Origin: Flaviaestuariibacter flavus
GTDB taxonomy: Bacteria > Bacteroidota > Bacteroidia > Chitinophagales > Chitinophagaceae
DNA: 64,000 nt
NCBI RefSeq assembly: GCF_004337505.1
Contig: NZ_SJZI01000008.1
Span: 199,914 to 263,913 of the forward strand
Direction of reading: 5' to 3'
Notes under the pieces: model-generated
What the model was told of the DNA's origin: nothing
What the model saw: only the letters and a program-made list of their open reading frames with translations
Databases searched by the model: none
Made by a program: the position numbers and the translations under genes
Part shown: positions 1 through 64,000 of the stretch, one piece after another
Numbering within the stretch: position 1 is the first letter of the stretch
Layout of the letters: each line of letters opens with the position of its first letter

Positions 1-1952
1 AGGAGGGCGGTGATAACTATATCGACCGCAACGTGGCCACCCTGGTGAAGATGGCCCGCAAAGACAAATACGCCGAGTACCGCGACGTCATCTACTCGAT
101 GCTCGCACAGATGGAGCTGGAGCGGGGCAACTTTGTTGCGGCACAGGAGTACCTGAAAAAATCGGGCAGGTACAAGGCCGACAATGCCACCGCCAACAAC
201 GATGCCTACCTCGCCCTCGCCGACCGCACCTACGACAGCCGGCAGTACCGGCAGGCTGCCTTTTTCTACGACAGTGTGAAGCTCGAAGGCCTTGATGCGC
301 CCGACTCGCTCCGGGTGCTGGAGCGCCGCCCCGTGCTCACCCGCCTCGTTTATTTCGCCGGCACCGTCGACCGCCAGGACAGCCTGCAGCGCATCGCCGC
401 CATGAGTGACGACGAGCGCAAAGACTTTATCCGCAAGATCGTGCGCCAGCTGCGCCGCGCCAAGGGCCTCAAGGACGAAGCCAACGCGCAGGCCTCCCGC
501 GCCGCGGCACCGGCACCCGATATGTTTGGCGCCGGCCCCGCAACAAAGGGTGAATGGTATTTCTACAATGACAACGCGCGGAAGACCGGCCTTGCCAACT
601 TCCGCGCCATCTGGGGCGACCGGCCCAACGTAGACAACTGGCGCCGCGCCACCGACGTGGCGGCGCAGCTCCGCTCACGCCAGCCCGAAGCTACCCGCAA
701 TACCGCCAAGGCAGGCTCCGCCGCCAAAGCCGAAGATCCGCTCTCCTATGAAGCATTGGTGGAAGACATTCCGCTGACACCCGACGCGATGAAGCGCTCC
801 AACGACAGCATACAGTATGCACTCCGCGGCCTTGCGCAGCTCTACGCAGGCGATATGAACGACTATGCCGCTTCCGTAGAAACACTGGAAGCCCTGCGCC
901 GTCGCTACCCCCAGCCCGACAGCCTCGAGCAGGTACTCTTCGGTCTTTACCATGGCTACACACGCACCGGTAATACCGCGAAGGCCGAAGAAATGAAGCG
1001 CCTCCTGCAGCAGCAGTTTCCCAAAGGCCGCTATACCGCAATCGCCACTACCGGACTGGACCCGAACTCGGGCAGGCAGCAGCTGGCGGCCACCACGCAG
1101 GCATACGAAGAGATCTACGATATGTACCTCTCGGGCCGCTTTGCGGAAGCCGAAGCCGCGAAGCAGCGTGCCGACAGCCAGTACCGCACCAACACCTGGA
1201 ACCCGCAACTGCTGTACATCCAGGCAGTGGCCCAGATCAAACAACAGCAGGATAGCCTCGCACTGCGCACCCTCAGCACCCTCATTGCGCAAAACCCGAA
1301 AACGGTAATCGCCGACAAAGCCCAGACGATGGTGCGCGTGCTTGGTCGCCGCAAGCAGATCGAAGAGGAGCTGCGCAACCTGCAGGTGGAGCGCCCGAAA
1401 GAAGACACGCTGTACGTGGAGCCGATGCCCGTTGCCAAGGACGTGCAGCAGCAAACGATCGTGGCGCCGCGCAAAGACACCATCGCCGTGGTGAAGACGC
1501 TTCCCAAAAAGCCTTCGGGCATCGATACCGCTGCGCTGCGCAAACCGGTGCTCGTACCGCCGGCACCCAACAGCCCCTTCCGCTTCAGCCCCGATTCGGC
1601 ACACTGGGCCGTGGTGGTGCTGAGCAATGTCGACATCGTTTACGGTAACGAAGCCCGTAATGCCTTCAGCCGCTACAACAGCAGCCAGGGACGCAACTTC
1701 GACAGCCGCATCGAGCCGGTAAACGATGCCACCAAGCTGCTGCTCATCGGGCCCTTCGCCAATGCCACCGACGCCGCCAACTATGTGCTGACAGTAAAAC
1801 CCATCGCGGCATCACAGATCGTGCCCTGGCTCAAGGCGGGCAGCTACTCCTACAGCATCATCTCCAACGGCAACCTCAATGCGGTGAAGAACGCGAAGAG
1901 CATCGATGCTTACCGCGACTTCCTGGATAAGACGCTGCCGGTGAAGCTATGA
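1..1952 (+). CDS. porW: PorW/SprE-like TPR lipoprotein of type IX secretion, 3' part
   Basis: The reading frame is open at the left edge of the window (EGGDNYIDRN before the first possible GTG at 33), so the 5' end and any signal peptide are missing. What remains is about 650 residues of helical, TPR-like sequence (pairs such as ALRGLAQLYAGDMNDYAAS) followed by a low-complexity Lys/Pro linker and a C-terminal domain of about 120 residues starting near SPDSAHWAVVVL. This layout, TPR repeats plus a small alpha/beta tail, is that of PorW/SprE, a periplasmic lipoprotein tied to the type IX secretion motor and gliding. PorU2 and PorV2 are elsewhere in the window but not linked. The family call is recognition by pattern; a generic TPR protein remains possible. 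Confidence 0.6.
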   Translation, partial: EGGDNYIDRNVATLVKMARKDKYAEYRDVIYSMLAQMELERGNFVAAQEYLKKSGRYKADNATANNDAYLALADRTYDSRQYRQAAFFYDSVKLEGLDAPDSLRVLERRPVLTRLVYFAGTVDRQDSLQRIAAMSDDERKDFIRKIVRQLRRAKGLKDEANAQASRAAAPAPDMFGAGPATKGEWYFYNDNARKTGLANFRAIWGDRPNVDNWRRATDVAAQLRSRQPEATRNTAKAGSAAKAEDPLSYEALVEDIPLTPDAMKRSNDSIQYALRGLAQLYAGDMNDYAASVETLEALRRRYPQPDSLEQVLFGLYHGYTRTGNTAKAEEMKRLLQQQFPKGRYTAIATTGLDPNSGRQQLAATTQAYEEIYDMYLSGRFAEAEAAKQRADSQYRTNTWNPQLLYIQAVAQIKQQQDSLALRTLSTLIAQNPKTVIADKAQTMVRVLGRRKQIEEELRNLQVERPKEDTLYVEPMPVAKDVQQQTIVAPRKDTIAVVKTLPKKPSGIDTAALRKPVLVPPAPNSPFRFSPDSAHWAVVVLSNVDIVYGNEARNAFSRYNSSQGRNFDSRIEPVNDATKLLLIGPFANATDAANYVLTVKPIAASQIVPWLKAGSYSYSIISNGNLNAVKNAKSIDAYRDFLDKTLPVKL

Positions 1953-2013
1953 TTCGTTTAGTTCGCAGGACAGATTAACGCCGGAAGCGTCGCTTGCGCG
2001 ACGGCCTCTGGCC

Positions 2014-2149
2014 GTCATTGCGAGCGAAGCGAAGCAAACTCCGTGACCTAAAGACAGGTCATGGACCGAGATGCGTTCAGGTCGAAAATCTTGCGGTTGC
2101 GAAGCACCCTGCGTAAATGCGGAGTTTGCTTCGCTGCGCTCGCAATGAC
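2014..2149. repeat. Intergenic inverted repeat, 30-bp arms
   Basis: The arms at 2014-2043 and 2120-2149 are reverse complements over 30 bp with one mismatch (core TTGCGAGCG / CGCTCGCAA). They enclose about 76 bp that contain a further small palindrome GACCTAAAGACAGGTC at 2044-2060. The element fills most of the 320-bp gap between the PorW-like gene and the penicillin-binding protein gene; no gene is visible there. It looks like a non-coding dispersed repeat able to form a cruciform or an RNA hairpin. Confidence 0.8.
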
Positions 2150-2224
2150 ACCTTCTTTTTCGCTCTGCGAATAAGAAGGTGTTTCCGGCTTCCGCGGTTT
2201 CTGCGTGCCCCTTTTTAGTTTAGC

Positions 2225-2254
2225 TTTGACCAGCAACATTAGGTACAATGTTTG
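2225..2254 (+). promoter_or_regulatory. Putative Bacteroidota promoter for PBP1A
   Basis: TTTG at 2225-2228 and AATGTTTG at 2247-2254 (one mismatch to TAnnTTTG) are separated by 18 bp, the spacing usual for the Bacteroidota primary sigma factor. Transcription would begin near 2260, just before the ATG at 2274. This argues against the longer upstream start at 2205. Confidence 0.5.
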
Positions 2255-2273
2255 CTCATCCATAAGACCATCT

Positions 2274-4769
2274 ATGAATAAGGCAAATACCCCTCCGCCG
2301 GCCGGGAAGCAGCAGCCCAAAGGAGCCCCGCAAACAAAGCGCAGCGTGCGCATTTTCTGGCGCCTGTTCCTGGGCGGCTTCGGCGTGCTCCTGCTCATTG
2401 TGATCCTGGCGCTTACCGGCGTTTTCGGAAAAATGCCCTCGCTGAAGCAACTCGAAAACCCAAGCCTGCTGCAGTCTTCGGAAGTATATTCCGCCGATGG
2501 CACCCTTATGGGCAAGTATTACCGTGAGCGCGGCAACCGCAGCAACGTTGACTACCGCGACATCTCGCCCCACGTGATCCATGCGCTTGTGGCTACCGAA
2601 GACGTTCGCTTTTACAACCACTCGGGTATCGACTGGAAGCGCACCGCCAAGGCCTTTGTAACGCTCGGCGCCGATGGTGGCGGCTCCACCATCACCCAGC
2701 AGCTCGCCAAAGCGCTGCTTGGGCAGGGCAGCAAGAACTTCATGGCGCGCTCCATTGAAAAGCTGAAGGAATACATCATCGCCGTACGCCTCGAGCGCAA
2801 CTTCACCAAGGAAGAGATCCTCGCGCTCTATCTCAACGCGGTACCTTATGGCGACAACGTATACGGCATCCGCAACGCGGCGCGCACCTTCTTCTCGAAA
2901 GAGCCCGACCGCCTCGATCCCAATGAATCGGCCGTACTGGTAGGTATGCTGAAAGGCAACTCCATCTACAACCCGCGTACCCACATGGTGGCCGCCTTCA
3001 AGCGGAAAAACGTCGTGCTCAACCAGATGGAAAAAGCAGAGTACCTCGCTCCTGCCGAAGCGGCGCGCTACAAGGCAACGCCCATCGCCCTGCAATACCA
3101 GAAGCTCGATGAGAACGCGGGTTACGCGCCCTACTTCCGCGAGGCACTGAAAGACGAGATCAAGGAAGCGCTGAAAGGCCTCACCAATGCCGAGGGCGAT
3201 CCCTACAATATTTACGACGACGGCCTCCGTGTGTACACCACCATCAACACCCGCATGCAGAGCTATGCCGAAGAAGCCATCGCCGCACAGATGCCGATGC
3301 TGCAGCGCTCGCTCAACGCGCAGCGGAACGTAAAGACCGGCTCCGTCTGGGAAGGCCATGAGAACGTGCTGGTGGCGGCCATGAAAGCCACCGACCGCTG
3401 GAAGGCCATGAAAGAAGAAGGCGCCACCGACGAGGAGATCCGCGCCGCCTTCCGTGTGAAGGTGCCCATGAAGATCTTCGCCTGGAACGAAAAGCGCAGC
3501 CGCGACACCGTTATGAGCCCGCTCGACTCGGTGAAGTACCACCGCCAGATGATGCAGACGGCATTCATGGTGATGGATCCCATTTCAGGCGAGGTGAAAG
3601 CCTATGTTGGTGGCATTGATTTCAAAACGTATAAATACGATCACGCCGATATCGGCACGAAGCGCCAGGTAGGTTCGTCCATCAAGCCGTTCCTGTATGC
3701 ACAGGCGATGGAAGAGCGCGGCTTCACTGCCGAAACAATGGTGGAAGACGTGCAGCAGACCTTCGGCAAAGACCAGAAGGTTCCCGCCACCAGCAAGAGC
3801 TGCTCGGGCCGCACCATGACGATGGCCTCGGCCCTCGCCTGGTCGAAGAACTGCGCCACGGCCTACATCATGAAGCAGGTGGGCCCCGACCAGTTTGCCA
3901 ACTTCCTCCAGCGCATCAACATTCCCACCAAGGTGGAGCCCTTCCCCTCCATCGCCCTCGGCTCCTGCGACCTGTCGCTCTTCGAAATGATGTGGGGCTA
4001 TACCATCTTCCCGGGCCGCGGCTACAGCACGCGTCCCAAGCTGATCACCCGCATCGAAGACCGCAACGGCAACGTCATCAAGCGCGTCGACATGAGTGCC
4101 GACCGTAAGGAAGCGATCTCCGAGGTGACAGCCTATAATATGACTCGCCTTATGGAAGGCCCCGTAACCAAGGGCACCGCCGCCGGCCTCATGCAGGCAC
4201 TGGGCGCCACCGAAATGGGCGGCAAGACCGGCACCACCAACGACAACGCCGACGCCTGGTTCATGGGCTATACGCCGCAGCTGGTGGCCGGTGTGTGGGT
4301 AGGCTGCGACGACCGCTTTATCCGCATCGAAAGCGCGCAGGGCTATGGCGGCACCGCGGCGCGTCCCATCTGGCAGACCTTCTTCTCGAAAGTATACAAC
4401 GACCGCTCCCTCGGCATCGACCGGGCAGCCACCTTCGCCCGCCCCGCCGACATGGACAATGCCGCCATCTCCGGCGACGTGAGCGATATCATCACCGACA
4501 CCATTCCCAACGCCGAAGGCGAAGACATGGGCACCGGCTCGGCCAAGGACTTCCAGCTCGATACGGCGGGCTCCAACATCCCGCCCGAGTCGCAGGCACC
4601 GGTAGAAGACGGCGCACCCGTGAAACCTTCGAAGCCTAATAAAAAGGACACCAGCGCGGCACCGCGCATCGGTGAAGCCAGCACCCCGCAGGAGCCCGAA
4701 AAGAAAGGCTTCTTCCGCAAGCTGTTTGGCGGGAAGAAGAACAAGGATAAATCGGGAAATGATTACTGA
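2274..4769 (+). CDS. Class A penicillin-binding protein (PBP1A-like)
   Basis: Bifunctional peptidoglycan synthase of 831 residues: it polymerises lipid II and cross-links the stem peptides in the periplasm. A short basic cytoplasmic tail precedes one membrane anchor (about residues 28-48). The GT51 transglycosylase domain shows EDVRFYNHSG (catalytic Glu109) and GGSTITQQ (138-143). The transpeptidase domain shows SSIK (nucleophile Ser468, Lys471; the Ser is 468 in the SxxK frame), SKN (524-526) and KTG (651-653). A Pro/Lys-rich tail ends the protein. The start at 2274 fits the promoter at 2225-2254 and places the anchor near the N-terminus. A strong hairpin terminator follows the stop codon. 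Confidence 0.93.
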   Translation: MNKANTPPPAGKQQPKGAPQTKRSVRIFWRLFLGGFGVLLLIVILALTGVFGKMPSLKQLENPSLLQSSEVYSADGTLMGKYYRERGNRSNVDYRDISPHVIHALVATEDVRFYNHSGIDWKRTAKAFVTLGADGGGSTITQQLAKALLGQGSKNFMARSIEKLKEYIIAVRLERNFTKEEILALYLNAVPYGDNVYGIRNAARTFFSKEPDRLDPNESAVLVGMLKGNSIYNPRTHMVAAFKRKNVVLNQMEKAEYLAPAEAARYKATPIALQYQKLDENAGYAPYFREALKDEIKEALKGLTNAEGDPYNIYDDGLRVYTTINTRMQSYAEEAIAAQMPMLQRSLNAQRNVKTGSVWEGHENVLVAAMKATDRWKAMKEEGATDEEIRAAFRVKVPMKIFAWNEKRSRDTVMSPLDSVKYHRQMMQTAFMVMDPISGEVKAYVGGIDFKTYKYDHADIGTKRQVGSSIKPFLYAQAMEERGFTAETMVEDVQQTFGKDQKVPATSKSCSGRTMTMASALAWSKNCATAYIMKQVGPDQFANFLQRINIPTKVEPFPSIALGSCDLSLFEMMWGYTIFPGRGYSTRPKLITRIEDRNGNVIKRVDMSADRKEAISEVTAYNMTRLMEGPVTKGTAAGLMQALGATEMGGKTGTTNDNADAWFMGYTPQLVAGVWVGCDDRFIRIESAQGYGGTAARPIWQTFFSKVYNDRSLGIDRAATFARPADMDNAAISGDVSDIITDTIPNAEGEDMGTGSAKDFQLDTAGSNIPPESQAPVEDGAPVKPSKPNKKDTSAAPRIGEASTPQEPEKKGFFRKLFGGKKNKDKSGNDY

Positions 4770-4773
4770 TAAA

Positions 4774-4803
4774 AGAGAAAGCCTCCGGATGGAGGCTTTC
4801 TCT
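4774..4803. terminator. Bidirectional terminator
   Basis: A 13-bp perfect stem (4774-4786 with 4791-4803) with a GGAT loop, A-rich on the left and T-rich on the right. It lies between the convergent penicillin-binding protein gene and the lipoprotein gene at 4844 and can serve both. Confidence 0.9.
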
Positions 4804-4843
4804 TTCTTGTTACCAGATTTATGAAATTTGAATCATCGGATTG

Positions 4844-5563
4844 CTACTGCCGCACCAAACCCGCGCGCTTGCGCTGCACCACGAGTGTATCGTTGGCACC
4901 GAGCTGCGGGAGCATAGCCGGCTCCAAATAATTAAAGACATTACTGTAGGTGCCAACGCAACCGTCCCCGTTGCGCGCGGCGACCGATACGAGGGGCAGG
5001 TAAAGGACGCCACGATCAATTTCCAGGGGCACTACCGCGCGGAAGCGGCAGGCCATCAGGCCGGGACGGTCGGGGCCGCAAAGGGAATCGGAATATTTGC
5101 GCAGGGCGCCCCGGGCGAGCGCCGGGCAGGAAGTTCCGGTGCTGGAAATGCTGGTGACACTATCGCGGCGGACGAGCAGCGCTCCGGTGGCACTTTGCGA
5201 AAGCAGGTCGAAAGACAGGAAGGATCCGGCGACCAGCTCCAGGGTGCCGCCGCTACCCGAAAAGGCGATGCGCGGCCGGTCGGGATAAGGAAAAGCCCCG
5301 GTGCTTCCCACCAGCTGAAAGGCCGGCACAGCCGGCGGGCCGGGAACCGGGATCCGGCGCACGAAAGCCCCGATGAGCGCCGTATCGGTAATGACGCTAC
5401 TGCTTATGTACATCCGCGCCGGTTCTACCGCAACCGAAGGCGCGGCGGTGTAGGTGCCGCAAAACAAGGCGGCGGCGTCATCAGCAGCTGTACTCTTTTT
5501 GCAGGCAATCAAAGCGGAGGCAGCGGCAGCGAACGCAAGGGCCGGCACAAGCAGGGAGCTCAT
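4844..5563 (-). CDS. Putative lipoprotein, paralogue of 8471-9220
   Basis: Predicted 239-residue envelope protein of unknown function. The start at 5563 (MSSLLVPALAF) puts a hydrophobic signal directly before a lipobox ending in AC-KK, so it should be a lipidated outer-membrane or periplasmic protein; the longer start at 5611 would spoil the signal. It shares with the protein encoded at 8471-9220 the block ITDTALIGAF(V/L)RR and the C-terminal pattern NDT(L/V)VVQ-K, so the two are diverged paralogues. Several Cys residues occur in the mature part. The convergent neighbour is the penicillin-binding protein gene. No family is recognised. Confidence 0.7.
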   Translation of the reverse strand: MSSLLVPALAFAAAASALIACKKSTAADDAAALFCGTYTAAPSVAVEPARMYISSSVITDTALIGAFVRRIPVPGPPAVPAFQLVGSTGAFPYPDRPRIAFSGSGGTLELVAGSFLSFDLLSQSATGALLVRRDSVTSISSTGTSCPALARGALRKYSDSLCGPDRPGLMACRFRAVVPLEIDRGVLYLPLVSVAARNGDGCVGTYSNVFNYLEPAMLPQLGANDTLVVQRKRAGLVRQ

Positions 5564-5695
5564 AGCTGGTTTATTTGCTCCAAGATAGACCGCGTGGTTG
5601 AGATGCCGCAAAACCGCAATGGCCGCCCGTGAAATTCCGGTGCCGGCATGCAGCGATTTGGATGCTGATCCGGTCTTATTATCAAAGCGCTAACC

Positions 5696-6121
5696 ATGAA
5701 ACTTCCCCTTTTTCACCTCAAACCAACATCGGACATGGCTGTTTTGCAAACGACATTATGGACCGCCCGCTTTGCCCGCCTGCGGCAATGGCTGCTGGCC
5801 ACCTTCACCTTTTCGGAACCCGAAGTGCTTTTCGGCGGCAGCGTGCTGAGCGCCGCCGGCGAGCCCATCGCCTTCGCCTCGGTAACCCTCAAAGGAACCC
5901 GCTACGAAAGCGCCACCAATGCGGCCGGGCACTTCCTGTTGCACGTGCCGCTGCGCCTCTGCAACGGCCCGCTCTGCCTGCGGGTGTCGGCACGCGGCTA
6001 CGCAACACTTGAAGAAGTGGTGGGCGGCGCCCCGCAGCCCGACCTGCAGTTCACGCTGCGCGAAGCCGAGAGCGCCCGCGTGATCCCCTTCGGCCGCAAG
6101 CCGGTGCGGAAAACGAGCTGA
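5696..6121 (+). CDS. Carboxypeptidase-like regulatory domain protein
   Basis: Protein of 141 residues. After an N-terminal helix-rich section comes a beta-sandwich of the CarboxypepD_reg-like type: GGSVLSAAGEPIAFASVTLK, then ATNAAGHFLLHVP and LRVSARGYATLEEVV. This is the fold used as an N-terminal plug or extension in SusC/TonB-linked receptors and in other Bacteroidota surface proteins, but here it stands alone. No clear signal peptide is seen, though a short hydrophobic stretch occurs near residue 30. The role is unknown. A longer start at 5629 is in another frame and looks spurious. Confidence 0.65.
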   Translation: MKLPLFHLKPTSDMAVLQTTLWTARFARLRQWLLATFTFSEPEVLFGGSVLSAAGEPIAFASVTLKGTRYESATNAAGHFLLHVPLRLCNGPLCLRVSARGYATLEEVVGGAPQPDLQFTLREAESARVIPFGRKPVRKTS

Positions 6122-6219
6122 ACGACAATTCATCAGAACAATCCGCGGCTTCATCCGCAAGTTCATACCACCATGCAACGCGGGAGCGTCTTCCGGGGTC
6201 AGGGCAGGAAAAGAAAGAA

Positions 6220-6825
6220 ATGAAAAACACCTTCTTCCTCCTCCCTGGCCTTCTTTTATTTGCAGCCTGCAAAAAGTCGGACACGCCTCCGGCGCCCACG
6301 CCCGTACCGGCTCCCGCTCCCATCACCAATCACCCGCAGATGCGCTACACCGATCTCAACGACTTCGCCGTGACGGCGCAGCGCAGCAAGGGGCTCGACA
6401 TCGACGGCAACGGCTCCTACGATTTCGTTTTCTACGTACAGCGCGTCGGCGACCCGCAGCTCGCCATCGACAAGGTGCAGTACAACGCTACCTCCGGCAT
6501 CGGGCGCAACCTGTTGCTCAATGACCAGGACGAGTCGCCGGTGCTGCGGCAGTACGACAGCATCACCCTGTCGCACCCCGGCTTCAACTGGTGGCAGATC
6601 AGCGAAACAGTACTGGCGGAGCAACGCATCGGCAACACCGACACCTGGTGGGAAGGCCTCTGGCGCAACGTGCGCCGCCAGTACCTGCCCGTGCAGGTGG
6701 AGCGTGGCAACGGGCGCTTCAACGGCTGGGTGGAAGTGTCGATGGACAAAGACAACCACCGGCTGCTGCTGCACCGTGCGGCCATCAGCCTCGAGGCCGG
6801 CAAGACGGTGCGCGCAGGCTATTGA
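6220..6825 (+). CDS. Putative lipoprotein of unknown function
   Basis: 201 residues. The N-terminus MKNTFFLLPGLLLFAACKKS is a lipoprotein signal with the lipobox FAAC, followed by a Pro/Thr/Ala linker. The mature part contains DIDGNGSYDFVFYVQ, an Asp-rich loop that could bind calcium and is common in Bacteroidota surface lipoproteins, and ends in a strand-rich region (FNGWVEVSMDKDNHRLLLH). No enzyme motif is visible. It may be cotranscribed with the TPR gene 81 bp downstream. Confidence 0.7.
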   Translation: MKNTFFLLPGLLLFAACKKSDTPPAPTPVPAPAPITNHPQMRYTDLNDFAVTAQRSKGLDIDGNGSYDFVFYVQRVGDPQLAIDKVQYNATSGIGRNLLLNDQDESPVLRQYDSITLSHPGFNWWQISETVLAEQRIGNTDTWWEGLWRNVRRQYLPVQVERGNGRFNGWVEVSMDKDNHRLLLHRAAISLEAGKTVRAGY

Positions 6826-6906
6826 CAAGAGCCTCAAAAAGATAAGAGAAGCGTCGGTACATGCAGCAGGCTGACCGGCAGATCGGTCTATCCCTGAAAG
6901 CACGTT

Positions 6907-7746
6907 ATGTACCGGCGTTTTATTACCGCAGCGCTCGCACTCTTTTCCCTGGTGCCGGCGCGCGCGCAAGGGAAGTGGGAACGTATGCAGGAAGAGGCGG
7001 ACCGTCAATTCAACGACAGCAATTTCGTTGCAGCCACAAAGCTATACCGCACCGTGGCGCGGCGTACCGGCAACGACGCGCTTTTCGGTCATGCCCTCTA
7101 TAATCTCGGTGTCACCTATTACCGGCGCAACCTGCCCGATTCGGCAAAGGAATGCTTCCGGCGCCTGCTGTTTTTCGATCTCGATGAATTTGATCGCGGC
7201 GGCCGCGGAGAAGGCATCATGGGGGAGCCCTATGCACAGTACAAGCATAATTCCTGCGAGATGCTGGCGACGATCGCGCTGAAGGAATCCGATTACGGCC
7301 TTGCCCTCGAATACATCCGCAAGTTCGACGTAGAATATCCCTACCAGCATTTCTGCGGGAATGAATACAAGGCCTTCGATTACTACCTCGCCACCATGTA
7401 TGCGCGGGCCTATTGCGGCCTGGGCGACACGGCCCGCGCCATATCGGTGCTGCTGCCGCACGTGTTCGACGAAGGCCTTGCATCGAACGCAGCAGTGCTA
7501 CGCCTCCTCCTGCCACTCCTGCGCAGCAGGTACGACCTGGCCCAGCTTTCGGGCGAGCTTTACGAAGCTGCCGGCAGGCTGCAGACCGGCAGCGAGAAAA
7601 TCAACGGGAGAAGCTACGAACGCACCTGGGTTGCCTTCCTTAATCAGAAGATCGAGGTAACCGGTGTGCTATCTTTCGGCTCCCAGGGAAACCGCACGGA
7701 AAACATACGGGAAAGCGAGTTCATGAAGCAGCTGAAAGCGCGGTAG
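6907..7746 (+). CDS. Secreted TPR-like protein
   Basis: 279 residues with a signal peptide cleaved near ARAQ-GKW. The mature protein is helical, with TPR-like units (ADRQFNDSNFVAATKLYRTV, then ALYNLGVTYYRRNLPDSAKECF, then YARAYCGLGDTARAISVLLP). It should be a periplasmic scaffold protein. The next gene begins 23 bp after its stop codon on the same strand, suggesting an operon with the DUF2490-type protein. No specific partner can be named. Confidence 0.7.
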   Translation: MYRRFITAALALFSLVPARAQGKWERMQEEADRQFNDSNFVAATKLYRTVARRTGNDALFGHALYNLGVTYYRRNLPDSAKECFRRLLFFDLDEFDRGGRGEGIMGEPYAQYKHNSCEMLATIALKESDYGLALEYIRKFDVEYPYQHFCGNEYKAFDYYLATMYARAYCGLGDTARAISVLLPHVFDEGLASNAAVLRLLLPLLRSRYDLAQLSGELYEAAGRLQTGSEKINGRSYERTWVAFLNQKIEVTGVLSFGSQGNRTENIRESEFMKQLKAR

Positions 7747-7769
7747 CAGCCTTTACCTTTGCTGCCCAT

Positions 7770-8444
7770 ATGAAACGCATCCTGACCATTTTTCTGCTGC
7801 TGTCGGCAGCTACCGCCGGCGCCCAAAAGAACCGCACCGGCAACTGGTTCCAGTATTTCGGCAGCAATAAGATCTCCAAGCGCTGGAACTGGCACAACGA
7901 GGTGCAGTACCGCAACTACAATTTCGGCGGCGACCTGGAGCAGCTGCTCCTCCGCACCGGCATCGGCTACGACCTGAGTGAGAACAACAACAACCTGCTG
8001 CTCGGCTACGGCTATATTCACAGCGAGCCCTATGATGCCTCGGGCAAGAAGAGCGAAGTCAACGAGCACCGGATCTTCCAGCAGTTTATCACCCGCCAGC
8101 GTACGGGCCGCTTTTACCTGCAGCACCGGTACCGCATCGAGGAACGCTTTATTGGTGACCAGGACGCGCGCGTTCGCTTCCGCTATTTCCTGTCGCTCAA
8201 CCTGCCGATCAACAAGCCCGAGATGACGAAGGGCGCTTTCTACCTGTCTGCTTACAACGAGATCTTCGTCAACGCGCGCGCGCCGCTGTTCGACCGCGAC
8301 CGCATCTACGGCGCACTCGGTTACCAGTTTTCACAAGACATCCGCCTGGAGATCGGGATGATGAACCAGATCCAGGAAACACGCAGCCGCGCGCAGGCGC
8401 AGATCGCGCTGTTCAACAACCTGCCGCTTTTTAAAGCGCGGTAA
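7770..8444 (+). CDS. DUF2490-type outer-membrane beta-barrel protein
   Basis: 224 residues: signal peptide ending TAGAQ-KNR, then alternating aromatic strands typical of a small outer-membrane barrel (GNWFQYFGSNKISKRWNWHN, later FYLQHRYRIEERF and GALGYQFSQDIRLEIGMMNQ). The pattern W..y....ki...w..h.e.qyR, a DRIYGALGYQ strand and a short C-terminus match DUF2490, a family of unknown function common in Bacteroidota. The gene lies 23 bp downstream of the TPR gene. Confidence 0.75.
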   Translation: MKRILTIFLLLSAATAGAQKNRTGNWFQYFGSNKISKRWNWHNEVQYRNYNFGGDLEQLLLRTGIGYDLSENNNNLLLGYGYIHSEPYDASGKKSEVNEHRIFQQFITRQRTGRFYLQHRYRIEERFIGDQDARVRFRYFLSLNLPINKPEMTKGAFYLSAYNEIFVNARAPLFDRDRIYGALGYQFSQDIRLEIGMMNQIQETRSRAQAQIALFNNLPLFKAR

Positions 8445-8470
8445 GCGAAGGACCCAGAAAGGAATCGAAC

Positions 8471-9220
8471 CTATTGCACCAGCTTCATCTGCTTCAGCTG
8501 CACCACCACCGTGTCGTTGGGAATAAGCTGGCTGCGAATCTGTGCATAGGGGATAAAGTCCTGGCCGATATTGACCTTCCAGGAACTGCCGACATAAACA
8601 TTCGGGGTATAGTGACCATAATAAGCAATGGCCTGCGGAAGAAGCGGCTGGCCGTTTTCGAGCTGAAGTAAGAAGCGGCGCTTTCCGAGGCGTACCCCCG
8701 GCCCCGAGGCCCCCTGGATATAAAGGCCCGCAGAGTCGGGATAACGGTCGATCAGTTGCCCCAGCTCCCAGGTACGTCCCGCACCGAGCGTGGTGGTAAA
8801 CGAATCGATCGTTTCCAGCAGCATTTCGGAAGCGCTGCGCCGGATGGTCAGCATGCGCAGCGTCCCGCCGGCATAGCTATAGCGCACGGTATCGTTTGTA
8901 CCGAAGTTAAAAGCAGCGTTCGCCGGTGTCGTCATCTGCGGCGTGCCGGTAAGCTGGAAGGCTGTCATCACCGGCGCGGCGTAGGGATCGGCCGACCACT
9001 GCCGGCGCAGGAAGGCGCCGATGAGCGCCGTGTCCGTAGTTATACCGGACGCCGTGATCAGCGCAGGTGCGCTCATGCGTATATCGGATCCCGTTGAGTA
9101 ATTGCCGGAGAGCGTGGTGTTGCGTGCCGGCCCGGGTGCCGGCACTTCCGTATCATTCTTTGTGCAGGAGAAACAGAGGAGCGGCAGGAGGCCTGCGAAA
9201 AGGAGCAGTTTGGGTTGCAT
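8471..9220 (-). CDS. Putative lipoprotein, paralogue of 4844-5563
   Basis: 249 residues with a clear lipoprotein signal (MQPKLLLFAGLLPLLCFSC-TKN). It shares TTDTALIGAFLRR and the C-terminal pattern NDTVVVQLKQMKLVQ with the lipoprotein encoded at 4844-5563, so the two form a small undescribed family. The central region is strand-rich and lacks catalytic motifs. It is convergent with the DUF2490-type gene; only 26 bp separate their stop codons and no strong hairpin is seen between them. Confidence 0.75.
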   Translation of the reverse strand: MQPKLLLFAGLLPLLCFSCTKNDTEVPAPGPARNTTLSGNYSTGSDIRMSAPALITASGITTDTALIGAFLRRQWSADPYAAPVMTAFQLTGTPQMTTPANAAFNFGTNDTVRYSYAGGTLRMLTIRRSASEMLLETIDSFTTTLGAGRTWELGQLIDRYPDSAGLYIQGASGPGVRLGKRRFLLQLENGQPLLPQAIAYYGHYTPNVYVGSSWKVNIGQDFIPYAQIRSQLIPNDTVVVQLKQMKLVQ

Positions 9221-9340
9221 GGTGACGGTTTCACGCGAAAGATAAATAAAGAAGAAACACGATACCGGCGGTTGCGCCGCTTATCCAAGGCCGTGGGTAC
9301 AACGGTTTGTCTGTCGTATATTTAAACAAACCTGCCGCCT

Positions 9341-9805
9341 ATGCCCGCAAAAGCTTCACTGGTACGGATTGATGCGCCCTGCGGCGAAAGCTGGGATGCG
9401 ATGCTGCCGGCCCGTGCAGACAGTGTGCGCACCCTCGCTGGCGATTCGGTGTTGCCGGAAATAAGCGATAGCGGCGTTGCCATGGGCACCCCGGTCTTTG
9501 CCAGCCTCGACCTGAACATGTCCATTTACTTTCCGTCTGCCGGGACGACCAGGTGCTCTATATTAAAATACGATCCGCTGGTTTCAGTATCGGTGCTGGA
9601 GGCGACCATGGGAATGATCGGCATGGAAACGGTACGCGACGTTCCGCCTTTGCCTCCGCTGGCTTCGGCGCCCATTGGCCCCCTCCTGCCGGTTCGCCGA
9701 ACGCCCGATGCGCCCGCGCCGCTTACCCGGCCGCTGTGGTACTTACCGGAGGCCATACTCCCGCCAAAAGAAGAGGAAGAAGGCTCCTCCGAAGCCACTG
9801 CCTGA
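9341..9805 (+). CDS. Hypothetical protein with PCxESWDxM start motif
   Basis: 154 residues, no recognised family. The N-terminus RIDAPCGESWDAMLP resembles the start of a Bacteroidota family (PCxExWxxMxPxxxGRxCxxCxxxVxDF), but the later Cys residues and the VxDF block are absent; the following stretch is ADSVRTLAGDSVLPEISDSG. The C-terminal half is Pro-rich and ends in an acidic run, KEEEEGSS. It may be a degenerate or frameshifted member of that family or an unrelated small protein. It is followed 27 bp later by the DUF1624-type gene on the same strand. Confidence 0.45.
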   Translation: MPAKASLVRIDAPCGESWDAMLPARADSVRTLAGDSVLPEISDSGVAMGTPVFASLDLNMSIYFPSAGTTRCSILKYDPLVSVSVLEATMGMIGMETVRDVPPLPPLASAPIGPLLPVRRTPDAPAPLTRPLWYLPEAILPPKEEEEGSSEATA

Positions 9806-9832
9806 CATTTATAACCCGTCAACGTTTTTGCA

Positions 9833-11059
9833 ATGCCTGTTGCCCGTATTGATTCAAGACCGCCTGTATCCATCCCCGGAACTGTGCCGGTGCCCGCTCC
9901 CGCGTCCCGCATCCGCTCCATCGACCTGCTGCGCGGGCTCGTGATGATCGTGATGGCCCTCGACCATGCCCGCGACCTGCTGCACCGCGGCGCGCTCACA
10001 GAAGACCCGCTCAACCTGCAGACGACAACGCCGGCGCTCTTCCTGACGCGCTTCGTCACCCATTTCTGCGCGCCGGTTTTCGTGTTCCTCGCCGGCACCT
10101 CGGCCTGGCTGCAGGCACAGCGCAAGTCGCGGGGCGTGCTGTCTTCTTTCCTCGTAAAACGGGGGCTGTGGCTCATCCTGGCGGAGCTCACCTTCGTCAA
10201 CTTCGGGCTCACCTTCGACCCGGGACTGTCCATCATCTTTTTGCAAACGATCTGGGCCATCGGCATCAGCATGGTGCTGCTCGGGCTTGCCGTGCACCTT
10301 CCCTTCCGCGTCCTACTGGCCATCGGGCTGATCATTGTGTTCGGGCACAATGCGCTCGACTTCTATGAAAAAGGTCGCACCGACCTGCCGCTCTGGTATA
10401 GCATTATGCACCGCCAGGTGCCGATACCGCTCAGCAAAGACCACCTCATTTTCAGTGTCTATCCATTCCTGCCGTGGACCGGTGTGATGCTGCTCGGCTA
10501 CTGTTTTGGCCGCTTGGTGACGCAACCCGACGAGGTGCGACGCAGCCGGCTGCTCTGGCTCGGATTAGCAGCAATTGCTTTGTTTATAGTGGTGCGATGG
10601 ACGAACGCCTATGGCGACCCAAGCCCCTGGATGACGCAGGCTAATGCGGGGCGCACCGTGCTTTCTTTCATCAACGTAACGAAGTACCCGCCTTCCCTCC
10701 TGTTCCTTTGTATCACCATCGGGCCCGCACTGCTGTTCCTTGCCTTTTTCAGTAAAGCAAAGGGCCGCGTTGCGGATATCATTTCCGTTTATGGCAGCGT
10801 ACCGTTTTTCTATTTCGTGCTGCATTTCTATGTGCTGCACCTGCTGGCGGCTGTGCTGTTCCTGGGTCGCGGGCATAGCGTCTACGAAGGCATGCACCCC
10901 ACGGCAGGCCCCTTCCGCTTTACCGCGCCCGGCGAAGGCCTTTCATTGACGCTGACCTACGTAGCCTGGCTGGGCACCGTAGCTGCACTTTATCCGCTAT
11001 GCCGCTGGTTCAGCAATTACAAGAAGACACATAAGCAATGGTGGCTTTCATATCTATAA
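9833..11059 (+). CDS. DUF1624 / HGSNAT-like membrane protein
   Basis: 408-residue multispanning membrane protein. After a Pro-rich start comes RIRSIDLLRGLVMIVMALDHARD, the hallmark first helix of the heparan-alpha-glucosaminide N-acetyltransferase-like (DUF1624/YeiB-type) family, with the conserved Asp-His in the helix. About ten hydrophobic segments follow. Family members are thought to move an acyl group across the membrane to a sugar, but the substrate here is unknown. A strong terminator lies after the gene. Confidence 0.8.
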   Translation: MPVARIDSRPPVSIPGTVPVPAPASRIRSIDLLRGLVMIVMALDHARDLLHRGALTEDPLNLQTTTPALFLTRFVTHFCAPVFVFLAGTSAWLQAQRKSRGVLSSFLVKRGLWLILAELTFVNFGLTFDPGLSIIFLQTIWAIGISMVLLGLAVHLPFRVLLAIGLIIVFGHNALDFYEKGRTDLPLWYSIMHRQVPIPLSKDHLIFSVYPFLPWTGVMLLGYCFGRLVTQPDEVRRSRLLWLGLAAIALFIVVRWTNAYGDPSPWMTQANAGRTVLSFINVTKYPPSLLFLCITIGPALLFLAFFSKAKGRVADIISVYGSVPFFYFVLHFYVLHLLAAVLFLGRGHSVYEGMHPTAGPFRFTAPGEGLSLTLTYVAWLGTVAALYPLCRWFSNYKKTHKQWWLSYL

Positions 11060-11096
11060 GATTGGTCGCAATTATGCAGGGCCGACGCCTTATGAC

Positions 11097-11131
11097 AAAA
11101 CAACGTCCCGCTTTCGGCGGGACGTTGTTTT
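11097..11131. terminator. Bidirectional terminator
   Basis: A 15-bp stem (11097-11111 with 11117-11131) with A-run and T-run flanks, between the convergent DUF1624-type gene and ispD. Confidence 0.9.
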
Positions 11132-11147
11132 ACCGCGTATCGCGGAT

Positions 11148-11822
11148 TCACGATTCACGACTACGCAGGATCTCCCCGGCAACCACCAGGTCTGCCGGGC
11201 GCGTGATCTTGATATTGTCTTCCTCGCCTTCCACGAGCTCGATCTTGAGGCCATAGGCTTCCACCACGGTGGCCTCGTCGGTAAAGCGTTCTTTGTAGTC
11301 GATGGCAAAGGCGGGCTGGAGGATGCGGCTGTGAAAGGTCTGGGGGGTTTGCACCAGCACCACGCGGCTGCGCTCGAGGGCTTCGTTCTCGGCTCCCGAC
11401 AGCAGGCGCACCGAGTCGCGCGAGGGCACTACGGGAATGGCGCTGCCGTTCTCCAGGGCCTTGTCGTGGCAGCGGTGAATCAGCTCTTTGCTGAGCAGGC
11501 AGCGCACGCCGTCGTGCACGAACACGATGCCGTCGGCATCCACCAGCTGCAGGCCTCGCTGCACCGAGTGAAAGCGCGTTTCACCACCGGCGGTGACGCG
11601 GATGCGCTTGTAATCGAAATAGGCATCGATGATCTCGCGGCCCATATCGGTATAGTCTTCCGGCAACACCAGGATGATCTGCAGGTCGTCGTAAGCTTCC
11701 AGGAAGGTTTTGATGGTATGGTAAAGCACGGGCTTGTCGCCAAGCAGCAAAAACTGCTTCGGGGTGCTGCTGCCCATGCGGGTACCGGTGCCGCCGGCCA
11801 CGATGATCGCGAATTTGTTCAT
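11148..11822 (-). CDS. ispD: 2-C-methyl-D-erythritol 4-phosphate cytidylyltransferase
   Basis: 224 residues. IspD joins CTP and MEP to form CDP-ME, the third step of the non-mevalonate isoprenoid pathway, in the cytosol. The nucleotide-binding loop AIIVAGGTGTRMGSSTPKQF is at the N-terminus and FVHDGVRCL near residue 100 is the conserved Asp-Gly-Xaa-Arg block; ETRFHSVQRGL and VQTPQTF are also family motifs. The start at 11822 (MNKFAIIVAGG) is preferred: the longer start at 11849 would lie inside the -7 promoter box. Confidence 0.93.
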   Translation of the reverse strand: MNKFAIIVAGGTGTRMGSSTPKQFLLLGDKPVLYHTIKTFLEAYDDLQIILVLPEDYTDMGREIIDAYFDYKRIRVTAGGETRFHSVQRGLQLVDADGIVFVHDGVRCLLSKELIHRCHDKALENGSAIPVVPSRDSVRLLSGAENEALERSRVVLVQTPQTFHSRILQPAFAIDYKERFTDEATVVEAYGLKIELVEGEEDNIKITRPADLVVAGEILRSRES

Positions 11823-11846
11823 GAGAGGGGAAGGTTGAAAGGAGGG

Positions 11847-11854
11847 CAAAGATA
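11847..11854 (-). promoter_or_regulatory. -7 box of the ispD promoter
   Basis: TATCTTTG on the minus strand matches TAnnTTTG exactly, 24 bp before the ispD ATG. There is no classical -33 TTTG; that place is taken by the octamer repeat array beginning at 11861, in the same phase as upstream of hscA. Confidence 0.65.
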
Positions 11855-11860
11855 GCGGGG

Positions 11861-11963
11861 GAATGCGGTAATGCGGTAATGTGAGAATGTGGTAATAAAG
11901 CCGCCTGAAGCCTTTGGCATACAGGTTTACCGCATTACCGCATTATCACATTACCGCATTATT
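11861..11963. repeat. Octamer repeat element, inverted arms
   Basis: The left arm (11861-11899) reads as AATGCGGT, AATGCGGT, AATGTGAG, AATGTGGT; the right arm (11925-11963) is its approximate reverse complement (ACCGCATT units). Period is 8. The right arm runs into the stop codon of the isoaspartyl peptidase gene (11959-11961) and the left arm stops 6 bp before the ispD -7 box. Related arrays occur at 42586-42739 and 51727-51776. Confidence 0.85.
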
Positions 11964-12903
11964 TATAGATACCAATCTCCCGCAGCCCGGCGCTGTTCCA
12001 GACGCCGCGGTACATGCCGTCGGAGTTGAACAGGAGCGCATGGTTGCCCTGTGCGTCCACCCCGATCATGCCGCCCTCGCCGCCAATCTTCACCAGCTTG
12101 TCGTTGACAACGGTATCCATCGCTTGCTGCAGGCTCATCCCCTTATATTCCATGAGGCAGGCTACATCGTAGGCGGCCACCGCTTTGATGAACAGCTCGC
12201 CATGCCCCGTGCAGGAGATGGCGCAGGTGTGGTTGTCGGCCCAGGTGCCCGCGCCAATGATGGGGCTGTCGCCTATGCGCCCCCACTGCTTGTTGGTCAT
12301 ACCACCTGTCGACGTGGCCGCCGCGATATTACCCTGTGCATCGCAGGCGACGGCGCCGATGGTGCCGAACTTTTTATCGGGATACTCTTCCTTGTATTCA
12401 TTGGTATGATCGATGAGCACGCGGTCGGTATGCCGCACACTCTGCCACTGCTCCCACCGCGTTTGCGAGAAGAAGTACTCGTCGGCTTCGAAATCCATCC
12501 CCTGCTCGCGGGCAAACTCCATGGCGCCTTCGCCGCTCAGGAATACGTGCTGCGTTTCGGTCATCACGCGCTGCGCCAGCAGGACGGGGTTGCGCAGGTT
12601 GCGCACACCGGTAATGGCACCAGCGCCACGGCCGAGTCCTTCCATCACCGCGGCATCCATTTCGTGACGGCCTTCGCGGGTAAAGACCGAGCCGCGGCCG
12701 GCGTTAAAGAGCACGTGGTCTTCAAGTACCACCGACGCGGCCACAACGGCGTCGGTAGCGTTCCCCCCCTTTTCGAGCACCGCATAGCCGGCGGAAAGCG
12801 CCGCGCCAAGTCCCTGGGTGTATTCTGTTTCCAGCTCCGGCGTCATATCCGCACGCAGGATGGTACCCGCGCCGCCGTGTATTGCAATCGTAAATAAAGG
12901 CAT
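11959..12903 (-). CDS. Isoaspartyl peptidase / L-asparaginase (Ntn hydrolase)
   Basis: 314 residues of the plant-type asparaginase (T2) family, which cleaves iso-Asp dipeptides and asparagine after autocleavage into two subunits. IAIHGGAGT at the N-terminus and GNATDAVVAA are family motifs. The nucleophile is predicted to be Thr181 in KKFGTIGAVACDAQGN, which becomes the N-terminus of the small subunit; STGGMTNKQWGRIGDSPIIGAG forms the rest of the substrate pocket. The start at 12903 (MPLFTIAIHGG) is favoured over one 48 bp upstream. No signal peptide, so cytosolic. Confidence 0.9.
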   Translation of the reverse strand: MPLFTIAIHGGAGTILRADMTPELETEYTQGLGAALSAGYAVLEKGGNATDAVVAASVVLEDHVLFNAGRGSVFTREGRHEMDAAVMEGLGRGAGAITGVRNLRNPVLLAQRVMTETQHVFLSGEGAMEFAREQGMDFEADEYFFSQTRWEQWQSVRHTDRVLIDHTNEYKEEYPDKKFGTIGAVACDAQGNIAAATSTGGMTNKQWGRIGDSPIIGAGTWADNHTCAISCTGHGELFIKAVAAYDVACLMEYKGMSLQQAMDTVVNDKLVKIGGEGGMIGVDAQGNHALLFNSDGMYRGVWNSAGLREIGIYK

Positions 12904-12999
12904 CTGTTCAAATGATATTATCCTGCAAAATGGTATCCGATTCCGGGCCAAACACGAGCCGGATCGCTAATGCAATGTCAATTTCAGCAACAACTTCGC

Positions 13000-14442
13000 T
13001 TACCGGCGACTCCTTCTACGCGACAAAGCCAGGTAATAGATCGGGATTCCCGCCAGCACGATGATCAATCCGGGCCAGGTGAATTCGGGTTTGTAAATGA
13101 TCAGCAGGGTGCAAAATGCCAGTCCCATCAGGATATACAGGATCGGCATCACCGGGTAGCCAAAGGCCTTGTAGGGGCGCGGCAGGTCGGGGCGTGTACG
13201 GCGGAGGATGAAGATGCCGACGATGGTCAGCATGTAAAACACAACCACCACGAACGAGATCATATCGAGCAGCTGCCCGTACGAGCCGCTGAGGCTCCAC
13301 AGCGAAGCGGCAATGCATTGCACCCAAAGAGCAAGACCCGGAACGGCGTTCCGGTTGAGCGTACCCGCCTGGCGGAAGAAGAGGCCATCCTGCGCCATGG
13401 TGTAGTACACACGAGCACCGGCGAGAATGAGGCCGTTGTTACATCCGAATGTCGAGATCATGATCATCAGCGCGATCACTACGGTGCCGATATTTCCGAA
13501 TATGGCGTTGGAGGCCGCCACGGCCACGCGGTCTTTCTCCACCGACGCGATCTCCTGGAGCGGGAGCACGGCCGTATACATCACGTTGGCAGTGACATAT
13601 ATCACGGTCACGATCAGGGTTCCGAGAAAGAGGCTGAGCCCGATATTGCGGCCGGGGTTCTTGATCTCGCCAGCGATAAAGGTCACGTTGTTCCAGGCGT
13701 CCGACGAAAAGATCGACCCGACCATGGCGGAGGCAATAGCGCCCATGGCGGCGGCCGTTACATAGGGCGCCACCGAACCGTCGGCATTCAGGTGATGCAG
13801 GTTCCAGGCATCGCTCCAGTTGGCCTTCCATACATCACCCTTGGCGAGGATGAGTCCGAAGGCGATCAGCCCGAAAAGGCTCAGCAGCTTCGTGAGGGTG
13901 AAGGTCGTTTGTATCAGTTTCCCGTTCTTCACTCCGCGGCTGTTGATCCACGTGAGCAATACGATTACCACAATGGAGAGCAGCTGCGCAGCCGATATGG
14001 TACGGAAGCCCAGGTTGAGTACGATATTGTCTTCGCTGAAGGCCGGCACCAGGTAAGCGGTAAACTTCGCGAATGCGACGCCTACGGCAGCGATGGTGGC
14101 GGTTTGTATCACCGCGAAAAAGCTCCAGCCATACAGGAATCCGATCAGGGGGTTGTAGGCCTCTTTCAGGTAAACGTACTGGCCGCCTGCCTTGGGGAAC
14201 ATGCCGCTGAGCTCGCCATAGCTCAGTGCCGCGGTGAGCGTCATAAAGCCGGTGATGAGCCACACGGCGATGAGCCAGCCCGCGCTGCCCACGTTGCGGG
14301 TAATGTCGGCGCTGACGATAAAAATACCTGAGCCGATCATCGATCCTGCCACGATCATGGTGGCGTCGAGCAGGCCCAGCGAGCGCTTAAAAGAGGTGTC
14401 TTCGATGGTGGCTTCCGGTTTTTCTACAAGCAATTCGGCCAT
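13000..14442 (-). CDS. APC-superfamily amino acid permease
   Basis: 480 residues, about 12 membrane helices. The first helix holds the APC signature GSMIGSGIFIV, which forms the amino-group site of the substrate; SYGELSGMFPKAGGQYVYLKE follows in helices 2-3. It should be a proton-coupled uptake system or exchanger for amino acids in the inner membrane. The specificity cannot be read from sequence, although length and motifs are closest to the LAT/YkbA-like group. The C-terminus is basic (SRRRSRR). It is alone between the isoaspartyl peptidase and OmpH-like genes. Confidence 0.88.
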   Translation of the reverse strand: MAELLVEKPEATIEDTSFKRSLGLLDATMIVAGSMIGSGIFIVSADITRNVGSAGWLIAVWLITGFMTLTAALSYGELSGMFPKAGGQYVYLKEAYNPLIGFLYGWSFFAVIQTATIAAVGVAFAKFTAYLVPAFSEDNIVLNLGFRTISAAQLLSIVVIVLLTWINSRGVKNGKLIQTTFTLTKLLSLFGLIAFGLILAKGDVWKANWSDAWNLHHLNADGSVAPYVTAAAMGAIASAMVGSIFSSDAWNNVTFIAGEIKNPGRNIGLSLFLGTLIVTVIYVTANVMYTAVLPLQEIASVEKDRVAVAASNAIFGNIGTVVIALMIMISTFGCNNGLILAGARVYYTMAQDGLFFRQAGTLNRNAVPGLALWVQCIAASLWSLSGSYGQLLDMISFVVVVFYMLTIVGIFILRRTRPDLPRPYKAFGYPVMPILYILMGLAFCTLLIIYKPEFTWPGLIIVLAGIPIYYLALSRRRSRR

Positions 14443-14470
14443 AGCGATGATTTGGCGTCAAGATAAAGAA

Positions 14471-14499
14471 AAAGCCCCGACAGCAGTCGGGGCTCTTTG
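14471..14499 (-). terminator. Terminator of the OmpH-like gene
   Basis: An 8-bp GC stem (14474-14481 with 14486-14493) with flanking A/T runs, downstream of the OmpH-like gene on the minus strand. Confidence 0.8.
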
Positions 14500-14516
14500 G
14501 CTTGCAATGAAGTCAG

Positions 14517-15122
14517 TTATTTTTTTGTGGCAGCGGTCTTGTATTCCGCGTTCAGTCCTTTGATGAGGTCGCCGGTGATATTGTAAGCGGAATCTTTGAA
14601 GAAGATGAGGCCGGGCTCATAGGAAACGATATAGCTGTAGGCACCGTTGCGGTTGTATTCTTTCAGGAAGGCCTCGATCTTGCTGCGCACATCCTGGAGC
14701 TTCCGCATCTGCAAGTCCTGGTATTCCTGCTTGAGCTGCTGCTCGCGTGACTGCATCACCTGCTGGGTCTGCAGCATATCGCGCTGGGCAAGCTCCGACT
14801 GGGTCTGGTTCATGTTGACCGCCTGGGCCTGGTACTGCTGGGCCTTGTTGCGGTATTCCTTCTCCATGCGGCCGAGCTCGTTGCGCATCTGGCCTTCCTT
14901 GCGGTCGAGCTCCGACTTCACATCCTTAACCATCGAAAAGGCGTTCTCGATCGAGTCCATTTCAAAATAAGCAATGCGGCACTGACCTGCGGTTCCGCCT
15001 TCTGTACGCGCCTGCGGCAGGTTAGCGGCGGCAACGGCGGCAGGTTTGGAGAAATGCAGCCAGAAAAGGACACCGACGGCAACCAGCAGAACGAGATTCA
15101 GGACAAGCAGGCCATTCTTCAT
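14517..15122 (-). CDS. OmpH/Skp-family periplasmic chaperone-like protein
   Basis: 201 residues. One N-terminal hydrophobic segment (signal peptide or anchor, MKNGLLVLNLVLLVAVGVLF) is followed by an Ala-rich linker, the OmpH beta core (GQCRIAYFEMDSIENAF) and a long charged coiled coil (about 70-150; ELDRKEGQMRNELGRMEKEY), then a closing strand (YSYIVSYEPGLIFF). Skp/OmpH proteins are trimers that hold unfolded outer-membrane proteins in the periplasm. Here there is no BamA or lpxD neighbour, so this is an extra, unlinked paralogue. The hairpin at 14471 is its terminator. Confidence 0.85.
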   Translation of the reverse strand: MKNGLLVLNLVLLVAVGVLFWLHFSKPAAVAAANLPQARTEGGTAGQCRIAYFEMDSIENAFSMVKDVKSELDRKEGQMRNELGRMEKEYRNKAQQYQAQAVNMNQTQSELAQRDMLQTQQVMQSREQQLKQEYQDLQMRKLQDVRSKIEAFLKEYNRNGAYSYIVSYEPGLIFFKDSAYNITGDLIKGLNAEYKTAATKK

Positions 15123-15241
15123 GAAGGGAATTTTTGTGCAAATTAAAGGGCAAAAGCCGGAGTGGCAGGGGTTTGCGTCAACTTTTTCAAACGATTAACA
15201 GCGGGTACGGACTTTGCTTTTCGTAGCGAAAATCAATAGCT

Positions 15242-15502
15242 ATGGGCATTCTATCATGGATCCTCCTCGGCCTTGTGGCCGGCGCCATCGCCAAGGCGCT
15301 CAAGCCCGGACGAGATCCGCAAGGCTGTATCGTAACGATGATCATCGGTATCGTGGGTGCTATTCTCGGTGGCTGGATCGCCACGATGCTGGGCTGGGGC
15401 ACGGTCAACGGGTTTAACCTCTACAGCATCCTGGTGGCAACCGGCGGCGCCTTCCTGGCGCTCATTATCTGGGGCGCTGTGTCCGGAAGACGCCGGGATT
15501 AG
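15242..15502 (+). CDS. GlsB/YeaQ/YmgE family membrane protein
   Basis: 86 residues with three hydrophobic helices. The motif order GILSWILLGLVAGAIAK, then LKPGRDPQGCIVTMIIGIVGAILGG, and the basic tail SGRRRD are those of the transglycosylase-associated/GlsB (YeaQ) family, small inner-membrane proteins linked to general stress. A hairpin terminator follows at 15536. Confidence 0.9.
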   Translation: MGILSWILLGLVAGAIAKALKPGRDPQGCIVTMIIGIVGAILGGWIATMLGWGTVNGFNLYSILVATGGAFLALIIWGAVSGRRRD

Positions 15503-15535
15503 GATCGCAGAAAAACGCGTAAATAACGGAAATAA

Positions 15536-15564
15536 ACCAAAGGCCCGCCGTGCGGGCCTTTGGT
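15536..15564 (+). terminator. Terminator of the GlsB-like gene
   Basis: A 13-bp perfect stem (15536-15548 with 15552-15564) with a 3-base loop. Confidence 0.85.
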
Positions 15565-15599
15565 CATTACGCCGCAACCGGCAATAATCCAAACATAAA

Positions 15600-15625
15600 A
15601 AGGCCGCTCCGGAAGGAGCGGCCTT
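15600..15625 (-). terminator. Terminator of rpoC
   Basis: An 11-bp stem (15600-15610 with 15615-15625), with an A-run at the left side that becomes the U-run of the minus-strand transcript. Confidence 0.85.
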
Positions 15626-15631
15626 ACTTCT

Positions 15632-15666
15632 TATTTCGATATTCCTTGATCGATATTCAATATTCC
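15632..15666 (-). repeat. Heptamer repeat abutting the rpoC stop codon
   Basis: On the minus strand the TAA stop of rpoC is followed without a gap by GGAATAT, TGAATAT, CGATCAA, GGAATAT, CGAAATA: a degenerate array of period 7 lying between the stop codon and the terminator. Confidence 0.6.
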
Positions 15667-18600
15667 TTACTCTTCTTCGTCGAAAGACATCGCCTCGCGG
15701 GTCGTCTGGAGGAGTTCGTACTCTTCCTTCGAGCCTACGATCATGTTCTCGAAGTCGCGCAGACCGGTACCGGCCGGGATGAGGTGACCGGTGATCACGT
15801 TCTCCTTCAGGCCGAGCATGTCGTCGGTCTTGCCCTGGATGGCTGCCGAAGAAAGCACCTTGGTCGTTTCCTGGAACGATGCGGCGGAGATCCAGCTCGT
15901 TACACCCAGCGATGCCTTGGTGATACCGAGCAGCGTCGGGGCCGAGGTGGCCGGCTTGGCGTCGCGGTATTCTACCAGCTGCATGTCGTTGCGGCGGAGC
16001 GTGGAGTTCTCTTCGCGCAGCTCGCGGAGGCTAACGATCTGGCCGGCGCGCATCTTGGTAGAAGCGCCAGACTCGGTCACCACCTTCTTGTCGAAGATAT
16101 AGTCGTTCTCTTCCAGGAACTCGAACTTGTCTACGAGGTCTTCCTCGAGGAACTTGGTATCGCCCGGGTCTACGATCGACACCTTGCGCATCATCTGGCG
16201 AACGATCACCTCGATGTGCTTGTCGTTGATCTTTACACCCTGGAGTCGGTACACTTCCTGGATCTCGTTCACCACGTACTGCTGTACGGCGAAGGGACCC
16301 TGGATGTTGAGGATGTCCTGCGGTGCGATCTGGCCGTCGGACATGGCCGAGCCGGCTTTCACGAAGTCACCGTCCTGCGCCAGGATCTGGCGGGTCAGGG
16401 GAACGAGGTACTTGCGGGTCACACCATCTTTTGCTTCAATGATGATCTCGCGGTTACCACGCTTCACGGCACCCATGGTCACCACACCGTCGATCTCGGA
16501 TACGATGGCGGGGTTGCTCGGGTTACGGGCTTCGAAGAGTTCCGTTACACGCGGCAGACCACCGGTGATGTCGCGAAGCTTGCCGAGCACGCGCGGGATC
16601 TTCACGATCACCTGGCCGGCTTTTACTTCCTCCTCGTTCTCCACAACGATGTGCGAGCCCGTGGGGAGGTTGTACGACTTGATCTCCTTGCCACCAACGA
16701 GGATGGACGGGATCTTGGTCTTGTCGCGGGTTTCGATTACCACCTTCTCGCGGTGACCGGTCTGTTCGTCGGCCTCTTCGCGGTAGGTAACACCCTCGAT
16801 GATATTTTCAAACTTGATGGAACCGTTGATCTCGGCGATGATCACGTTGTTGAAGGGGTCCCACGTGCAGATCACGTCGCCCTTCTTGATCTTCTGGCCG
16901 TCCTTCACATTGAGGGTCGCGCCATAAGGAACGTTGTTGGTGATCAGCAGGCGGTCGTTCTTCTCGTCCACGATCCGCACTTCACCCGTACGGCCAATAA
17001 CGACCTGGACTTTTTCACCTTCATTATTGGTAGTGGTTACCGAGCGCACGCCGTCGAACTGGATGGTACCGTCGAACTTGGCCTGCAGGGTCGATTCTAC
17101 CGAAGCCGAGCCGGCCACACCACCCACGTGGAAGGTACGGAGGGTCAGCTGCGTACCCGGTTCACCGATCGACTGGGCGGCGATGATACCGACGGCGTCG
17201 CCGCGCTGGGCCACCGCGCCTGTTGCCAGGTTGCGGCCGTAGCACTTCACGCAGGTACCGCGCTTGGCTTCGCAGGTGAGCACCGAGCGGATTTCCACCG
17301 TTTCGATGCCGCGCTCCTCGATCTTCTCGGCGATGTCGGCGGTGATCTCGGAACCCGCTTCTACGAGCAGCTCGTCAGAGATCGGGTCATATACGTTGTG
17401 AAGCGAGGTACGACCTTCAATACGGTCGGCCAGCGGCTCGATAACGTCTTCGTTGTCTTTCAGGGCCGAAGTGGCGATACCACGGAGGGTGCCGCAGTCT
17501 TCTTCCGTAACAACCACGTCCTGGGCAACGTCTACCAGACGGCGGGTGAGGTAACCGGCGTCGGCCGTCTTAAGGGCCGTATCCGCCAGACCCTTACGGG
17601 CACCGTGGGTGGAGATGAAGTAGTCCAGTACGTTCAGGCCGCCCTTGAAGTTGGAAAGGATCGGGTTTTCGATGATCTCCGAACCGGTGGAACCGCTCTT
17701 ACGCGGCTTGGCCATCAGTCCCCGGATACCGGCAAGCTGCTTGATCTGCTGCTTCGATCCACGGGCGCCGGAGTCAAGCATCATGAACACGGAGTTGAAG
17801 CCTTGCTTGTCGGCAGCGAGCTCGCGGATCAGCGTTTCGGTGATGCGGGTATCCACGCGCGACCAGATGTCTACCGTCTGGTTGTAGCGTTCGTTGTTGG
17901 TGATGAGACCCATATTGTAGTTCTCCCACACCTCGTCAACTTCCACCTTCGCGTTGTCCACCAGCTCCTGCTTGATGTCCGGGATGATGAGGTCGTTGAT
18001 CGAGAACGAGAGACCACCCTGGAAGGCGGTGCGGAAACCGAGCTGCTTGATATCGTCGAGGAACTTGGCGGTCTTCGGCACATTCGTGATGCGGATGATG
18101 TCGCCGATGATCTCGCGGAGGTTCTTCTTCGTCAGCAGGGCGTTTACGAAGCCTACTTCCTTGGGCACGTGCTGGTTGAAGATCACGCGGCCCACGGTGG
18201 TTTCGATCAGCTTGTACTGCAGCTGGCCATCGATACGCACGTTGGTGCGCACCTTGATGTGGGCATGCAGGTCCACCACGCCTTCGTTGTAGGCGATGAT
18301 CACCTCTTCGGCGCTGTAGAAGGCCTTGCCTTCGCCACGCACCTTCTCGGTTTCAGTGGATTTCTTGCCTTTCGAAATATAATACAGACCGAGTACCATG
18401 TCCTGTGAAGGCAGGGTGATCGGCGTACCGTTCTGGGGGTTGAGGATGTTGTGTGCGGCCAGCATCAGGAGCTGAGCTTCGAGCACGGCGGCGTTGCTGA
18501 GGGGCACGTGCACGGCCATCTGGTCACCGTCGAAGTCGGCGTTGAAGGCCGTCGTTACGAGCGGGTGCAGCTGGATGGCCTTGCCTTCTACCAGCTTGGG

Positions 18601-19959
18601 CTGGAAGGCCTGGATGGAGAGGCGGTGCAGCGTCGGGGCGCGGTTGAGCATCACCGGGTGACCTTTCAGGATGTTTTCCAGGATATCCCAGATCACGGCT
18701 TCCTTCTTGTCAACGAGCTTGCGGGCGCTCTTTACCGTCTTCACGATACCGCGCTCAATGAGCTTGCGGATGATGAACGGCTTGAACAGCTCGGCGGCCA
18801 TGTCTTTCGGCAGACCGCACTCGTGGATCTTCAGCTCGGGGCCTACTACGATTACCGAACGGCCGGAGTAGTCGACACGCTTACCGAGAAGGTTCTGGCG
18901 GAAGCGGCCCTGCTTGCCTTTCAGCACGTCGGAGAGCGACTTCAGCGCGCGGCCGCCTTCGGCCTTCACCGCATTGCTCTTACGGCTGTTGTCGAACAGG
19001 GAGTCGACGGCTTCCTGCAGCATACGCTTTTCGTTACGCAGGATCACCTCGGGGGCCTTGATCTCCAGCAGGCGCTTGAGACGGTTGTTGCGGATGATCA
19101 CGCGGCGATAGAGGTCGTTCAGGTCGGAAGACGCGAAACGGCCGCCATCCAGGGGAACGAGCGGGCGCAGTTCCGGCGGGATCACGGGAATGTATTGCAT
19201 CACCATCCACTCGGGACGGTTGGAAATGCGGGTTTGTGCATCGCGGAAGCTTTCTACTACCGACAGGCGCTTGAGGGCGTCGGCCTTACGCTGCTGCGAG
19301 GTTTCGGTGGCAGCGGCGTTGCGCAGGTCGAAGGAGAGCTGGTCGAGATCGATGCGGCTGAGCAGGTCGTGCACGGCCTCGGCACCCATCTTGGCGATGA
19401 ACTTGTTGGGGTCCTCGTCGGGGAGGTACTGGTTGTCCTTCGGCAGGGCGTCCAGGATGTCGAGGTACTCCTCTTCCGTGAGCAGGTCGCCGTAGTTCTG
19501 ACCCTTCTCGGCGCGGAGGCCGCTCTGGATCACCACGAAGCGCTCATAGTAGATGATGCTCTCGAGCTTCTTGGAGCTCATACCGAGCAGGTAGCCGATC
19601 TTGTTCGGCAGCGACTTGAAGTACCAGATGTGCACTACGGGCACCACGAGCTTGATGTGGCCCATGCGCTCGCGACGCACCTTCTTCTCGGTTACTTCCA
19701 CACCGCAGCGGTCGCACACGATGCCTTTATAACGGATACGCTTGTACTTGCCGCAGGCGCATTCGTAATCCTTTACGGGGCCGAAGATCCGCTCGCAGAA
19801 CAGGCCGTCGCGCTCGGGCTTGTACGTGCGGTAGTTGATGGTCTCCGGCTTGAGCACCTCACCGAAGCTCTTCTCGAGGATGCTGTCGGGAGAGGCCAGT
19901 CCGATCGTAATCTTGGAGAATTGCGGTCTCGGACGATTGTCTTTTTTATTAAAAGCCAT
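15667..19959 (-). CDS. rpoC: RNA polymerase beta' subunit
   Basis: 1430 residues, the normal size for Bacteroidota. The N-terminal zinc ribbon [20 protein letters not shown], the catalytic magnesium loop [12 protein letters not shown] and the second zinc site ([13 protein letters not shown]) are intact. With beta, alpha and omega it forms the core enzyme. It lies downstream of rpoB with a 206-bp gap, which is long for this pair and is filled with two repeat elements. A hairpin terminator follows at 15600. Confidence 0.98.
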
Positions 19960-19971
19960 AAAGAAGATTTC

Positions 19972-20030
19972 TTGATGTTTGATGTCTGATGCCTGATTTA
20001 ATGTCAGATCTCAGATGTCAGATTTCAGAT
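19972..20030. repeat. Heptamer repeat hairpin between rpoB and rpoC
   Basis: The left arm has units TTGATGT, TTGATGT, CTGATGC, CTGATTT (from 19972); the right arm has TCAGATC, TCAGATG, TCAGATT, TCAGAT (from 20004). The arms are degenerate inverted copies of period 7 with a short loop, just upstream of the rpoC start. Confidence 0.75.
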
Positions 20031-20097
20031 TCGCCCACGACGCTTTCACGCCGCGGGCTATCTGACTGTTATTTCAAAAGAACTTTTCTCAAAACGT

Positions 20098-20166
20098 GCG
20101 TCACCCTTCGACTTCGCTACGCTTTGCTCAGGATGACAAGCTTGTCAGGCTGAGCTTGCCGAAGCC
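20098..20166. repeat. Dispersed intergenic repeat at the rpoB stop codon
   Basis: The sequence CACCCTTCG...CGCTACGCTTTGCTCAGGATGACA...TGTCAGGCTGAGC...GCCGAAGCC is closely similar to 26890-26958. It ends at position 20166, the first base of the rpoB stop codon read on the plus strand (stop 20166-20168). It contains the complementary blocks GCTCAGGATGACA and TGTCAGGCTGAGC, so it can fold. Confidence 0.8.
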
Positions 20167-23100
20167 TAGTCGTGGAAGTTCAGGTCCAGACCAAGTCCGC
20201 GCAGTTCGTGCACGAGTACGTTGAACGACTCCGGCAGGCCGGCACGCGGGATGTTCTCGCCCTTCACGATCGCCTCGTAGGTCTTCGCGCGGCCGATGAT
20301 GTCATCCGACTTGATCGTGAGCAGCTCCTGCAGGATGTTGGCAGCACCGTAAGCCTCAAGTGCCCATACCTCCATCTCACCGAAACGCTGGCCACCGAAC
20401 TGGGCTTTACCGCCGAGGGGCTGCTGCGTGATGAGCGAGTAGGGTCCGATCGAACGGGCGTGCATCTTGTCGTCCACCATGTGGTGCAGCTTGATCACGT
20501 AGATGATACCCACGGTAGCCTTCTGGTGGAAGCGCTCGCCGGTTTCACCGTCGTAGAGATGCGTGTGACCGAAGGTCGGGAGGCCCGCCTGCTCGATGTA
20601 TCCGGCGATGTCTTCCGTGCTCGCCCCGTCGAAGATCGGCGTGGCGAAGCGCAGACCCAGCTTCTCCCCTGCCCAGCCGAGAACGGTCTCGTAAATCTGG
20701 CCCAGGTTCATACGCGAGGGTACACCAAGCGGGTTCAGTACGATGTCTACCGGAGTACCATCCTCGAGGAACGGCATGTCTTCGGCACGTACGATCTTGG
20801 CAACGATACCTTTGTTACCGTGGCGACCGGCCATCTTATCACCCACCTTCAGCTTACGCTTCACGGCGATGTAAACCTTGGCCAGCTTCAGAACGCCCGC
20901 GGGCAGTTCGTCACCGATCGAGATATTGAATTTCTCGCGCTTGTAGCGACCGAGCTCTTCGTTGTACTTGATGCTGTAGTTGTGCAGCAGGATGTTGATC
21001 TGCTCGTCAACCTTGGCGTCGCCGGTCCAGCCGAGCGGGTTCACGTTCTGGTAGTCGAGGCCGGAGAGGTTCTTCTGGGTAAAGCGGGCACCCTTGCCGA
21101 TCAGCATTTCGCCGAAGTTGTTGCTCACGCCGGTCGACGGGCGGTCCTTCAGCAGGGTCAGCAGCTTGTCCATCAGCACTTCCTTCAGGTCGCTCTCGTT
21201 CTTCTCGTGAACTTTCTCGAGCTTCTCGAGGGCGGCCTTCTCACGTACCTTGGCATTCTTGTCTTTCTTGGCGCGCTGGAACAGCTTCTTGCCGATCACC
21301 ACACCTTCCACACCGTTGGGTGCTTTCAGCGAGGCGTCTTTCGCATCACCGGCCTTGTCGCCGAAGATGGCGCGGAGCAGCTTCTCTTCCGGCGTCGGGT
21401 CGCTCTCACCTTTGGGGGTGATCTTACCGATCAGGATGTCGCCTTCCTTGATGTGGGCACCGATGCGGATGATACCGTTCTCGTCGAGGTCTTTGGTGGC
21501 CTCTTCCGAAACGTTCGGGATATCCGGCGTCAGTTCTTCTTCACCGAGCTTGGTGTCGCGCACCTCGAGCTCGTATTCGGAGATGTGCACCGAGGTGAAC
21601 ATGTCTTCTTTTACGACGCGCTCGGAGATCACGATGGCATCCTCGAAGTTGTAACCTTTCCAGGGCATGAAGGCCACTTTCAGGTTCTTACCGAGCGCCA
21701 GCTCACCTTGCTTGGTAGCGTAACCTTCCGTGAGGAAGTCGCCTTCCTTCACCTTCTGGCCTTTCTTAACGGCAGGCTTCAGGTTGATGGACGTTTCCTG
21801 GTTGGTCTTGATGAACTTGGTGAGGTTGTATACTTTCAGGTCTTCTTCAAAAGAAACAAGACGCTGGTCTTCGTTGCGGTTGTAGCGCACGTGGATCTCG
21901 TTGGCATCCACGAACTCAACTACGCCCTCGCCTTCGGCGTGGATCTGGATCCGCGCGTCGCGGGCAGCCTTGCCTTCGAGGCCCGTACCTACGGTCGGAA
22001 CATCGGGGCGCAGCAGCGGAACGGCCTGGCGTTGCATGTTCGATCCCATGAGCGCACGGTTGGCGTCATCGTGCTCGAGGAACGGAATGAGCGAAGCCGA
22101 CAGACCTACGATCTGGTTGGGGGCTACGTCCATGTACTGTACCTCGGCGCGGTCGAGGATCGGGAAGTCACCGGTCTCGCGGGAAACGATGCGCTCTTCG
22201 GCGAAGGCGCCGTTCTTGTCGAGCGGCACGTTGGCCTGGGCGATCTTGGCGGTATCTTCTTCTTCGGCGCTCAGGAAGGTCAGTTCCTTCATGTTCACCT
22301 TGCCATTGTCCACCTTGCGGTAGGGCGTCTCGATAAAGCCCATCTCGTTGATCTTGGCGTGAACGCAAAGGGTCGAGATCAGACCAATGTTCGGACCTTC
22401 CGGGGTTTCGATGGTGCAGAGGCGGCCGTAGTGGGAGTAGTGTACGTCACGTACTTCGAAGCCGGCGCGCTCGCGGGAGAGACCGCCCGGTCCGAGTGCC
22501 GAGATACGACGCTTGTGCGTGATCTCCGACAGGGGGTTGGTCTGGTCGAGGAACTGCGACAGCTGCGAGGTGCCGAAGAAGGAGTTGATCACGGAGCTCA
22601 GCGTACGGGCGTTGATGAGGTCCACCGGGGTGAACACTTCATTGTCACGCACGTTCATCCGCTCGCGGATGGTGCGGGCCATACGGGCAAGGCCCACGCC
22701 GAACTGGGCGTAGAGCTGCTCGCCTACCGTACGTACGCGGCGGTTCGACAGGTGATCGATGTCATCGATCTCCGCTTTACCGTTGGTAAGGCGTACGAGG
22801 TACTTGATGATCTCGATGATGTCTTCCTTCGTCAGGGTCTTCTGCTCCATGGCGGAGTTGAGACCGAGCTTGCGGTTGATCTTGTAGCGGCCTACTTCGC
22901 CAAGGTCGTAGCGCTTGTCGGAGAAGAACAGCTTGTCGATGATACCGCGGGCGGTTTCGTTGTCCGGAGCGTCGGCGCCGCGGAGCTGGCGATAGATCAC
23001 CTGCACGGCCTCGAGCTCGGAGTTCGAAGTATCCTTGTTGAGGGTATTATAGATAATAGCGTAATCGCCGCCAACATCCTCTTTCTGAACGAACACCGAT

Positions 23101-23972
23101 TTGATGTCCATTTCAGAGATGGTGTCGATGGCTTCTTCGTCGAGGATCGAGTCGCGCTCGAGGATCACCTCGTTCCGCTCGATCGACACCACTTCACCGG
23201 TGTCCTCATCCACGAAGTCTTCCACCCAGCTGCGCAGCACGCGGGCGGCCAGGCGGCGGCCCAGGAATGCGGAGAGGGCTTTTTTCTCACCCTTTACCTC
23301 GTCGGCCATGCCGAAGAGCTCGAGGATGTCTTTATCGGTTTCAAAGCCGATCGAACGCAGAAGGGTCGTTACGGGGAACTTCTTCTTGCGGTCGATGTAG
23401 GCATACATCACGTTGTTGATGTCGGTGGCGAATTCCATCCAGGCGCCCTTGAAGGGGATCACGCGGGCGGAATAGATCTTCGTGCCGTTGGGGTGCACCG
23501 ACTGACCGAAGAATACACCGGGGGAGCGGTGCAGCTGGGAAACGACAACACGCTCGGCGCCATTGATCACAAAGGTACCGCGCGGGGTCATGTAGGGGAT
23601 GTTGCCCAGGAACACGTCCTGCACGATCGTCTGGAAGTCAATGTGCTCCTCGTCGTTACAGCTCAGGCGGAGTTTCGCCTTCAGCGGAACGGCATAGGTA
23701 AGCCCGCGCTCCATACACTCTTCAATGGTATAGCGCGGCGGGTCGATGAAGTAGTCCAGGAACTCCAGGACGAAGATGTTACGGGTATCGGTAATCGGGA
23801 AATTTTCCTTGAACACGCGGAAGAGGCCTTCTACGTTGCGCTTATCCGGCGTGGTCTCTAACTGGAAGAACTCTTTGAACGACTGAATCTGAACGGCGAG
23901 CAAGTCAGGGGTTTCGGCGATGTTGCCAATCTTCCCGAAATTGATCCGTTCTTTCGTTTGTGCTGCGGGCAT
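20166..23972 (-). CDS. rpoB: RNA polymerase beta subunit
   Basis: 1268 residues. The rifampicin-binding cluster has the sensitive-type residues ([15 protein letters not shown], then [20 protein letters not shown]). The C-terminal region [16 protein letters not shown] is intact. Unlike the usual arrangement, rplL is not directly upstream: about 3 kb with an HhH gene on the opposite strand lies between, and rpoB has its own promoter at 24118-24149 with a leader of about 140 bases. Confidence 0.98.
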
Positions 23973-24117
23973 AAGTAAAAAACCGGTTTAATGAGTTTCA
24001 GACGCGGACAATAAGCTACCAGGCCTCTTTCGTAGAAACGAAAAAAGCGATGATTTTCAATGAATTAAGCTTGAATTACCGACGTCAAAATTGTTTTTGG
24101 CCAAAACTTAAGGAGGG

Positions 24118-24149
24118 CAAAAGTAATGAAAAAGCCGTTACAAACAAGT
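24118..24149 (-). promoter_or_regulatory. Promoter of rpoBC
   Basis: On the minus strand TACTTTTG (24118-24125) matches TAnnTTTG exactly, and CTTG (24146-24149) is 20 bp upstream; an alternative TTTG is at 24142-24145. It makes rpoBC transcription independent of the ribosomal protein genes. The rest of the 459-bp gap 23973-24431 shows no gene. Confidence 0.65.
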
Positions 24150-24431
24150 TTTCGCGCTTCGCAAAGAATGTGCCGATAAATTTTTTGACTTTATTGTGAG
24201 AATGCCCTATCAGGAACGAGACCCGGGAGCCGTAAACCGTGCCCCCTTTCCTGAAGAGCAAACCCTATCGGAATGCATCCGGTCATCGGAGCCGCGGGAA
24301 AAAACCACAAATCGTGTGGTAAAACATCATGGCGGGGTTGACACCAGTTCTGAGCTTTAGTGGTCAGCAACGCCCTGGCCTTGTCTTCAACTATTAGGAT
24401 ATCGGCCTGGTTGCCACTAACGGCTCACAAT

Positions 24432-25355
24432 ATGAAAAAGACCCACCCTGTCAAAGACTATTTCACCTTCAGCCGCAAAGACAGGCTGGCGGCCGGCGCC
24501 CTGCTCCTGGTTTTGGGCGGACTGATCGGACTACCCTATCTGATGCCCGACCGGCCACCGGTGCTGCAGCCCCTCCCCGACTCGCTGGTGTCGGTGCGGG
24601 CGGGCCGCACTCCCGGGGAGGAGCCAGAGGAGCCGGCATGGGCGCCCCGGCAGGTAGGGCATCGGCCCGGGCCGCCGCGGGTGACGGAGCGCTTCCCCTT
24701 CGACCCGAATGAGCTCGACGCTGCCGGCTGGGTTCGGCTGGGTCTTCCCGGGCGGGTGGCCGGCACGATCCTGAAATACCGGGACCGGGGCGGGCGCTTC
24801 CGCCGGCCCGAAGACCTCAGAAAGATCTGGAGCCTGCCGCCGGGCTTCTATGAGGAGGTGGCACCTTATATCCGGATCGCGGGCGCGGAAGCCCCGGGGT
24901 TGCGCACCGCCTTTTCGGAGCACCGTCCGCCCGCCGGGCGGGAGGGACCACGACCGGTGGCACTCAATGAAGCCGACTCGGCAGCTCTCGAACGCCTCCC
25001 GGGCATCGGTGCCAAACTGGCATCCCGTATCATCCGCTTCCGCGATCGGCTCGGCGGCTTCCACCGGGTGGAGCAGGTTGCCGAAACCTGGGGGTTGCCC
25101 GACAGCACCTTCCGGCGGATTCAGCCCTACTTAACTTTAAGTGGAAGTCACCCGGGCGTTCGGAAGTTTAATTTGAATTCTGCAACTAAAGAAGAATTGA
25201 AAGTACACCCTTACCTGCGGTGGAACCTGGTAAATGCCCTCATTGAGTACCGGAACCGGCATGGAAACTTCCAGTCAGTAGCCGATCTCAAAAAGGTCCT
25301 TTTGGTGTCAGATTCCCTTTACGAACGCATAGCTCCCTATTTCACTGTTGAATAA
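24432..25355 (+). CDS. ComEA-like helix-hairpin-helix protein
   Basis: 307 residues. The start at 24432 (MKKTHPVKDYF) is chosen because it places one membrane anchor at about residues 19-37 (RLAAGALLLVLGGLIGLPYL); a start 72 bp upstream is less likely. Three helix-hairpin-helix units follow: FDPNELDAAGWVRLGLPGRV, ALNEADSAALERLPGIGAKL and FNLNSATKEELKVHPYLRWN. Such proteins bind DNA through backbone contacts, as ComEA does in DNA uptake, though the function of the Bacteroidota group is not known. The first two thirds are very GC-rich while the last 220 bp are clearly AT-richer. It sits inside the usual rpoB-rplL junction. Confidence 0.8.
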   Translation: MKKTHPVKDYFTFSRKDRLAAGALLLVLGGLIGLPYLMPDRPPVLQPLPDSLVSVRAGRTPGEEPEEPAWAPRQVGHRPGPPRVTERFPFDPNELDAAGWVRLGLPGRVAGTILKYRDRGGRFRRPEDLRKIWSLPPGFYEEVAPYIRIAGAEAPGLRTAFSEHRPPAGREGPRPVALNEADSAALERLPGIGAKLASRIIRFRDRLGGFHRVEQVAETWGLPDSTFRRIQPYLTLSGSHPGVRKFNLNSATKEELKVHPYLRWNLVNALIEYRNRHGNFQSVADLKKVLLVSDSLYERIAPYFTVE

Positions 25356-26088
25356 CCTAATATCCTGAACATCAGGACAACTATATAGCTTTACTAAATC
25401 CAGTTTGATCAACGAATGTGAAGAGAAATCACCCCGAAAAATGTCGATTTTTTTTAATCCTTTCATAAACACCTCATTTTCATGATATAATAACGGACAC
25501 CTTATTTTCACATCCATCAAAAGCGCAGAAAAATGGACCCGGCTCGTTTTCCAGGCTACTCGATTAAAAGTTGATCAGATAGCAGTGGTAATTGCCGCTT
25601 CATCCTTGCCAGGCCTCGCTTTGATGATGGCTTGCCCGGTTTCCTGTGTCATCCTAACTTTCCTAAGGCTTAAAAATCAACAATTATTTTTATATTGTAC
25701 TGATTAACAGTAGTTCCACACCGGATGTACGTGATTAAATATCATGTTTCACACCTGGCAGTGCCAATTAACGTCATCATCAACTAGATGTTGATTTACA
25801 AACGATTAGGTTAAATTGAGGAAAAGTGCACTTTTGTGCACATTGCCGTTGGCGCGCCAATACAGCGACCAGGATGCGCAACCATAATTCGACGGAAAAT
25901 TGGAAAACACCTCCCTCCTACCTGGTCCAATAAACATCTTCGGATTTCCTCAAACGCCATCCTGATGCACTTAAAGTTGAACAAACTCCTGGCGTGGGAA
26001 AGCTTTTTGAATCTGGATAAACACGACCCCCTGCGCGGAACGGAAGGAAAGATGGGTATATCAGGATGCCCGTACTTATGCCAGGATG
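25356..26088. other. AT-rich gene-free stretch with possible gene remnant
   Basis: This 730-bp stretch is visibly poorer in GC than its surroundings and holds no convincing complete gene. On the minus strand 25358-25520 reads as protein-like sequence (MDVKIRCPLLYHENEVF, then KGLKKIDIFRGDFSSHSLI, then KLDLVKLYSCPDVQDIRLF) with no recognisable start signal or family; it runs into the antisense of the HhH gene. It may be the 3' remnant of a horizontally acquired gene. Confidence 0.4.
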
Positions 26089-26400
26089 TCACGAATGGCG
26101 TAGTTGCCAGAGCATGTTCCAATAGGCGTGGTTCGTCAGTTGCAGCACTGCAATGACCAGGAAGACGGTGGCCAGGTGAGCCATTACGAGGGAGCGGGCT
26201 ACCTGTAGGCGGAAGCAAAGCCAGGGGGTAAGGGCCAGGTGAAGACCGATGCAGGCGCCCTGGATGATGCCGATCAGCACGGGGTTGGGTACCGCCATCA
26301 CCACGAAGGCAAAGCCCGTCAGCACCATATAAGAACCCGCCAGCGGGAGGTGCAGCAACAGGATCGGGACCAGCCGGGAGTTGATCGGGCGTGCTTCCAT
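26089..26400 (-). CDS. Small hypothetical membrane protein
   Basis: 103 residues with about three to four hydrophobic helices (ILLLHLPLAGSYMVLTGFAF, VLIGIIQGACIGLHLALTPW, SLVMAHLATVFLVIAVLQL). No family is recognised. It stands alone between the AT-rich stretch and a gene-free GC-rich stretch in the rpoB-rplL gap. Regular hydrophobic patterning and codon use resembling real genes support coding, but no promoter or ribosome-binding site was identified. Confidence 0.5.
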   Translation of the reverse strand: MEARPINSRLVPILLLHLPLAGSYMVLTGFAFVVMAVPNPVLIGIIQGACIGLHLALTPWLCFRLQVARSLVMAHLATVFLVIAVLQLTNHAYWNMLWQLRHS

Positions 26401-26579
26401 AACCCTATAAAAACAGCAACAATCGGTCCGGCTGCCGGGACGGGCCAGGACCCCGCCGGGGTTTGGGCCGGTGTTTGGAGCGGGCGGACCCTCAGCCCAG
26501 CGGCGCTACGCGTGCAACCTTCGCCCTCGACTGCGGCAAAAGCTTAGGAACACATTGTACAGCAAAGGTGGTTGATAAG

Positions 26580-26596
26580 GCATCCCGGAGGGATGC
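26580..26596. repeat. Palindrome GCATCCCGGAGGGATGC
   Basis: A 17-bp palindrome of a type common in intergenic DNA of Bacteroidota, in the gene-free stretch 26401-27021. Apart from this, two dispersed repeats (26824, 26890) and the rplL terminator, nothing else was recognised in that stretch. Confidence 0.5.
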
Positions 26597-26823
26597 GCCT
26601 TTCATCGTACCCACTGGTAACCTCAGGCTCTTAAACGGCCTTCCAACGGGGCGCGTCGGCATCATCTTTACGATACCTGCGGAGTCCCCAAGACGTTATC
26701 GCTGTGCGGGAGTACAGGTGCGTATTGCGTTAGTTGAGAGACTCTTCTCCCATTTCCTCAGAGATGAGCCTGTGCCACCAGAGGCGGGAGGCCAGGAGAG
26801 GGCCTTCCCCGGGCCAGGGATAC

Positions 26824-26890
26824 CCCGCCGAAGGCGGTTCAGGGTCCCCGACCCGAAAGCTAAGGGCCTGGGGTAATGCCACCCGGGGGC
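26824..26890 (-). repeat. Inverted copy of the element at 29681-29746
   Basis: Read on the minus strand, GCCCCCGGGT (26881-26890) is followed after 28 bases by a 29-bp block, 26824-26852, containing GGGGACCCTGAACCGCC. The copy at 29681-29746 has the same two blocks with 27 bases between and one mismatch in 29. The two copies are inverted and bracket rplL-rplJ-rplA-rplK. Confidence 0.8.
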
Positions 26891-26958
26891 ACCCTTCGGC
26901 TACGCTACGCTTCGCTCAGGATGACAATCCGCTGTCAGGCTGGGCGCAGCCGAAGCCA
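26890..26958. repeat. Dispersed repeat, copy of 20098-20166
   Basis: CACCCTTCGGCTACGCTACG, then CGCTCAGGATGACA, then TGTCAGGCTGGGC and GCCGAAGCC. Same order and nearly the same sequence as the element at the rpoB stop codon. It overlaps the end of the 26824-26890 element and lies next to the rplL terminator. Confidence 0.8.
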
Positions 26959-26967
26959 AGGCGCAAT

Positions 26968-27000
26968 AAAAAACCCCGACGTTTCCGTCGGGGCTCTTTA
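26968..27000 (-). terminator. Terminator of the rplKAJL operon
   Basis: A GC stem (26974-26980 with 26987-26993), flanked by an A-run that becomes the U-run on the minus strand, 22 bp after the rplL stop codon. It indicates that rplKAJL transcription ends here and does not continue into rpoB. Confidence 0.85.
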
Positions 27001-27021
27001 TCGTTTGAACGTGGGATGCAA

Positions 27022-27396
27022 TTAAGCGATCTCTACGTCAGCACCAGCTTCTTTCAGCTTGTTGGCGATGTCTTCGGCAGTAGCCTTGTCAACACCTTCT
27101 TTAACGGGCTTCGGAGCGCCGTCAACGAGGTCTTTGGCTTCTTTCAGACCCAGGCCGGTCAGATCTTTAACGATCTTAACCACGTTGAGCTTGGAAGCAC
27201 CACCGCTCTTCAGGATTACGTTGAAGGAAGTCTTCTCTTCAACAGCAGCAGCACCGCCGCCACCGTCACCCGATACCACTACAGCAGCAGCTGCGGGCTC
27301 GATGCCGTATTCGGATTTCAGGAAATCGGCCAGCTCTTGTACTTCTTTAACGGTGAGGCCTACCAGTTGTTCTGCGAGATTTTTAACGTCTGCCAT
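27022..27396 (-). CDS. rplL: 50S ribosomal protein L7/L12
   Basis: 124 residues. Start at 27396 ([19 protein letters not shown]) rather than 27 bp upstream. The N-terminal dimerisation helices, the Ala/Gly hinge ([20 protein letters not shown]) and the factor-binding domain ([20 protein letters not shown]) are all present. Multiple copies bind L10 to form the stalk that recruits translation GTPases. The 189-bp gap to rplJ is unusually long and carries a repeat-like hairpin and C-rich sequence. Confidence 0.97.
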
Positions 27397-27550
27397 TTTG
27401 TTTAAAATTTTTTCCGGCTTCATCTCCCCGGTTTAAGGAGGGGATCCGTCGGAGGGTTTAAAAAAATTCTGCCTTTATTTTCCCTCGGGCCTGGGCCCCC
27501 ACCCTGGCCCTCTCCGGCAGCTGGCGGAAGGGAAAAGGCAGGAGTATCTT

Positions 27551-27588
27551 GCTCCCTTCCCTTTGGGAAGGTTTGGGGATGGGTCTTA
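27551..27588. repeat. CTCCCTTC repeat abutting the rplJ stop codon
   Basis: CTCCCTTCCCTTTGGGAAGG followed by TTTGGGGATGGGTC, ending in the rplJ stop codon (27586-27588). A similar sequence at 51842-51881 ends in the same way at the porU2 stop codon. The central CCTTCCC/GGGAAGG pairs. Confidence 0.6.
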
Positions 27589-28215
27589 TTCAGCTGCGGG
27601 CGTTTCGCCTTCAGCAGCAGGAGCTCCCGCGGAAGCTTCCGGGGCAGCGGGTGCTTCAGCGGCCGGGGCGGCAGCTTCAGCAGCAGGTGCAGCGGCTTCT
27701 TCGCCCGGCTTGCGGATAACGCCGCCGGTCTCATGGAAGTTCTGCAGGGCAGCCAGTACACGCGATGCGGGCGACTGCAGCAGGCCGATAACTTCGCCGA
27801 TAAGCTCGTTCTTGGTCTTGATCTTCGTGAGGGTCTTCAGGTTGTTGTCGCCGGTGTAGATATCACCGTTGATGAAGGCCGCCTTCAGCTCCGGCTTCTC
27901 GCCTTTGGCGGCGTCGCGGAACGAGGAGATGATCAGGGCCGGCTCCTTCGGGTTCTCGGAGAACAGGAGGGCGGTTACGTTGTTGAGGCTCTCGAACATG
28001 CCGCTGTAACGCTGCTCGTCGAGACCTTCGAGGGCCTTGCGGATGAGGGTGTTCTTGGCCACCTTCATTTCCACCTTCTTGTTGAAGCAGGCGCGACGGA
28101 GGCTCGAAACCTGCTCTACGGAGAGGCTCTCGGTATTGGTTACATAGAAGTTGTCGTACTGCGAGAATTTCTCTTTCAGTGCGGCAATGACTTCATTCTT
28201 TTGCTCTTTGGTCAT
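27586..28215 (-). CDS. rplJ: 50S ribosomal protein L10
   Basis: 209 residues, longer than the usual 165-180 because of an Ala/Pro/Glu-rich tail of about 40 residues (repeats of AAAPAAEA). The conserved RNA-binding N-terminal domain is intact (MTKEQKNEVIAALKEKF, then KKVEMKVAKNTLIRKAL). L10 anchors the L7/L12 stalk to 23S rRNA and usually represses its own mRNA. The acidic Ala/Pro tail lies beyond the L12-binding helix and its role is unknown. Confidence 0.97.
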   Translation of the reverse strand: MTKEQKNEVIAALKEKFSQYDNFYVTNTESLSVEQVSSLRRACFNKKVEMKVAKNTLIRKALEGLDEQRYSGMFESLNNVTALLFSENPKEPALIISSFRDAAKGEKPELKAAFINGDIYTGDNNLKTLTKIKTKNELIGEVIGLLQSPASRVLAALQNFHETGGVIRKPGEEAAAPAAEAAAPAAEAPAAPEASAGAPAAEGETPAAE

Positions 28216-28228
28216 TTTAAACGCTTTT

Positions 28229-28291
28229 GAGTGTTATTGTTACACTCCTCAAAGCCCCCACCCTTTCGGCTGAGGCCTGCGGAGGGGCTTT
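28229..28291 (-). promoter_or_regulatory. Putative rplJL leader hairpins
   Basis: Between rplA and rplJ there are two stems: 28251-28258 with 28284-28291 (AAAGCCCC/GGGGCTTT) and 28229-28234 with 28242-28247 (GAGTGT/ACACTC). In many bacteria this leader binds L10-L12 or attenuates transcription. Assignment is by position only. Confidence 0.4.
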
Positions 28292-28292
28292 C

Positions 28293-28988
28293 TTATTGAA
28301 CGAACGATTTGGTGTCGACGCTGATACCGGGGCTCATCGTGGCGGCGATCGTCAGGCCTTTCAGGTAGGTACCCTTGGCGGTAGACGGCTTGGCCTTGAT
28401 GATGGCGTTGATCAGCTCCTGGGCGTTACCGGCGATCTTCTCGGGGGTAAAGCTTACGCGGCCGATAGAGGCGTGGATGATACCAGCCTTGTCCACCTTG
28501 AAGGCGATCTTACCACCTTTAACCTCGTTCACAGCACCGGCTACGTCGTTGGTAACGGTACCGGTCTTGGGGTTCGGCATCAGGTTGCGGGGACCGAGCA
28601 CCTTACCGAGGCGGCCGATCTTCGGCATTACCGCGGGGGTAGCGATGATCACGTCAACGTCGGTCCAGCCGCCGTCGATCTTCTGGATGAATTCGTCGAG
28701 GCCAACATAGTCGGCGCCGGCGCCTTTCGCTGCAGCTTCCTGGTCGGGGCCGCAGAGAACAAGTACCTTCTTGGTCTTACCGGTGCCGTGGGGCAGGGTA
28801 ACGGTACCGCGGATTGCCTGGTCGGCCTTCTTGGGGTCTACACCGAGGCGGATGTGCAGGTCAACGGAAGCGTCGAACTTGCAGGTAACCACTTCCTTCA
28901 CCAGGGTCGAAGCCTCGCGCAGGGAGTAAGCTTTATTGGCGTCAACCTTGCCGTTGACTGCCTTTCTTTTTTTAGGAACGAATGCCAT
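28293..28988 (-). CDS. rplA: 50S ribosomal protein L1
   Basis: 231 residues of typical length. Motifs [24 protein letters not shown] and the segment from [10 protein letters not shown] to [14 protein letters not shown] are diagnostic. L1 forms the mobile stalk near the E site and usually represses the rplK-rplA mRNA. It lies 31 bp after rplK, in one operon. Confidence 0.98.
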
Positions 28989-29019
28989 TGTAAATTCTTT
29001 TAAGTAGTTCTGACTTCAA

Positions 29020-29466
29020 TTACTTGTTTGCCCAGGGAGCGTCACCTTCTACGGTCAGGCCCATGGAGCGGGCGGTGCCGGCAACCATGCTCATGGCGCT
29101 GTCGAGGGTGAAGGCGTTCAGGTCGGCCATCTTGTCTTCGGCGATTGCCTTTACCTGATCCCAGGTTACCTTGCCTACCTTGTTGCGGTTGGGCTCTTTG
29201 GAACCGCTCTGGATCTTGGCGGCATCCTTCAGCTGAACGGCAGCCGGGGGCGTTTTGATAACGAAGTCGAACGACTTGTCGGAATAAACGGTCAGCAGTA
29301 CGGGGAGTACCTTGCCCTGCTTGTCTTGCGTGCGGGCGTTAAACTGCTTGCAGAATTCCATGATGTTGACACCTTTGGAACCGAGGGCAGGACCGATCGG
29401 GGGTGCGGGGTTGGCCTGGCCACCCTTGCACTGGAGCTTTACATAGCCCGTGATTTCTTTAGCCAT
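29020..29466 (-). CDS. rplK: 50S ribosomal protein L11
   Basis: 148 residues. The N-terminal Pro-rich switch region ([19 protein letters not shown]) and the C-terminal RNA-binding domain ([31 protein letters not shown]) are intact. L11 shapes the GTPase-associated centre of 23S rRNA. In most Bacteroidota nusG is directly upstream; here nusG lies 9.5 kb away on the other side of the lanthipeptide region, so rplK is the first gene of its operon. Confidence 0.98.
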
Positions 29467-29538
29467 TTTCTACGTGATTTATTGGTTCAAGCGACTCCGG
29501 CATCTCAGCGACACAGAAGTCTCCCAAGTTCATCTTCC

Positions 29539-29568
29539 AAGCCGCTTCCACCGGGGTTTCGGCGGCTT
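29539..29568 (-). promoter_or_regulatory. Leader hairpin upstream of rplK
   Basis: A 7-bp stem (AAGCCGC at 29539-29545 with GCGGCTT at 29562-29568) in the rplK 5' leader. By position it could be the L1 autoregulation site; no fold was computed. Confidence 0.3.
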
Positions 29569-29620
29569 TTTCTCAGTTTGTCCCTGTTACAGGACGGGAA
29601 AGAACTAACTTTTGGGAGCG

Positions 29621-29628
29621 CAAAGGTA
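29621..29628 (-). promoter_or_regulatory. -7 box of the rplK promoter
   Basis: TACCTTTG on the minus strand, an exact TAnnTTTG match, about 155 bp before the rplK start. A -33 element is not clear; the sequence upstream has tandem ATTCACTC units (29632-29652). Confidence 0.55.
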
Positions 29629-29680
29629 ACGATTCACTCGGTGAATTCACTCAGCAAACCGGACTTTTTTTGTTAAGAAG

Positions 29681-29746
29681 GCCCCCGGGTAGCCCCTCCG
29701 CGCCGTTGGCCTTGCGCGTCGGGGACCCTGAACCGCCTGCGGCGGG
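29681..29746 (+). repeat. Copy of the element flanking rplKAJL
   Basis: GCCCCCGGGT at 29681-29690 and the 29-bp block at 29718-29746 containing GGGGACCCTGAACCGCC. Inverted relative to the copy at 26824-26890 (28 of 29 bases equal). Located between the rplK promoter and the lanthipeptide control region. Confidence 0.8.
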
Positions 29747-29815
29747 CGGTGGCTCCGGGCAGGGTGATGGGTGCCGGCTGCGGAATCAGCTCACATACTA
29801 TATAGCTTTCCTTCC

Positions 29816-29871
29816 GTATAAATACTAGGTATAAATACTGAAAAAGGGTACAAAAAATTCAGTATTAATAC
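29816..29871 (+). promoter_or_regulatory. Three-box operator candidate GTATWAATAC
   Basis: GTATAAATAC at 29816-29825, GTATAAATAC at 29829-29838 and GTATTAATAC at 29862-29871. The third lies inside the perfect 12-bp palindrome AGTATTAATACT (29861-29872). Start-to-start spacing is 13 and 33 bp. The third box touches the putative -33 element of the lanthipeptide promoter, so a dimeric regulator binding here could activate or repress lanA. Confidence 0.55.
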
Positions 29872-29873
29872 TC

Positions 29874-29904
29874 TTGTGGTCGTCATTAGATCGTCGTAAT
29901 CTTG
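29874..29904 (+). promoter_or_regulatory. Putative lanA promoter
   Basis: TTG at 29874-29876 and TAATCTTG at 29897-29904 (one mismatch to TAnnTTTG), 20 bp apart. The leader to the lanA start would be about 185 bases. No other gene is seen between 29467 and 30094. Confidence 0.4.
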
Positions 29905-30094
29905 TCCTGTTGTCCCAATCCCGGTTCATTTTCGGGATATTGAAAAATACCAACTGCAACCTTAAACCACCTCCTTTTTCTTTCGCTGTTCCACATGATC
30001 GGGCCATGATGCCGGACCTGTTCCGCTATGCCGATATGGAAGGGCGATCACCAACTATCGGATTTTTTCACTCATTATTCACCACAAAAAACGC

Positions 30095-30286
30095 ATGAAC
30101 ATGCAAAACCAATCGTTCCAGGAAGCCATCAAAACAGACAAAGGCCTCCAGCAAGAAGTAGCCCAGGCGATCCAGCAAATTGCTCAAAAACACAACCTCT
30201 CCCTCCCGGCCCAGTCGGGCGGCGCCAGTGTAAGCTCCGCCGCGGATTGCGTGAGCACGCTGTGGACAGCCGTTTGCACTGCCTAA
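30095..30286 (+). CDS. Class II lanthipeptide precursor
   Basis: 63 residues: a leader of 43 ending in Ser-Gly-Gly (41-43) and a 20-residue core (44-63). The core has Cys52 and Cys61 and Ser/Thr at 45, 47, 48, 54, 55, 58 and 62, so up to two thioether rings are possible, for example Ser47/48 to Cys52 and Thr55 or Thr58 to Cys61. The leader segment FQEAIKTDKGLQQEV (8-22) then IAQKHNLSLPAQ looks like a shortened Nif11-type leader: Phe, Glu, Lys, Asp, Leu and Gln sit at the family positions. A second Met at residue 3 is an alternative start. LanM begins 57 bp downstream. Confidence 0.85.
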   Translation: MNMQNQSFQEAIKTDKGLQQEVAQAIQQIAQKHNLSLPAQSGGASVSSAADCVSTLWTAVCTA

Positions 30287-30293
30287 AGCACCG

Positions 30294-30323
30294 AGGAAGG
30301 TCCGCAGGGACCTTCCTTTTCTT
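30294..30323 (+). terminator. Hairpin between lanA and lanM (attenuator)
   Basis: A perfect 10-bp stem (AGGAAGGTCC at 30294-30303 with 30308-30317) with a 4-base loop, followed by TTTCTTC. Partial termination or 3'-end protection here would give more precursor than synthetase mRNA, as is common in lantibiotic operons. Confidence 0.65.
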
Positions 30324-30342
30324 CGCTCCTCCTTCCTATGCC

Positions 30343-33078
30343 ATGAATGAGTCCCTGCTACCTTTTCCCGCGATCAGCCGGGCCATCAGCGATTATGTAA
30401 GGCGCTGCTCCCCTGCCCTTCCCGCCGGTGCCGCGCCTGCCAACCGTACCGACCCTGCGTTAGCCAACCTGTTTCGCTTCGCCCTGAATCACGAATACAC
30501 CGATCTGCTTTCCAAGCACTATCCGCTGGCCGCGATGTTCGACTCCATGCGTGCGCACCTACGCGGCTCACAAGAGCTGTACCACCAATTCGACTCCCGC
30601 TTCGACCTGGCAGCATTCTTCGGGAAATATCCACTCCTGCAACACCTGGCCAAGGAAAAAATCACTGTATCTGTCGCAGCGGCGAAGGAACGCGAAGCAC
30701 GTCTGCTTTCCGACGCCGCCCTTCTTGAAAAGATATTTAACATCAATGCCGGTGAGCCGCTCCTCGAGGTAACGGTTGCCGGCGACCTCCATAACGGCGG
30801 CCGGGCAACCACTGTCCTGCAATTTCACTCGGGCAAAAAAATTGTTTACAAGCCCCGTTCCGGTGCCCTTGATGCCGGCTTTCACCAGTGGATCGCGCAA
30901 TTCAACCGCAGCGGACGGTTGCCGTCAATTGAATTGCCGGTAGTGGTCGACCGCGGCGCCTATTGCTGGTGTGCCTTTGTTGAGCCGGACGCGTGTAGCT
31001 CAGACGCCGAAGTAAGCACGTACTATGAAAAAGCCGGTGCACTTCTCGCTTTTGTTCACTTAAATAAAGGCACAGACCTTCATTTTGAAAATATTATCGC
31101 ACAGGGTAGCAACCCGGTTCTTATTGACTTGGAAGGCTTGTTTCACTATGCTGACCAGGCACCATTTCGGGTTACCGATACGGGTCTGCTTCCGTACTGC
31201 TATTTCCTTCCTGACGGACGTTTGGTAGACATGAGCGGGCTGGGAGCCCAAGGCCGAAAGGAAGCGCCCCACAAAACCTGGAAATGGATAGACGCCGGTA
31301 CCGACGCGGTGAATCTGGTGCGCAGCAGCGGCTATTACGAAGCACGTTACAATCAGCCCCGCCTACATAGCAACCCGATCGCACCGGCCGACTACCAACT
31401 GCAACTAATTTCAGGATTCCGCATCGCAGCAAACTGGCTGCGGGAGCAAAAAGATTGCGGCTCATTGATAAAAGCACTGAGCGCCTGCGAGCACCGTGTC
31501 ATCCTACGCCCTACCCAATATTATTACGATCTGCTCAACGGTTCACTGATGCCGGCGCAACTGGAGCCCGGTCATCGTCGCAACTGGCTGCGGGCGCGTC
31601 TCCTGACATCCGGATTTTACAACCCGGGTGGTGATGAAGCCTTGGAAGAGTCCATCGTAGCGCTCGAACTGGAAGCGCTTGAAAACGGCGACATCCCTTA
31701 TTTTTCTGCGAACAGCCACAGCACTGGCCTGCGATCCGGAAGCAGCCCGGAGTTGCCCGGCTTTTTTTCACGGCCAGCCATTGACATGTTGCAGGATAGA
31801 ATGAAAATGCTCCGCGACGAAGACACGGAAGAAGAGATGAGTCTAATTGAAGCATCGCTGGCTCCCATCATAATAAAACAAGCCGCCTTTTCTCCCGCAC
31901 CCGAATCGACCCTGGCGACGCGTGCAGACATTCAACTTGAACGGCTTTTAACGCAGGTGAGCCAGGCAGCGGTGCTAACCCGTACCGGCCCCGTCTGGCG
32001 CCAACCCGTACAGGATGGACTGGCAATCGCCTACCAGCTCGCGCCCCGCAACCTTTATTTGGGAAGCACCGGAATCGCCTTTTTCCTCGAAGTCGCCGGC
32101 CGTGGAAAAGGGCTGGGCGCAATCGCAGATCTTGCCCAGGAAAGTCTTGCAGCCGACGCAAGGTTTTTCCAACGGCTATCACGGTCGGCTGACGCATCCT
32201 GGAGTTCCGGGGTCGCTGGCCTGATCGATTCACTTTGCCAGGCCGGCCAGGTTCATCACATAGACGAAGCGCTCCGGTTGGCGCATTACTATAGGTTCCG
32301 GCTCCGGGACAATAACCGACTGCCCGATATCATAGGCGGCAGTGCCGGCACACTACAAGCCCTGACTACACTGTATGGACTTACCGGTGATAACGAAGTG
32401 CTGGACGGATGCCGCCTCATCGCTGCACACCTTGTCGCACAGTCACACTATGATTTGAAAACTAAAACACGGTGGTGGACAGGTATTGGCGGCCAGCGAC
32501 TCACCGGCATGGCGCATGGAGCCGCGGGAATTGGTCTTGCACTGCTGCGCTTTTGGGAGCTCAGCAGGGATGGCAGATACCTGGACGCATATCTTGACTC
32601 GGTGCGTTTCGAGCAACAACACTTTTGTACAAAAACCGGGAATTGGCGTGATCTGCGCAAGCAGTCGGGGGGATTCGCCCACGCCTGGTGCCATGGCGCT
32701 GCAGGTATCGGTTCTGCGCGCCTGTCGGCCTACCGCATCCTTCAGACGCCATCCCTGCTGGATGATGCGCGCGCAGCTGCGGCAGCCATCGTCGCTGCTC
32801 CCCCGGCGCATTCCGGTTCCTACTGCTGCGGTAGCGCCGGTCGGCTTGGCTTTCTTCTGGACGCAGCCGAGGTGCTGCAATCCAAGATGTTACAAGCCGG
32901 CGCTGACCGAGTCCTGAATGAGCTTTTTGGGCAGTACGAGCGATACACCAACTTCAACACTATACCTGGAACAACGTTACCGCTGGACAATCTGAGTCTT
33001 TTCAAAGGCCTGAGCGGCATTGGGCTCGTATTGTATAAATACAGGCACGACCGAAACCTCCGCCTGCCCGGAACATAG
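30343..33078 (+). CDS. lanM: Class II lanthipeptide synthetase LanM (CCG type)
   Basis: 911 residues; it dehydrates Ser/Thr in the precursor and adds Cys to form lanthionine rings. The N-terminal dehydratase (DUF4135) shows GDLHNGGR (Asp148, His150), YKPR (Lys170), DLHFEN (Asp245, His247, Asn250), IDLE (Asp262), and Arg385/Thr391 in HRVILRPTQYY. Order and spacing match the phosphorylation and elimination residues described for CylM. The LanC-like cyclase (about 590-911) has MAHG (His725), AWCHG (Cys783) and YCCG (Cys828, Cys829): the zinc ligands are three Cys instead of Cys-Cys-His, as in ProcM. The N-terminus is about 100 residues shorter than in CylM. The ATG at 30343 is the first that avoids overlap with the precursor gene. 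Confidence 0.93.
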   Translation: MNESLLPFPAISRAISDYVRRCSPALPAGAAPANRTDPALANLFRFALNHEYTDLLSKHYPLAAMFDSMRAHLRGSQELYHQFDSRFDLAAFFGKYPLLQHLAKEKITVSVAAAKEREARLLSDAALLEKIFNINAGEPLLEVTVAGDLHNGGRATTVLQFHSGKKIVYKPRSGALDAGFHQWIAQFNRSGRLPSIELPVVVDRGAYCWCAFVEPDACSSDAEVSTYYEKAGALLAFVHLNKGTDLHFENIIAQGSNPVLIDLEGLFHYADQAPFRVTDTGLLPYCYFLPDGRLVDMSGLGAQGRKEAPHKTWKWIDAGTDAVNLVRSSGYYEARYNQPRLHSNPIAPADYQLQLISGFRIAANWLREQKDCGSLIKALSACEHRVILRPTQYYYDLLNGSLMPAQLEPGHRRNWLRARLLTSGFYNPGGDEALEESIVALELEALENGDIPYFSANSHSTGLRSGSSPELPGFFSRPAIDMLQDRMKMLRDEDTEEEMSLIEASLAPIIIKQAAFSPAPESTLATRADIQLERLLTQVSQAAVLTRTGPVWRQPVQDGLAIAYQLAPRNLYLGSTGIAFFLEVAGRGKGLGAIADLAQESLAADARFFQRLSRSADASWSSGVAGLIDSLCQAGQVHHIDEALRLAHYYRFRLRDNNRLPDIIGGSAGTLQALTTLYGLTGDNEVLDGCRLIAAHLVAQSHYDLKTKTRWWTGIGGQRLTGMAHGAAGIGLALLRFWELSRDGRYLDAYLDSVRFEQQHFCTKTGNWRDLRKQSGGFAHAWCHGAAGIGSARLSAYRILQTPSLLDDARAAAAAIVAAPPAHSGSYCCGSAGRLGFLLDAAEVLQSKMLQAGADRVLNELFGQYERYTNFNTIPGTTLPLDNLSLFKGLSGIGLVLYKYRHDRNLRLPGT

Positions 33079-33123
33079 TCAGCATCAAAAAATCTGGAAA
33101 TATCAATCACAAAAATCAAAACC

Positions 33124-34224
33124 ATGATCGCAGAACAAACCCTCGCACCCACAACTGAAACGGGCTTTATCAACCTGCCCGACGACCACTACCGTCATCC
33201 CGGTGCACCGACCGAATGGTGGTGGCATATCGGTACCCTTGTAACCGCCGAAGGGCGCCGCTTTGGCTTCGAAGTGAACGGTTGCGGAATTGATGTATCG
33301 GTAATGAGCGGTACGATGGCGGCCCTGTCCATCACCGACGTGCAGCAACAGCAGCACTACCAGCTGGTCAACTTCACCCAGCCACTGCCCGCCAACTGGG
33401 CGGAGGCCGATACGTCGAAGCCCTGGACCGTCAGCATTCCCGGCAAAGGCGGCGGCGACAACGGCCGGATCGCCATGCAATCGGTTGACGGCGATGTGCG
33501 GCATATGGCCGTGCAGGCAAGCTTTGTGGACGCGAAGACCGGCAAAGCTTGCAGCGTCTCGCTCGACCTGCAGCAGCAGGGTAAGGAAATGCTGGTTTGG
33601 GGCACCGGCCGAAGCCCCATGATCAACCCCGAGGGCAAAACGCCGGTGGAACAATACAACTACTATTACTCCTTTACCAACCTGGCCGCCCGGGGCAACA
33701 TTACCATCGATGGCGAAGTGTACGCTGTAAAGGGCACTACCTGGATGGATCATGAATACGGTGTGTTTGCCCGCCAGGGCGGCGGGAGCGTTACCTGGAT
33801 GTTGCAGGACATGCAGTTCGCCGGCGGCTTCTGTCTTTCCAACTACGCGCTGACCGAAGCCGGAGTGGTGCCGCAGGAAGGCGTACCACAACCGGGTATG
33901 GCCACCCTCCTGCTCACCGACGGAAGCAGCGCGGCCGTGGCGACGATGACCACGCCGCGCAATCCCTATCCGGTTGACGGCATCACCTATTTCCTCCACT
34001 TCGACGTTGAAGTCACCTCCCCCGGCTACGATCACCTTTCCTTCGAGATCGACAGCCTTTGCGCCGACCAGGTTTTTCATGACCCTACCGGAATAAACAA
34101 CGGCTACGAGGGTAATGGCACGGCGCGGATGTACGTTTCTGTTGACCTTTCACAAAAGATCACGAAGCGCCTGCTTGTTTCCGAAGGCACTTCCTGGATT
34201 GAAGAAATGTTCGGAAAAAAATAA
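33124..34224 (+). CDS. Lipocalin-like (AttH/CrtC-type) protein next to LanM
   Basis: 366 residues. HPGAPTEWWWHIGTL near the N-terminus and KGTTWMDHEYG near residue 205 are signatures of the AttH / carotenoid 1,2-hydratase-type lipocalin fold, and the rest is strand-rich. Known relatives include hydratases that add water to a double bond, but many have no known activity. There is no signal peptide, so unlike many AttH proteins it should be cytosolic. It starts 45 bp after lanM on the same strand and ends before a terminator, so it is likely in the lanthipeptide operon. A tailoring or binding role for the peptide is inference only. Confidence 0.75.
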   Translation: MIAEQTLAPTTETGFINLPDDHYRHPGAPTEWWWHIGTLVTAEGRRFGFEVNGCGIDVSVMSGTMAALSITDVQQQQHYQLVNFTQPLPANWAEADTSKPWTVSIPGKGGGDNGRIAMQSVDGDVRHMAVQASFVDAKTGKACSVSLDLQQQGKEMLVWGTGRSPMINPEGKTPVEQYNYYYSFTNLAARGNITIDGEVYAVKGTTWMDHEYGVFARQGGGSVTWMLQDMQFAGGFCLSNYALTEAGVVPQEGVPQPGMATLLLTDGSSAAVATMTTPRNPYPVDGITYFLHFDVEVTSPGYDHLSFEIDSLCADQVFHDPTGINNGYEGNGTARMYVSVDLSQKITKRLLVSEGTSWIEEMFGKK

Positions 34225-34240
34225 GCGCGTTTAGGCATAC

Positions 34241-34270
34241 AAAAAGCCCTCACGTTGGTGAGGGCTTTTT
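34241..34270. terminator. Bidirectional terminator after the lanthipeptide operon
   Basis: A 13-bp perfect stem (34241-34253 with 34258-34270) with A-run and T-run, between the convergent lipocalin-like and DUF5916 genes. Confidence 0.9.
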
Positions 34271-34272
34271 CT

Positions 34273-36846
34273 TTACCGGTTCCGCCCGTTCTGCGGACCG
34301 CTCTGCTGCAGTTGTTGCGGCAGGTCTGCCCCCGTTATCGGTGCACGCTTCTTCCGGCCCCACTTCTTGAAGTCGAGGTAATCGATATACCAGATCACCT
34401 TGGCCGAGAAGTTATTGAGCATCGGCGCCTCGAAGGTGCGGCCCAGGTTCTTGCCATAGCGGCTCTGGTAGTCGAGGAACATAAAGTCCTCCACCTGGTT
34501 CTTCCACATGATGTTGAGGAAGGAGCCGGGCGCGAACTGAAGTGTATACGTAGCGTTGATATTAAAGAAGTTCACGTTGTTGCTACGCTTCGCCACATCA
34601 TTATGCTTCGTCGGTGCCAGGCTGCCGTCCGGCTGAAGGTCGAAGAGCTCCTTCACTTCGACATCGCTCCAGTAATGGCGGGCGTTGAAGTTAATGAAGG
34701 AACGGTTGGAGAAGCTGTACTTCAGGTTGAGCGTGTTTTCGATCGTGTTGCGGTTGCGGCGCGAGAACAGGATATCCGTGTAATAGGGCTCCGGCTTATT
34801 GGTGAGCGGATTGATCGGGAAATAAAAGCTATGATAGCCCGCGTTGTCGATCCAGGGATTGTAAAAGATGTTGTGGTCGATGGTGAACCGGTCGGAGAAG
34901 CGGTAGCGCTGGAAGACGGAGAAGTCGAAGCGATGGCCGCCGAACTGCTCATTGAAATCCACGCCGGCATTAACGTTCACCTTGTACTTCTTGGCACTGT
35001 TGGTTTCAAACCAGAAGTTCGTCATCAGCTTGCTTTCCGCCAGGAAGAACTGGGGCACCTTCTGCTGGTAATCGCGCGCCTCGTAGTTGTCATGACCATC
35101 GGCATTCCAGCCCACGTACATGCCTACATACCAGAGGTTTTTCAGCTGCCCGTTTGCATTTACGTTCACCCAGTACTGCTGGTAGGTTTGCGGGTTGTAG
35201 CGCATACTGTAACCCTGGTTGAAGTTTAGGTAAAGTGAGTTGAAATGCCTGGTGGGCTTCACCCATTTGTAACCCACCCACATATAGTGATCGAGATAGT
35301 TGTTGTTGTTCATGAAGCCGAGGTCGCGCTTGTTGTACTTGTCGTCGTACAGCTCCTGCCCCAGCTGGAAATTGAAGCGGCCGCCGGTTTTACCAAAGCC
35401 CAGCACATGCGCGTAGCCGGTTTCCACCTGGCCCGGGAAAAAGCGGTTGCTTACCGAAACGTTGCCGTTCCAGTTGTAGGTATTCTTCTTGTTGTTGAAG
35501 TCGAACAGGAAGGCGCTGACGTTGGCGTCGGTCTCGTTGCCGTCGCGGAGCACGTTGGTGTTGATCAGCGACACCGAGGAGTTGTTCTTCAGCGTCTGGT
35601 CGAGCACGAACACGTTGTAGTTGGTGAGCGGCGAGGTCTCTACCTTGATGCGCTCCTTACCGGTTGCGTCGGTAACGGTCGCATAGGTCCGCCGCTCCAC
35701 GGCATTGAACACCCCGATGCCGAGGCCTTTAGAGGTACGGCCGGAGAACTTGGTGGCGTTGATCAATTTTGCTTGCGCCGGGTTGTCGATCACCTCACCA
35801 TTCAGGCTTGCGGCGAGATCGTCGGCGCGATCAGTATGGAGGGGGCCGGGGTCAATACCCACACGGCGCGAGTAAAACAGGTTGCCTTTGTTGAACAGTT
35901 CGGTGCCTTCGGTAAAGAAGGGTCGGTTTTCCTGGTAGCGTTGCTCAAACGGTGAGATATTGAGTACGAGGTTGTCGGAGCGTACCTGGCCGAAGTCCGG
36001 GACCAGCGTCATGTCGAGGGTAAAGGCGTCGGATACGCCCCACTTCACGTCCATACCGCCCGTCACCGAGGTATTCCAGGGTTTCTTGCCCGGGTCGGGT
36101 TTTGAATTGTTGGTGGCATACACGCCCAGGTAGGGCGACAGGGAAAGACGCAGCGGCGCCTTGATCTGCTCGATGCCGGTCCAGAGACCTTCCTGGTTTA
36201 CAAAGCCGTTCACCTGCGGGTCGATCGGGTTCCACATATACTGCTTGCCGCTCTTGCGGCGCTGCCGCGTGATGTTGAGGCCCCAGGTCTGGTTCGGCTT
36301 GCTCACGAAACGAAGGGCCGAGTACGGGATCTCCATCTCGAAGGTCCAGCCGCCGTCGGTGATCTTGGCGGCGCTGTTCCATACGGCGCTCCAGGTGGGA
36401 TCCTCGCCATTGGTGGTCGAGTACTTCGCGTCAAACTGCTCGCCGTGGGGCGTCACATAAAAGCCGAAGGCGTTGATCTTGTCGTTATAGGTATCGAAGA
36501 TCACCCCTACGAAGTCGTTCACGCCTACCACGTCGCGTCCCACCAGGTCGCGGCTAACCGAGTCACGGGTGCGCTCGTGACAGATGCCGGCAATGTAGAT
36601 GGAAAAGTTATCGTACAGGATATAGACCTCGGTGCCGGTCGCAGGGTCCTCGGGCTTACCCGCATTGGGGCGCCATTCGAAAAAGTCCTTTGCCGGCACG
36701 GCGGTCTTCCATGCGGCTTCGTTGAGTTCGCCGTCGATCTTAAAAGAAGCGGTCGTGCGGGTAGCGGGCAGCCTGCGCTGCTCTTTCTGTGCAGTGGCCA
36801 AAAGTGACGTGGCCGTCAGCAGCAAGCAAAATATCTGTTTCAGCAT
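34273..36846 (-). CDS. DUF5916 protein with N-terminal CBM9-like domain
   Basis: 857 residues. Start at 36846 (MLKQIFCLLLTATSLLATAQ) gives a signal peptide; the longer start has none. Residues of about 30-220 form a CBM9-like beta-sandwich (TTASFKIDGELNEAAWKTA, YILYDNFSIYIAGICHE, GGWTFEMEIPYSALRF). The rest (about 240-857) is DUF5916, with aromatic-rich strands (YNWNGNVSVSNRFF; YSFSNRSFINFNARHYW) that look like an outer-membrane barrel. Such proteins are frequent in Bacteroidota; the function is unknown and a role in carbohydrate handling is only presumed. Confidence 0.85.
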   Translation of the reverse strand: MLKQIFCLLLTATSLLATAQKEQRRLPATRTTASFKIDGELNEAAWKTAVPAKDFFEWRPNAGKPEDPATGTEVYILYDNFSIYIAGICHERTRDSVSRDLVGRDVVGVNDFVGVIFDTYNDKINAFGFYVTPHGEQFDAKYSTTNGEDPTWSAVWNSAAKITDGGWTFEMEIPYSALRFVSKPNQTWGLNITRQRRKSGKQYMWNPIDPQVNGFVNQEGLWTGIEQIKAPLRLSLSPYLGVYATNNSKPDPGKKPWNTSVTGGMDVKWGVSDAFTLDMTLVPDFGQVRSDNLVLNISPFEQRYQENRPFFTEGTELFNKGNLFYSRRVGIDPGPLHTDRADDLAASLNGEVIDNPAQAKLINATKFSGRTSKGLGIGVFNAVERRTYATVTDATGKERIKVETSPLTNYNVFVLDQTLKNNSSVSLINTNVLRDGNETDANVSAFLFDFNNKKNTYNWNGNVSVSNRFFPGQVETGYAHVLGFGKTGGRFNFQLGQELYDDKYNKRDLGFMNNNNYLDHYMWVGYKWVKPTRHFNSLYLNFNQGYSMRYNPQTYQQYWVNVNANGQLKNLWYVGMYVGWNADGHDNYEARDYQQKVPQFFLAESKLMTNFWFETNSAKKYKVNVNAGVDFNEQFGGHRFDFSVFQRYRFSDRFTIDHNIFYNPWIDNAGYHSFYFPINPLTNKPEPYYTDILFSRRNRNTIENTLNLKYSFSNRSFINFNARHYWSDVEVKELFDLQPDGSLAPTKHNDVAKRSNNVNFFNINATYTLQFAPGSFLNIMWKNQVEDFMFLDYQSRYGKNLGRTFEAPMLNNFSAKVIWYIDYLDFKKWGRKKRAPITGADLPQQLQQSGPQNGRNR

Positions 36847-37088
36847 CGGTGTTTGGTTTATGCGCCGGAGGTCATTTACGAAATTAGACGTACTAACTCG
36901 TTCGGAGTTACCGCTTGTCACACACTTTTTTCTTTTAGTTTTTGTTAACGATTGGGTAACTGCGCGAAAATCTCAGGGCGGGGCACGCAAGGTGCGTCAA
37001 TAAAATGGTGCGGCTCCCGGCAAAGCTGATGAGCGGTACGGGCAGCGGTCCTGCCTGCGTAATAAAGGGATGAGCCGTTCGTTACCAA

Positions 37089-38921
37089 TCATTTAGCCAG
37101 GTAATCCTGGAAAGTCTGCTGCTGCAGGGCCTGGCCGGCGCGGAGCATGGCGGGTGTGGCGCCGGGGCTTTGCCCGAGGGGGCGCCGCCCGATATTATCG
37201 TACAGGATCCAGTTGCTGTCCTGCACGTAGCCAAAGCCATTGTTGAAGGTGAAGAAAGCACGGCCGGGGGGCGCCCAGAGGTCGTTGCCGAAAGGGAAAA
37301 GCGGGCGCCCGGCTGCGCGAAGCCCCGGGTTGAAGGTCGCCGCCAGGTCGAGCTGCGACACGGTTTGCGTTACGGTCTGCGGCTGCAGGTGTGCCCCGAG
37401 CAGCAGGATCGGGATCCGGAAATTATCGAGCCGGCTGCCGGTCTCCGGTAAAGGATGGCCGTGGTCGGCCACGATGGCGATGATCGTGTTGTCCCACAGG
37501 GGCAGTTGCTGGCAGTGGCGTACGAAGCGGTACAAAACGCTGTCGGTATAATGCAGGGAATTCAGGAACAGGTGCACATCGTCCCCGCCCCGGATCGCGG
37601 GGGCCGCTGGTGTTTCGAAAGGCTCGTGCGAACTCAGGGTGAGCCAGGTGATGAAAAAAGGCTTGTCCTGCCGCGACAGGTCGGAAAGGATCCGGTCGGC
37701 CACTACCCCATCGTGGGCGCCCCACTTCGAGTTCTGGTCCTTTGCGGCGAAATCGCTTTTCTGCACCAGCGGGTCGAAGCCGGCTCCGAGCAGGTAGCTT
37801 TTGAGGTTGGCGAACTCGGGCTCGCCGCCCTAATAAAAAGCGGTGTGATAGCCTTGCTGCCGGTATAGCCCGGGCAGCGTCGCCAGCTTGCGTGCTTTAT
37901 TGGGCAGGCGGATGATCGACGATAGCGGAAGCGCCGGGTAACCGCTCAATACGGCCGGCACGCCCTTGTCGGTCCGGTCGCCCGAGGCAAAGGCGTTTGC
38001 AAACCATACCCCCTCGCCTTTCAGGCGGTTGAGCCCCGGCGCTACCGGCACGCCGTCCACCACCCGGTCGATCATTTTGGCGGTGCCGCTTTCCCAGATT
38101 ACAACAATCAGGTTAGGCTGATCGTATTTCTTGGCCGCCAGGATCTTAGGGCCCTCCTTCGGCAGGCTGTCGACGATTCGTTTCGCCTCGGCTGCCGGCA
38201 TGTAGTTATACGGGTTCACCTCGGAGCCGGCGTCGCTTTCGCTCACCACACCAAAGAGGAAATTCCAGGGGGCGTTCAGTGCAGCCTGGTTGGCATAATT
38301 CGAAGAAGAAAAATAAACCGAGCTCTGGTTGAGCGGTGTCTGCTGCATTCCGCCGCGCATCGGGATGATGAGCGCGCCGGTGGCGACGAGCAAGGTACTA
38401 ACGGCAACGTACCAGCGCTCCTGTCGCTGCAGCCCGGCCGCGGCGCGGGCCAGGAAGCGTTTGGCCAGCATACAGGCACCGGCATAGAGGATAATGAAGG
38501 CAAGCGCATAAGCCCACACCGGCAGGTGGCTCACCGAAGCCCAGGCCTCGCGTGGGTTGGAGAGGTACTTCAGCGGGGTGGCGTCGATACGGAAACCCCA
38601 GATCCTGAACATCGGGATATCCGACAGGATGAGCAGCAGCACCGGAAGCAGGAGCAGCAGCGTATACACCTGGTAAACGAGGGCGCGCCGGAAGAAGGGA
38701 ACAAATACGGAAGCCAGTAGAAATACGGATACGGGCAAGGTGAGGTAAGCCGCCATCGAAGCGTCCATCCGGGCGCCGTACCAGAAGGAGCGCGCCAGCA
38801 GGCCGGCACCCGTGCCGCCGGAAGCACCCGCGGTGCCCGCCAGGAAGAGGCCCCGGGCCAGCGCGAAAAAGAGCAGCCAGGAAAGAAAATATTGCAGCAG
38901 GAAGCGAAGGCGGGCGGGCAT
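37089..38921 (-). pseudogene. LTA-synthase-family sulfatase with in-frame amber codon
   Basis: The gene would encode 610 residues: five N-terminal membrane helices, then an alkaline-phosphatase/sulfatase domain of the LtaS type. Metal and nucleophile residues are visible: Glu277 in VIWESGT, Thr317 in GDRTDKGVPAVLSGYPA, and Asp/His in AIVADHGHP near the C-terminus. At 37830-37832 a TAG replaces codon 364, where the family context (TAFY-x-GGEPEFAN) suggests Tyr; the frame is otherwise open to 37089. So one substitution splits it into 363 residues plus a 246-residue remainder. It could be a real inactivation, a sequencing error or readthrough. It lies directly downstream of nusG, where rplK would be expected. 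Confidence 0.85.
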
Positions 38922-38932
38922 GACGCGAAAGT

Positions 38933-38964
38933 AAAAAAGCCATCCCGGACGGAATGGCTTTTTT
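38933..38964 (-). terminator. Terminator after nusG
   Basis: An 11-bp perfect stem (38933-38943 with 38954-38964) ending in six A/T pairs. It ends the tRNA-tuf-secE-nusG transcript before the sulfatase gene. Confidence 0.9.
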
Positions 38965-38981
38965 AAAGGAGTTATGATTTC

Positions 38982-39575
38982 TTAAGAGATTTTCTCCACC
39001 TGCATGTAGTTGAGTTCTACCGGTGTGGAGCGGCCGAAGATCTTCACGGTCACCTTCAGCTTCTTCTTCTCGTCGTTCACCTCTTCGATAGTGCCGTTGA
39101 AGTCGTTGAAAGGTCCTTCGATGATCTTGATGGTTTCGCCTACGATGAAGGGCTCGCTCATGGAAGCACCGCCGGCCTCGGCCATTTCGTCCATCTTACC
39201 CAGCATCTTGTTTACTTCCGACTTGCGCAGGGCGATCGGGTTTTCCTTGCCGAGGAAGTGGATCACGTTGGTGATGCCGGAGATGGTTTCGCGGAGCTCG
39301 TCGTGCAGCTTGCCCTCGGCCACTTCAATCATTACGTAGCCGGGATAGTAGTTGCGCTCGCGCATTACTTTCTTGCCGTTCTGCACCTTGTATACCTTCT
39401 CCACGGGCAGGAAGACCTGCTTTACCACGTTACCCCATCCGCCGCGCGATACCTCTTTGTCGAGGTATTCCTTCACCTTGCGTTCCTTGCCGGAAACGAC
39501 GCGCAGCACGTACCACTTGGTATCTTGTTGCGGTTGTTGCGCTTCTTCCGTATTGATCGTCTTGTTCTCTTCCAT
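38982..39575 (-). CDS. nusG: Transcription termination/antitermination factor NusG
   Basis: 197 residues. The NGN domain starts at KWYVLRVVSGKERKVKEYL and contains RNYYPGYVMIEV; the KOW domain (GETIKIIEGPFNDFNGTIEE) is at the C-terminus. NusG binds RNA polymerase and links it to Rho or to S10. The short acidic/Gln-rich N-terminal extension is common in Bacteroidota. It follows secE by 12 bp. In the usual order rplK would be next downstream; here a terminator follows. Confidence 0.97.
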   Translation of the reverse strand: MEENKTINTEEAQQPQQDTKWYVLRVVSGKERKVKEYLDKEVSRGGWGNVVKQVFLPVEKVYKVQNGKKVMRERNYYPGYVMIEVAEGKLHDELRETISGITNVIHFLGKENPIALRKSEVNKMLGKMDEMAEAGGASMSEPFIVGETIKIIEGPFNDFNGTIEEVNDEKKKLKVTVKIFGRSTPVELNYMQVEKIS

Positions 39576-39587
39576 TGTTCGCGTTGA

Positions 39588-39770
39588 TTATTGGATCCGG
39601 CTGAGGGGCCAGCCAGCAACGAAGTCCATAAGGGCTACGAGGCCGGTAATGAGGAGAGAGGCCACCAGCACGATCATCGTGGACTGCTGGAGTTGCTGCC
39701 ACGTGGGCCAGGTCACCTTCTCGGTCAGCTCGCGGAACGACTCGCTGAAGTAGTTGGATACTTTGTTCAT
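39588..39770 (-). CDS. secE: Preprotein translocase subunit SecE
   Basis: 60 residues with one C-terminal membrane helix (MIVLVASLLITGLVALMDFV) and the conserved amphipathic segment ELTEKVTWPTWQQLQQST before it. The start at 39770 (MNKVSNYFSESF) is preferred to a start 39 bp upstream. SecE clamps SecY in the translocon. It lies between trnW and nusG as in most Bacteroidota. Confidence 0.95.
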   Translation of the reverse strand: MNKVSNYFSESFRELTEKVTWPTWQQLQQSTMIVLVASLLITGLVALMDFVAGWPLSRIQ

Positions 39771-39822
39771 AGAATCTTTTTTAAACGGCGAATGGCCCTG
39801 GGGAGCCATTTACCTTGGTTTG

Positions 39823-39893
39823 CACGGGCGGAGAGATTCGAACTCCCATCAAAGGTTTTGGAGACCTCTATTCTGCCATTGAACTACGCCCGT
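39823..39893 (-). tRNA. trnW: tRNA-Trp (CCA)
   Basis: The acceptor stem ACGGGCG/CGCCCGT pairs fully, the anticodon loop CTCCAAA carries CCA, and the T loop has TTCGAAT. The full CCA end is not encoded. It lies between tuf and secE. Confidence 0.95.
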
Positions 39894-39996
39894 AGAAAGC
39901 TAAGAGCTATTAGCGCGGCGGCTAATAGCTCTTAGCATTATGTTGCGAAGATAAGGATCTTTGCGATTCAAAAAGCTAAAAGCTAGGCTTTCGAGC

Positions 39997-41184
39997 TTAC
40001 TTGATGATCTCCGTAACCTGACCGGCACCTACGGTACGGCCACCTTCACGGATAGCGAACTTCAGACCTTTCTCCATGGCGATCGGCTGGATCAGCTTCA
40101 CGGTGATGGAGGTGTTGTCGCCAGGCATGATCATCTCGGTACCTTCGGGCAGCTGGCACTCACCAGTTACGTCGGTAGTACGGAAATAGAACTGGGGACG
40201 GTACTTATTGAAGAACGGCGTGTGACGGCCACCTTCTTCTTTCGACAGAACGTAAACTTCTGCTTTGAAGTCGGTGTGGGGGGTGATCGAACCCGGCTTC
40301 ACGATAACCATACCGCGACGGATCTGGTTCTTTTCAATACCGCGGAGGAGGAGACCGGCGTTGTCACCAGCTTCACCTTCGTCGAGGAGCTTACGGAACA
40401 TTTCAACACCTGTGCAAGTCGAAGTCAGGGGGGCGTCGATGAGACCTACGATCTCTACGGGCTCACCAACCTTGATACGACCGCGCTCGATACGACCGGT
40501 AGCAACCGTACCACGACCAGTGATCGAGAATACGTCTTCTACGGACATCAGGAAGGGCTGGTCAACCGGGCGGGGAGGCAGGGGGATATAGGTATCCACA
40601 GCTTCCATCAGCTCGTTGATCTTAGCGATCCACTTTTCTTCGCCAGCGAGAGCGCCGGTAGCAGAACCCTGGATGATGGGGGTATTGTCGCCGTCGAAAC
40701 CGTAAGAGCTCAGGAGGTCGCGGATTTCCATCTCAACGAGTTCCAGCAGCTCGGGGTCTTCAACGAGGTCTACTTTGTTCATGAATACAACGATACGGGG
40801 AACACCTACCTGACGGGCGAGCAGGATGTGCTCTTTCGTCTGGGGCATCGGACCGTCGGTAGCAGCCACAACCAGGATAGCGCCGTCCATCTGGGCAGCA
40901 CCGGTGATCATGTTCTTTACGTAGTCGGCGTGACCGGGGCAATCCACGTGTGCATAGTGGCGGGTAGCGGTCTGATATTCTACGTGAGCGGTGTTGATGG
41001 TGATACCGCGCTCTTTTTCTTCGGGAGCACCGTCGATATCATCATAGTTCTTCTTCTCCGCCAGACCTTGCTTTGACAAAACGTCGGTGATGGCGGCCGT
41101 CAAAGTTGTTTTACCGTGGTCAACGTGACCAATGGTACCAACGTTAACGTGGGGTTTATCCCGCTTAAAATTCTCTTTTGCCAT
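39997..41184 (-). CDS. tuf: Elongation factor Tu
   Basis: 395 residues. GTPase motifs [17 protein letters not shown] and NKVD are present, followed by the two beta-barrel domains. EF-Tu carries aminoacyl-tRNA to the ribosome. Upstream is a -7 box (41211-41218) and four tRNA genes; downstream is trnW-secE-nusG. This tRNA-tuf-tRNA arrangement is conserved in the phylum. Confidence 0.98.
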
Positions 41185-41210
41185 TGTATTTGTTTTTAGT
41201 TGTTGGACTA

Positions 41211-41218
41211 CAAATTTA
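41211..41218 (-). promoter_or_regulatory. -7 box of an internal tuf promoter
   Basis: TAAATTTG on the minus strand, an exact TAnnTTTG match, 26 bp before the tuf ATG. No clear -33 element. Confidence 0.5.
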
Positions 41219-41334
41219 TATCTCCCAAAAAGCCTTCGCTATTTTCATAGGAAGGATTCACTTCAGCGCCTGCGCACCAGCCTGTTTCACACCGCTTCGA
41301 TGTTCCGATGGCCGAAGCCAGCCGGTTTTGGTTG

Positions 41335-41406
<72 letters not shown>

Positions 41407-41509
41407 TTGCTCTCTTCCGCCCGGGGGCGTTTTGAGAAAGTTTCCGGGAGCACCTTCACGAGGAAGGCGACTCGGGTGAACGCCATCGCAACAGCTTCGG
41501 CGCTCGGTG

Positions 41510-41582
41510 AGCGGGAGACGAGGCTCGAACTCGCCACCTATAGCTTGGAAGGCTATCGCTCTACCAAATGAGCTACTCCCGC
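41510..41582 (-). tRNA. trnG: tRNA-Gly (UCC)
   Basis: Acceptor stem GCGGGAG/CTCCCGC, anticodon loop CTTCCAA with anticodon TCC, T loop TTCGAGC. Confidence 0.95.
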
Positions 41583-41584
41583 AT

Positions 41585-41690
41585 GAAATCTCGGATCTCG
41601 GATCTCTGATGTCTGATTTGCACCAGCATCGGAAAATCTTGGAACCGTCAAAGATCTGCGATCCCAGATTGGAGATCCGAGATCATTGAG
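41585..41690. repeat. Heptamer repeat element between tRNA genes
   Basis: The left arm (41585-41620) has units ATCTCGG, ATCTCGG, ATCTCTG, ATGTCTG. The right arm (41649-41690), read on the minus strand, has ATCTCGG, ATCTCCA, ATCTGGG, ATCGCAG. Period 7, inverted arms. It splits the tRNA cluster between trnY and trnG. Confidence 0.8.
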
Positions 41691-41773
41691 TGGGCAGGAG
41701 AGGATTCGAACCTCTGAAGTCGAAAGACAGCGGATTTACAGTCCGCCCCATTTGGCCGCTCTGGAACCTGCCC
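41691..41773 (-). tRNA. trnY: tRNA-Tyr (GUA)
   Basis: Acceptor stem GGGCAGG/CCTGCCC, anticodon loop CTGTAAA with anticodon GTA, and the long variable arm of class II tRNAs. tyrS is at 58362. Confidence 0.95.
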
Positions 41774-41790
41774 AAATGAAATTTACTAGG

Positions 41791-41863
41791 AGCCGCTTGT
41801 CGGAGTCGAACCAACGACCTGCTGATTACAAATCAGCTGCTCTACCAACTGAGCTAAAGCGGC
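41791..41863 (-). tRNA. trnT: tRNA-Thr (UGU)
   Basis: Acceptor stem GCCGCTT/AAGCGGC, anticodon loop TTTGTAA with anticodon TGT, T loop TTCGACT. First gene of the tRNA-tuf transcript. Confidence 0.95.
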
Positions 41864-41982
41864 TTATTTCCCTGGTTCGCCTCATAGCGAGACGCCTGAC
41901 CGACAAGCCTTAGCAAGCTGCGCGGAGACTCTTGACATTCAGCGAACTAGTTTTAAAGAACTCCCCTTTGTTTTCGGGATGG

Positions 41983-42012
41983 CAAAGGTAACGGAATTAC
42001 CCATTCCGCAAA
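41983..42012 (-). promoter_or_regulatory. Promoter of the tRNA-tuf-secE-nusG operon
   Basis: On the minus strand TTTG (42009-42012), 18 bp, then TACCTTTG (41983-41990). Both elements match the Bacteroidota consensus exactly, the best promoter in the window. The spacer holds the imperfect palindrome GGAATGGGTAATTCC. Confidence 0.8.
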
Positions 42013-42075
42013 AAAAAGCACAAAAATTCTTTAGGATTTTTTTGATGAGCTGCCGGACCCGCGAAAACAGGGCAT

Positions 42076-42107
42076 AAAAAAGACCTCCCTGTTTGGGGGA
42101 GGTCTCT
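42076..42107 (-). terminator. Terminator of hpf
   Basis: A 9-bp stem (42081-42089 with 42097-42105) next to an A-run, just downstream of hpf on the minus strand. Confidence 0.85.
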
Positions 42108-42120
42108 GAAAAGTTTTGAA

Positions 42121-42423
42121 TTAAGCGGCAGCGAGCTTTTCTTTCTTGCGTTTGATCTGGTTCACGAGCGAATCGAAAGCTTCGTCGAAAGAAGCTTCAA
42201 AGGATTTGCTGGTGGCCTTCACGAAAAAGTCGGCTCTCGGAACATGCACCCGGATCTCGGCAACCTTGTCTTTGATGGTGTGAACAACGTTGTCCAACTT
42301 CAGAAAGACATCCACTTTGATAATCCGATCATGGAACTGCGGCAGCTTCGCGATCTTAGCCCTAACTAGTTCGATCAATTTCCGATCTGCATCAAAGTGC
42401 ACCGTTTGGATGTGAAGGTTCAT
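42121..42423 (-). CDS. hpf: Ribosome hibernation factor HPF/RaiA family
   Basis: 100 residues, the short form. MNLHIQTVHFDADRKLIELV and the strand pattern AEIRVHVPRADFFVKATSKSF match the ribosome-associated inhibitor / sigma-54 modulation fold, which binds the 30S decoding region and silences or dimerises ribosomes in stationary phase. The C-terminal dimerisation domain of long HPF is missing. A terminator follows; xerC is upstream across a repeat-filled gap, so hpf may be read from xerC. Confidence 0.9.
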   Translation of the reverse strand: MNLHIQTVHFDADRKLIELVRAKIAKLPQFHDRIIKVDVFLKLDNVVHTIKDKVAEIRVHVPRADFFVKATSKSFEASFDEAFDSLVNQIKRKKEKLAAA

Positions 42424-42585
42424 AGAATCTGTATTTAGTCGATGAAAGATTATTTGAAAGAGCTGGTGGAGCGCCTCCGGAGGGCTTGCAATGAAGTTAA
42501 CGCAATACCGCCGGAATTACGAACAGATAAGAAGGAAATTAATTTGCGAATAAGGGAAAGTCCGGTCAGCAGGAAGAGTGGGCCA

Positions 42586-42739
42586 TTGTGCTGGTGTGCT
42601 AACGTGCCAATGTACTGAAACGGAGTAGCCGTCAACAAATTGTTAAAGGAATGTCCCGTAACGGCCGGCTCGTTTCTAAGTTCAGATTTCCAACCCCTCC
42701 TTTTCAGCACACCAGCACACTACCCCACTAGCAAACTAC
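42586..42739. repeat. Octamer repeat element, inverted arms, at the xerC stop codon
   Basis: The left arm (42586-42621) has period-8 units of the type CTGGTGTG. The right arm (42706-42739), read on the minus strand, begins directly after the xerC stop codon: TAGTTTGC, TAGTGGGG, TAGTGTGC, TGGTGTGC. The element fills half of the 316-bp hpf-xerC gap; nothing else was recognised there. Confidence 0.75.
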
Positions 42740-43642
42740 TCACGCTTTGGGATGGAAGTTCTTGTGGATGTTCTTCAGCTTTTCGATGGTATTGTGCGTG
42801 TATACCTGGGTGGCTGCCAGCGAGCTGTGGCCGAGGAGTTCCTTTACGGCATTGAGTTCGGCGCCGGCGCCCGTGAGGTGGGTGGCGAAGGTGTGACGGA
42901 GCACGTGCGGGCTGCGCTTTTCGATGGTGCTGCCGCTCAGGGTAAGGTAGTGATGCACAAACTTATACACCGCCCGCGGCTGCAGGGGCTTCCCCCCTTT
43001 CCCGCCCACCAGCAGCACCGTGCGGTCGGCGCCTTCGATGCCGGCTTTTTCAGCCACGTACGCTTCGATAGACCGCAATAGCGCGTCGCCGATGGGAATG
43101 ATCCGTTCCTTGTTGCCTTTGCCCAGCACCTTGAGGCTGTGGCCGGCGGCATTCACGGCGCCTTCCTTCAGCCCCGTAAGCTCTGAAAGGCGCATCCCGG
43201 TCTGGTAGAAAAGTTCCAGCGCAAGGCGCTCCGTGCGCCCCTGGAAGCTATCGGGAAACTCCACGTAGTCGAAGAGGGTGCGGATGTCTTTATCGGCCAC
43301 AAACTGCGGCAGGCGCTTTTCGTTCTTGGGCGCTACTACCTTGGCCATCGGGCTTTGCGCCAGGGTGCCCACCTTGAGGCAATGCTTGAAAAAAGACCGC
43401 AGCGCCGAAATCTTCCGGTTGATGGTCTTGGCGGTCATCCCGGCATCCTTCAGGGAAGCCAGCCAGCTGCGGATGAAGCTGTGGGTGATCTCCGGCAGCG
43501 GCAGGCTCCCGAACTGCAGTTCGAGATAATCAAAAAAGCCCGTCAGGTCATTCTCGTACGACACCAGGGTGTGCCGCGAGTAGCGCTTCTCGAATTTCAG
43601 GTAATCGAGAAAAGGCTGGAGCTGTGGATGGGCGACGGGCAT
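42740..43642 (-). CDS. xerC: Tyrosine recombinase XerC
   Basis: 300 residues, the standard length. An N-terminal SAM-like DNA-binding domain (about 1-95) precedes the catalytic domain with the full set: Arg151 (QTGMRLSEL), Lys175, His246-x-x-Arg249 (SPHVLRHTFATHL), His272 (LGHSSLAATQ) and the nucleophile Tyr281 (VYTHNT). It should resolve chromosome dimers at dif with a partner. XerC and XerD cannot be told apart firmly from sequence; no integrase-type context is present. Confidence 0.92.
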   Translation of the reverse strand: MPVAHPQLQPFLDYLKFEKRYSRHTLVSYENDLTGFFDYLELQFGSLPLPEITHSFIRSWLASLKDAGMTAKTINRKISALRSFFKHCLKVGTLAQSPMAKVVAPKNEKRLPQFVADKDIRTLFDYVEFPDSFQGRTERLALELFYQTGMRLSELTGLKEGAVNAAGHSLKVLGKGNKERIIPIGDALLRSIEAYVAEKAGIEGADRTVLLVGGKGGKPLQPRAVYKFVHHYLTLSGSTIEKRSPHVLRHTFATHLTGAGAELNAVKELLGHSSLAATQVYTHNTIEKLKNIHKNFHPKA

Positions 43643-43667
43643 GGCGGTAAGTTACGAATCGGCCCCT

Positions 43668-44417
43668 TTACGGGCGCCGGTAAGCGGCGAATACCGACAA
43701 GCCGAAGGGCAGGCGGGTCAGCGACATCAGGCGGCGCTCGCTGCGGAAGATCCGGAACAGCAGGGAATTGACGAAGCCGCCGGCCTGGTAGCGGTCGAAG
43801 TCGCCGGGCTCCACGGCTTTGGCGGGTCGCAGGCGATCGGCAAGGCGGGCGAGCACGATGGGCGGGAAAAGAAGGAAATTAAAATAAGAGCTTAAACGGA
43901 GCCGAAGGCCAACGGAGCGCGCGCGGGCGTTGAGCATGGGGGCGGTATAGCGGCGCAGGTGGTTGTTGGCGCGGTCGTGGCTGCTCCAGAGTGCCTGGAA
44001 GGCGGGGACCGTCACAAAAAGCATCCCGCCGGCACGCGTCACGCGATGCATTTCCGAAAGGGCTTTCACATCGTCTTCCACGTGCTCGAGTACATCGAAT
44101 ACGCACACGAGGTCGAAAGCGCCGTCGGCATAGGGCAGCTCGGTGACCGAGGCCTGGTCCACGTCAAGGCCCAGGGTATCGCGGCAGTAAATGAAGAGAT
44201 CGGCATCGTACTCCACCGACTTCACGGCACCGAAGGCTTCGAGCATCGCCGAGGTGGCGCCGCCGCCCGCACCGATATTGAGCACCCGCAGGGGTGTCTT
44301 CAGCCCTTCCTTACGCAGGATGCGGGCGATCTGGAACTGCAATAGTTGCAGCCTTGCCCGGAACCACCAGTGGGTGCGCTCGTGGTGGGCATAGCGGGCA
44401 ACGTAATTTTTTTCCAT
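43668..44417 (-). CDS. Class I SAM-dependent methyltransferase
   Basis: 249 residues. Start at 44417 (MEKNYVARYAHHERTHWWF) because upstream codons overlap the rpsU terminator. The SAM-binding motif I is LRVLNIGAGGGATSAML, motif II/post-I SVEYDADLF, and FDLVCVFDVLEHVEDD is motif IV of the Methyltransf_11 type. The HxxxWWF start is typical of a Bacteroidota group linked to cell-surface glycan or lipid loci. The substrate is unknown. Confidence 0.85.
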   Translation of the reverse strand: MEKNYVARYAHHERTHWWFRARLQLLQFQIARILRKEGLKTPLRVLNIGAGGGATSAMLEAFGAVKSVEYDADLFIYCRDTLGLDVDQASVTELPYADGAFDLVCVFDVLEHVEDDVKALSEMHRVTRAGGMLFVTVPAFQALWSSHDRANNHLRRYTAPMLNARARSVGLRLRLSSYFNFLLFPPIVLARLADRLRPAKAVEPGDFDRYQAGGFVNSLLFRIFRSERRLMSLTRLPFGLSVFAAYRRP

Positions 44418-44440
44418 AAGCGGGTGGAGCAGAAAAAAGA

Positions 44441-44470
44441 ATAGCTGCAAGGCTATCACCTTGCAGCTAT
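44441..44470 (-). terminator. Terminator of rpsU
   Basis: A perfect 12-bp stem (ATAGCTGCAAGG at 44441-44452 with 44459-44470) followed on the minus strand by a T-rich run. It lies 23 bp after rpsU. Confidence 0.85.
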
Positions 44471-44493
44471 GAATATCGGCGCTAATGGAGGAA

Positions 44494-44691
44494 TCAGCTT
44501 TCGATCTTACCGCTGGCGAGCTGCTGCTTGTAAACAGCCTTGAGCACCTGTCCGCGACGGCGGATCGACGGCTTGATGAAAGCCTGGCGCTCACGGAGCT
44601 GCAACAGGATCTTGGCCTTCTCGAATTTCTTTTTGTACTTCTTAAGGGCCTTGTCGATGTTCTCGCAGTCTTTAGAGTCGATGATTAACAT
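44494..44691 (-). CDS. rpsU: 30S ribosomal protein S21
   Basis: 65 residues: IDKALKKYKKKFEKAKILLQ and QAFIKPSIRRR are the conserved S21 helices. In Bacteroidota, S21 with S6 and S18 covers the anti-Shine-Dalgarno end of 16S rRNA, so most genes lack a Shine-Dalgarno sequence. Here a perfect one precedes the gene (44701-44708), which suits autoregulation: translation rises when S21 is lacking. Monocistronic, between a terminator and its own promoter. Confidence 0.96.
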   Translation of the reverse strand: MLIIDSKDCENIDKALKKYKKKFEKAKILLQLRERQAFIKPSIRRRGQVLKAVYKQQLASGKIES

Positions 44692-44700
44692 GCGTATATA

Positions 44701-44708
44701 CCTCCTTT
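44701..44708 (-). promoter_or_regulatory. Strong Shine-Dalgarno of rpsU
   Basis: AAAGGAGG on the minus strand, 9 bases before the ATG. An extended Shine-Dalgarno is exceptional in this phylum and is known from rpsU genes, where it allows feedback by S21. Confidence 0.8.
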
Positions 44709-44731
44709 AGTGTTTTTGAATTTTCGGATGG

Positions 44732-44764
44732 CAAAGATAGCAGCAATCTGATGTATCTGCCAAA
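44732..44764 (-). promoter_or_regulatory. rpsU promoter
   Basis: TATCTTTG (44732-44739, exact TAnnTTTG) with TTTTG ending at 44761-44764, 21 bp apart, on the minus strand. Confidence 0.6.
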
Positions 44765-44793
44765 ATAAATTGTAAAAAGACGAAGTTTGCGCC

Positions 44794-45387
44794 ATGTTTA
44801 CGGGTATTATAGAAGCTTTTGGCACCGTGCGCGAGGTGGCCGGCCAGGGCGCCAATAAGTCTTTCTGGCTGCAATCGCCCCTGGCGGCCGAGCTCAAAGT
44901 CGACCAGAGCCTCGCCCACAACGGCGTTTGTCTCACGGTAGAAGAGCTCCGCGGCGACCATTACCGGGTAACGGCCGTTGCCGAAACCCTCGAAAAGACC
45001 AACCTCCACGAGTGGGGCCCGGGCACCCTCGTCAACCTGGAGCGCTCCCTCCTCCCCTCCTCGCGCCTCGACGGGCACTTTGTGCAGGGCCACGTGGACA
45101 GCACCGGCATCTGCGAGGCCATCGATGACCGCCAGGGCAGCTGGGAACTGCGTTTCTGGTTTCCGAAGGCCTTTGCCCCGCTGGTGATCGAAAAGGGCTC
45201 CATCGCCCTCAACGGTGTTTCACTTACCGTTTTTGACGTGCGCAAGAAACACTTTACGGTAGCCATCATTCCTTACACCTACGCCCACACCAACCTCCAC
45301 ACCCTCGGCGAGGGCTCGCTGGTCAACCTGGAGTTCGACCTGATCGGGAAGTACCTGCAGCGCAGCCTGCGCCTTGGAAAAAGCTAA
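44794..45387 (+). CDS. ribE: Riboflavin synthase alpha chain
   Basis: 197 residues. Two lumazine-binding beta-barrels: MFTGIIEAFGTV with SLAHNGVCLTV in the first and GHFVQGHVDSTG with GSIALNGVSLTV in the second. It dismutates two 6,7-dimethyl-8-ribityllumazine molecules into riboflavin. No FMN riboswitch or other rib genes are adjacent. The stop codon overlaps the end of the convergent acyltransferase gene by 4 bp. Confidence 0.95.
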   Translation: MFTGIIEAFGTVREVAGQGANKSFWLQSPLAAELKVDQSLAHNGVCLTVEELRGDHYRVTAVAETLEKTNLHEWGPGTLVNLERSLLPSSRLDGHFVQGHVDSTGICEAIDDRQGSWELRFWFPKAFAPLVIEKGSIALNGVSLTVFDVRKKHFTVAIIPYTYAHTNLHTLGEGSLVNLEFDLIGKYLQRSLRLGKS

Positions 45388-46532
45388 GGGTGCACCTGCC
45401 GGAAGCGGCGGTCGCGCCAGCGTAGGATCGGCTGCTCGAAGCCATAAAAAACGACGGTGGCCACCGCCAGCGTGAGGAGCCAGGTCGCCAGGAGCGCCAG
45501 GGGCCGGTACCCCGCTCCAAACCGCGACAGCGCATAGGCTGCCAGGTAAAAGAGCAGCGAGTGCCACAGGTAAAGCGAATAGGAGATCCGGCTGATCCAG
45601 TTTACGACAGAACCGACCGGAGCCGGCGCGCCGCGGCGCCGGTCGCTGGCGAGTGGCAGCAGCAGCGCCAGGAAGCCGCTGGCGCCCGTGAAAAAAAGTG
45701 CCAGCAGCGGTGAGCGGGCCGGCTCACCGAGGTGCGCCAGCTCCGTCCGGAACAGCAGGGTGAGCACCAGCACCCCGGATAAACCAGCCAGGAAACAAGC
45801 CACCGGCAGCCGCCGCCAGGCGGCGGCAAAGCGAAGCGAGCAATAAGCGGCAAGTACCCCGGTAGCGATCGCATCGAACCGAAAAACGGCGATGCGCCGC
45901 AGGCCGGTCTCCCAGGGAATTGCAGGATGCTGTTGCAGGTAGATAAACCGGAGCAGCAAGGAGCCGGCGGTGAGCAGCCCCAGAATCGCCAGGTGCCGGT
46001 TTCTCCCGCCCAGCCGCGCCGCCAGGAGCAAGAGCAGCGGCAGCAGCAGGTAACTCCATTCTTCCACCGTAAGGCTCCAGGTTACGATAAAAAATTCAGG
46101 TATCGGGGTCACCAGGTTTTGCAGGAAGAGAAAATAGGTCCAGTGCGCCGCCGGCGAAAACCCGGCCTGCACCCGGTTATAAAAAAGCAGGTATACGATC
46201 AGCGCGAGGTAATAATTCGGCAAGGTGCGCAGCCAGCGGCGCATCCAGAAAACACGCAGTGATGCCGCCGACACGTCCTCCTCAAAAAGCCGCAGGAGGA
46301 TCCGGCCGATGAGGAAGCCACTCAGCACAAAAAACAACTCGACGCCCCAGAACGCCGTTGCACCAAAGAACCATTGCTGCCCGTGGTAGCTGCCGGGCCA
46401 GAAAAAATGCGAGTGGGCCACGAGTACCAGCAGGATGGCAAGCGCGCGCATCAGGTCGAGCCCGAAAACCGGGCTGCTGCCGGCAACGGGCGCCGTGCGG
46501 GGGGCGGGTGCTTCGATCGGTTGGAGCTTCAT
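45384..46532 (-). CDS. Acyltransferase family 3 (OafA/YrhL-like) membrane protein
   Basis: 382 residues and about ten helices. The start at 46532 (MKLQPIEAPAPRTAP) is favoured over one 96 bp upstream. FGLDLMRALAILLVLVAHSHF contains the catalytic-type His, and FFVLSGFLIGRIL and FWMRRWLRTLPNYY are the family motifs. Such proteins transfer acetyl or other acyl groups to surface sugars. It forms a loose group with two polytopic proteins downstream on the other strand. Confidence 0.88.
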   Translation of the reverse strand: MKLQPIEAPAPRTAPVAGSSPVFGLDLMRALAILLVLVAHSHFFWPGSYHGQQWFFGATAFWGVELFFVLSGFLIGRILLRLFEEDVSAASLRVFWMRRWLRTLPNYYLALIVYLLFYNRVQAGFSPAAHWTYFLFLQNLVTPIPEFFIVTWSLTVEEWSYLLLPLLLLLAARLGGRNRHLAILGLLTAGSLLLRFIYLQQHPAIPWETGLRRIAVFRFDAIATGVLAAYCSLRFAAAWRRLPVACFLAGLSGVLVLTLLFRTELAHLGEPARSPLLALFFTGASGFLALLLPLASDRRRGAPAPVGSVVNWISRISYSLYLWHSLLFYLAAYALSRFGAGYRPLALLATWLLTLAVATVVFYGFEQPILRWRDRRFRQVHP

Positions 46533-46683
46533 CGGGGCTTCAAACTTAACGGAATCCGCAGCACCGCGCCGGGTGCCGCCGGAAATGATGCGGGCCAAGT
46601 TCACCGCAACCCATAAATTTACGGCCACCGGCAGGGAGGGCTCGGCTCATTAACCCAGGGCGGGAAAACGAAATTTACGACTC

Positions 46684-48186
46684 ATGATGTCTTACTCCGC
46701 AGCCCGGAACCGCGAACGGCTTTACGGGATTGCCGCCGGTGTGGCCCTGGCCGCGCTGCTGCTGTACCGGCTGGCCGTGGTCTTTTCCTATGCACCCGAG
46801 CTGATGGGCATCGACAACAACTTCGTGTACGCTGTCACCCGCGGTCTTGCCGGACAAAGTATTTACCCGAACCCCGAAGCTTTTCCTTTCGCCATCAATG
46901 TATACGCGCCCCTCTATTTTCAGGTTTGCATTGCCGCGGGCAAGCTGCTGGGCATCGGTGCCGGCGACGGCATCGGGGTATACTGGCTCTGCCGGGCGGT
47001 GGCGCTGCTTTGCGATATCAGCAGCTGCGTGCTGCTGTATCGCATCCTGACGCGCGCCCTCGGCCTGCAGGTTGCGCCGGCCCTGCTGGGACTTGCCGGC
47101 TTTGCTTCCATCCTCTGCTACCTGGCCTATACCTTCTCCCGTTCCGACGCCCTGTTTGTGACCTGTTATATTGCGCTCATCGCAACTTTTTTCCGGCAGC
47201 CGGGAAGCGGCTTTGCACGTTCGGTGCTGGCACCTGCGGCCTTGTGTGTCGCCTGTATTTTCGCCAAGCAAAACGGCATCATCGCCCCTGCGCTCGCCGG
47301 GCTGTGGTTCCTGTTTTTCGAACCCCGCAAAACCCCGGCTTTTGTCATCGTCTTCCTGCTGCTTTTTTTCGTTGTCTTCCTGCTTTTTACGCTACTTCCC
47401 GGCTATTCATACCTGCTACCAAGCACGGTAACGGGCGTGCGCAACCGTATCGATCCTTCCTGGTTTTATACCGACATTTTCAAACGGCTCGTCAATTCGC
47501 AGCTGCTGTTGCCTCTCGTGGCCGGGGGTGTTTTCGCGCTGGGGCTTGCCCGCCGCGACAAACCGGGCCGCTTCTGGGCGCTTTGCTGGGCAGCACAAGC
47601 GCTTTTCTCCACGGCGCTGGCCTTCAAATGGGGATCATCACTCGGTTACTATTATGAAAGCCTCGTGCTTTCGATGATCACAGCGATCCTATTCCTGCGC
47701 GGCCGGGCGCCGGGCGAGCGGACCCTGTTGCGCAAGTATACGGTGCTGGCGCTCCCGGTGCTCCTCGTGTTCGTGCTTCATGTGCTCGTGGAAGGAGGGC
47801 TTTATTACCTGCACCAGCGGGCGGCAAAACGTCAGTACTACGAGGAGCAGGTGGCGGTGACGCAATACCTGCAACGACACCCGGGCACCGGGCATGTTTT
47901 CAACCTGCACAATCCCAACCGTGACTTTTTCAAAACCCTGCTGCACCGCGAGCTCGCGGCGCCCACCTTCGACACCATCGACTGCTGCCTGCTGCCCGAT
48001 GGCAATTTCGATTACAGCGCACTGAAAAGTGAGCTTGCCAATGGCAGCATACGCTACCTGATCCTGCCGAAGGGCGAGGTGCCCACGGCCTTATGGGGTG
48101 TGTCGCTGCACGGATACCAAAAAGACACGACGCTATACCGATACGACCTCTATAAATTTACCGGCGTCCCGTTCACGGGTCGCTGA
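46684..48186 (+). CDS. Polytopic membrane protein, GT-C glycosyltransferase-like
   Basis: 500 residues with about ten membrane helices followed by a soluble C-terminal part of about 110 residues (YYEEQVAVTQYLQRHPGTGH onwards). The first extracytoplasmic loop has GIDNNFVYAVTRGLAGQSIY; acidic residues in this loop and the overall layout are those of polyprenol-sugar-dependent GT-C enzymes. The family is not certain; no ArnT/PMT motif is exact. It is followed 23 bp later by a second large membrane protein, probably in one operon. Confidence 0.6.
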   Translation: MMSYSAARNRERLYGIAAGVALAALLLYRLAVVFSYAPELMGIDNNFVYAVTRGLAGQSIYPNPEAFPFAINVYAPLYFQVCIAAGKLLGIGAGDGIGVYWLCRAVALLCDISSCVLLYRILTRALGLQVAPALLGLAGFASILCYLAYTFSRSDALFVTCYIALIATFFRQPGSGFARSVLAPAALCVACIFAKQNGIIAPALAGLWFLFFEPRKTPAFVIVFLLLFFVVFLLFTLLPGYSYLLPSTVTGVRNRIDPSWFYTDIFKRLVNSQLLLPLVAGGVFALGLARRDKPGRFWALCWAAQALFSTALAFKWGSSLGYYYESLVLSMITAILFLRGRAPGERTLLRKYTVLALPVLLVFVLHVLVEGGLYYLHQRAAKRQYYEEQVAVTQYLQRHPGTGHVFNLHNPNRDFFKTLLHRELAAPTFDTIDCCLLPDGNFDYSALKSELANGSIRYLILPKGEVPTALWGVSLHGYQKDTTLYRYDLYKFTGVPFTGR

Positions 48187-48209
48187 GTTCCCATCAAAAA
48201 TCGCCGCCT

Positions 48210-49853
48210 TTGCTCCTGATGCTCCTTGCCTGGATTTACATCACCCTCCTCTGCCGGGGCTGGGGTGCCGGCTTGCGTGCATTGATGAAGGACGCCGGTA
48301 AAGAGTGGCTTCCCGATGCGGTCCTCCCCTTTCTCGGGCTTGGGGCGGTGGGTACCGTGGTTGGAATTGCCTCATTGGTGATGCCCCTTGGCGGACCGGG
48401 CATTCAGATCCTGTTGGTGACACCGCCCCTGCTGTACTTGTTTTTCCGGCACTCCCGATCAGGCATCCGCCTGCCGGATTTCTCCGCCGAAGCGCGCCCT
48501 TACCGGATCGCCTGGCTCGCCTGTGCACTGCTCTTTCTCCTCATGGGCAGCTGGGAGATCACTCACCCCGATACCCTGGCCTATCATACCGCAACTATCC
48601 GCTGGATCGAAGGCTACCAGGCGATCCGCGGTCTCGTGCATCTGAATCACCGATTGGGCTACCAGGGGCTTTGGTACCAGCTCTGCGCCGCTTTCAGCTT
48701 CCGCTTTGCCGGGGGGCATGCACTCAGCTACCTGCCGCCGGTTTTTGCGCTCTGGTGCGCCGGCTACCTGCTGCACGGCGCCCGTGCGGCCGCGGAAAAG
48801 CATAATGCGCTGCCGGCCTTGCTGTGGCTGGGCCTCCTCGCCTACCTTTTGTGCGATTACAATGCCCTGCGCCTCACGGCCGCATCCGCCGGCAACGACC
48901 TCGCCGCGGCTGCCTTTGTATGGCTGTCGCTGCATCTTTTCCTGCGCGGGAAAGGAAGTCTCGGTGCCGACCTGGCAGTGACCTTCTTTGCACTGTTCGC
49001 CACTGCAATCAAGCTATCGGCAGCACCCGTATTACTACTGCCCCTCCTGCGATCGTTGGCACCAGGCAGGCGCGGCGTTCGCATTGCGGTGGGTGCCTTC
49101 TTCGGCATCCTGGTGCTGGGCCCGCTGCTGGTACGCAACATACTTACAACCGGGTACCCGCTTTTCCCTTCGCCCCTTGCCGGTTTTGATGTGGATTGGA
49201 AGCTGGCGCCCGAAGCGGCACGTTACGAGCTGCGCTATGTGATGGCCTGGGCACGCAGTCCCTGGCTGCAGACCGGCGCCGAGGTAGAGGCGGTGCTGCA
49301 CAGCCCGGTGCGGGCCTGGATGCCGCGCTGGTGGGCAGCCCGCAGCGGCGCCGAGCAGGTATTGCTGCTGACGCTGATTCCCTCCTTACCCGTCGCCCTC
49401 CTGCGGCTCCGGCGGGGCGCGGACCGGCAACGGCGCGCCGTCGTTTTTGCGGTTGCTTTCCTCGGACTTGTTTATTGGTGGCTGCAGGCACCCGACCCGC
49501 GTTTTGGGCTCGGGAGTATCCTGGCTATCATCGCATTGGCCTGGTACCCTTTCGGTGGGGCCCCGGCAGTGCCGCAACGCAGCGTTATCATTGCCTGTGT
49601 GCTGCTGACGCTGGGGATTGGGTCCTATTCCGGATACCGCTTCGCACACTACTTCCGACCGGCGCAGTTGCTGCAACCCATCGGTGTGCGCGAAGCAGCC
49701 TTTGAAAAGGTCAAATGCCAGGGCGTGGATTTCTACCGGCCCCAATCGGCACAGGACGCCGAGCGCCCGCTGCCGCTGCCTTCCCTGACGCTGCCTTGCA
49801 ACGCCGTGCGTCTTCGCGGCGCCCGCGTTGAAGAAGGCTTCCGGGCACCCTGA
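48210..49853 (+). CDS. LIC_10190-like polytopic membrane protein
   Basis: 547 residues with about 12 helices. HPDTLAYHTATIRWIEGY in the first large loop, NHRLGYQGLWYQLCAAFSF, and LTTGYPLFPSPLAGFDVDWK are the pattern of a Bacteroidota membrane family annotated LIC_10190, presumed to act on surface glycans because of similarity in layout to GT-C enzymes. The start is the first ATG after the preceding gene. The activity is unknown. It ends one base before the stop of the convergent hscA gene. Confidence 0.65.
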   Translation: MLLMLLAWIYITLLCRGWGAGLRALMKDAGKEWLPDAVLPFLGLGAVGTVVGIASLVMPLGGPGIQILLVTPPLLYLFFRHSRSGIRLPDFSAEARPYRIAWLACALLFLLMGSWEITHPDTLAYHTATIRWIEGYQAIRGLVHLNHRLGYQGLWYQLCAAFSFRFAGGHALSYLPPVFALWCAGYLLHGARAAAEKHNALPALLWLGLLAYLLCDYNALRLTAASAGNDLAAAAFVWLSLHLFLRGKGSLGADLAVTFFALFATAIKLSAAPVLLLPLLRSLAPGRRGVRIAVGAFFGILVLGPLLVRNILTTGYPLFPSPLAGFDVDWKLAPEAARYELRYVMAWARSPWLQTGAEVEAVLHSPVRAWMPRWWAARSGAEQVLLLTLIPSLPVALLRLRRGADRQRRAVVFAVAFLGLVYWWLQAPDPRFGLGSILAIIALAWYPFGGAPAVPQRSVIIACVLLTLGIGSYSGYRFAHYFRPAQLLQPIGVREAAFEKVKCQGVDFYRPQSAQDAERPLPLPSLTLPCNAVRLRGARVEEGFRAP

Positions 49854-51710
49854 TCAGATCTGCTTGCCCCGCATCGCCTTGCCCACGGCCTCGTCCATGA
49901 GGCGCTCGGCATAAGGCCGCGAAATATCATTGAGCGCTTCGATGGCACCCTGGATGGCATCCTTGTCGGTGCCGGCGAGCAGGGATTCCAGCCGCGCAAT
50001 GCCGGCTTCGGTATCCGCCAGTTCCTGCGGGGTAACAAAACCTTCGTTCTTTACCAGGAAGGCGCGCGTGGTTTCAATCAGCAGCCGCCCTTCGGTCTGG
50101 GCTTCCACCAGCGCCCGCTGCTGAATGTCGCTCTTCGCATGCTGCAGGGAATCGAGCAGCATCTGTTCTACCTGCTCGTCGCTGAGCCCGTATTGCGGTT
50201 TTACTTCGATGGCCTGCTCCACGCCGCTGCGCAGCTCTTTTGCTTTTACCACCAGGATGCCATCGGCATTGATCAGGAAGCTGACTTCCACCTTGGGCAG
50301 GCCGGCGGGCATGCCCGGGATGCCGGTGAGGTTGAACTCGGCCAGCTTGCGGTTGTCCTGCACCAGGTCGCGCTCGCCCTGGTAAACGGAGATGCGCATT
50401 CCCGACTGACCGTCTTTTTGCGTGGTATACTGGCGACCGGCCTTGGTTGGTATTTTGGCGTTGCGCGGAATGAGCACGTCCATCAGTCCGCCCATGGTTT
50501 CGATGCCAAGAGAAAGCGGCGTTACGTCAAGCAGCAGCAGGTCTTTGTTGCGGCCGGAAAGCACATCGGCCTGCAAGGCGGCGCCAAGGGCCACCACTTC
50601 GTCGGGGTCCACTTCGTTGTGCACCGGGCGACCGAAAAATTTCGCTACGGCTTCCTTTACCAGCGGCACCCGCGTGGAGCCACCCACCATCACCACTTCG
50701 GCAATGTCGGCACCCGTAAGCTCGGCGTCGGCAAGGGCACTGCGGCAGCTTTCGATGGTGCGGTTCACCAGGGGCGCGATGAGCTCTTCGAAAACTTTTC
50801 GGTTAAGCGTTACCGGTTGATCGCCGATGGTGCCGCTCCAGGCCTCTTCGCTGCTCAGTGCCTTTTTGGCTTCCTCGGCGGCAAGCCGCAGTTGCTGGGC
50901 CAGGGATTTGTCGGCCTCCAGTGCAGCCTCGCTGATGCCGAGGGCTTCCATCCAGTGGTGCAGGATGGCACGGTCAAAGTCGTCGCCGCCGAGATAGGTA
51001 TCGCCATGGGTGGAGAGCACTTCAAACACGCCGCCTGAAATACGGAGGATGGAAATATCAAAAGTGCCGCCGCCGAGGTCGTATACCGCCACCACTTTTT
51101 CTTCCTCGCGGCTCAGCCCGATGCCGTAGGCAAGGCTGGCGGCGGTCGGCTCGTTGACGATGCGGAGCACGTCGAGTCCCGCCAGACGGCCGGCGTCGCG
51201 CGTGGCCTGCCGCTGAGCGTCGTTGAAATAGGCCGGCACGGTGATCACGGCTTTGTTGACCGGCGTTTTGAGAATATGCTCGGCCCGCTCCTTCAGCGCT
51301 TTCAGGATGAAGGAAGAGAGCTCGATCGGTGTATAAAATTTACCATTCACGGCCACCTTCACCAGGTTGTCGGTGCCGTCGTCGATGATATCATAGGAGA
51401 AATATTTTGCGGCCGGGGCCACGTCCTTATAGGATTTGCCCATGAGACGCTTCACCGAAAAGATGGTATTGTGCGGCTCCGTCACGAGGTACTGGCGGGC
51501 TTCGTCGCCCACCGAAACGGTGCCGCCGGGGCCGAAGTGCACGATGGACGGCACCAGCCGCGAATTGTCGAACTCGCGGAGCACCGCCGGCTTGCCGGTG
51601 GCGGGGTGAATGATGGCAATGAGGCTGTTGGTGGTGCCGAGATCGATGCCGACGATCATCTCTTCCTGCTGCAGCGAGCCCGTGCTCATATTAATCGAAA
51701 TCTTGGCCAT
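49854..51710 (-). CDS. hscA: Hsp70-type iron-sulfur assembly chaperone HscA
   Basis: 618 residues. [17 protein letters not shown] at the N-terminus is typical of Bacteroidota HscA. The ATPase domain has [24 protein letters not shown] and [10 protein letters not shown]; the substrate domain begins near [15 protein letters not shown]. HscA with HscB transfers Fe-S clusters from the IscU scaffold. No isc gene is adjacent. The start at 51710 is only 6 bases from the -7 box, so the mRNA may be leaderless. Confidence 0.92.
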
Positions 51711-51716
51711 AGCCGG

Positions 51717-51724
51717 CAAAGGTA
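51717..51724 (-). promoter_or_regulatory. -7 box of the hscA promoter
   Basis: TACCTTTG on the minus strand, an exact TAnnTTTG match, 6 bases before the ATG. Upstream of it, the octamer array shows the same sequence phase as upstream of the ispD -7 box. Confidence 0.65.
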
Positions 51725-51726
51725 GC

Positions 51727-51776
51727 GAGAGAATGTGCTAATGGGGTAATAGGGTAATGGGATAATGAGGTAATAG
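51727..51776. repeat. Octamer repeat array upstream of hscA
   Basis: Units AATGTGCT, AATGGGGT, AATAGGGT, AATGGGAT, AATGAGGT, AATAGGTT: six consecutive degenerate octamers in the gap between hscA and porU2. Confidence 0.85.
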
Positions 51777-51800
51777 GTTGCTTCGCGGGCATAGCGATGA

Positions 51801-51829
51801 AAAACCCGCTCCTGGCGGAGCGGGCTTTT
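51801..51829 (-). terminator. Terminator of porU2
   Basis: A 12-bp stem (51801-51812 with 51817-51829) with flanking A and T runs, 50 bp after the porU2 stop codon. Confidence 0.85.
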
Positions 51830-51841
51830 CAGGAATTATCG

Positions 51842-51881
51842 GCTCCCTTCTCTCCCGGGGAAGGGTTGGAGATGGGTGTCT
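51842..51881. repeat. CTCCCTTC repeat abutting the porU2 stop codon
   Basis: CTCCCTTCTCTCCCGGGGAA followed by GGGTTGGAGATGGGTGTC, reaching the porU2 stop codon. It resembles 27551-27588 at the rplJ stop codon. Confidence 0.55.
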
Positions 51882-54800
51882 ATCGCATCAGGTACATCTT
51901 GCCGTAGCCTTTGTTGAAGTACTTGTCGGTCTTCTCGTTCTTGTTGGTGAACTTATCCAGCGACTGGCCGTTGAGATTGGTCACCACGCGGTAGAGGTAG
52001 ACGCCGTTGGCGAGCTTCTGCCCGTACTGGTCGGTGCCGTCCCATTTGAACTCGGTGATATTGGAGCCGATCCGCAAGGGACCCAGTTCTTCCTTCGTGA
52101 TCTCGCGCACCACCTTACCGGTGATGGTCAGGATCTGTATGCGGATGTTCTGCGGCACCTCCGAGCCGGTGATCGTAAACACAAAGGCCGTGGAAGTGGT
52201 GAAGGGGTTGGGATAATTGAGCATGTTGGAGATCATCGGCTTGTTGATCACCGTGAATTTCACCTTGTAGTCCATCCGGCCGGCGGTATTGCCGCTCTTG
52301 TCCTTGCCGGTGACGATGAGTGTGTACTCACCATCTTCCGTGAAGCCGGGGCGGAAGCGCACCGTGGCCTGGTTGTCGCCGGCGCCCGCCGTTGCCGGCT
52401 CAAAGCGCAGGGTGTCGCTGTTGAAGCTGTAGGTGCGCACATCGTTCGAGGTGGGCCCTACTACCTGCACCGAAATGAGCGAGGTGTCGTCGAGCAGGCG
52501 GTACCGCGATTCGTCTTTCAGCACAATGTCGATCGAAGGCTTCGCAGACACGATATCGCCGTCCATGATATGGTGATTGTCGAAGGTGACGTCGAGCAGC
52601 GGGTTGAGCGAGTCGCCGCGCACATAGAAGTTCTTGAAGATAAAGTTGTTGAAGTGATACAGCTCCGGCTGGTCGTTGTCGGGGTTCACATCCACGTACA
52701 GCGTATTGGTACCCACCAGGCGGCGGCTGTCGATGGGCACCTGCACCGTAATGGTGTCGCCGGCTACGAGCGGCTTATAGCGGCCGAGCGGAATGGTACG
52801 CGCCACGTTCGACTGGTCGGTGACCACGGCCTTTACCCGGAGGCTGTCGAAGGCCACGTCGCTGATGTTCTTGAAGGCCATCTTCAGGGTGATGGGCTCA
52901 CCTACGTCGAAGGTATCCTTCATCTGGAACAACAGGTTGGGTGCCACCGCCCCTTCGGCCTTCGGCGAATAGAGCAGGCGCCAGTATTTGAGCTGCCAGG
53001 GTGTATAATGCGCGGTATCCTTCGTGTTGAGTTGCAAACTGAGATAGGGATAGGTTGCCGCCGATACCGAGGAGATATCGATATCGTTCTGACCCGGGCG
53101 GATGCCGCTCATCAGCGTATCGACGGTACCGTTGCCGCGGATTCCGAGCAGACTCAGCGTCACCGAATCGGTGCGCGGCGTTTCCAGGGAGGCACCGTCC
53201 CAAAGGAGGCGCTTCCAGGCCGCGGCGGGTCCGAACTGGGGAGAAGTAACGGTGCCCATCGAATCCGGCGTGTGCGGAATGGCGGTGAACGTGATCGGCT
53301 CACTGGGCACCGATTGCACGTAATACACCGGCGGCATCACGGAGGCGCGGTCCTTCTTGAAGATGATGGCGTAGCCGCGCGGCCGGTTGATCGAATCAAG
53401 CGTCAGGAAGCCCTGGTTGTACAGGCGGTGGTACAGCGAGTTGCCGGAGCCGTAAAGCAGGGTGTCGGCTTTCCATGCGTCCACGTAGGTGTTGGTAGTG
53501 GGGCTGGCCGCGCTGCGCATGATCACGTAGTCGCCTGCGGGCACCCGGTCGATGAAGTCCATCGCCGCCTTCCGCTGCGCAGCCGAGTTGAGCATGAAAA
53601 GGAAGTTGTAGCGCTGTCCGGAATTGCAAAGCGCGTTACTGCCGTAGAGGCCACCGGTGGGCGTCGTCTGGTTGAGCCAGGGACGGAAGGAGTTGGAGTC
53701 GATGACGTTGAAGATCAGCTGGTCGTACAGGCAGCCCGGCCCGAAGGTGGGGATGCCGTCCACACTCACCGTATAGAAGTTTGCCTGCCCCGATGTATTG
53801 GGATAAAGGCCGTGGCGCAGGAAGATCTCGTGCGTCACTTCGTTGAACCGGAAGCGGCGGGTCACTGTATCCATGTGCATCCGCTGGTAGGTGGAATGCA
53901 GGTTCTGGTAATAGTGCGACTGGTTGAAGCCCGAGTCGTTGCCCGGGATATAAATGAACGAAGAGTTGGACCATTTCTGATCGCCGCTGTTCGCCACCTC
54001 CGCCACACGCCAGTAATACACCGTGCTGTCGCGGAAAGAAATCGTGGGCTGGAACTCGAGGATGCCACCCGGCGAGGTCAGGTTGGTAGTGACCTTCAGC
54101 GCCGAGTTGAACCGCTCGGTGGTATCGATCTCCATCCGGTACGCCCGGTTGGAAGCGAAGGGATTCGCCGTCGATGCCACGAAGCGGATATTCTGCCGGT
54201 TAACGATTGCAAAATTATACGGGTACACCGGCCGGGCTTCGTCCTCGTAGATGAACAGGTCTTTGGTTACGGAGTTATTGTTCTCGTAGATCTCGTCGGT
54301 CGTATTGTCCGGGTCGATGGTAACGGTAATACGGTTGAGCCCTTTGTCGCGGTTGGGGTCAATGGCGATGTCGATACCGACCGAATCGATATACCGTATG
54401 CCCGGAAGGGTGTCCCGATAGATTATTTGGGAATTGCCGGCAGGAAAGGTTCGCTTTACCTCAATCACTACGGGCTGGTTGATGGCGCGCCCAATATTGA
54501 GGGCCTGCGCGGTGAGGTGGAAAGAGTTGTCGGCAACCGACACAAACCCGGGCGACACGCGCACCAGCGGGTCTTCGATCACGTAGTCCGGCTTGGGATG
54601 CGGGTTGAGGCGCAGGGCCGGGTCGCCGTTGAGATTCGATTCTTCGGCCGTGGCACGGGCATAGAAGTCGCCTTCATTATAAACCGCGAACATATCGGCT
54701 ACTGCCGACATCATGATCTCCCCGATCGTGTGCCCGTAGTTTTTCACTCCCAGGTTGTAATACAGCGGACGCGAGAGGTTCTGCAGGTAATCGGTAATGC

Positions 54801-56919
54801 CGAAGTGGCTCGATGCGATAAAGCCAATGGAGCCGCGGTTGGGCGCCATGGTGTATTGTTCCGAGATCGTTTCCAGGGCCGAAAGGCGCGCTGTGGAGAA
54901 ATTGTACACGTTGCCTACGTTGCAGCCAAGGGCCACGAACAGCGGGTATTTGCCCGGGTTGTTATACTGGTCGGGGTTATTGAGGTTGTATTCGAGGTGG
55001 CTGGCGGCCGAGTGACCGAAATAGGTAATGAGGGAAATACCTTCAGCGAAGAGGCGGTCGAGCTCGCCGTTGTTGATCTGCTCCACCGTATTGGGACTGT
55101 TCTTGATGAAGGTGGTTACCTTGGCGCCGAAGAACGTATCGCTGATGATGGTTTTTAGCTGGTTGAGATATGTGGAAAGCGTGCTGAGCAGCTGGGGCTC
55201 GGTGGAGCCGGCGAGGTGCACCACGTTCTTCATCCAGGCCTTGCTGGCGATCAGGGGCGAAGGGGTGCGCTGGTTCAGCTCAAACTGCTTCACCTTGGCC
55301 AGGTATACGGCAAGCTCCGCCGGGTTCACCACCGACAGGCGGCCTACCGGCGTACGGGGCTGGCTGGAGCCGGGTTCGGCCGTAAGCAGGTTATCGGAAG
55401 CCGGATTGCCAAACGTAGGAACGAGGTTCACGCGCGGCAACAGCGGGTTCGCTTCATTTCCGCGGGCCTGGTTATACACCACGCCTTTACCGATCAGGAA
55501 GACATGTTTAGGAGCAACATTGAAACGGTTACGTGCAAAGCGGGCGAAGTTGACAATTGCGATCGGGTGGTTTTTGATACCAAAGGCGAATTGGTCCGCA
55601 AGGTCTTCAAACCAAAAAATCTTAGCATTGTAACTGCCCCCGTCTGCTGAAGCCCGGTAGGCGCGGTATTCTTCGAGCGGATTGCTGCCGTTGGCACCGG
55701 CAGCCAGGATAGGGTTAGAGATGATCAGGTAGTCTGCCTGAGCCTGCATGTAATCGGTAAATGTGCGGGTCTGCAGGGCCGTAATCGGGGAAACGGTAGA
55801 ACCATCGCCACGTACGAGTACGAGGTTATGATCGGTGGCAGACGGCGGCAGCACAAAACGGAACTGGCCGGCAACGTCGGTATTAGCTACCAGGCGAAGG
55901 CCGTTGGTGAGGTCGTAAAGTACCGGCGCGGCGGTGCCGGCGCTGAAGTTGGTGATCTGCAGGTACTGGCCCACGGCGGTAGCGGGCAGGCTGAATTCAA
56001 AGGTCGTAGCCGCGCCGAAGTTAAAAAGGCGCGGGTAGGTCAGCTCGTAGCGGTGCACCACCATACGGTCGTTGGCAACAGACGTGATATTGGTGATGTT
56101 GAGATTGGCCGTTCCGCCCGCGATGGTGCTCATCTCGAAGCGGTTGCTGTCAACAAGCTCGTTGAAGAAGTTCACCGGGCCGCCGAGCACGGAGTCTCCG
56201 TTTACGGTAAGGCGGTAGTTTCGGGGGTTGGTGGCATTACCGGCAATTGCCGCCACCAGCAGCGGCTTGGGGGCACCCGCGCCGGTATAGGGAAAGAGAC
56301 CGGAAAACGACCAGGGCATCGTATTGCCCGTGGTGATATATCCGGTGGTCCAGCCTTCGCCGCGGTCGTAGCTCGACGAATACATGTAGTCGCCCACGTT
56401 CACGGCGTAACCCTGGTTCATCAGGTCTTTGAAGTATTTGCCGGCGGTGTACAGGAACCAGGGCTCCGGAGCAAGCGTTGTGCCGTTGACGTTGTTGGCC
56501 GTGGTGGCCAGGCGTTTGTTGGCACCTGCGTTGACCGTCAGAAAGTAGGTGGCGGTATCGGTCTCCAGGCTCCACCTGTTATTCAGTTGATAGCGACGCT
56601 CGCGGTACAGCAAGCTGTCGGGACCGCCGTCATTCATGAGTCCCCAGAACTCGATATAGTCGCTGCCACTCAGGGGGCCGCTGGCTACGGAAGTGTAGAG
56701 CGGCACCTCTACGCCGTTACGCCACAGCTGGAACTGCTGGGCGGGTACGCCGCCGAGGCCAGCCGTCTGCAGGGTCGCCTGCGGGATGCGGTAGAGGCCC
56801 GTAGCTCCTACCTTGAACTTATAATAGGTTTTGCTGTAGTCAATCCACTCGTTGTAGTAGTTCTGCCCCCGGGCCGCGAGGCCGGCCAGAAGCAGCAAGC
56901 AGAAGAGAAGCTTTTTCAT
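51880..56919 (-). CDS. porU2: C25 cysteine peptidase, PorU2-type T9SS sortase
   Basis: 1679 residues. Start at 56919 (MKKLLFCLLLLAGLAARGQ) gives a signal peptide. The gingipain-like C25 domain (about 390-790) has His636 in ITYFGHSAASH and Cys666 in VALGCNVGN, the catalytic pair. Beta-sandwich repeats follow, and the C-terminal region (NGVYLYRVVTNLNG, FNKGYGKMYLMR) is a FlgD-like / T9SS-type tail. PorU enzymes cut the C-terminal signal of secreted proteins and attach them to the cell surface. Size and pairing with the PorV-like gene 19 bp upstream fit the PorU2/PorV2 pair of Chitinophagales. Confidence 0.85.
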   Translation of the reverse strand: MKKLLFCLLLLAGLAARGQNYYNEWIDYSKTYYKFKVGATGLYRIPQATLQTAGLGGVPAQQFQLWRNGVEVPLYTSVASGPLSGSDYIEFWGLMNDGGPDSLLYRERRYQLNNRWSLETDTATYFLTVNAGANKRLATTANNVNGTTLAPEPWFLYTAGKYFKDLMNQGYAVNVGDYMYSSSYDRGEGWTTGYITTGNTMPWSFSGLFPYTGAGAPKPLLVAAIAGNATNPRNYRLTVNGDSVLGGPVNFFNELVDSNRFEMSTIAGGTANLNITNITSVANDRMVVHRYELTYPRLFNFGAATTFEFSLPATAVGQYLQITNFSAGTAAPVLYDLTNGLRLVANTDVAGQFRFVLPPSATDHNLVLVRGDGSTVSPITALQTRTFTDYMQAQADYLIISNPILAAGANGSNPLEEYRAYRASADGGSYNAKIFWFEDLADQFAFGIKNHPIAIVNFARFARNRFNVAPKHVFLIGKGVVYNQARGNEANPLLPRVNLVPTFGNPASDNLLTAEPGSSQPRTPVGRLSVVNPAELAVYLAKVKQFELNQRTPSPLIASKAWMKNVVHLAGSTEPQLLSTLSTYLNQLKTIISDTFFGAKVTTFIKNSPNTVEQINNGELDRLFAEGISLITYFGHSAASHLEYNLNNPDQYNNPGKYPLFVALGCNVGNVYNFSTARLSALETISEQYTMAPNRGSIGFIASSHFGITDYLQNLSRPLYYNLGVKNYGHTIGEIMMSAVADMFAVYNEGDFYARATAEESNLNGDPALRLNPHPKPDYVIEDPLVRVSPGFVSVADNSFHLTAQALNIGRAINQPVVIEVKRTFPAGNSQIIYRDTLPGIRYIDSVGIDIAIDPNRDKGLNRITVTIDPDNTTDEIYENNNSVTKDLFIYEDEARPVYPYNFAIVNRQNIRFVASTANPFASNRAYRMEIDTTERFNSALKVTTNLTSPGGILEFQPTISFRDSTVYYWRVAEVANSGDQKWSNSSFIYIPGNDSGFNQSHYYQNLHSTYQRMHMDTVTRRFRFNEVTHEIFLRHGLYPNTSGQANFYTVSVDGIPTFGPGCLYDQLIFNVIDSNSFRPWLNQTTPTGGLYGSNALCNSGQRYNFLFMLNSAAQRKAAMDFIDRVPAGDYVIMRSAASPTTNTYVDAWKADTLLYGSGNSLYHRLYNQGFLTLDSINRPRGYAIIFKKDRASVMPPVYYVQSVPSEPITFTAIPHTPDSMGTVTSPQFGPAAAWKRLLWDGASLETPRTDSVTLSLLGIRGNGTVDTLMSGIRPGQNDIDISSVSAATYPYLSLQLNTKDTAHYTPWQLKYWRLLYSPKAEGAVAPNLLFQMKDTFDVGEPITLKMAFKNISDVAFDSLRVKAVVTDQSNVARTIPLGRYKPLVAGDTITVQVPIDSRRLVGTNTLYVDVNPDNDQPELYHFNNFIFKNFYVRGDSLNPLLDVTFDNHHIMDGDIVSAKPSIDIVLKDESRYRLLDDTSLISVQVVGPTSNDVRTYSFNSDTLRFEPATAGAGDNQATVRFRPGFTEDGEYTLIVTGKDKSGNTAGRMDYKVKFTVINKPMISNMLNYPNPFTTSTAFVFTITGSEVPQNIRIQILTITGKVVREITKEELGPLRIGSNITEFKWDGTDQYGQKLANGVYLYRVVTNLNGQSLDKFTNKNEKTDKYFNKGYGKMYLMR

Positions 56920-56938
56920 GTGCAGGGTATTTGGTGGA

Positions 56939-58048
56939 TTATTTGCCTTTGCGCTTTTTGTCATTCACGAGGTCAAGCTGCAGCGAAAACACGTGGGTGT
57001 AGAGTGCGCTGCTCTGGTTGGCCAGGTTGGTAAAGGCATAATCGATCCGGACGTTCTGAAGGCGGAAGCCGGCGCCAAGGCTCGGCTGATAGATCCAGAC
57101 TTTTTTCTGGTTGAAGGTATCCTTGTCGGAAAGGGCACGCTGGAAGTTGTTGACACCGGCGCGGAGGAAAAGCGTCTGGTTGATATTGGCTTCGACGCCG
57201 ATGCGCGGGTCCACGTTCACGGCGGAAGAAGAGATCACCGTATTGCGCTGCCCGTCGAAGGTGAGGTCGAAGTTGGCCTCGGCCAGGAGGCCCACCTTGT
57301 TGCCCAGCTTGAAGTCGCGGCCCACACCCAGCACCACGCGGGGAGCGGTCATCTCGGTGGAGCGCACCGGGATGTCGTTGTTGGTGAGGTAGAGCGCCTC
57401 CTTTTCCTTGTCGGAGAAAGAGAAGGACCAGGTGTTGAAAGTGGTGGTGATGTCGCGGCCCACGAGCCCGAGGCGCCACTTTTTAACCTGCATCTGCAGG
57501 CCGGCGTCGATGCCGAAGCCCCAGGCTTTGGCAAAGGAACCCACGCTGCGGTGGATCACCTTGGCGTTGAGGCCCACCTGCATCTTGCGGTTGCCGTGGT
57601 CTTTGAGTTTTTGTGCAAGCGAAAACAGGAAGCCGTAGTCGGCCGAAGAAAACGACCGGACATTATTGTAGTTGATACTGCCGTCGGGTTCTACCAGGAA
57701 GAGCGTGTTGGGAATGTCGTCGACACCAAAGCGGAGGGCCGTGACGCCCAGGGTGCGCCGGCCGCCGTTCAGCGGTGTGGCAAATGAGAGGTAGTCGTAC
57801 TTGCCGATGCCCGAAAAATACTCGGCGTGCATGGCGTTGATATTGGTGCGCTCCACGAAGGCAAGCCCGGCGGGGTTCCAGTAGCCGGCAGTGCCGTCGC
57901 TGGCAGAAGCCACCTGGGCCGAACCCATGGCCAGCCCGCGGGCACCGACACCGATATTGAGGAACTCGTTGGAATACTTGCGGAACTGCGCCTGAACGGC
58001 AGAGCTCAACAGCAGGGCACCGCAGATGAATACACGGGAGAGGGTCAT
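56939..58048 (-). CDS. porV2: PorV2-type outer-membrane beta-barrel protein
   Basis: 369 residues. Start at 58048 (MTLSRVFICGALLLSSAVQA-QF) gives a signal peptide. KYSNEFLNIGVGARGLAMGSAQVASASDGTAGYWNPAGLA is split here as the hallmark start KYSNEFLNIGVGARGLAMGS, followed by the DGTAGYWNPAGLA turn, of the PorV/PorQ/FadL-like barrel. PorV shuttles cargo from the T9SS translocon to the PorU sortase. Placed directly upstream of porU2 in the same operon, it is the expected partner. Confidence 0.85.
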   Translation of the reverse strand: MTLSRVFICGALLLSSAVQAQFRKYSNEFLNIGVGARGLAMGSAQVASASDGTAGYWNPAGLAFVERTNINAMHAEYFSGIGKYDYLSFATPLNGGRRTLGVTALRFGVDDIPNTLFLVEPDGSINYNNVRSFSSADYGFLFSLAQKLKDHGNRKMQVGLNAKVIHRSVGSFAKAWGFGIDAGLQMQVKKWRLGLVGRDITTTFNTWSFSFSDKEKEALYLTNNDIPVRSTEMTAPRVVLGVGRDFKLGNKVGLLAEANFDLTFDGQRNTVISSSAVNVDPRIGVEANINQTLFLRAGVNNFQRALSDKDTFNQKKVWIYQPSLGAGFRLQNVRIDYAFTNLANQSSALYTHVFSLQLDLVNDKKRKGK

Positions 58049-58221
58049 TCGGACGATTTTCAGGTCTTCAATAGTTTTGGAAATGTTCGCGAAGCGGTCA
58101 GACTTCACCTCAACAAATGTACTCCATTTAAGGAATTATACTCATCCGGAACGCCGAACAGGACCAAAACCACGGTTAATGATGACCTAAGGGATCAAAT
58201 GGCATGCCGGGACGCAGAGCA

Positions 58222-58335
58222 CGATCTCAGATCTCGGATCTCGAATCTCGGATCCGGAGCCATTTTCCGGAAGCAGGAAGGCACGGTAACTACCAATGAG
58301 CATGCTCAAATCTGAGATCTGAGATCCGGAGCTTA
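58222..58335. repeat. Heptamer repeat element upstream of tyrS
   Basis: The left arm (58222-58258) has ATCTCAG, ATCTCGG, ATCTCGA, ATCTCGG; the right arm (58303-58333) is inverted (units ATCTGAG). The right arm ends at the tyrS -7 box. The 313-bp gap 58049-58361 holds nothing else recognisable. Confidence 0.8.
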
Positions 58336-58341
58336 TTTTTG
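58334..58341 (+). promoter_or_regulatory. -7 box of the tyrS promoter
   Basis: TATTTTTG, an exact TAnnTTTG match, 20 bp before the tyrS ATG and directly after the heptamer repeat arm. Confidence 0.6.
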
Positions 58342-58361
58342 CCGGCTCAAACGCTTTCATA

Positions 58362-59633
58362 ATGAATCTGATCGACGAGCTGCGCTGGCGGGGCATGATC
58401 CAGGACATCATGCCGGGAACCGAAGAACAACTGAAGAAGGAACCGACGGCCGTTTATATCGGGTTCGACCCCACCGCCGACTCGCTGCACATCGGCTCCC
58501 TGGTACCTATCCTGCTGCTGGTGCACCTGCAGCGCGCCGGCCACAAGCCCGTGGCCCTCGTGGGCGGCGCCACCGGCATGATCGGCGACCCCAGCTTTAA
58601 GAGTGCCGAGCGCCACCTGCTGGATGAGGAAACCCTCCAGCACAACGTGGCCGGCATCCGCCGCCAGCTGGAAAAATTCCTCGACTTCAGCAACGGCCGC
58701 GCCGAGCTCGTCAATAACTACGACTGGTTCAAGGGTATCGATTTCCTCAGCTTTATCCGCGACGTGGGTAAGCATATCTCCATCAACTACATGATGAGTA
58801 AGGATTCGGTGCGCAAGCGCCTGGAGAGCGATACCGGGATTTCGTTCACCGAATTCACCTACCAGCTCATCCAGGGCTACGACTTCTACTGGCTCTACCA
58901 GAATAAAGCCTGCAAGGTCCAGGCCGGTGGCTCCGACCAGTGGGGGAATATCACTACCGGCACCGAGCTCATCCGCCGCAAGGCCGGTGGCGAGGCCTTC
59001 GCCTTCACCTGCCCGCTGATCAAGAAAGCGGACGGCACCAAGTTCGGCAAGACCGAGCAGGGCAACGTGTGGCTCGATCCCGAAAAAACGAGCCCCTACC
59101 AGTTTTATCAGTTCTGGCTCAACGCCACCGATACCGACGCCGAGAACTGGATCAAGATCTTCACCTTCCTCGATGAGGCCACCATCGAAGGCATTGTTGC
59201 CGCCCACCGCGCCGACCCCGGCAAGCGCCTCCTGCAGAAGCGCCTCGCCGAAGAACTCACGGTTTTCGTGCACGGCCAAATTGAGCTCGAAAAAGCACTG
59301 GAAACGACGCAGAAGCTGTTCACCAATGCGAGCGCCCCCGCGGAAAGCCTTTCGGTGGAAGACCTCGAAGGCCTGGAAGGCATCGTCAAGATCGATTACG
59401 AGCGCGCCAAAATTGCGGAAGGCGTCGACGTGGTCAGCTTCCTCGCCGAAACCGGAATCTTCCCCAGCAAGGGCGAGGCCCGCAAGCTGGTGCAGGGCGG
59501 CGGCGTGAGCATCAACCGCAACAAGGTAGCCGACCCGGCCCACCGCCTCGAAGCCTCCTTCCTGCTGCACAACCAGTTCCTGCTGGTAAACAAGGGCAAG
59601 AAAAATGTCTTCCTCGTTCGCTGCGCCGGCTAA
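58362..59633 (+). CDS. tyrS: Tyrosyl-tRNA synthetase
   Basis: 423 residues, TyrS type 1. The HIGH motif is HIGSL ([13 protein letters not shown]), the KMSKS-like loop is KFGKTEQGN, and GGSDQWGNI is the tyrosine/ATP site. A C-terminal S4-like RNA-binding domain ([19 protein letters not shown]) recognises the long variable arm of tRNA-Tyr. A terminator follows at 59655. A long open frame on the opposite strand is a shadow. Confidence 0.97.
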
Positions 59634-59654
59634 GGTTTTATAAATCTGATACGG

Positions 59655-59678
59655 AAAGCACCCCCACCCGGGTGCTTT
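59655..59678 (+). terminator. Terminator of tyrS
   Basis: A 9-bp stem (59655-59663 with 59670-59678) followed by a T-run. Confidence 0.85.
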
Positions 59679-59708
59679 TTTATGCGGCCGCCTGAGTAGC
59701 TTCGCCCC

Positions 59709-60812
59709 ATGAAGCTGTTCCGAATCGCCTTGCTCCTGCTGCTTGGCCTGCCCGCCGGCGCGCAACCAGTTCAACTCCTCGTAGGCACCTACACCCGCAC
59801 CCCGGGCCGGGCCGGGATCTTCATTTACCGTTTCGACCCGCAAAGCCTGGAGGCGACGGCAACTGATTCGGCGATGACAGTAAACCCTTCCTACCTGGCG
59901 CCGGGCGCGGATGGGAAATACGTTTACGCCGTCAGCGAGCAGGGCGGCGGCAAGGGCGCAGTGCGGGCCTACCGCCTGCGCAAAGGGCGGTTGGAATTCA
60001 TCAACGAAGTACCTTCTGGCGGCGACGCACCCTGTTATATTACGGTAGACCGCAAGGGGCGGAACGTCATCGCCGGCAACTACAGCGGGGGCAACCTCGC
60101 TCTTTTTGCCACGGCGCCCGACGGCGGCCTGGTGCCCTTCGAGTACATCTACAAACACAATGGCTCCGGGCCCCATGCGGCGCGTCAGGAAGGGCCGCAT
60201 GTACACAGCACCAACCTGAGCCCCGACGAACGCTACCTGCTCGCCGCCGACCTCGGCACCGACCGTATTATTACTTATTCGGTGTCGGCGCGGCAACACC
60301 GCCTCGCGCCTACCGACAAGTTGCTGCAGCTGCGGCGCGGTACGGGTCCGCGGCAACTCGAATTTCATCCCAACGGGAAATGGGTATACATCGTGCAGGA
60401 ACTTAGCGGCGACATCACCGCCTGCACCTACGACAACGGCATGCTGAAGCCGTTCCAGGAAATCAGCCTTCTCCCCGACGCCGGCACGCCCGCCAGCAGC
60501 GCCGACATCCACGTGTCGCCCGACGGACGTTTTGTGTACGCCACCAACCGCAACCCCAGCAACCACATCGCCATCTTTGCCATCGGTACCGACGGCTCAC
60601 TGACGGCGACTGGGCATGTGCCTACGGGCGGCAAGGTGCCGCGCAACTTCATATTTACACCCGGCGGCGAGCTCCTGCTCGTAGCCAACCAGGACAGCGA
60701 CAACATCAGCATTTTCAAAGTAGACAAGGGGAGCGGCGGACTCACGGATACGGGCAAACGAATTGCGGCGCCCGCGCCGGTCTGCCTTAAATGGCTTCCC
60801 CGTCAGCGTTGA
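59709..60812 (+). CDS. Lactonase-family seven-bladed beta-propeller protein
   Basis: 367 residues with a signal peptide (LLLLLGLPAGAQ-PVQ). VGTYTRTPGRAGIFIYRFD opens the propeller and repeated blade patterns follow (DGKYVYAVSEQGG, DERYLLAADLGTDRI, DGRFVYATNRNPSNHIAIF). GPHVHSTNLSPDERYL is a family motif around the active site. Cytosolic relatives hydrolyse 6-phosphogluconolactone; this copy is exported, so another sugar lactone or another role is likely. Confidence 0.85.
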   Translation: MKLFRIALLLLLGLPAGAQPVQLLVGTYTRTPGRAGIFIYRFDPQSLEATATDSAMTVNPSYLAPGADGKYVYAVSEQGGGKGAVRAYRLRKGRLEFINEVPSGGDAPCYITVDRKGRNVIAGNYSGGNLALFATAPDGGLVPFEYIYKHNGSGPHAARQEGPHVHSTNLSPDERYLLAADLGTDRIITYSVSARQHRLAPTDKLLQLRRGTGPRQLEFHPNGKWVYIVQELSGDITACTYDNGMLKPFQEISLLPDAGTPASSADIHVSPDGRFVYATNRNPSNHIAIFAIGTDGSLTATGHVPTGGKVPRNFIFTPGGELLLVANQDSDNISIFKVDKGSGGLTDTGKRIAAPAPVCLKWLPRQR

Positions 60813-60858
60813 CCTTCTATCACGAACGTGTACGTGCTAGGTGAGCCGACCCTGTGAT

Positions 60859-61221
60859 TCAGCTCGGGTCGGGGATGTCCGCTTCGTCCATAAAAATCAG
60901 TTTTCCCTGCGCCCGCCCCTGCGTCACCATCTCGTCGGCGCCGGCCGACGGACCGCCGATGCGCAGCACGGCATCGCAATGCCGGATCAGCCGGATCGCG
61001 GAGGGGTGAAAGATCTCGTTGAAAACAGCATCGCCGTTCGCTTTGGATCCGGCGGCTTCCAGCAGCGGGAGCGCCAGCCATTCGCCGAGCACAGGCAGGT
61101 GCCCGCGGCGGTAAAGCCGCAGGGCGCAGTCGGTCATGGCTTTTACATTCGCATGGATCTTCTCCGGGTCGTCGTTGGTGCCGGAGCGGTATGGGCCGGC
61201 TACTAAAATCATCAGGGACAT
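60859..61221 (-). CDS. DUF4406 / nucleoside deoxyribosyltransferase-like protein
   Basis: 120 residues. ILVAGPYRSGTNDDP at the N-terminus and a conserved Asp/Gly-rich end (CDAVLRIGGPSAGADEMV) match the Rossmann-like fold of the DUF4406 / nucleoside 2-deoxyribosyltransferase group. The catalytic Glu expected near GEWLALP is present. The substrate is unknown. Confidence 0.7.
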   Translation of the reverse strand: MSLMILVAGPYRSGTNDDPEKIHANVKAMTDCALRLYRRGHLPVLGEWLALPLLEAAGSKANGDAVFNEIFHPSAIRLIRHCDAVLRIGGPSAGADEMVTQGRAQGKLIFMDEADIPDPS

Positions 61222-61463
61222 AAGCTGTGAATAGGAAGGGAAAATAGGCTATTCTACTTCCATGTCAGCTATCGTTTGCACGGACCGGCACCGTCGGCGC
61301 ATCAAGCGGCGGTGTTGGTGCATCAGTTTTTCACGGCTATCGATGCCCGCAAAAGCCTGCAGGTGCCCTTTCCCGGAAATCACCAGGAAAAGCCGGGAAT
61401 TTTCCCAGAAAATCATGGGAAAAACAACAGGGAATTCTTTGCCCGGCGGCGTCACTTTACTTC

Positions 61464-61928
61464 ATGCAAATCATCATCAACAGCGCCTTATACCTGCACG
61501 TGCTCTTTTCGGTAAAATACAGGGAGGCCCTGATCGCTCCCGAGTGGATGGATCATCTCCACGACGAGTTCGAGGACTTGCTCCTGTTCCAGCAATGTGT
61601 GCCTTTCGCCATGGGTGGTACTTCCGATCATGTGCATCTTCTTTTCGACCAGTACCCGCTCCTGGCCCTGGATGACCTCCTGAACGACCTGAAAAGAAGG
61701 ACCGCCCGCTGGATCAACGACCAGAGCCTCACGGATGTCCCTTTTGAATGGCAGGACGGCTATGCCTGCTTTGGAACGGATGCCGAAGGTGTGAAAGAAC
61801 TCAGGCGTTATATCGCCCGCCAGGCGGAGATCCACGACTCTCTTTCCTACCGTGATGAATTCCGGCAGCTGCTGATTGAGCAGGAAATCGACTTCGAGGA
61901 GCGCGGATTGCCGCATGATCCGGAATGA
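61464..61928 (+). mobile_element. Solo Y1 (IS200-like TnpA) transposase
   Basis: 154 residues of the HUH single-strand transposase family. The metal-binding pair is His56-Val-His58 (GTSDHVHLLF) and the catalytic Tyr is Tyr116 in LRRYIARQAEIH, with Gln120 and His124 at the usual places; KRRTARWIND and FEWQDGYACF are also conserved. No tnpB gene is adjacent. Upstream, 61395-61406 has GGGAA-TT-TTCCC, a small inverted repeat that could be part of a recognition end, but full element ends were not defined. It may be a domesticated or REP-associated type copy. Confidence 0.8.
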
Positions 61929-61967
61929 TCCGCGCGCATTACCGTAGAAATACAGAACGAAGCGCGG

Positions 61968-63071
61968 CTACCAGGAATGCAGGATCGTGCGCAGCCTTGT
62001 CCACAACTCGTTGTCGAAGCCGGAAGGGCCCAGCGCGGCCGGGCCTGCCGACTCACCGAGCCGGATCACCACCAGGCTTTGCGCCGGCGACACGTAAATC
62101 TTCTGGTCGTTCTTGCCCAGGGCCGCAAACAGGTCGGCAGGCGCACTGGCGACCAGGGGGCCGGGGAATACGGTCTGCGATTGCGGCACCATCGCGGTGC
62201 TCTTGCCGTTAAGCCAGGTAAGGTAGCCGTACGACAGGTTGAGCGACTGCGAGCTGGACACCTGTGCGTTGAACCAGGAGCTGTCTACCAGCGCATCGCC
62301 GGCCCAGTTGCCCCGGTTGAGGAGCAGCAGGCCAAAGCGGGCCATGCTGCGGGCATTGCTGTAGTAGATCTCGTTGTAGCCACTCATAACCCAGACGCCA
62401 CCCATGCCGGTACGGTTCTTCACCTTCGCCGTCCACCAGGCGTTGTAGGACTGCCCGGTGGCACTTTCCAGCACGTTGTGCAGCTTGGTGTGGGCGCCGT
62501 TGTGATAGGCCCAGCGGGTGCCGGCGTCGGCTTTGTACTGGAGGCAGGCCGGCGTGGTGCATTCGTCGTCGGCAACGCCGTCGTCGAGGCCTGAGGTCAT
62601 GGTCAGCAGGTGACGGACCGTGATCGCGTTTTCCTTGGCCAGGGGTGCTGATGTCCACCCGGTGCCGATATACTGCGACACCCGGTCGTTGATATTCACC
62701 CGGCCTTCCTTCACCGCGATCCCGGTGAGCAGGGCCGTGGCCGTTTTACCGGCCGAAGCCCAGTACCAGAGCGAGTCGGCGGTGAACGTTCCGAAGTATT
62801 TCTCATACGCAATGCGTCCCTGCTTCAGGATGATAAATGCCTTGGTGTTTTTCGATTGCAGCCAGGGCGCCAGTGTATTCAGGGATGCTGTATCCCAGCC
62901 CTCGAGCCGCGGGTCGGCAGCATCCCAGTTAGTGCCGGTAGCGGGCGGAAAATAAAGTGCGCCGGTGCCGGGCGTGGTGAGCACTACGCGGTTATTGGTA
63001 TCGTCGGTGGCGGGTTTCTTGCAGGCGGCAAAAAACAGCAGCGTTGCGAACAGTAGCGGCAATCGGTTCAT
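61968..63071 (-). CDS. Serine hydrolase (class C beta-lactamase-like) lipoprotein
   Basis: 367 residues. The start at 63071 (MNRLPLLFATLLFFAACKK) gives a lipoprotein signal with the lipobox FAAC; another ATG is 6 bp upstream. The SxxK motif is Ser106-Ala-Gly-Lys109 (YWASAGKTATAL) and a Tyr-Xaa-Asn-like motif lies in RWAYHNGAHTKLHNVLE. This family includes esterases, D-aminopeptidases and beta-lactamases; a function cannot be assigned. The hydrolase should face the periplasm. Confidence 0.87.
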   Translation of the reverse strand: MNRLPLLFATLLFFAACKKPATDDTNNRVVLTTPGTGALYFPPATGTNWDAADPRLEGWDTASLNTLAPWLQSKNTKAFIILKQGRIAYEKYFGTFTADSLWYWASAGKTATALLTGIAVKEGRVNINDRVSQYIGTGWTSAPLAKENAITVRHLLTMTSGLDDGVADDECTTPACLQYKADAGTRWAYHNGAHTKLHNVLESATGQSYNAWWTAKVKNRTGMGGVWVMSGYNEIYYSNARSMARFGLLLLNRGNWAGDALVDSSWFNAQVSSSQSLNLSYGYLTWLNGKSTAMVPQSQTVFPGPLVASAPADLFAALGKNDQKIYVSPAQSLVVIRLGESAGPAALGPSGFDNELWTRLRTILHSW

Positions 63072-63117
63072 AAGCATGGTGGTTGAGACAGGGTAGGTTG
63101 CGGCAGGTTTAATTCTT

Positions 63118-63277
63118 CGGGGCAATATACACAAAGCCGAATCGGCGGGCATCCTCCCCGATCGCCTCCAGCCCCACGGCGACGCGGCGTGTATTGCGTA
63201 TGACGGAGAAATGGGTTAAACTGTCCATACACCCCGGTACCGGAAAGGATCAGCGCAAAAAGTAACAGGGCTTTCAT
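63118..63277 (-). pseudogene. Possible frameshifted small secreted protein
   Basis: From the ATG at 63277 the frame begins with a good signal peptide (MKALLLFALILSGTGVYG-Q) and continues as Arg/Gly-rich sequence that does not look like protein. In another frame the same stretch reads RRVAVGLEAIGEDARRFGFV then YIAPKN and a stop at about 63109, which does look like protein. A single frameshift could join the two into one small secreted protein. Unproven. Confidence 0.3.
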
Positions 63278-63325
63278 CTGCGAAAGTTACCGGCTTCAGT
63301 ACGGGCACCAAAGCTCCGGAATGCA

Positions 63326-63351
63326 AAAAGCAGCCCCGAAAGACTGCTTTT
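63326..63351 (-). terminator. Terminator of the cyanophycinase gene
   Basis: An 8-bp stem (AAAAGCAG at 63326-63333 with CTGCTTTT at 63344-63351) just after the gene on the minus strand. Confidence 0.8.
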
Positions 63352-63376
63352 CCAAATAGGATAAATACGGTTATGA

Positions 63377-64000
63377 CTACTCCACCGGCACCTGCTTCTT
63401 GATCAGCGCGCCTTCGCGGGCTTCCATCAGGAAGGTGCGCTCACGCACAAGGTAGCCGTTGCCTTTCTCGCAGAGGTGCACCTTGAGATTTTCGAGCGAG
63501 ATGGGGTTGCCGTCGGGGATGTCGGCAATGTTTGAGTGGCGGATGTCGTGCCCGTCGAGGATCATCACAAGACCCGAGCCGATGGCTTCCATTTTGTTAC
63601 CGTCGGTGATGAGCATGCCGGTGTCTTCGCCAAGCCCGATACCGATGCAGCCGGGGTTGGTGGCCACCGCCTGGGCGAGGCGCCCGAAGCGGCCGCGCTT
63701 TTCAAAGTGCGAATCGATGATGACGTTGTCGATAAAGCCGAGACCGGTGCTGATCTTGACCTCGCCCTTCAGGTGGGCCTTGGCGGCGTTGCCTTCGTAG
63801 ATCATGGTGCGGCTCATGGCCATCGCGCCCGCCGACGTGCCGGCGATGATGAAGTGCTCGCTCCGGTAGCGGTTGAGCAGGATATTGTGAAACTGGGTGC
63901 CGCCGAAGGTGGTGGACAGGCGCAGCTGGTTGCCGCCGCTGAACATGATGGCGTCGCAGTTGAGCAGGCGGTCGAGGTACTCCTGCACCTGGGCATCGGC
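63377..64000 (-). CDS. Cyanophycinase (S51-type serine peptidase), 3' part
   Basis: The frame is open at the right edge of the window, so the N-terminus is missing; about 207 residues are present. FSGGNQLRLSTTFGGT and the nucleophile elbow GTSAGAMAMSRTMIYEG are the S51 family core, with DSHFEKRGRFGRL (catalytic His region) and GIGLGEDTGMLI. Cyanophycinases release Asp-Arg dipeptides from cyanophycin. An isoaspartyl peptidase, which can split such dipeptides, is encoded at 11959, but not linked. Confidence 0.9.
   Translation of the reverse strand, partial: ADAQVQEYLDRLLNCDAIMFSGGNQLRLSTTFGGTQFHNILLNRYRSEHFIIAGTSAGAMAMSRTMIYEGNAAKAHLKGEVKISTGLGFIDNVIIDSHFEKRGRFGRLAQAVATNPGCIGIGLGEDTGMLITDGNKMEAIGSGLVMILDGHDIRHSNIADIPDGNPISLENLKVHLCEKGNGYLVRERTFLMEAREGALIKKQVPVE

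Follow-up and report, generated by a model that had tools for sequence, protein, structure and literature searches.

Does the short run of genes between rplK and nusG in Flaviaestuariibacter flavus amount to a self-contained lanthipeptide system, and, if so, by which enzymes would its product be made and by which route would it leave the cell? In the window, by which we mean the whole 64-kb stretch of DNA analysed here, a precursor gene, a hairpin, a LanM gene and an AttH/CrtC-type gene follow one another on one strand and are closed by a terminator (Table 1). A preliminary description of this DNA had already listed these parts, and all of them proved to be present where it had placed them; it had also stated that no LanT, protease or regulator gene occurs between rplK and nusG, and a Pfam search of the interval agrees with this, finding no peptide exporter at the locus either. 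The remainder of the interval is occupied by a DUF5916 gene and two sulfatase pieces, as identified by Pfam. Namely, two ORFs, 37089-37766 and 37830-38921 (-), match separate parts of the Pfam Sulfatase model (133-295 and 1-96), and they are probably one gene split by decay or by a sequencing error. As for the three-gene unit itself, it is our belief, held with good confidence, that it is best explained as a minimal class II lanthipeptide cassette, in which a precursor with a Nif11-like leader is served by a LanM, with an attenuator hairpin between the two genes, export in trans and the AttH/CrtC-type gene as an accessory.

Table 1. Coordinates of the features of the rplK-nusG region, in positions of the window.
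Feature	Position	Strand	Basis or score
rplK	29020-29466		Pfam
Lanthipeptide precursor, 63 aa, Nif11-like leader and core with CVSTLWTAVCTA	30095-30286	+	ORF and conservation
Conserved core dodecamer CVSTLWTAVCTA	30248-30283	+	Alignment
Hairpin in the precursor-LanM gap, with a T-rich run after it	30293-30318	+	-20.9 kcal/mol, z -3.04
LanM (class II lanthipeptide synthetase of 911 aa with a zinc site of the CCG type)	30343-33078 (from ATG)	+	
AttH/CrtC-fold protein, no signal peptide (by eye)	33124-34224	+	PF07143, E 1e-18, over cut-off
Terminator hairpin closing the three-gene unit	34241-34270	+	-23.4 kcal/mol, z -5.4
nusG	38982-39575		Pfam

The earlier assignment to class II by the LanM is supported by the curated model TIGR03897 (E 8e-174; 579.9 bits, the cut-off being 304) and by a full set of catalytic and zinc residues. 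Pfam recognizes both the DUF4135 domain (PF13575, 3e-89) and the LANC_like domain (PF05147, 1.3e-45), and among solved structures LicM2 (6st5, E 4e-67) comes closest in sequence. As regards the catalytic residues, a passage of PMC4550811 names Lys274, Asp347, His349, Asn352, Asp364, Asp252, His254, Arg506 and Thr512 of CylM as residues of phosphorylation and elimination. By motif and spacing, the first five of these correspond to K171, D246, H248, N251 and D263 of the window LanM, and the last four to D149, H151, R386 and T392 (numbered over 30340-33075 of the stretch, residue 1 being the codon before the ATG). All nine, together with C784, H785, C829 and C830, are invariant in the five LanMs compared, namely that of the window and those of four Mucilaginibacter. 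What is more, the zinc site carries a CCG motif in the window enzyme (GSYCCGSAGR) as well as in each of the four Mucilaginibacter enzymes, and this motif, according to a section of PMC10027976, marks enzymes of the ProcM type, which pair with Nif11-type leaders. Judged by its sequence, the window LanM is of this ProcM kind, with a predicted three-Cys CCG zinc site. In a tree of 15 LanMs (from a list of 19, of which G494, Dolichospermum, Halobiforma and Pseudanabaena did not pass a filter on motif and length and were left out), the window and the four Mucilaginibacter enzymes form a clade (100/99) inside a larger CCG clade that also holds the Nostoc Nif11 system. It should be noted that the window LanM is 32-33% identical to its nearest relatives and sits on a long branch, and that the program warned of long branches meeting at this sequence. 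With the four Mucilaginibacter enzymes removed, the window LanM joins the other CCG enzymes (98/95), and with the window removed, the four join them as well (100/99).

The precursor ends in SGG followed by ASVSSAADCVSTLWTAVCTA, and an alternative in-frame ATG at 30101, giving 61 aa, suits the alignment with its relatives better. One check proposed beforehand was that a precursor gene should be kept beside the LanM in related bacteria, and this is what we found in four Mucilaginibacter genomes. In particular, in Mucilaginibacter rigui (G661) and in G848 the small ORF directly upstream of the LanM is the same precursor, and a scan for the core as a DNA pattern, run over one genome per species in 84,980 species, returned four Mucilaginibacter records, each with the precursor beside a LanM. 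The window precursor matches these four loci by tblastn with E values of 4e-10 to 2e-11 and is 41-47% identical to their precursors, the identity rising to 10 of the 11 residues in the segment CVSTxWTAVCT; in all five precursors, the core reads CVST[L/A]WTAVCT. The Gly-Gly at the end of the leader, which the preliminary description had singled out, is not conserved: in the alignment, GKGH or SKTH/SKTHT stands in its place in the Mucilaginibacter relatives. As for the origin of the leader, the window precursor matches Nif11 weakly and below the Pfam cut-off (E 0.18), with no NCBIfam match, and a Mucilaginibacter precursor, at 28.3 bits, is above the Nif11 cut-off of Pfam (23.8 bits) and below that of NCBIfam. 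Taken together, this points to a leader that is probably Nif11-derived. A promoter scan that knows the E. coli sigma-70 type only found no site before the precursor; this promoter type does not suit Bacteroidota. The hairpin between precursor and LanM is seen at all four Mucilaginibacter loci too, with a sequence that differs from that of the window, and it is a probable attenuator, which would probably lower the expression of the LanM relative to that of the precursor.

How would such a cassette work? The Nif11-like leader would recruit the LanM, which would phosphorylate Ser and Thr residues of the core and then eliminate the phosphate, after which its three-Cys zinc cyclase domain would add the Cys thiols, giving a small ring peptide. 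Across all the cores read, the constant positions are Cys1, Thr7, Ala8, Cys10 and Ser/Thr11, and the likeliest product would carry a methyllanthionine between Thr7 and Cys10. A second crosslink may join Cys1 to a residue further downstream, or Cys1 may be in a disulfide or stay free, since in some relatives no Ser or Thr directly precedes it; examples are Mucilaginibacter sp. L294 (AGNLGC) and core 1 of the alphaproteobacterial peptides discussed below (MC). A ring from a Cys to a downstream residue is found in cinnamycin.

The third gene had been presented as a part of the cluster, and in this respect the earlier picture has to be changed. Namely, a gene of the AttH/CrtC type is absent from all four Mucilaginibacter LanM loci, and for this reason we regard it as either an accessory, possibly a tailoring enzyme, or a passenger. 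Its product matches 2ich both by profile and by a predicted model of moderate quality (mean pLDDT 70), and the fold is common to AttH (2ich), kievitone hydratase (7a0q) and CghA/Phm7/Fsa2. As hydratases, pericyclases and a phosphosteroid lyase are among the proteins with this fold, one can argue that the protein tailors the peptide, for instance by acting on dehydro- or phospho-residues. That said, the model is of moderate quality, and having a fold in common does not establish what a protein does; the gene is missing from the four Mucilaginibacter loci; and no LanM match occurs in the 19.5 kb surrounding the nearest relative that we located, which is 45-48% identical. A tailoring role is put forward here only tentatively. 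Among the matches listed in a search of the open-licence PMC literature, we found no report linking a lipocalin-type gene or fold with lanthipeptides or RiPPs.

A second question concerns leader removal and export, neither of which is encoded at the locus. In the reading that we prefer, both would be supplied in trans, for instance by a C39 ABC transporter encoded elsewhere. C39-domain proteins were indeed found in all four genomes tested; the genome of the window has two, away from the locus. One of these is a full-length C39 ABC transporter, whose gene belongs to a cluster of its own, together with those for a LanB-type dehydratase, HlyD and outer-membrane efflux. The alternative is that the modified peptide stays inside the cell and acts there, which would itself be the reason why exporter, protease and immunity genes are missing at these loci. 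In line with this, the Gly-Gly is not conserved, and the want of a peptide exporter extends beyond the window: none is found by Pfam among the 13 flanking ORFs of at least 100 aa, all 13 of which were covered, in 19.5 kb around the Mucilaginibacter sp. L294 locus, and none is annotated in 16 kb around the Aliiroseovarius locus described below. On the other hand, apart from the C39 proteins just mentioned, genes for type II secretion pseudopilins are found close to the Aliiroseovarius locus, and prochlorosin precursors are likewise often distant from their LanM, as parts of PMC7268733 have it. Moreover, the Loktanella and Yoonia loci are known from stretches of 8 kb each, in which 6 flanking ORFs were assigned by Pfam. 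On balance, we consider an intracellular peptide doubtful and retain export in trans. As an observation in its own right, the transporter cluster in the genome of the window (L087, G000:C1:77000-96500) looks like a second RiPP-like cluster, with a full-length LanB dehydratase next to the C39 ABC transporter; besides the HlyD and an outer-membrane efflux protein, it contains a VKOR-C39-thioredoxin fusion and a small, Cys-containing ORF with Gly-Gly. The sole LANC_like match in this genome, which is 85.8% complete, is the LanM of the window.

The preliminary description had called a class II system uncommon in this group, and the counts agree. Namely, relatives of the LanM occur in 2 of 294 genomes of the same family and in 6 of 395 genomes of the phylum, the genome of the window being counted both times, and three of the phylum matches cover the dehydratase half only and one is weak (23%). 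In the family of M. rigui, the count is 6 of 301, with G661 and G848 among the six and one partial match included, and a profile search found the precursor in 4 of 149 Mucilaginibacter genomes. The window genome and Mucilaginibacter belong to the same class. A search for the core DNA pattern in viral contigs, one for the window precursor in plasmid records, and a single-protein scan of genome contigs with the LanM all gave no match. In four sampled congeners, rplK and nusG are present in every case, and in the surrounding 10-15 kb there is no precursor, LanM or CrtC-type gene at E 1e-4; nor was a LanM found elsewhere in these genomes at 1e-20 or a CrtC-type gene at 1e-10. As the four congeners are without the locus, the cassette was probably gained. 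The gap between rplK and nusG lies among ribosomal genes and varies in what it contains: three congeners have other genes there, and the fourth (G104) has no gene of size. Listed one by one, the congener gaps hold nothing of size, a 549-aa ORF, DUF5916 with a 262-aa ORF, and DUF5916 with 545- and 273-aa ORFs. Could the locus, then, be a silent or decaying passenger in a variable intergenic site? Its absence from this site in the congeners and the long branch of the LanM are what one would expect in that case, but the open frames, all the catalytic residues, the hairpin and the core have been retained, and we consider decay improbable. At the Mucilaginibacter loci, a response-regulator gene lies 3' of the LanM in four of four cases, by sequence likeness, and at the L294 locus a two-component system does.

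One could also imagine a promiscuous LanM of the prochlorosin kind, serving many precursors scattered over the genome, of which the neighbouring one is just one. There is a likeness to ProcM-type systems, in that both the CCG zinc site and a Nif11-type leader, to which that of the window is probably related, are named as marks of such systems in the section of PMC10027976 cited above, and prochlorosin precursors are, according to a passage of PMC7268733, not always found beside other genes. Unlike in prochlorosins, however, the core of the window family is conserved and not diversified, its hosts are Bacteroidota, and the Gly-Gly is not kept among relatives. What is more, precursors in trans were sought with a two-row profile, and at E <= 1 there is one copy each in the genome of the window, in G661 and in G848, so that none of the three has scattered ones, with the proviso that a copy may have been missed in the incomplete window genome. 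We consider this alternative very improbable and keep to a LanM that seemingly has a single substrate. Among individual systems, a Nif11-LanM-PCAT cluster on plasmid pNsp_b of Nostoc sp. ATCC 53789 comes close, in that a precursor annotated as Nif11 stands before a CCG LanM that is 29% identical to that of the window and falls in the same CCG clade. It differs in having a peptidase-domain ABC transporter and HlyD, and in a core unlike that of the window. In a genome of the Mucilaginibacter family (L020, 7513-7851), a CCG-type LanM stands beside a precursor that, by eye, looks NHLP-type and not Nif11-type.

The core scan reached beyond the Bacteroidota. In all, it returned eight stretches: the four Mucilaginibacter records, Yoonia maritima twice, one Loktanella and one Enhydrobacter (L025), the last of which lies outside any precursor and is a clear chance match. 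In Yoonia and Loktanella, both of which we take to be alphaproteobacteria, the match falls in an 80-aa peptide with three cores, CVSVAFTAGCTF, CVSVLFTAGCSF and CVSTAWTAVCTV, and the third of these is identical to the Mucilaginibacter core. The peptide opens directly with M-C, leaving no room for an ordinary leader. When searched against plasmid records, the Yoonia precursor matched five plasmids of Aliiroseovarius, an alphaproteobacterium by the taxonomy line of its record, and on an Aliiroseovarius plasmid the same gene order is found as annotated, with CGKVMFTAVCSV as the third core. A search of phage gave no match, and among 218 genomes of the Yoonia family only its own genome and one weak match (E 0.0096) were found. 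Among the triple-core loci (L024, L026, L030 and L055), those of one Yoonia strain and of Aliiroseovarius are on plasmid records.

The enzymes beside these peptides are of another kind. In Loktanella, an APH kinase (PF01636), a HopA1 protein (PF17914) and a stand-alone LanC (PF05147) lie 3' of the precursor; the second Yoonia locus (L030) has all three at 56-67% identity by tblastn, and the first (L024) shows the start of the kinase only, inside the stretch. A kinase of the APH type with a HopA1 lyase makes up the class V lanthipeptide dehydratase, according to part of PMC9486802. From their domain content, the alphaproteobacterial systems would be class V-like and outside the curated LxmK group; we say class V-like because the kinases score 63.7 and 64.9 bits against an LxmK equivalog cut-off of 315. 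They resemble the class V systems of cacaoidin, lexapeptide and pristinin A3 in the kinase and the lyase and differ from them in the leaderless precursor with three cores, and the window differs from class V in using a LanM. Common ancestry of the alphaproteobacterial cyclase with the window LanM was considered and found no support: in the cyclase tree, its partner is a HopA1-LanC fusion of Deinococcus (100/99), and it falls outside the CCG clade (99/96), the deeper forks being weak. In other words, the core is shared without a matching shared enzyme. By eye, the core was not seen in the small ORFs of the HopA1 loci of Nostoc, Tolypothrix, Deinococcus, Runella and Paracoccus.

Is the sharing of the core between the two phyla more than a coincidence? 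In its favor as a coincidence, one can say that the scan selected for the pattern, that about 0.93 chance matches were expected at equal base frequencies with one such match seen, and that the other repeats of the triple-core peptides are probably copies of the selected one and not independent of it. Nevertheless, the first two alphaproteobacterial repeats, which lie outside the scan pattern, score 38 against the window core, a value reached by 0 of 50000 shuffles of the stretch in question, and the small ORF adjoins kinase, HopA1 and LanC genes, a neighbourhood for which nothing had been selected. The Aliiroseovarius precursor likewise scores 38 (1 of 50000 shuffles) and its third repeat 32 (2 of 50000), in contrast to ten controls, precursors taken from other LanM or HopA1 loci and including two near-identical ones, which score 0 to 17 and are equalled by 1111 to 48391 of 50000 shuffles. 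Within 539148 ORF residues from all the loci examined, many of which overlap, the motif C.{4}[FW]TA.C[ST] is confined to the precursors with this core. We find chance hardly credible. Third codon positions agree with those of the M. rigui core in 5 and 5 of 12 cases in the two Yoonia and in 2 of 12 in Loktanella, and with so few in agreement a recent transfer of DNA is unlikely; what remains is selection at the protein level after an old transfer, or convergence. We are evenly divided over the resulting proposal that one core, C-x-x-x-x-[W/F]-T-A-x-C-[S/T] with mostly a CVS start, is the selected unit in two phyla and two separate machineries, whether by old transfer or by convergence. Namely, a ProcM-type LanM would act on a single, Nif11-led core in Bacteroidota, and kinase, HopA1 and LanC would act on a leaderless triple core in alphaproteobacteria, so that a core common to LanM and class V-like systems would itself be what selection has kept.

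How new is all this? The known pinensins resemble the window peptide in being lanthipeptides of Bacteroidota, but they are class I, as stated in part of PMC7268733, whereas the modifying enzyme of the window is a LanM and not a LanB and LanC. The same large survey, in the portion concerned, stresses class I lanthipeptides in Bacteroidota and finds, over about 8500 precursors and for classes I-IV only, that core motifs are restricted to a single class. A lanthipeptide-class-II cluster has been predicted in Mucilaginibacter aquariorum JC4, given in the relevant part of PMC9843747 as a class label only. The record of this strain (L029) contains a precursor and a LanM of the window family, with no AttH/CrtC gene adjoining, and the predicted cluster is very probably a member of this family. 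Class II lanthipeptides in Bacteroidota are thus uncommon but not new. As for class V, a 2025 review (PMC12328550, in the passage concerned) gives it as known from actinobacteria only, and an excerpt of PMC9486802 already lists cyanobacterial and mixed type-C class V candidates. In searches of the open-licence PMC literature, we found no report of the precursor family, of its CCG LanM with one conserved substrate or of its core being shared with a class V-like system, no paper joining lanthipeptide, HopA1 and Alphaproteobacteria, and none joining class V lanthipeptide and Rhodobacteraceae. It is by their enzymes that lanthipeptide classes are told apart, and a core common to LanM and class V-like systems would be a natural experiment, in which two routes of dehydration and cyclization meet on the same twelve residues. 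If both routes yield the same rings, then it is the structure that matters biologically, and one would expect a target or a signalling role that Bacteroidota and alphaproteobacteria have in common. Moreover, the Bacteroidota add a branch of CCG-type LanMs seemingly with a single conserved substrate, and this branch offers a test of whether the CCG site truly implies promiscuity.

Two minor observations concern other HopA1 loci. On a Deinococcus plasmid (L092, 4848-7250), a single gene joins a HopA1-like part to a LanC part, with a phosphotransferase and an S8 peptidase as neighbours; as predicted from these domains, this is a fused class V-like lyase-cyclase. The cyanobacterial HopA1 loci L090 and L091 hold aldo/keto reductase and peptidase-ABC exporter genes together with small ORFs without Cys, with four near-identical copies in tandem in L090.
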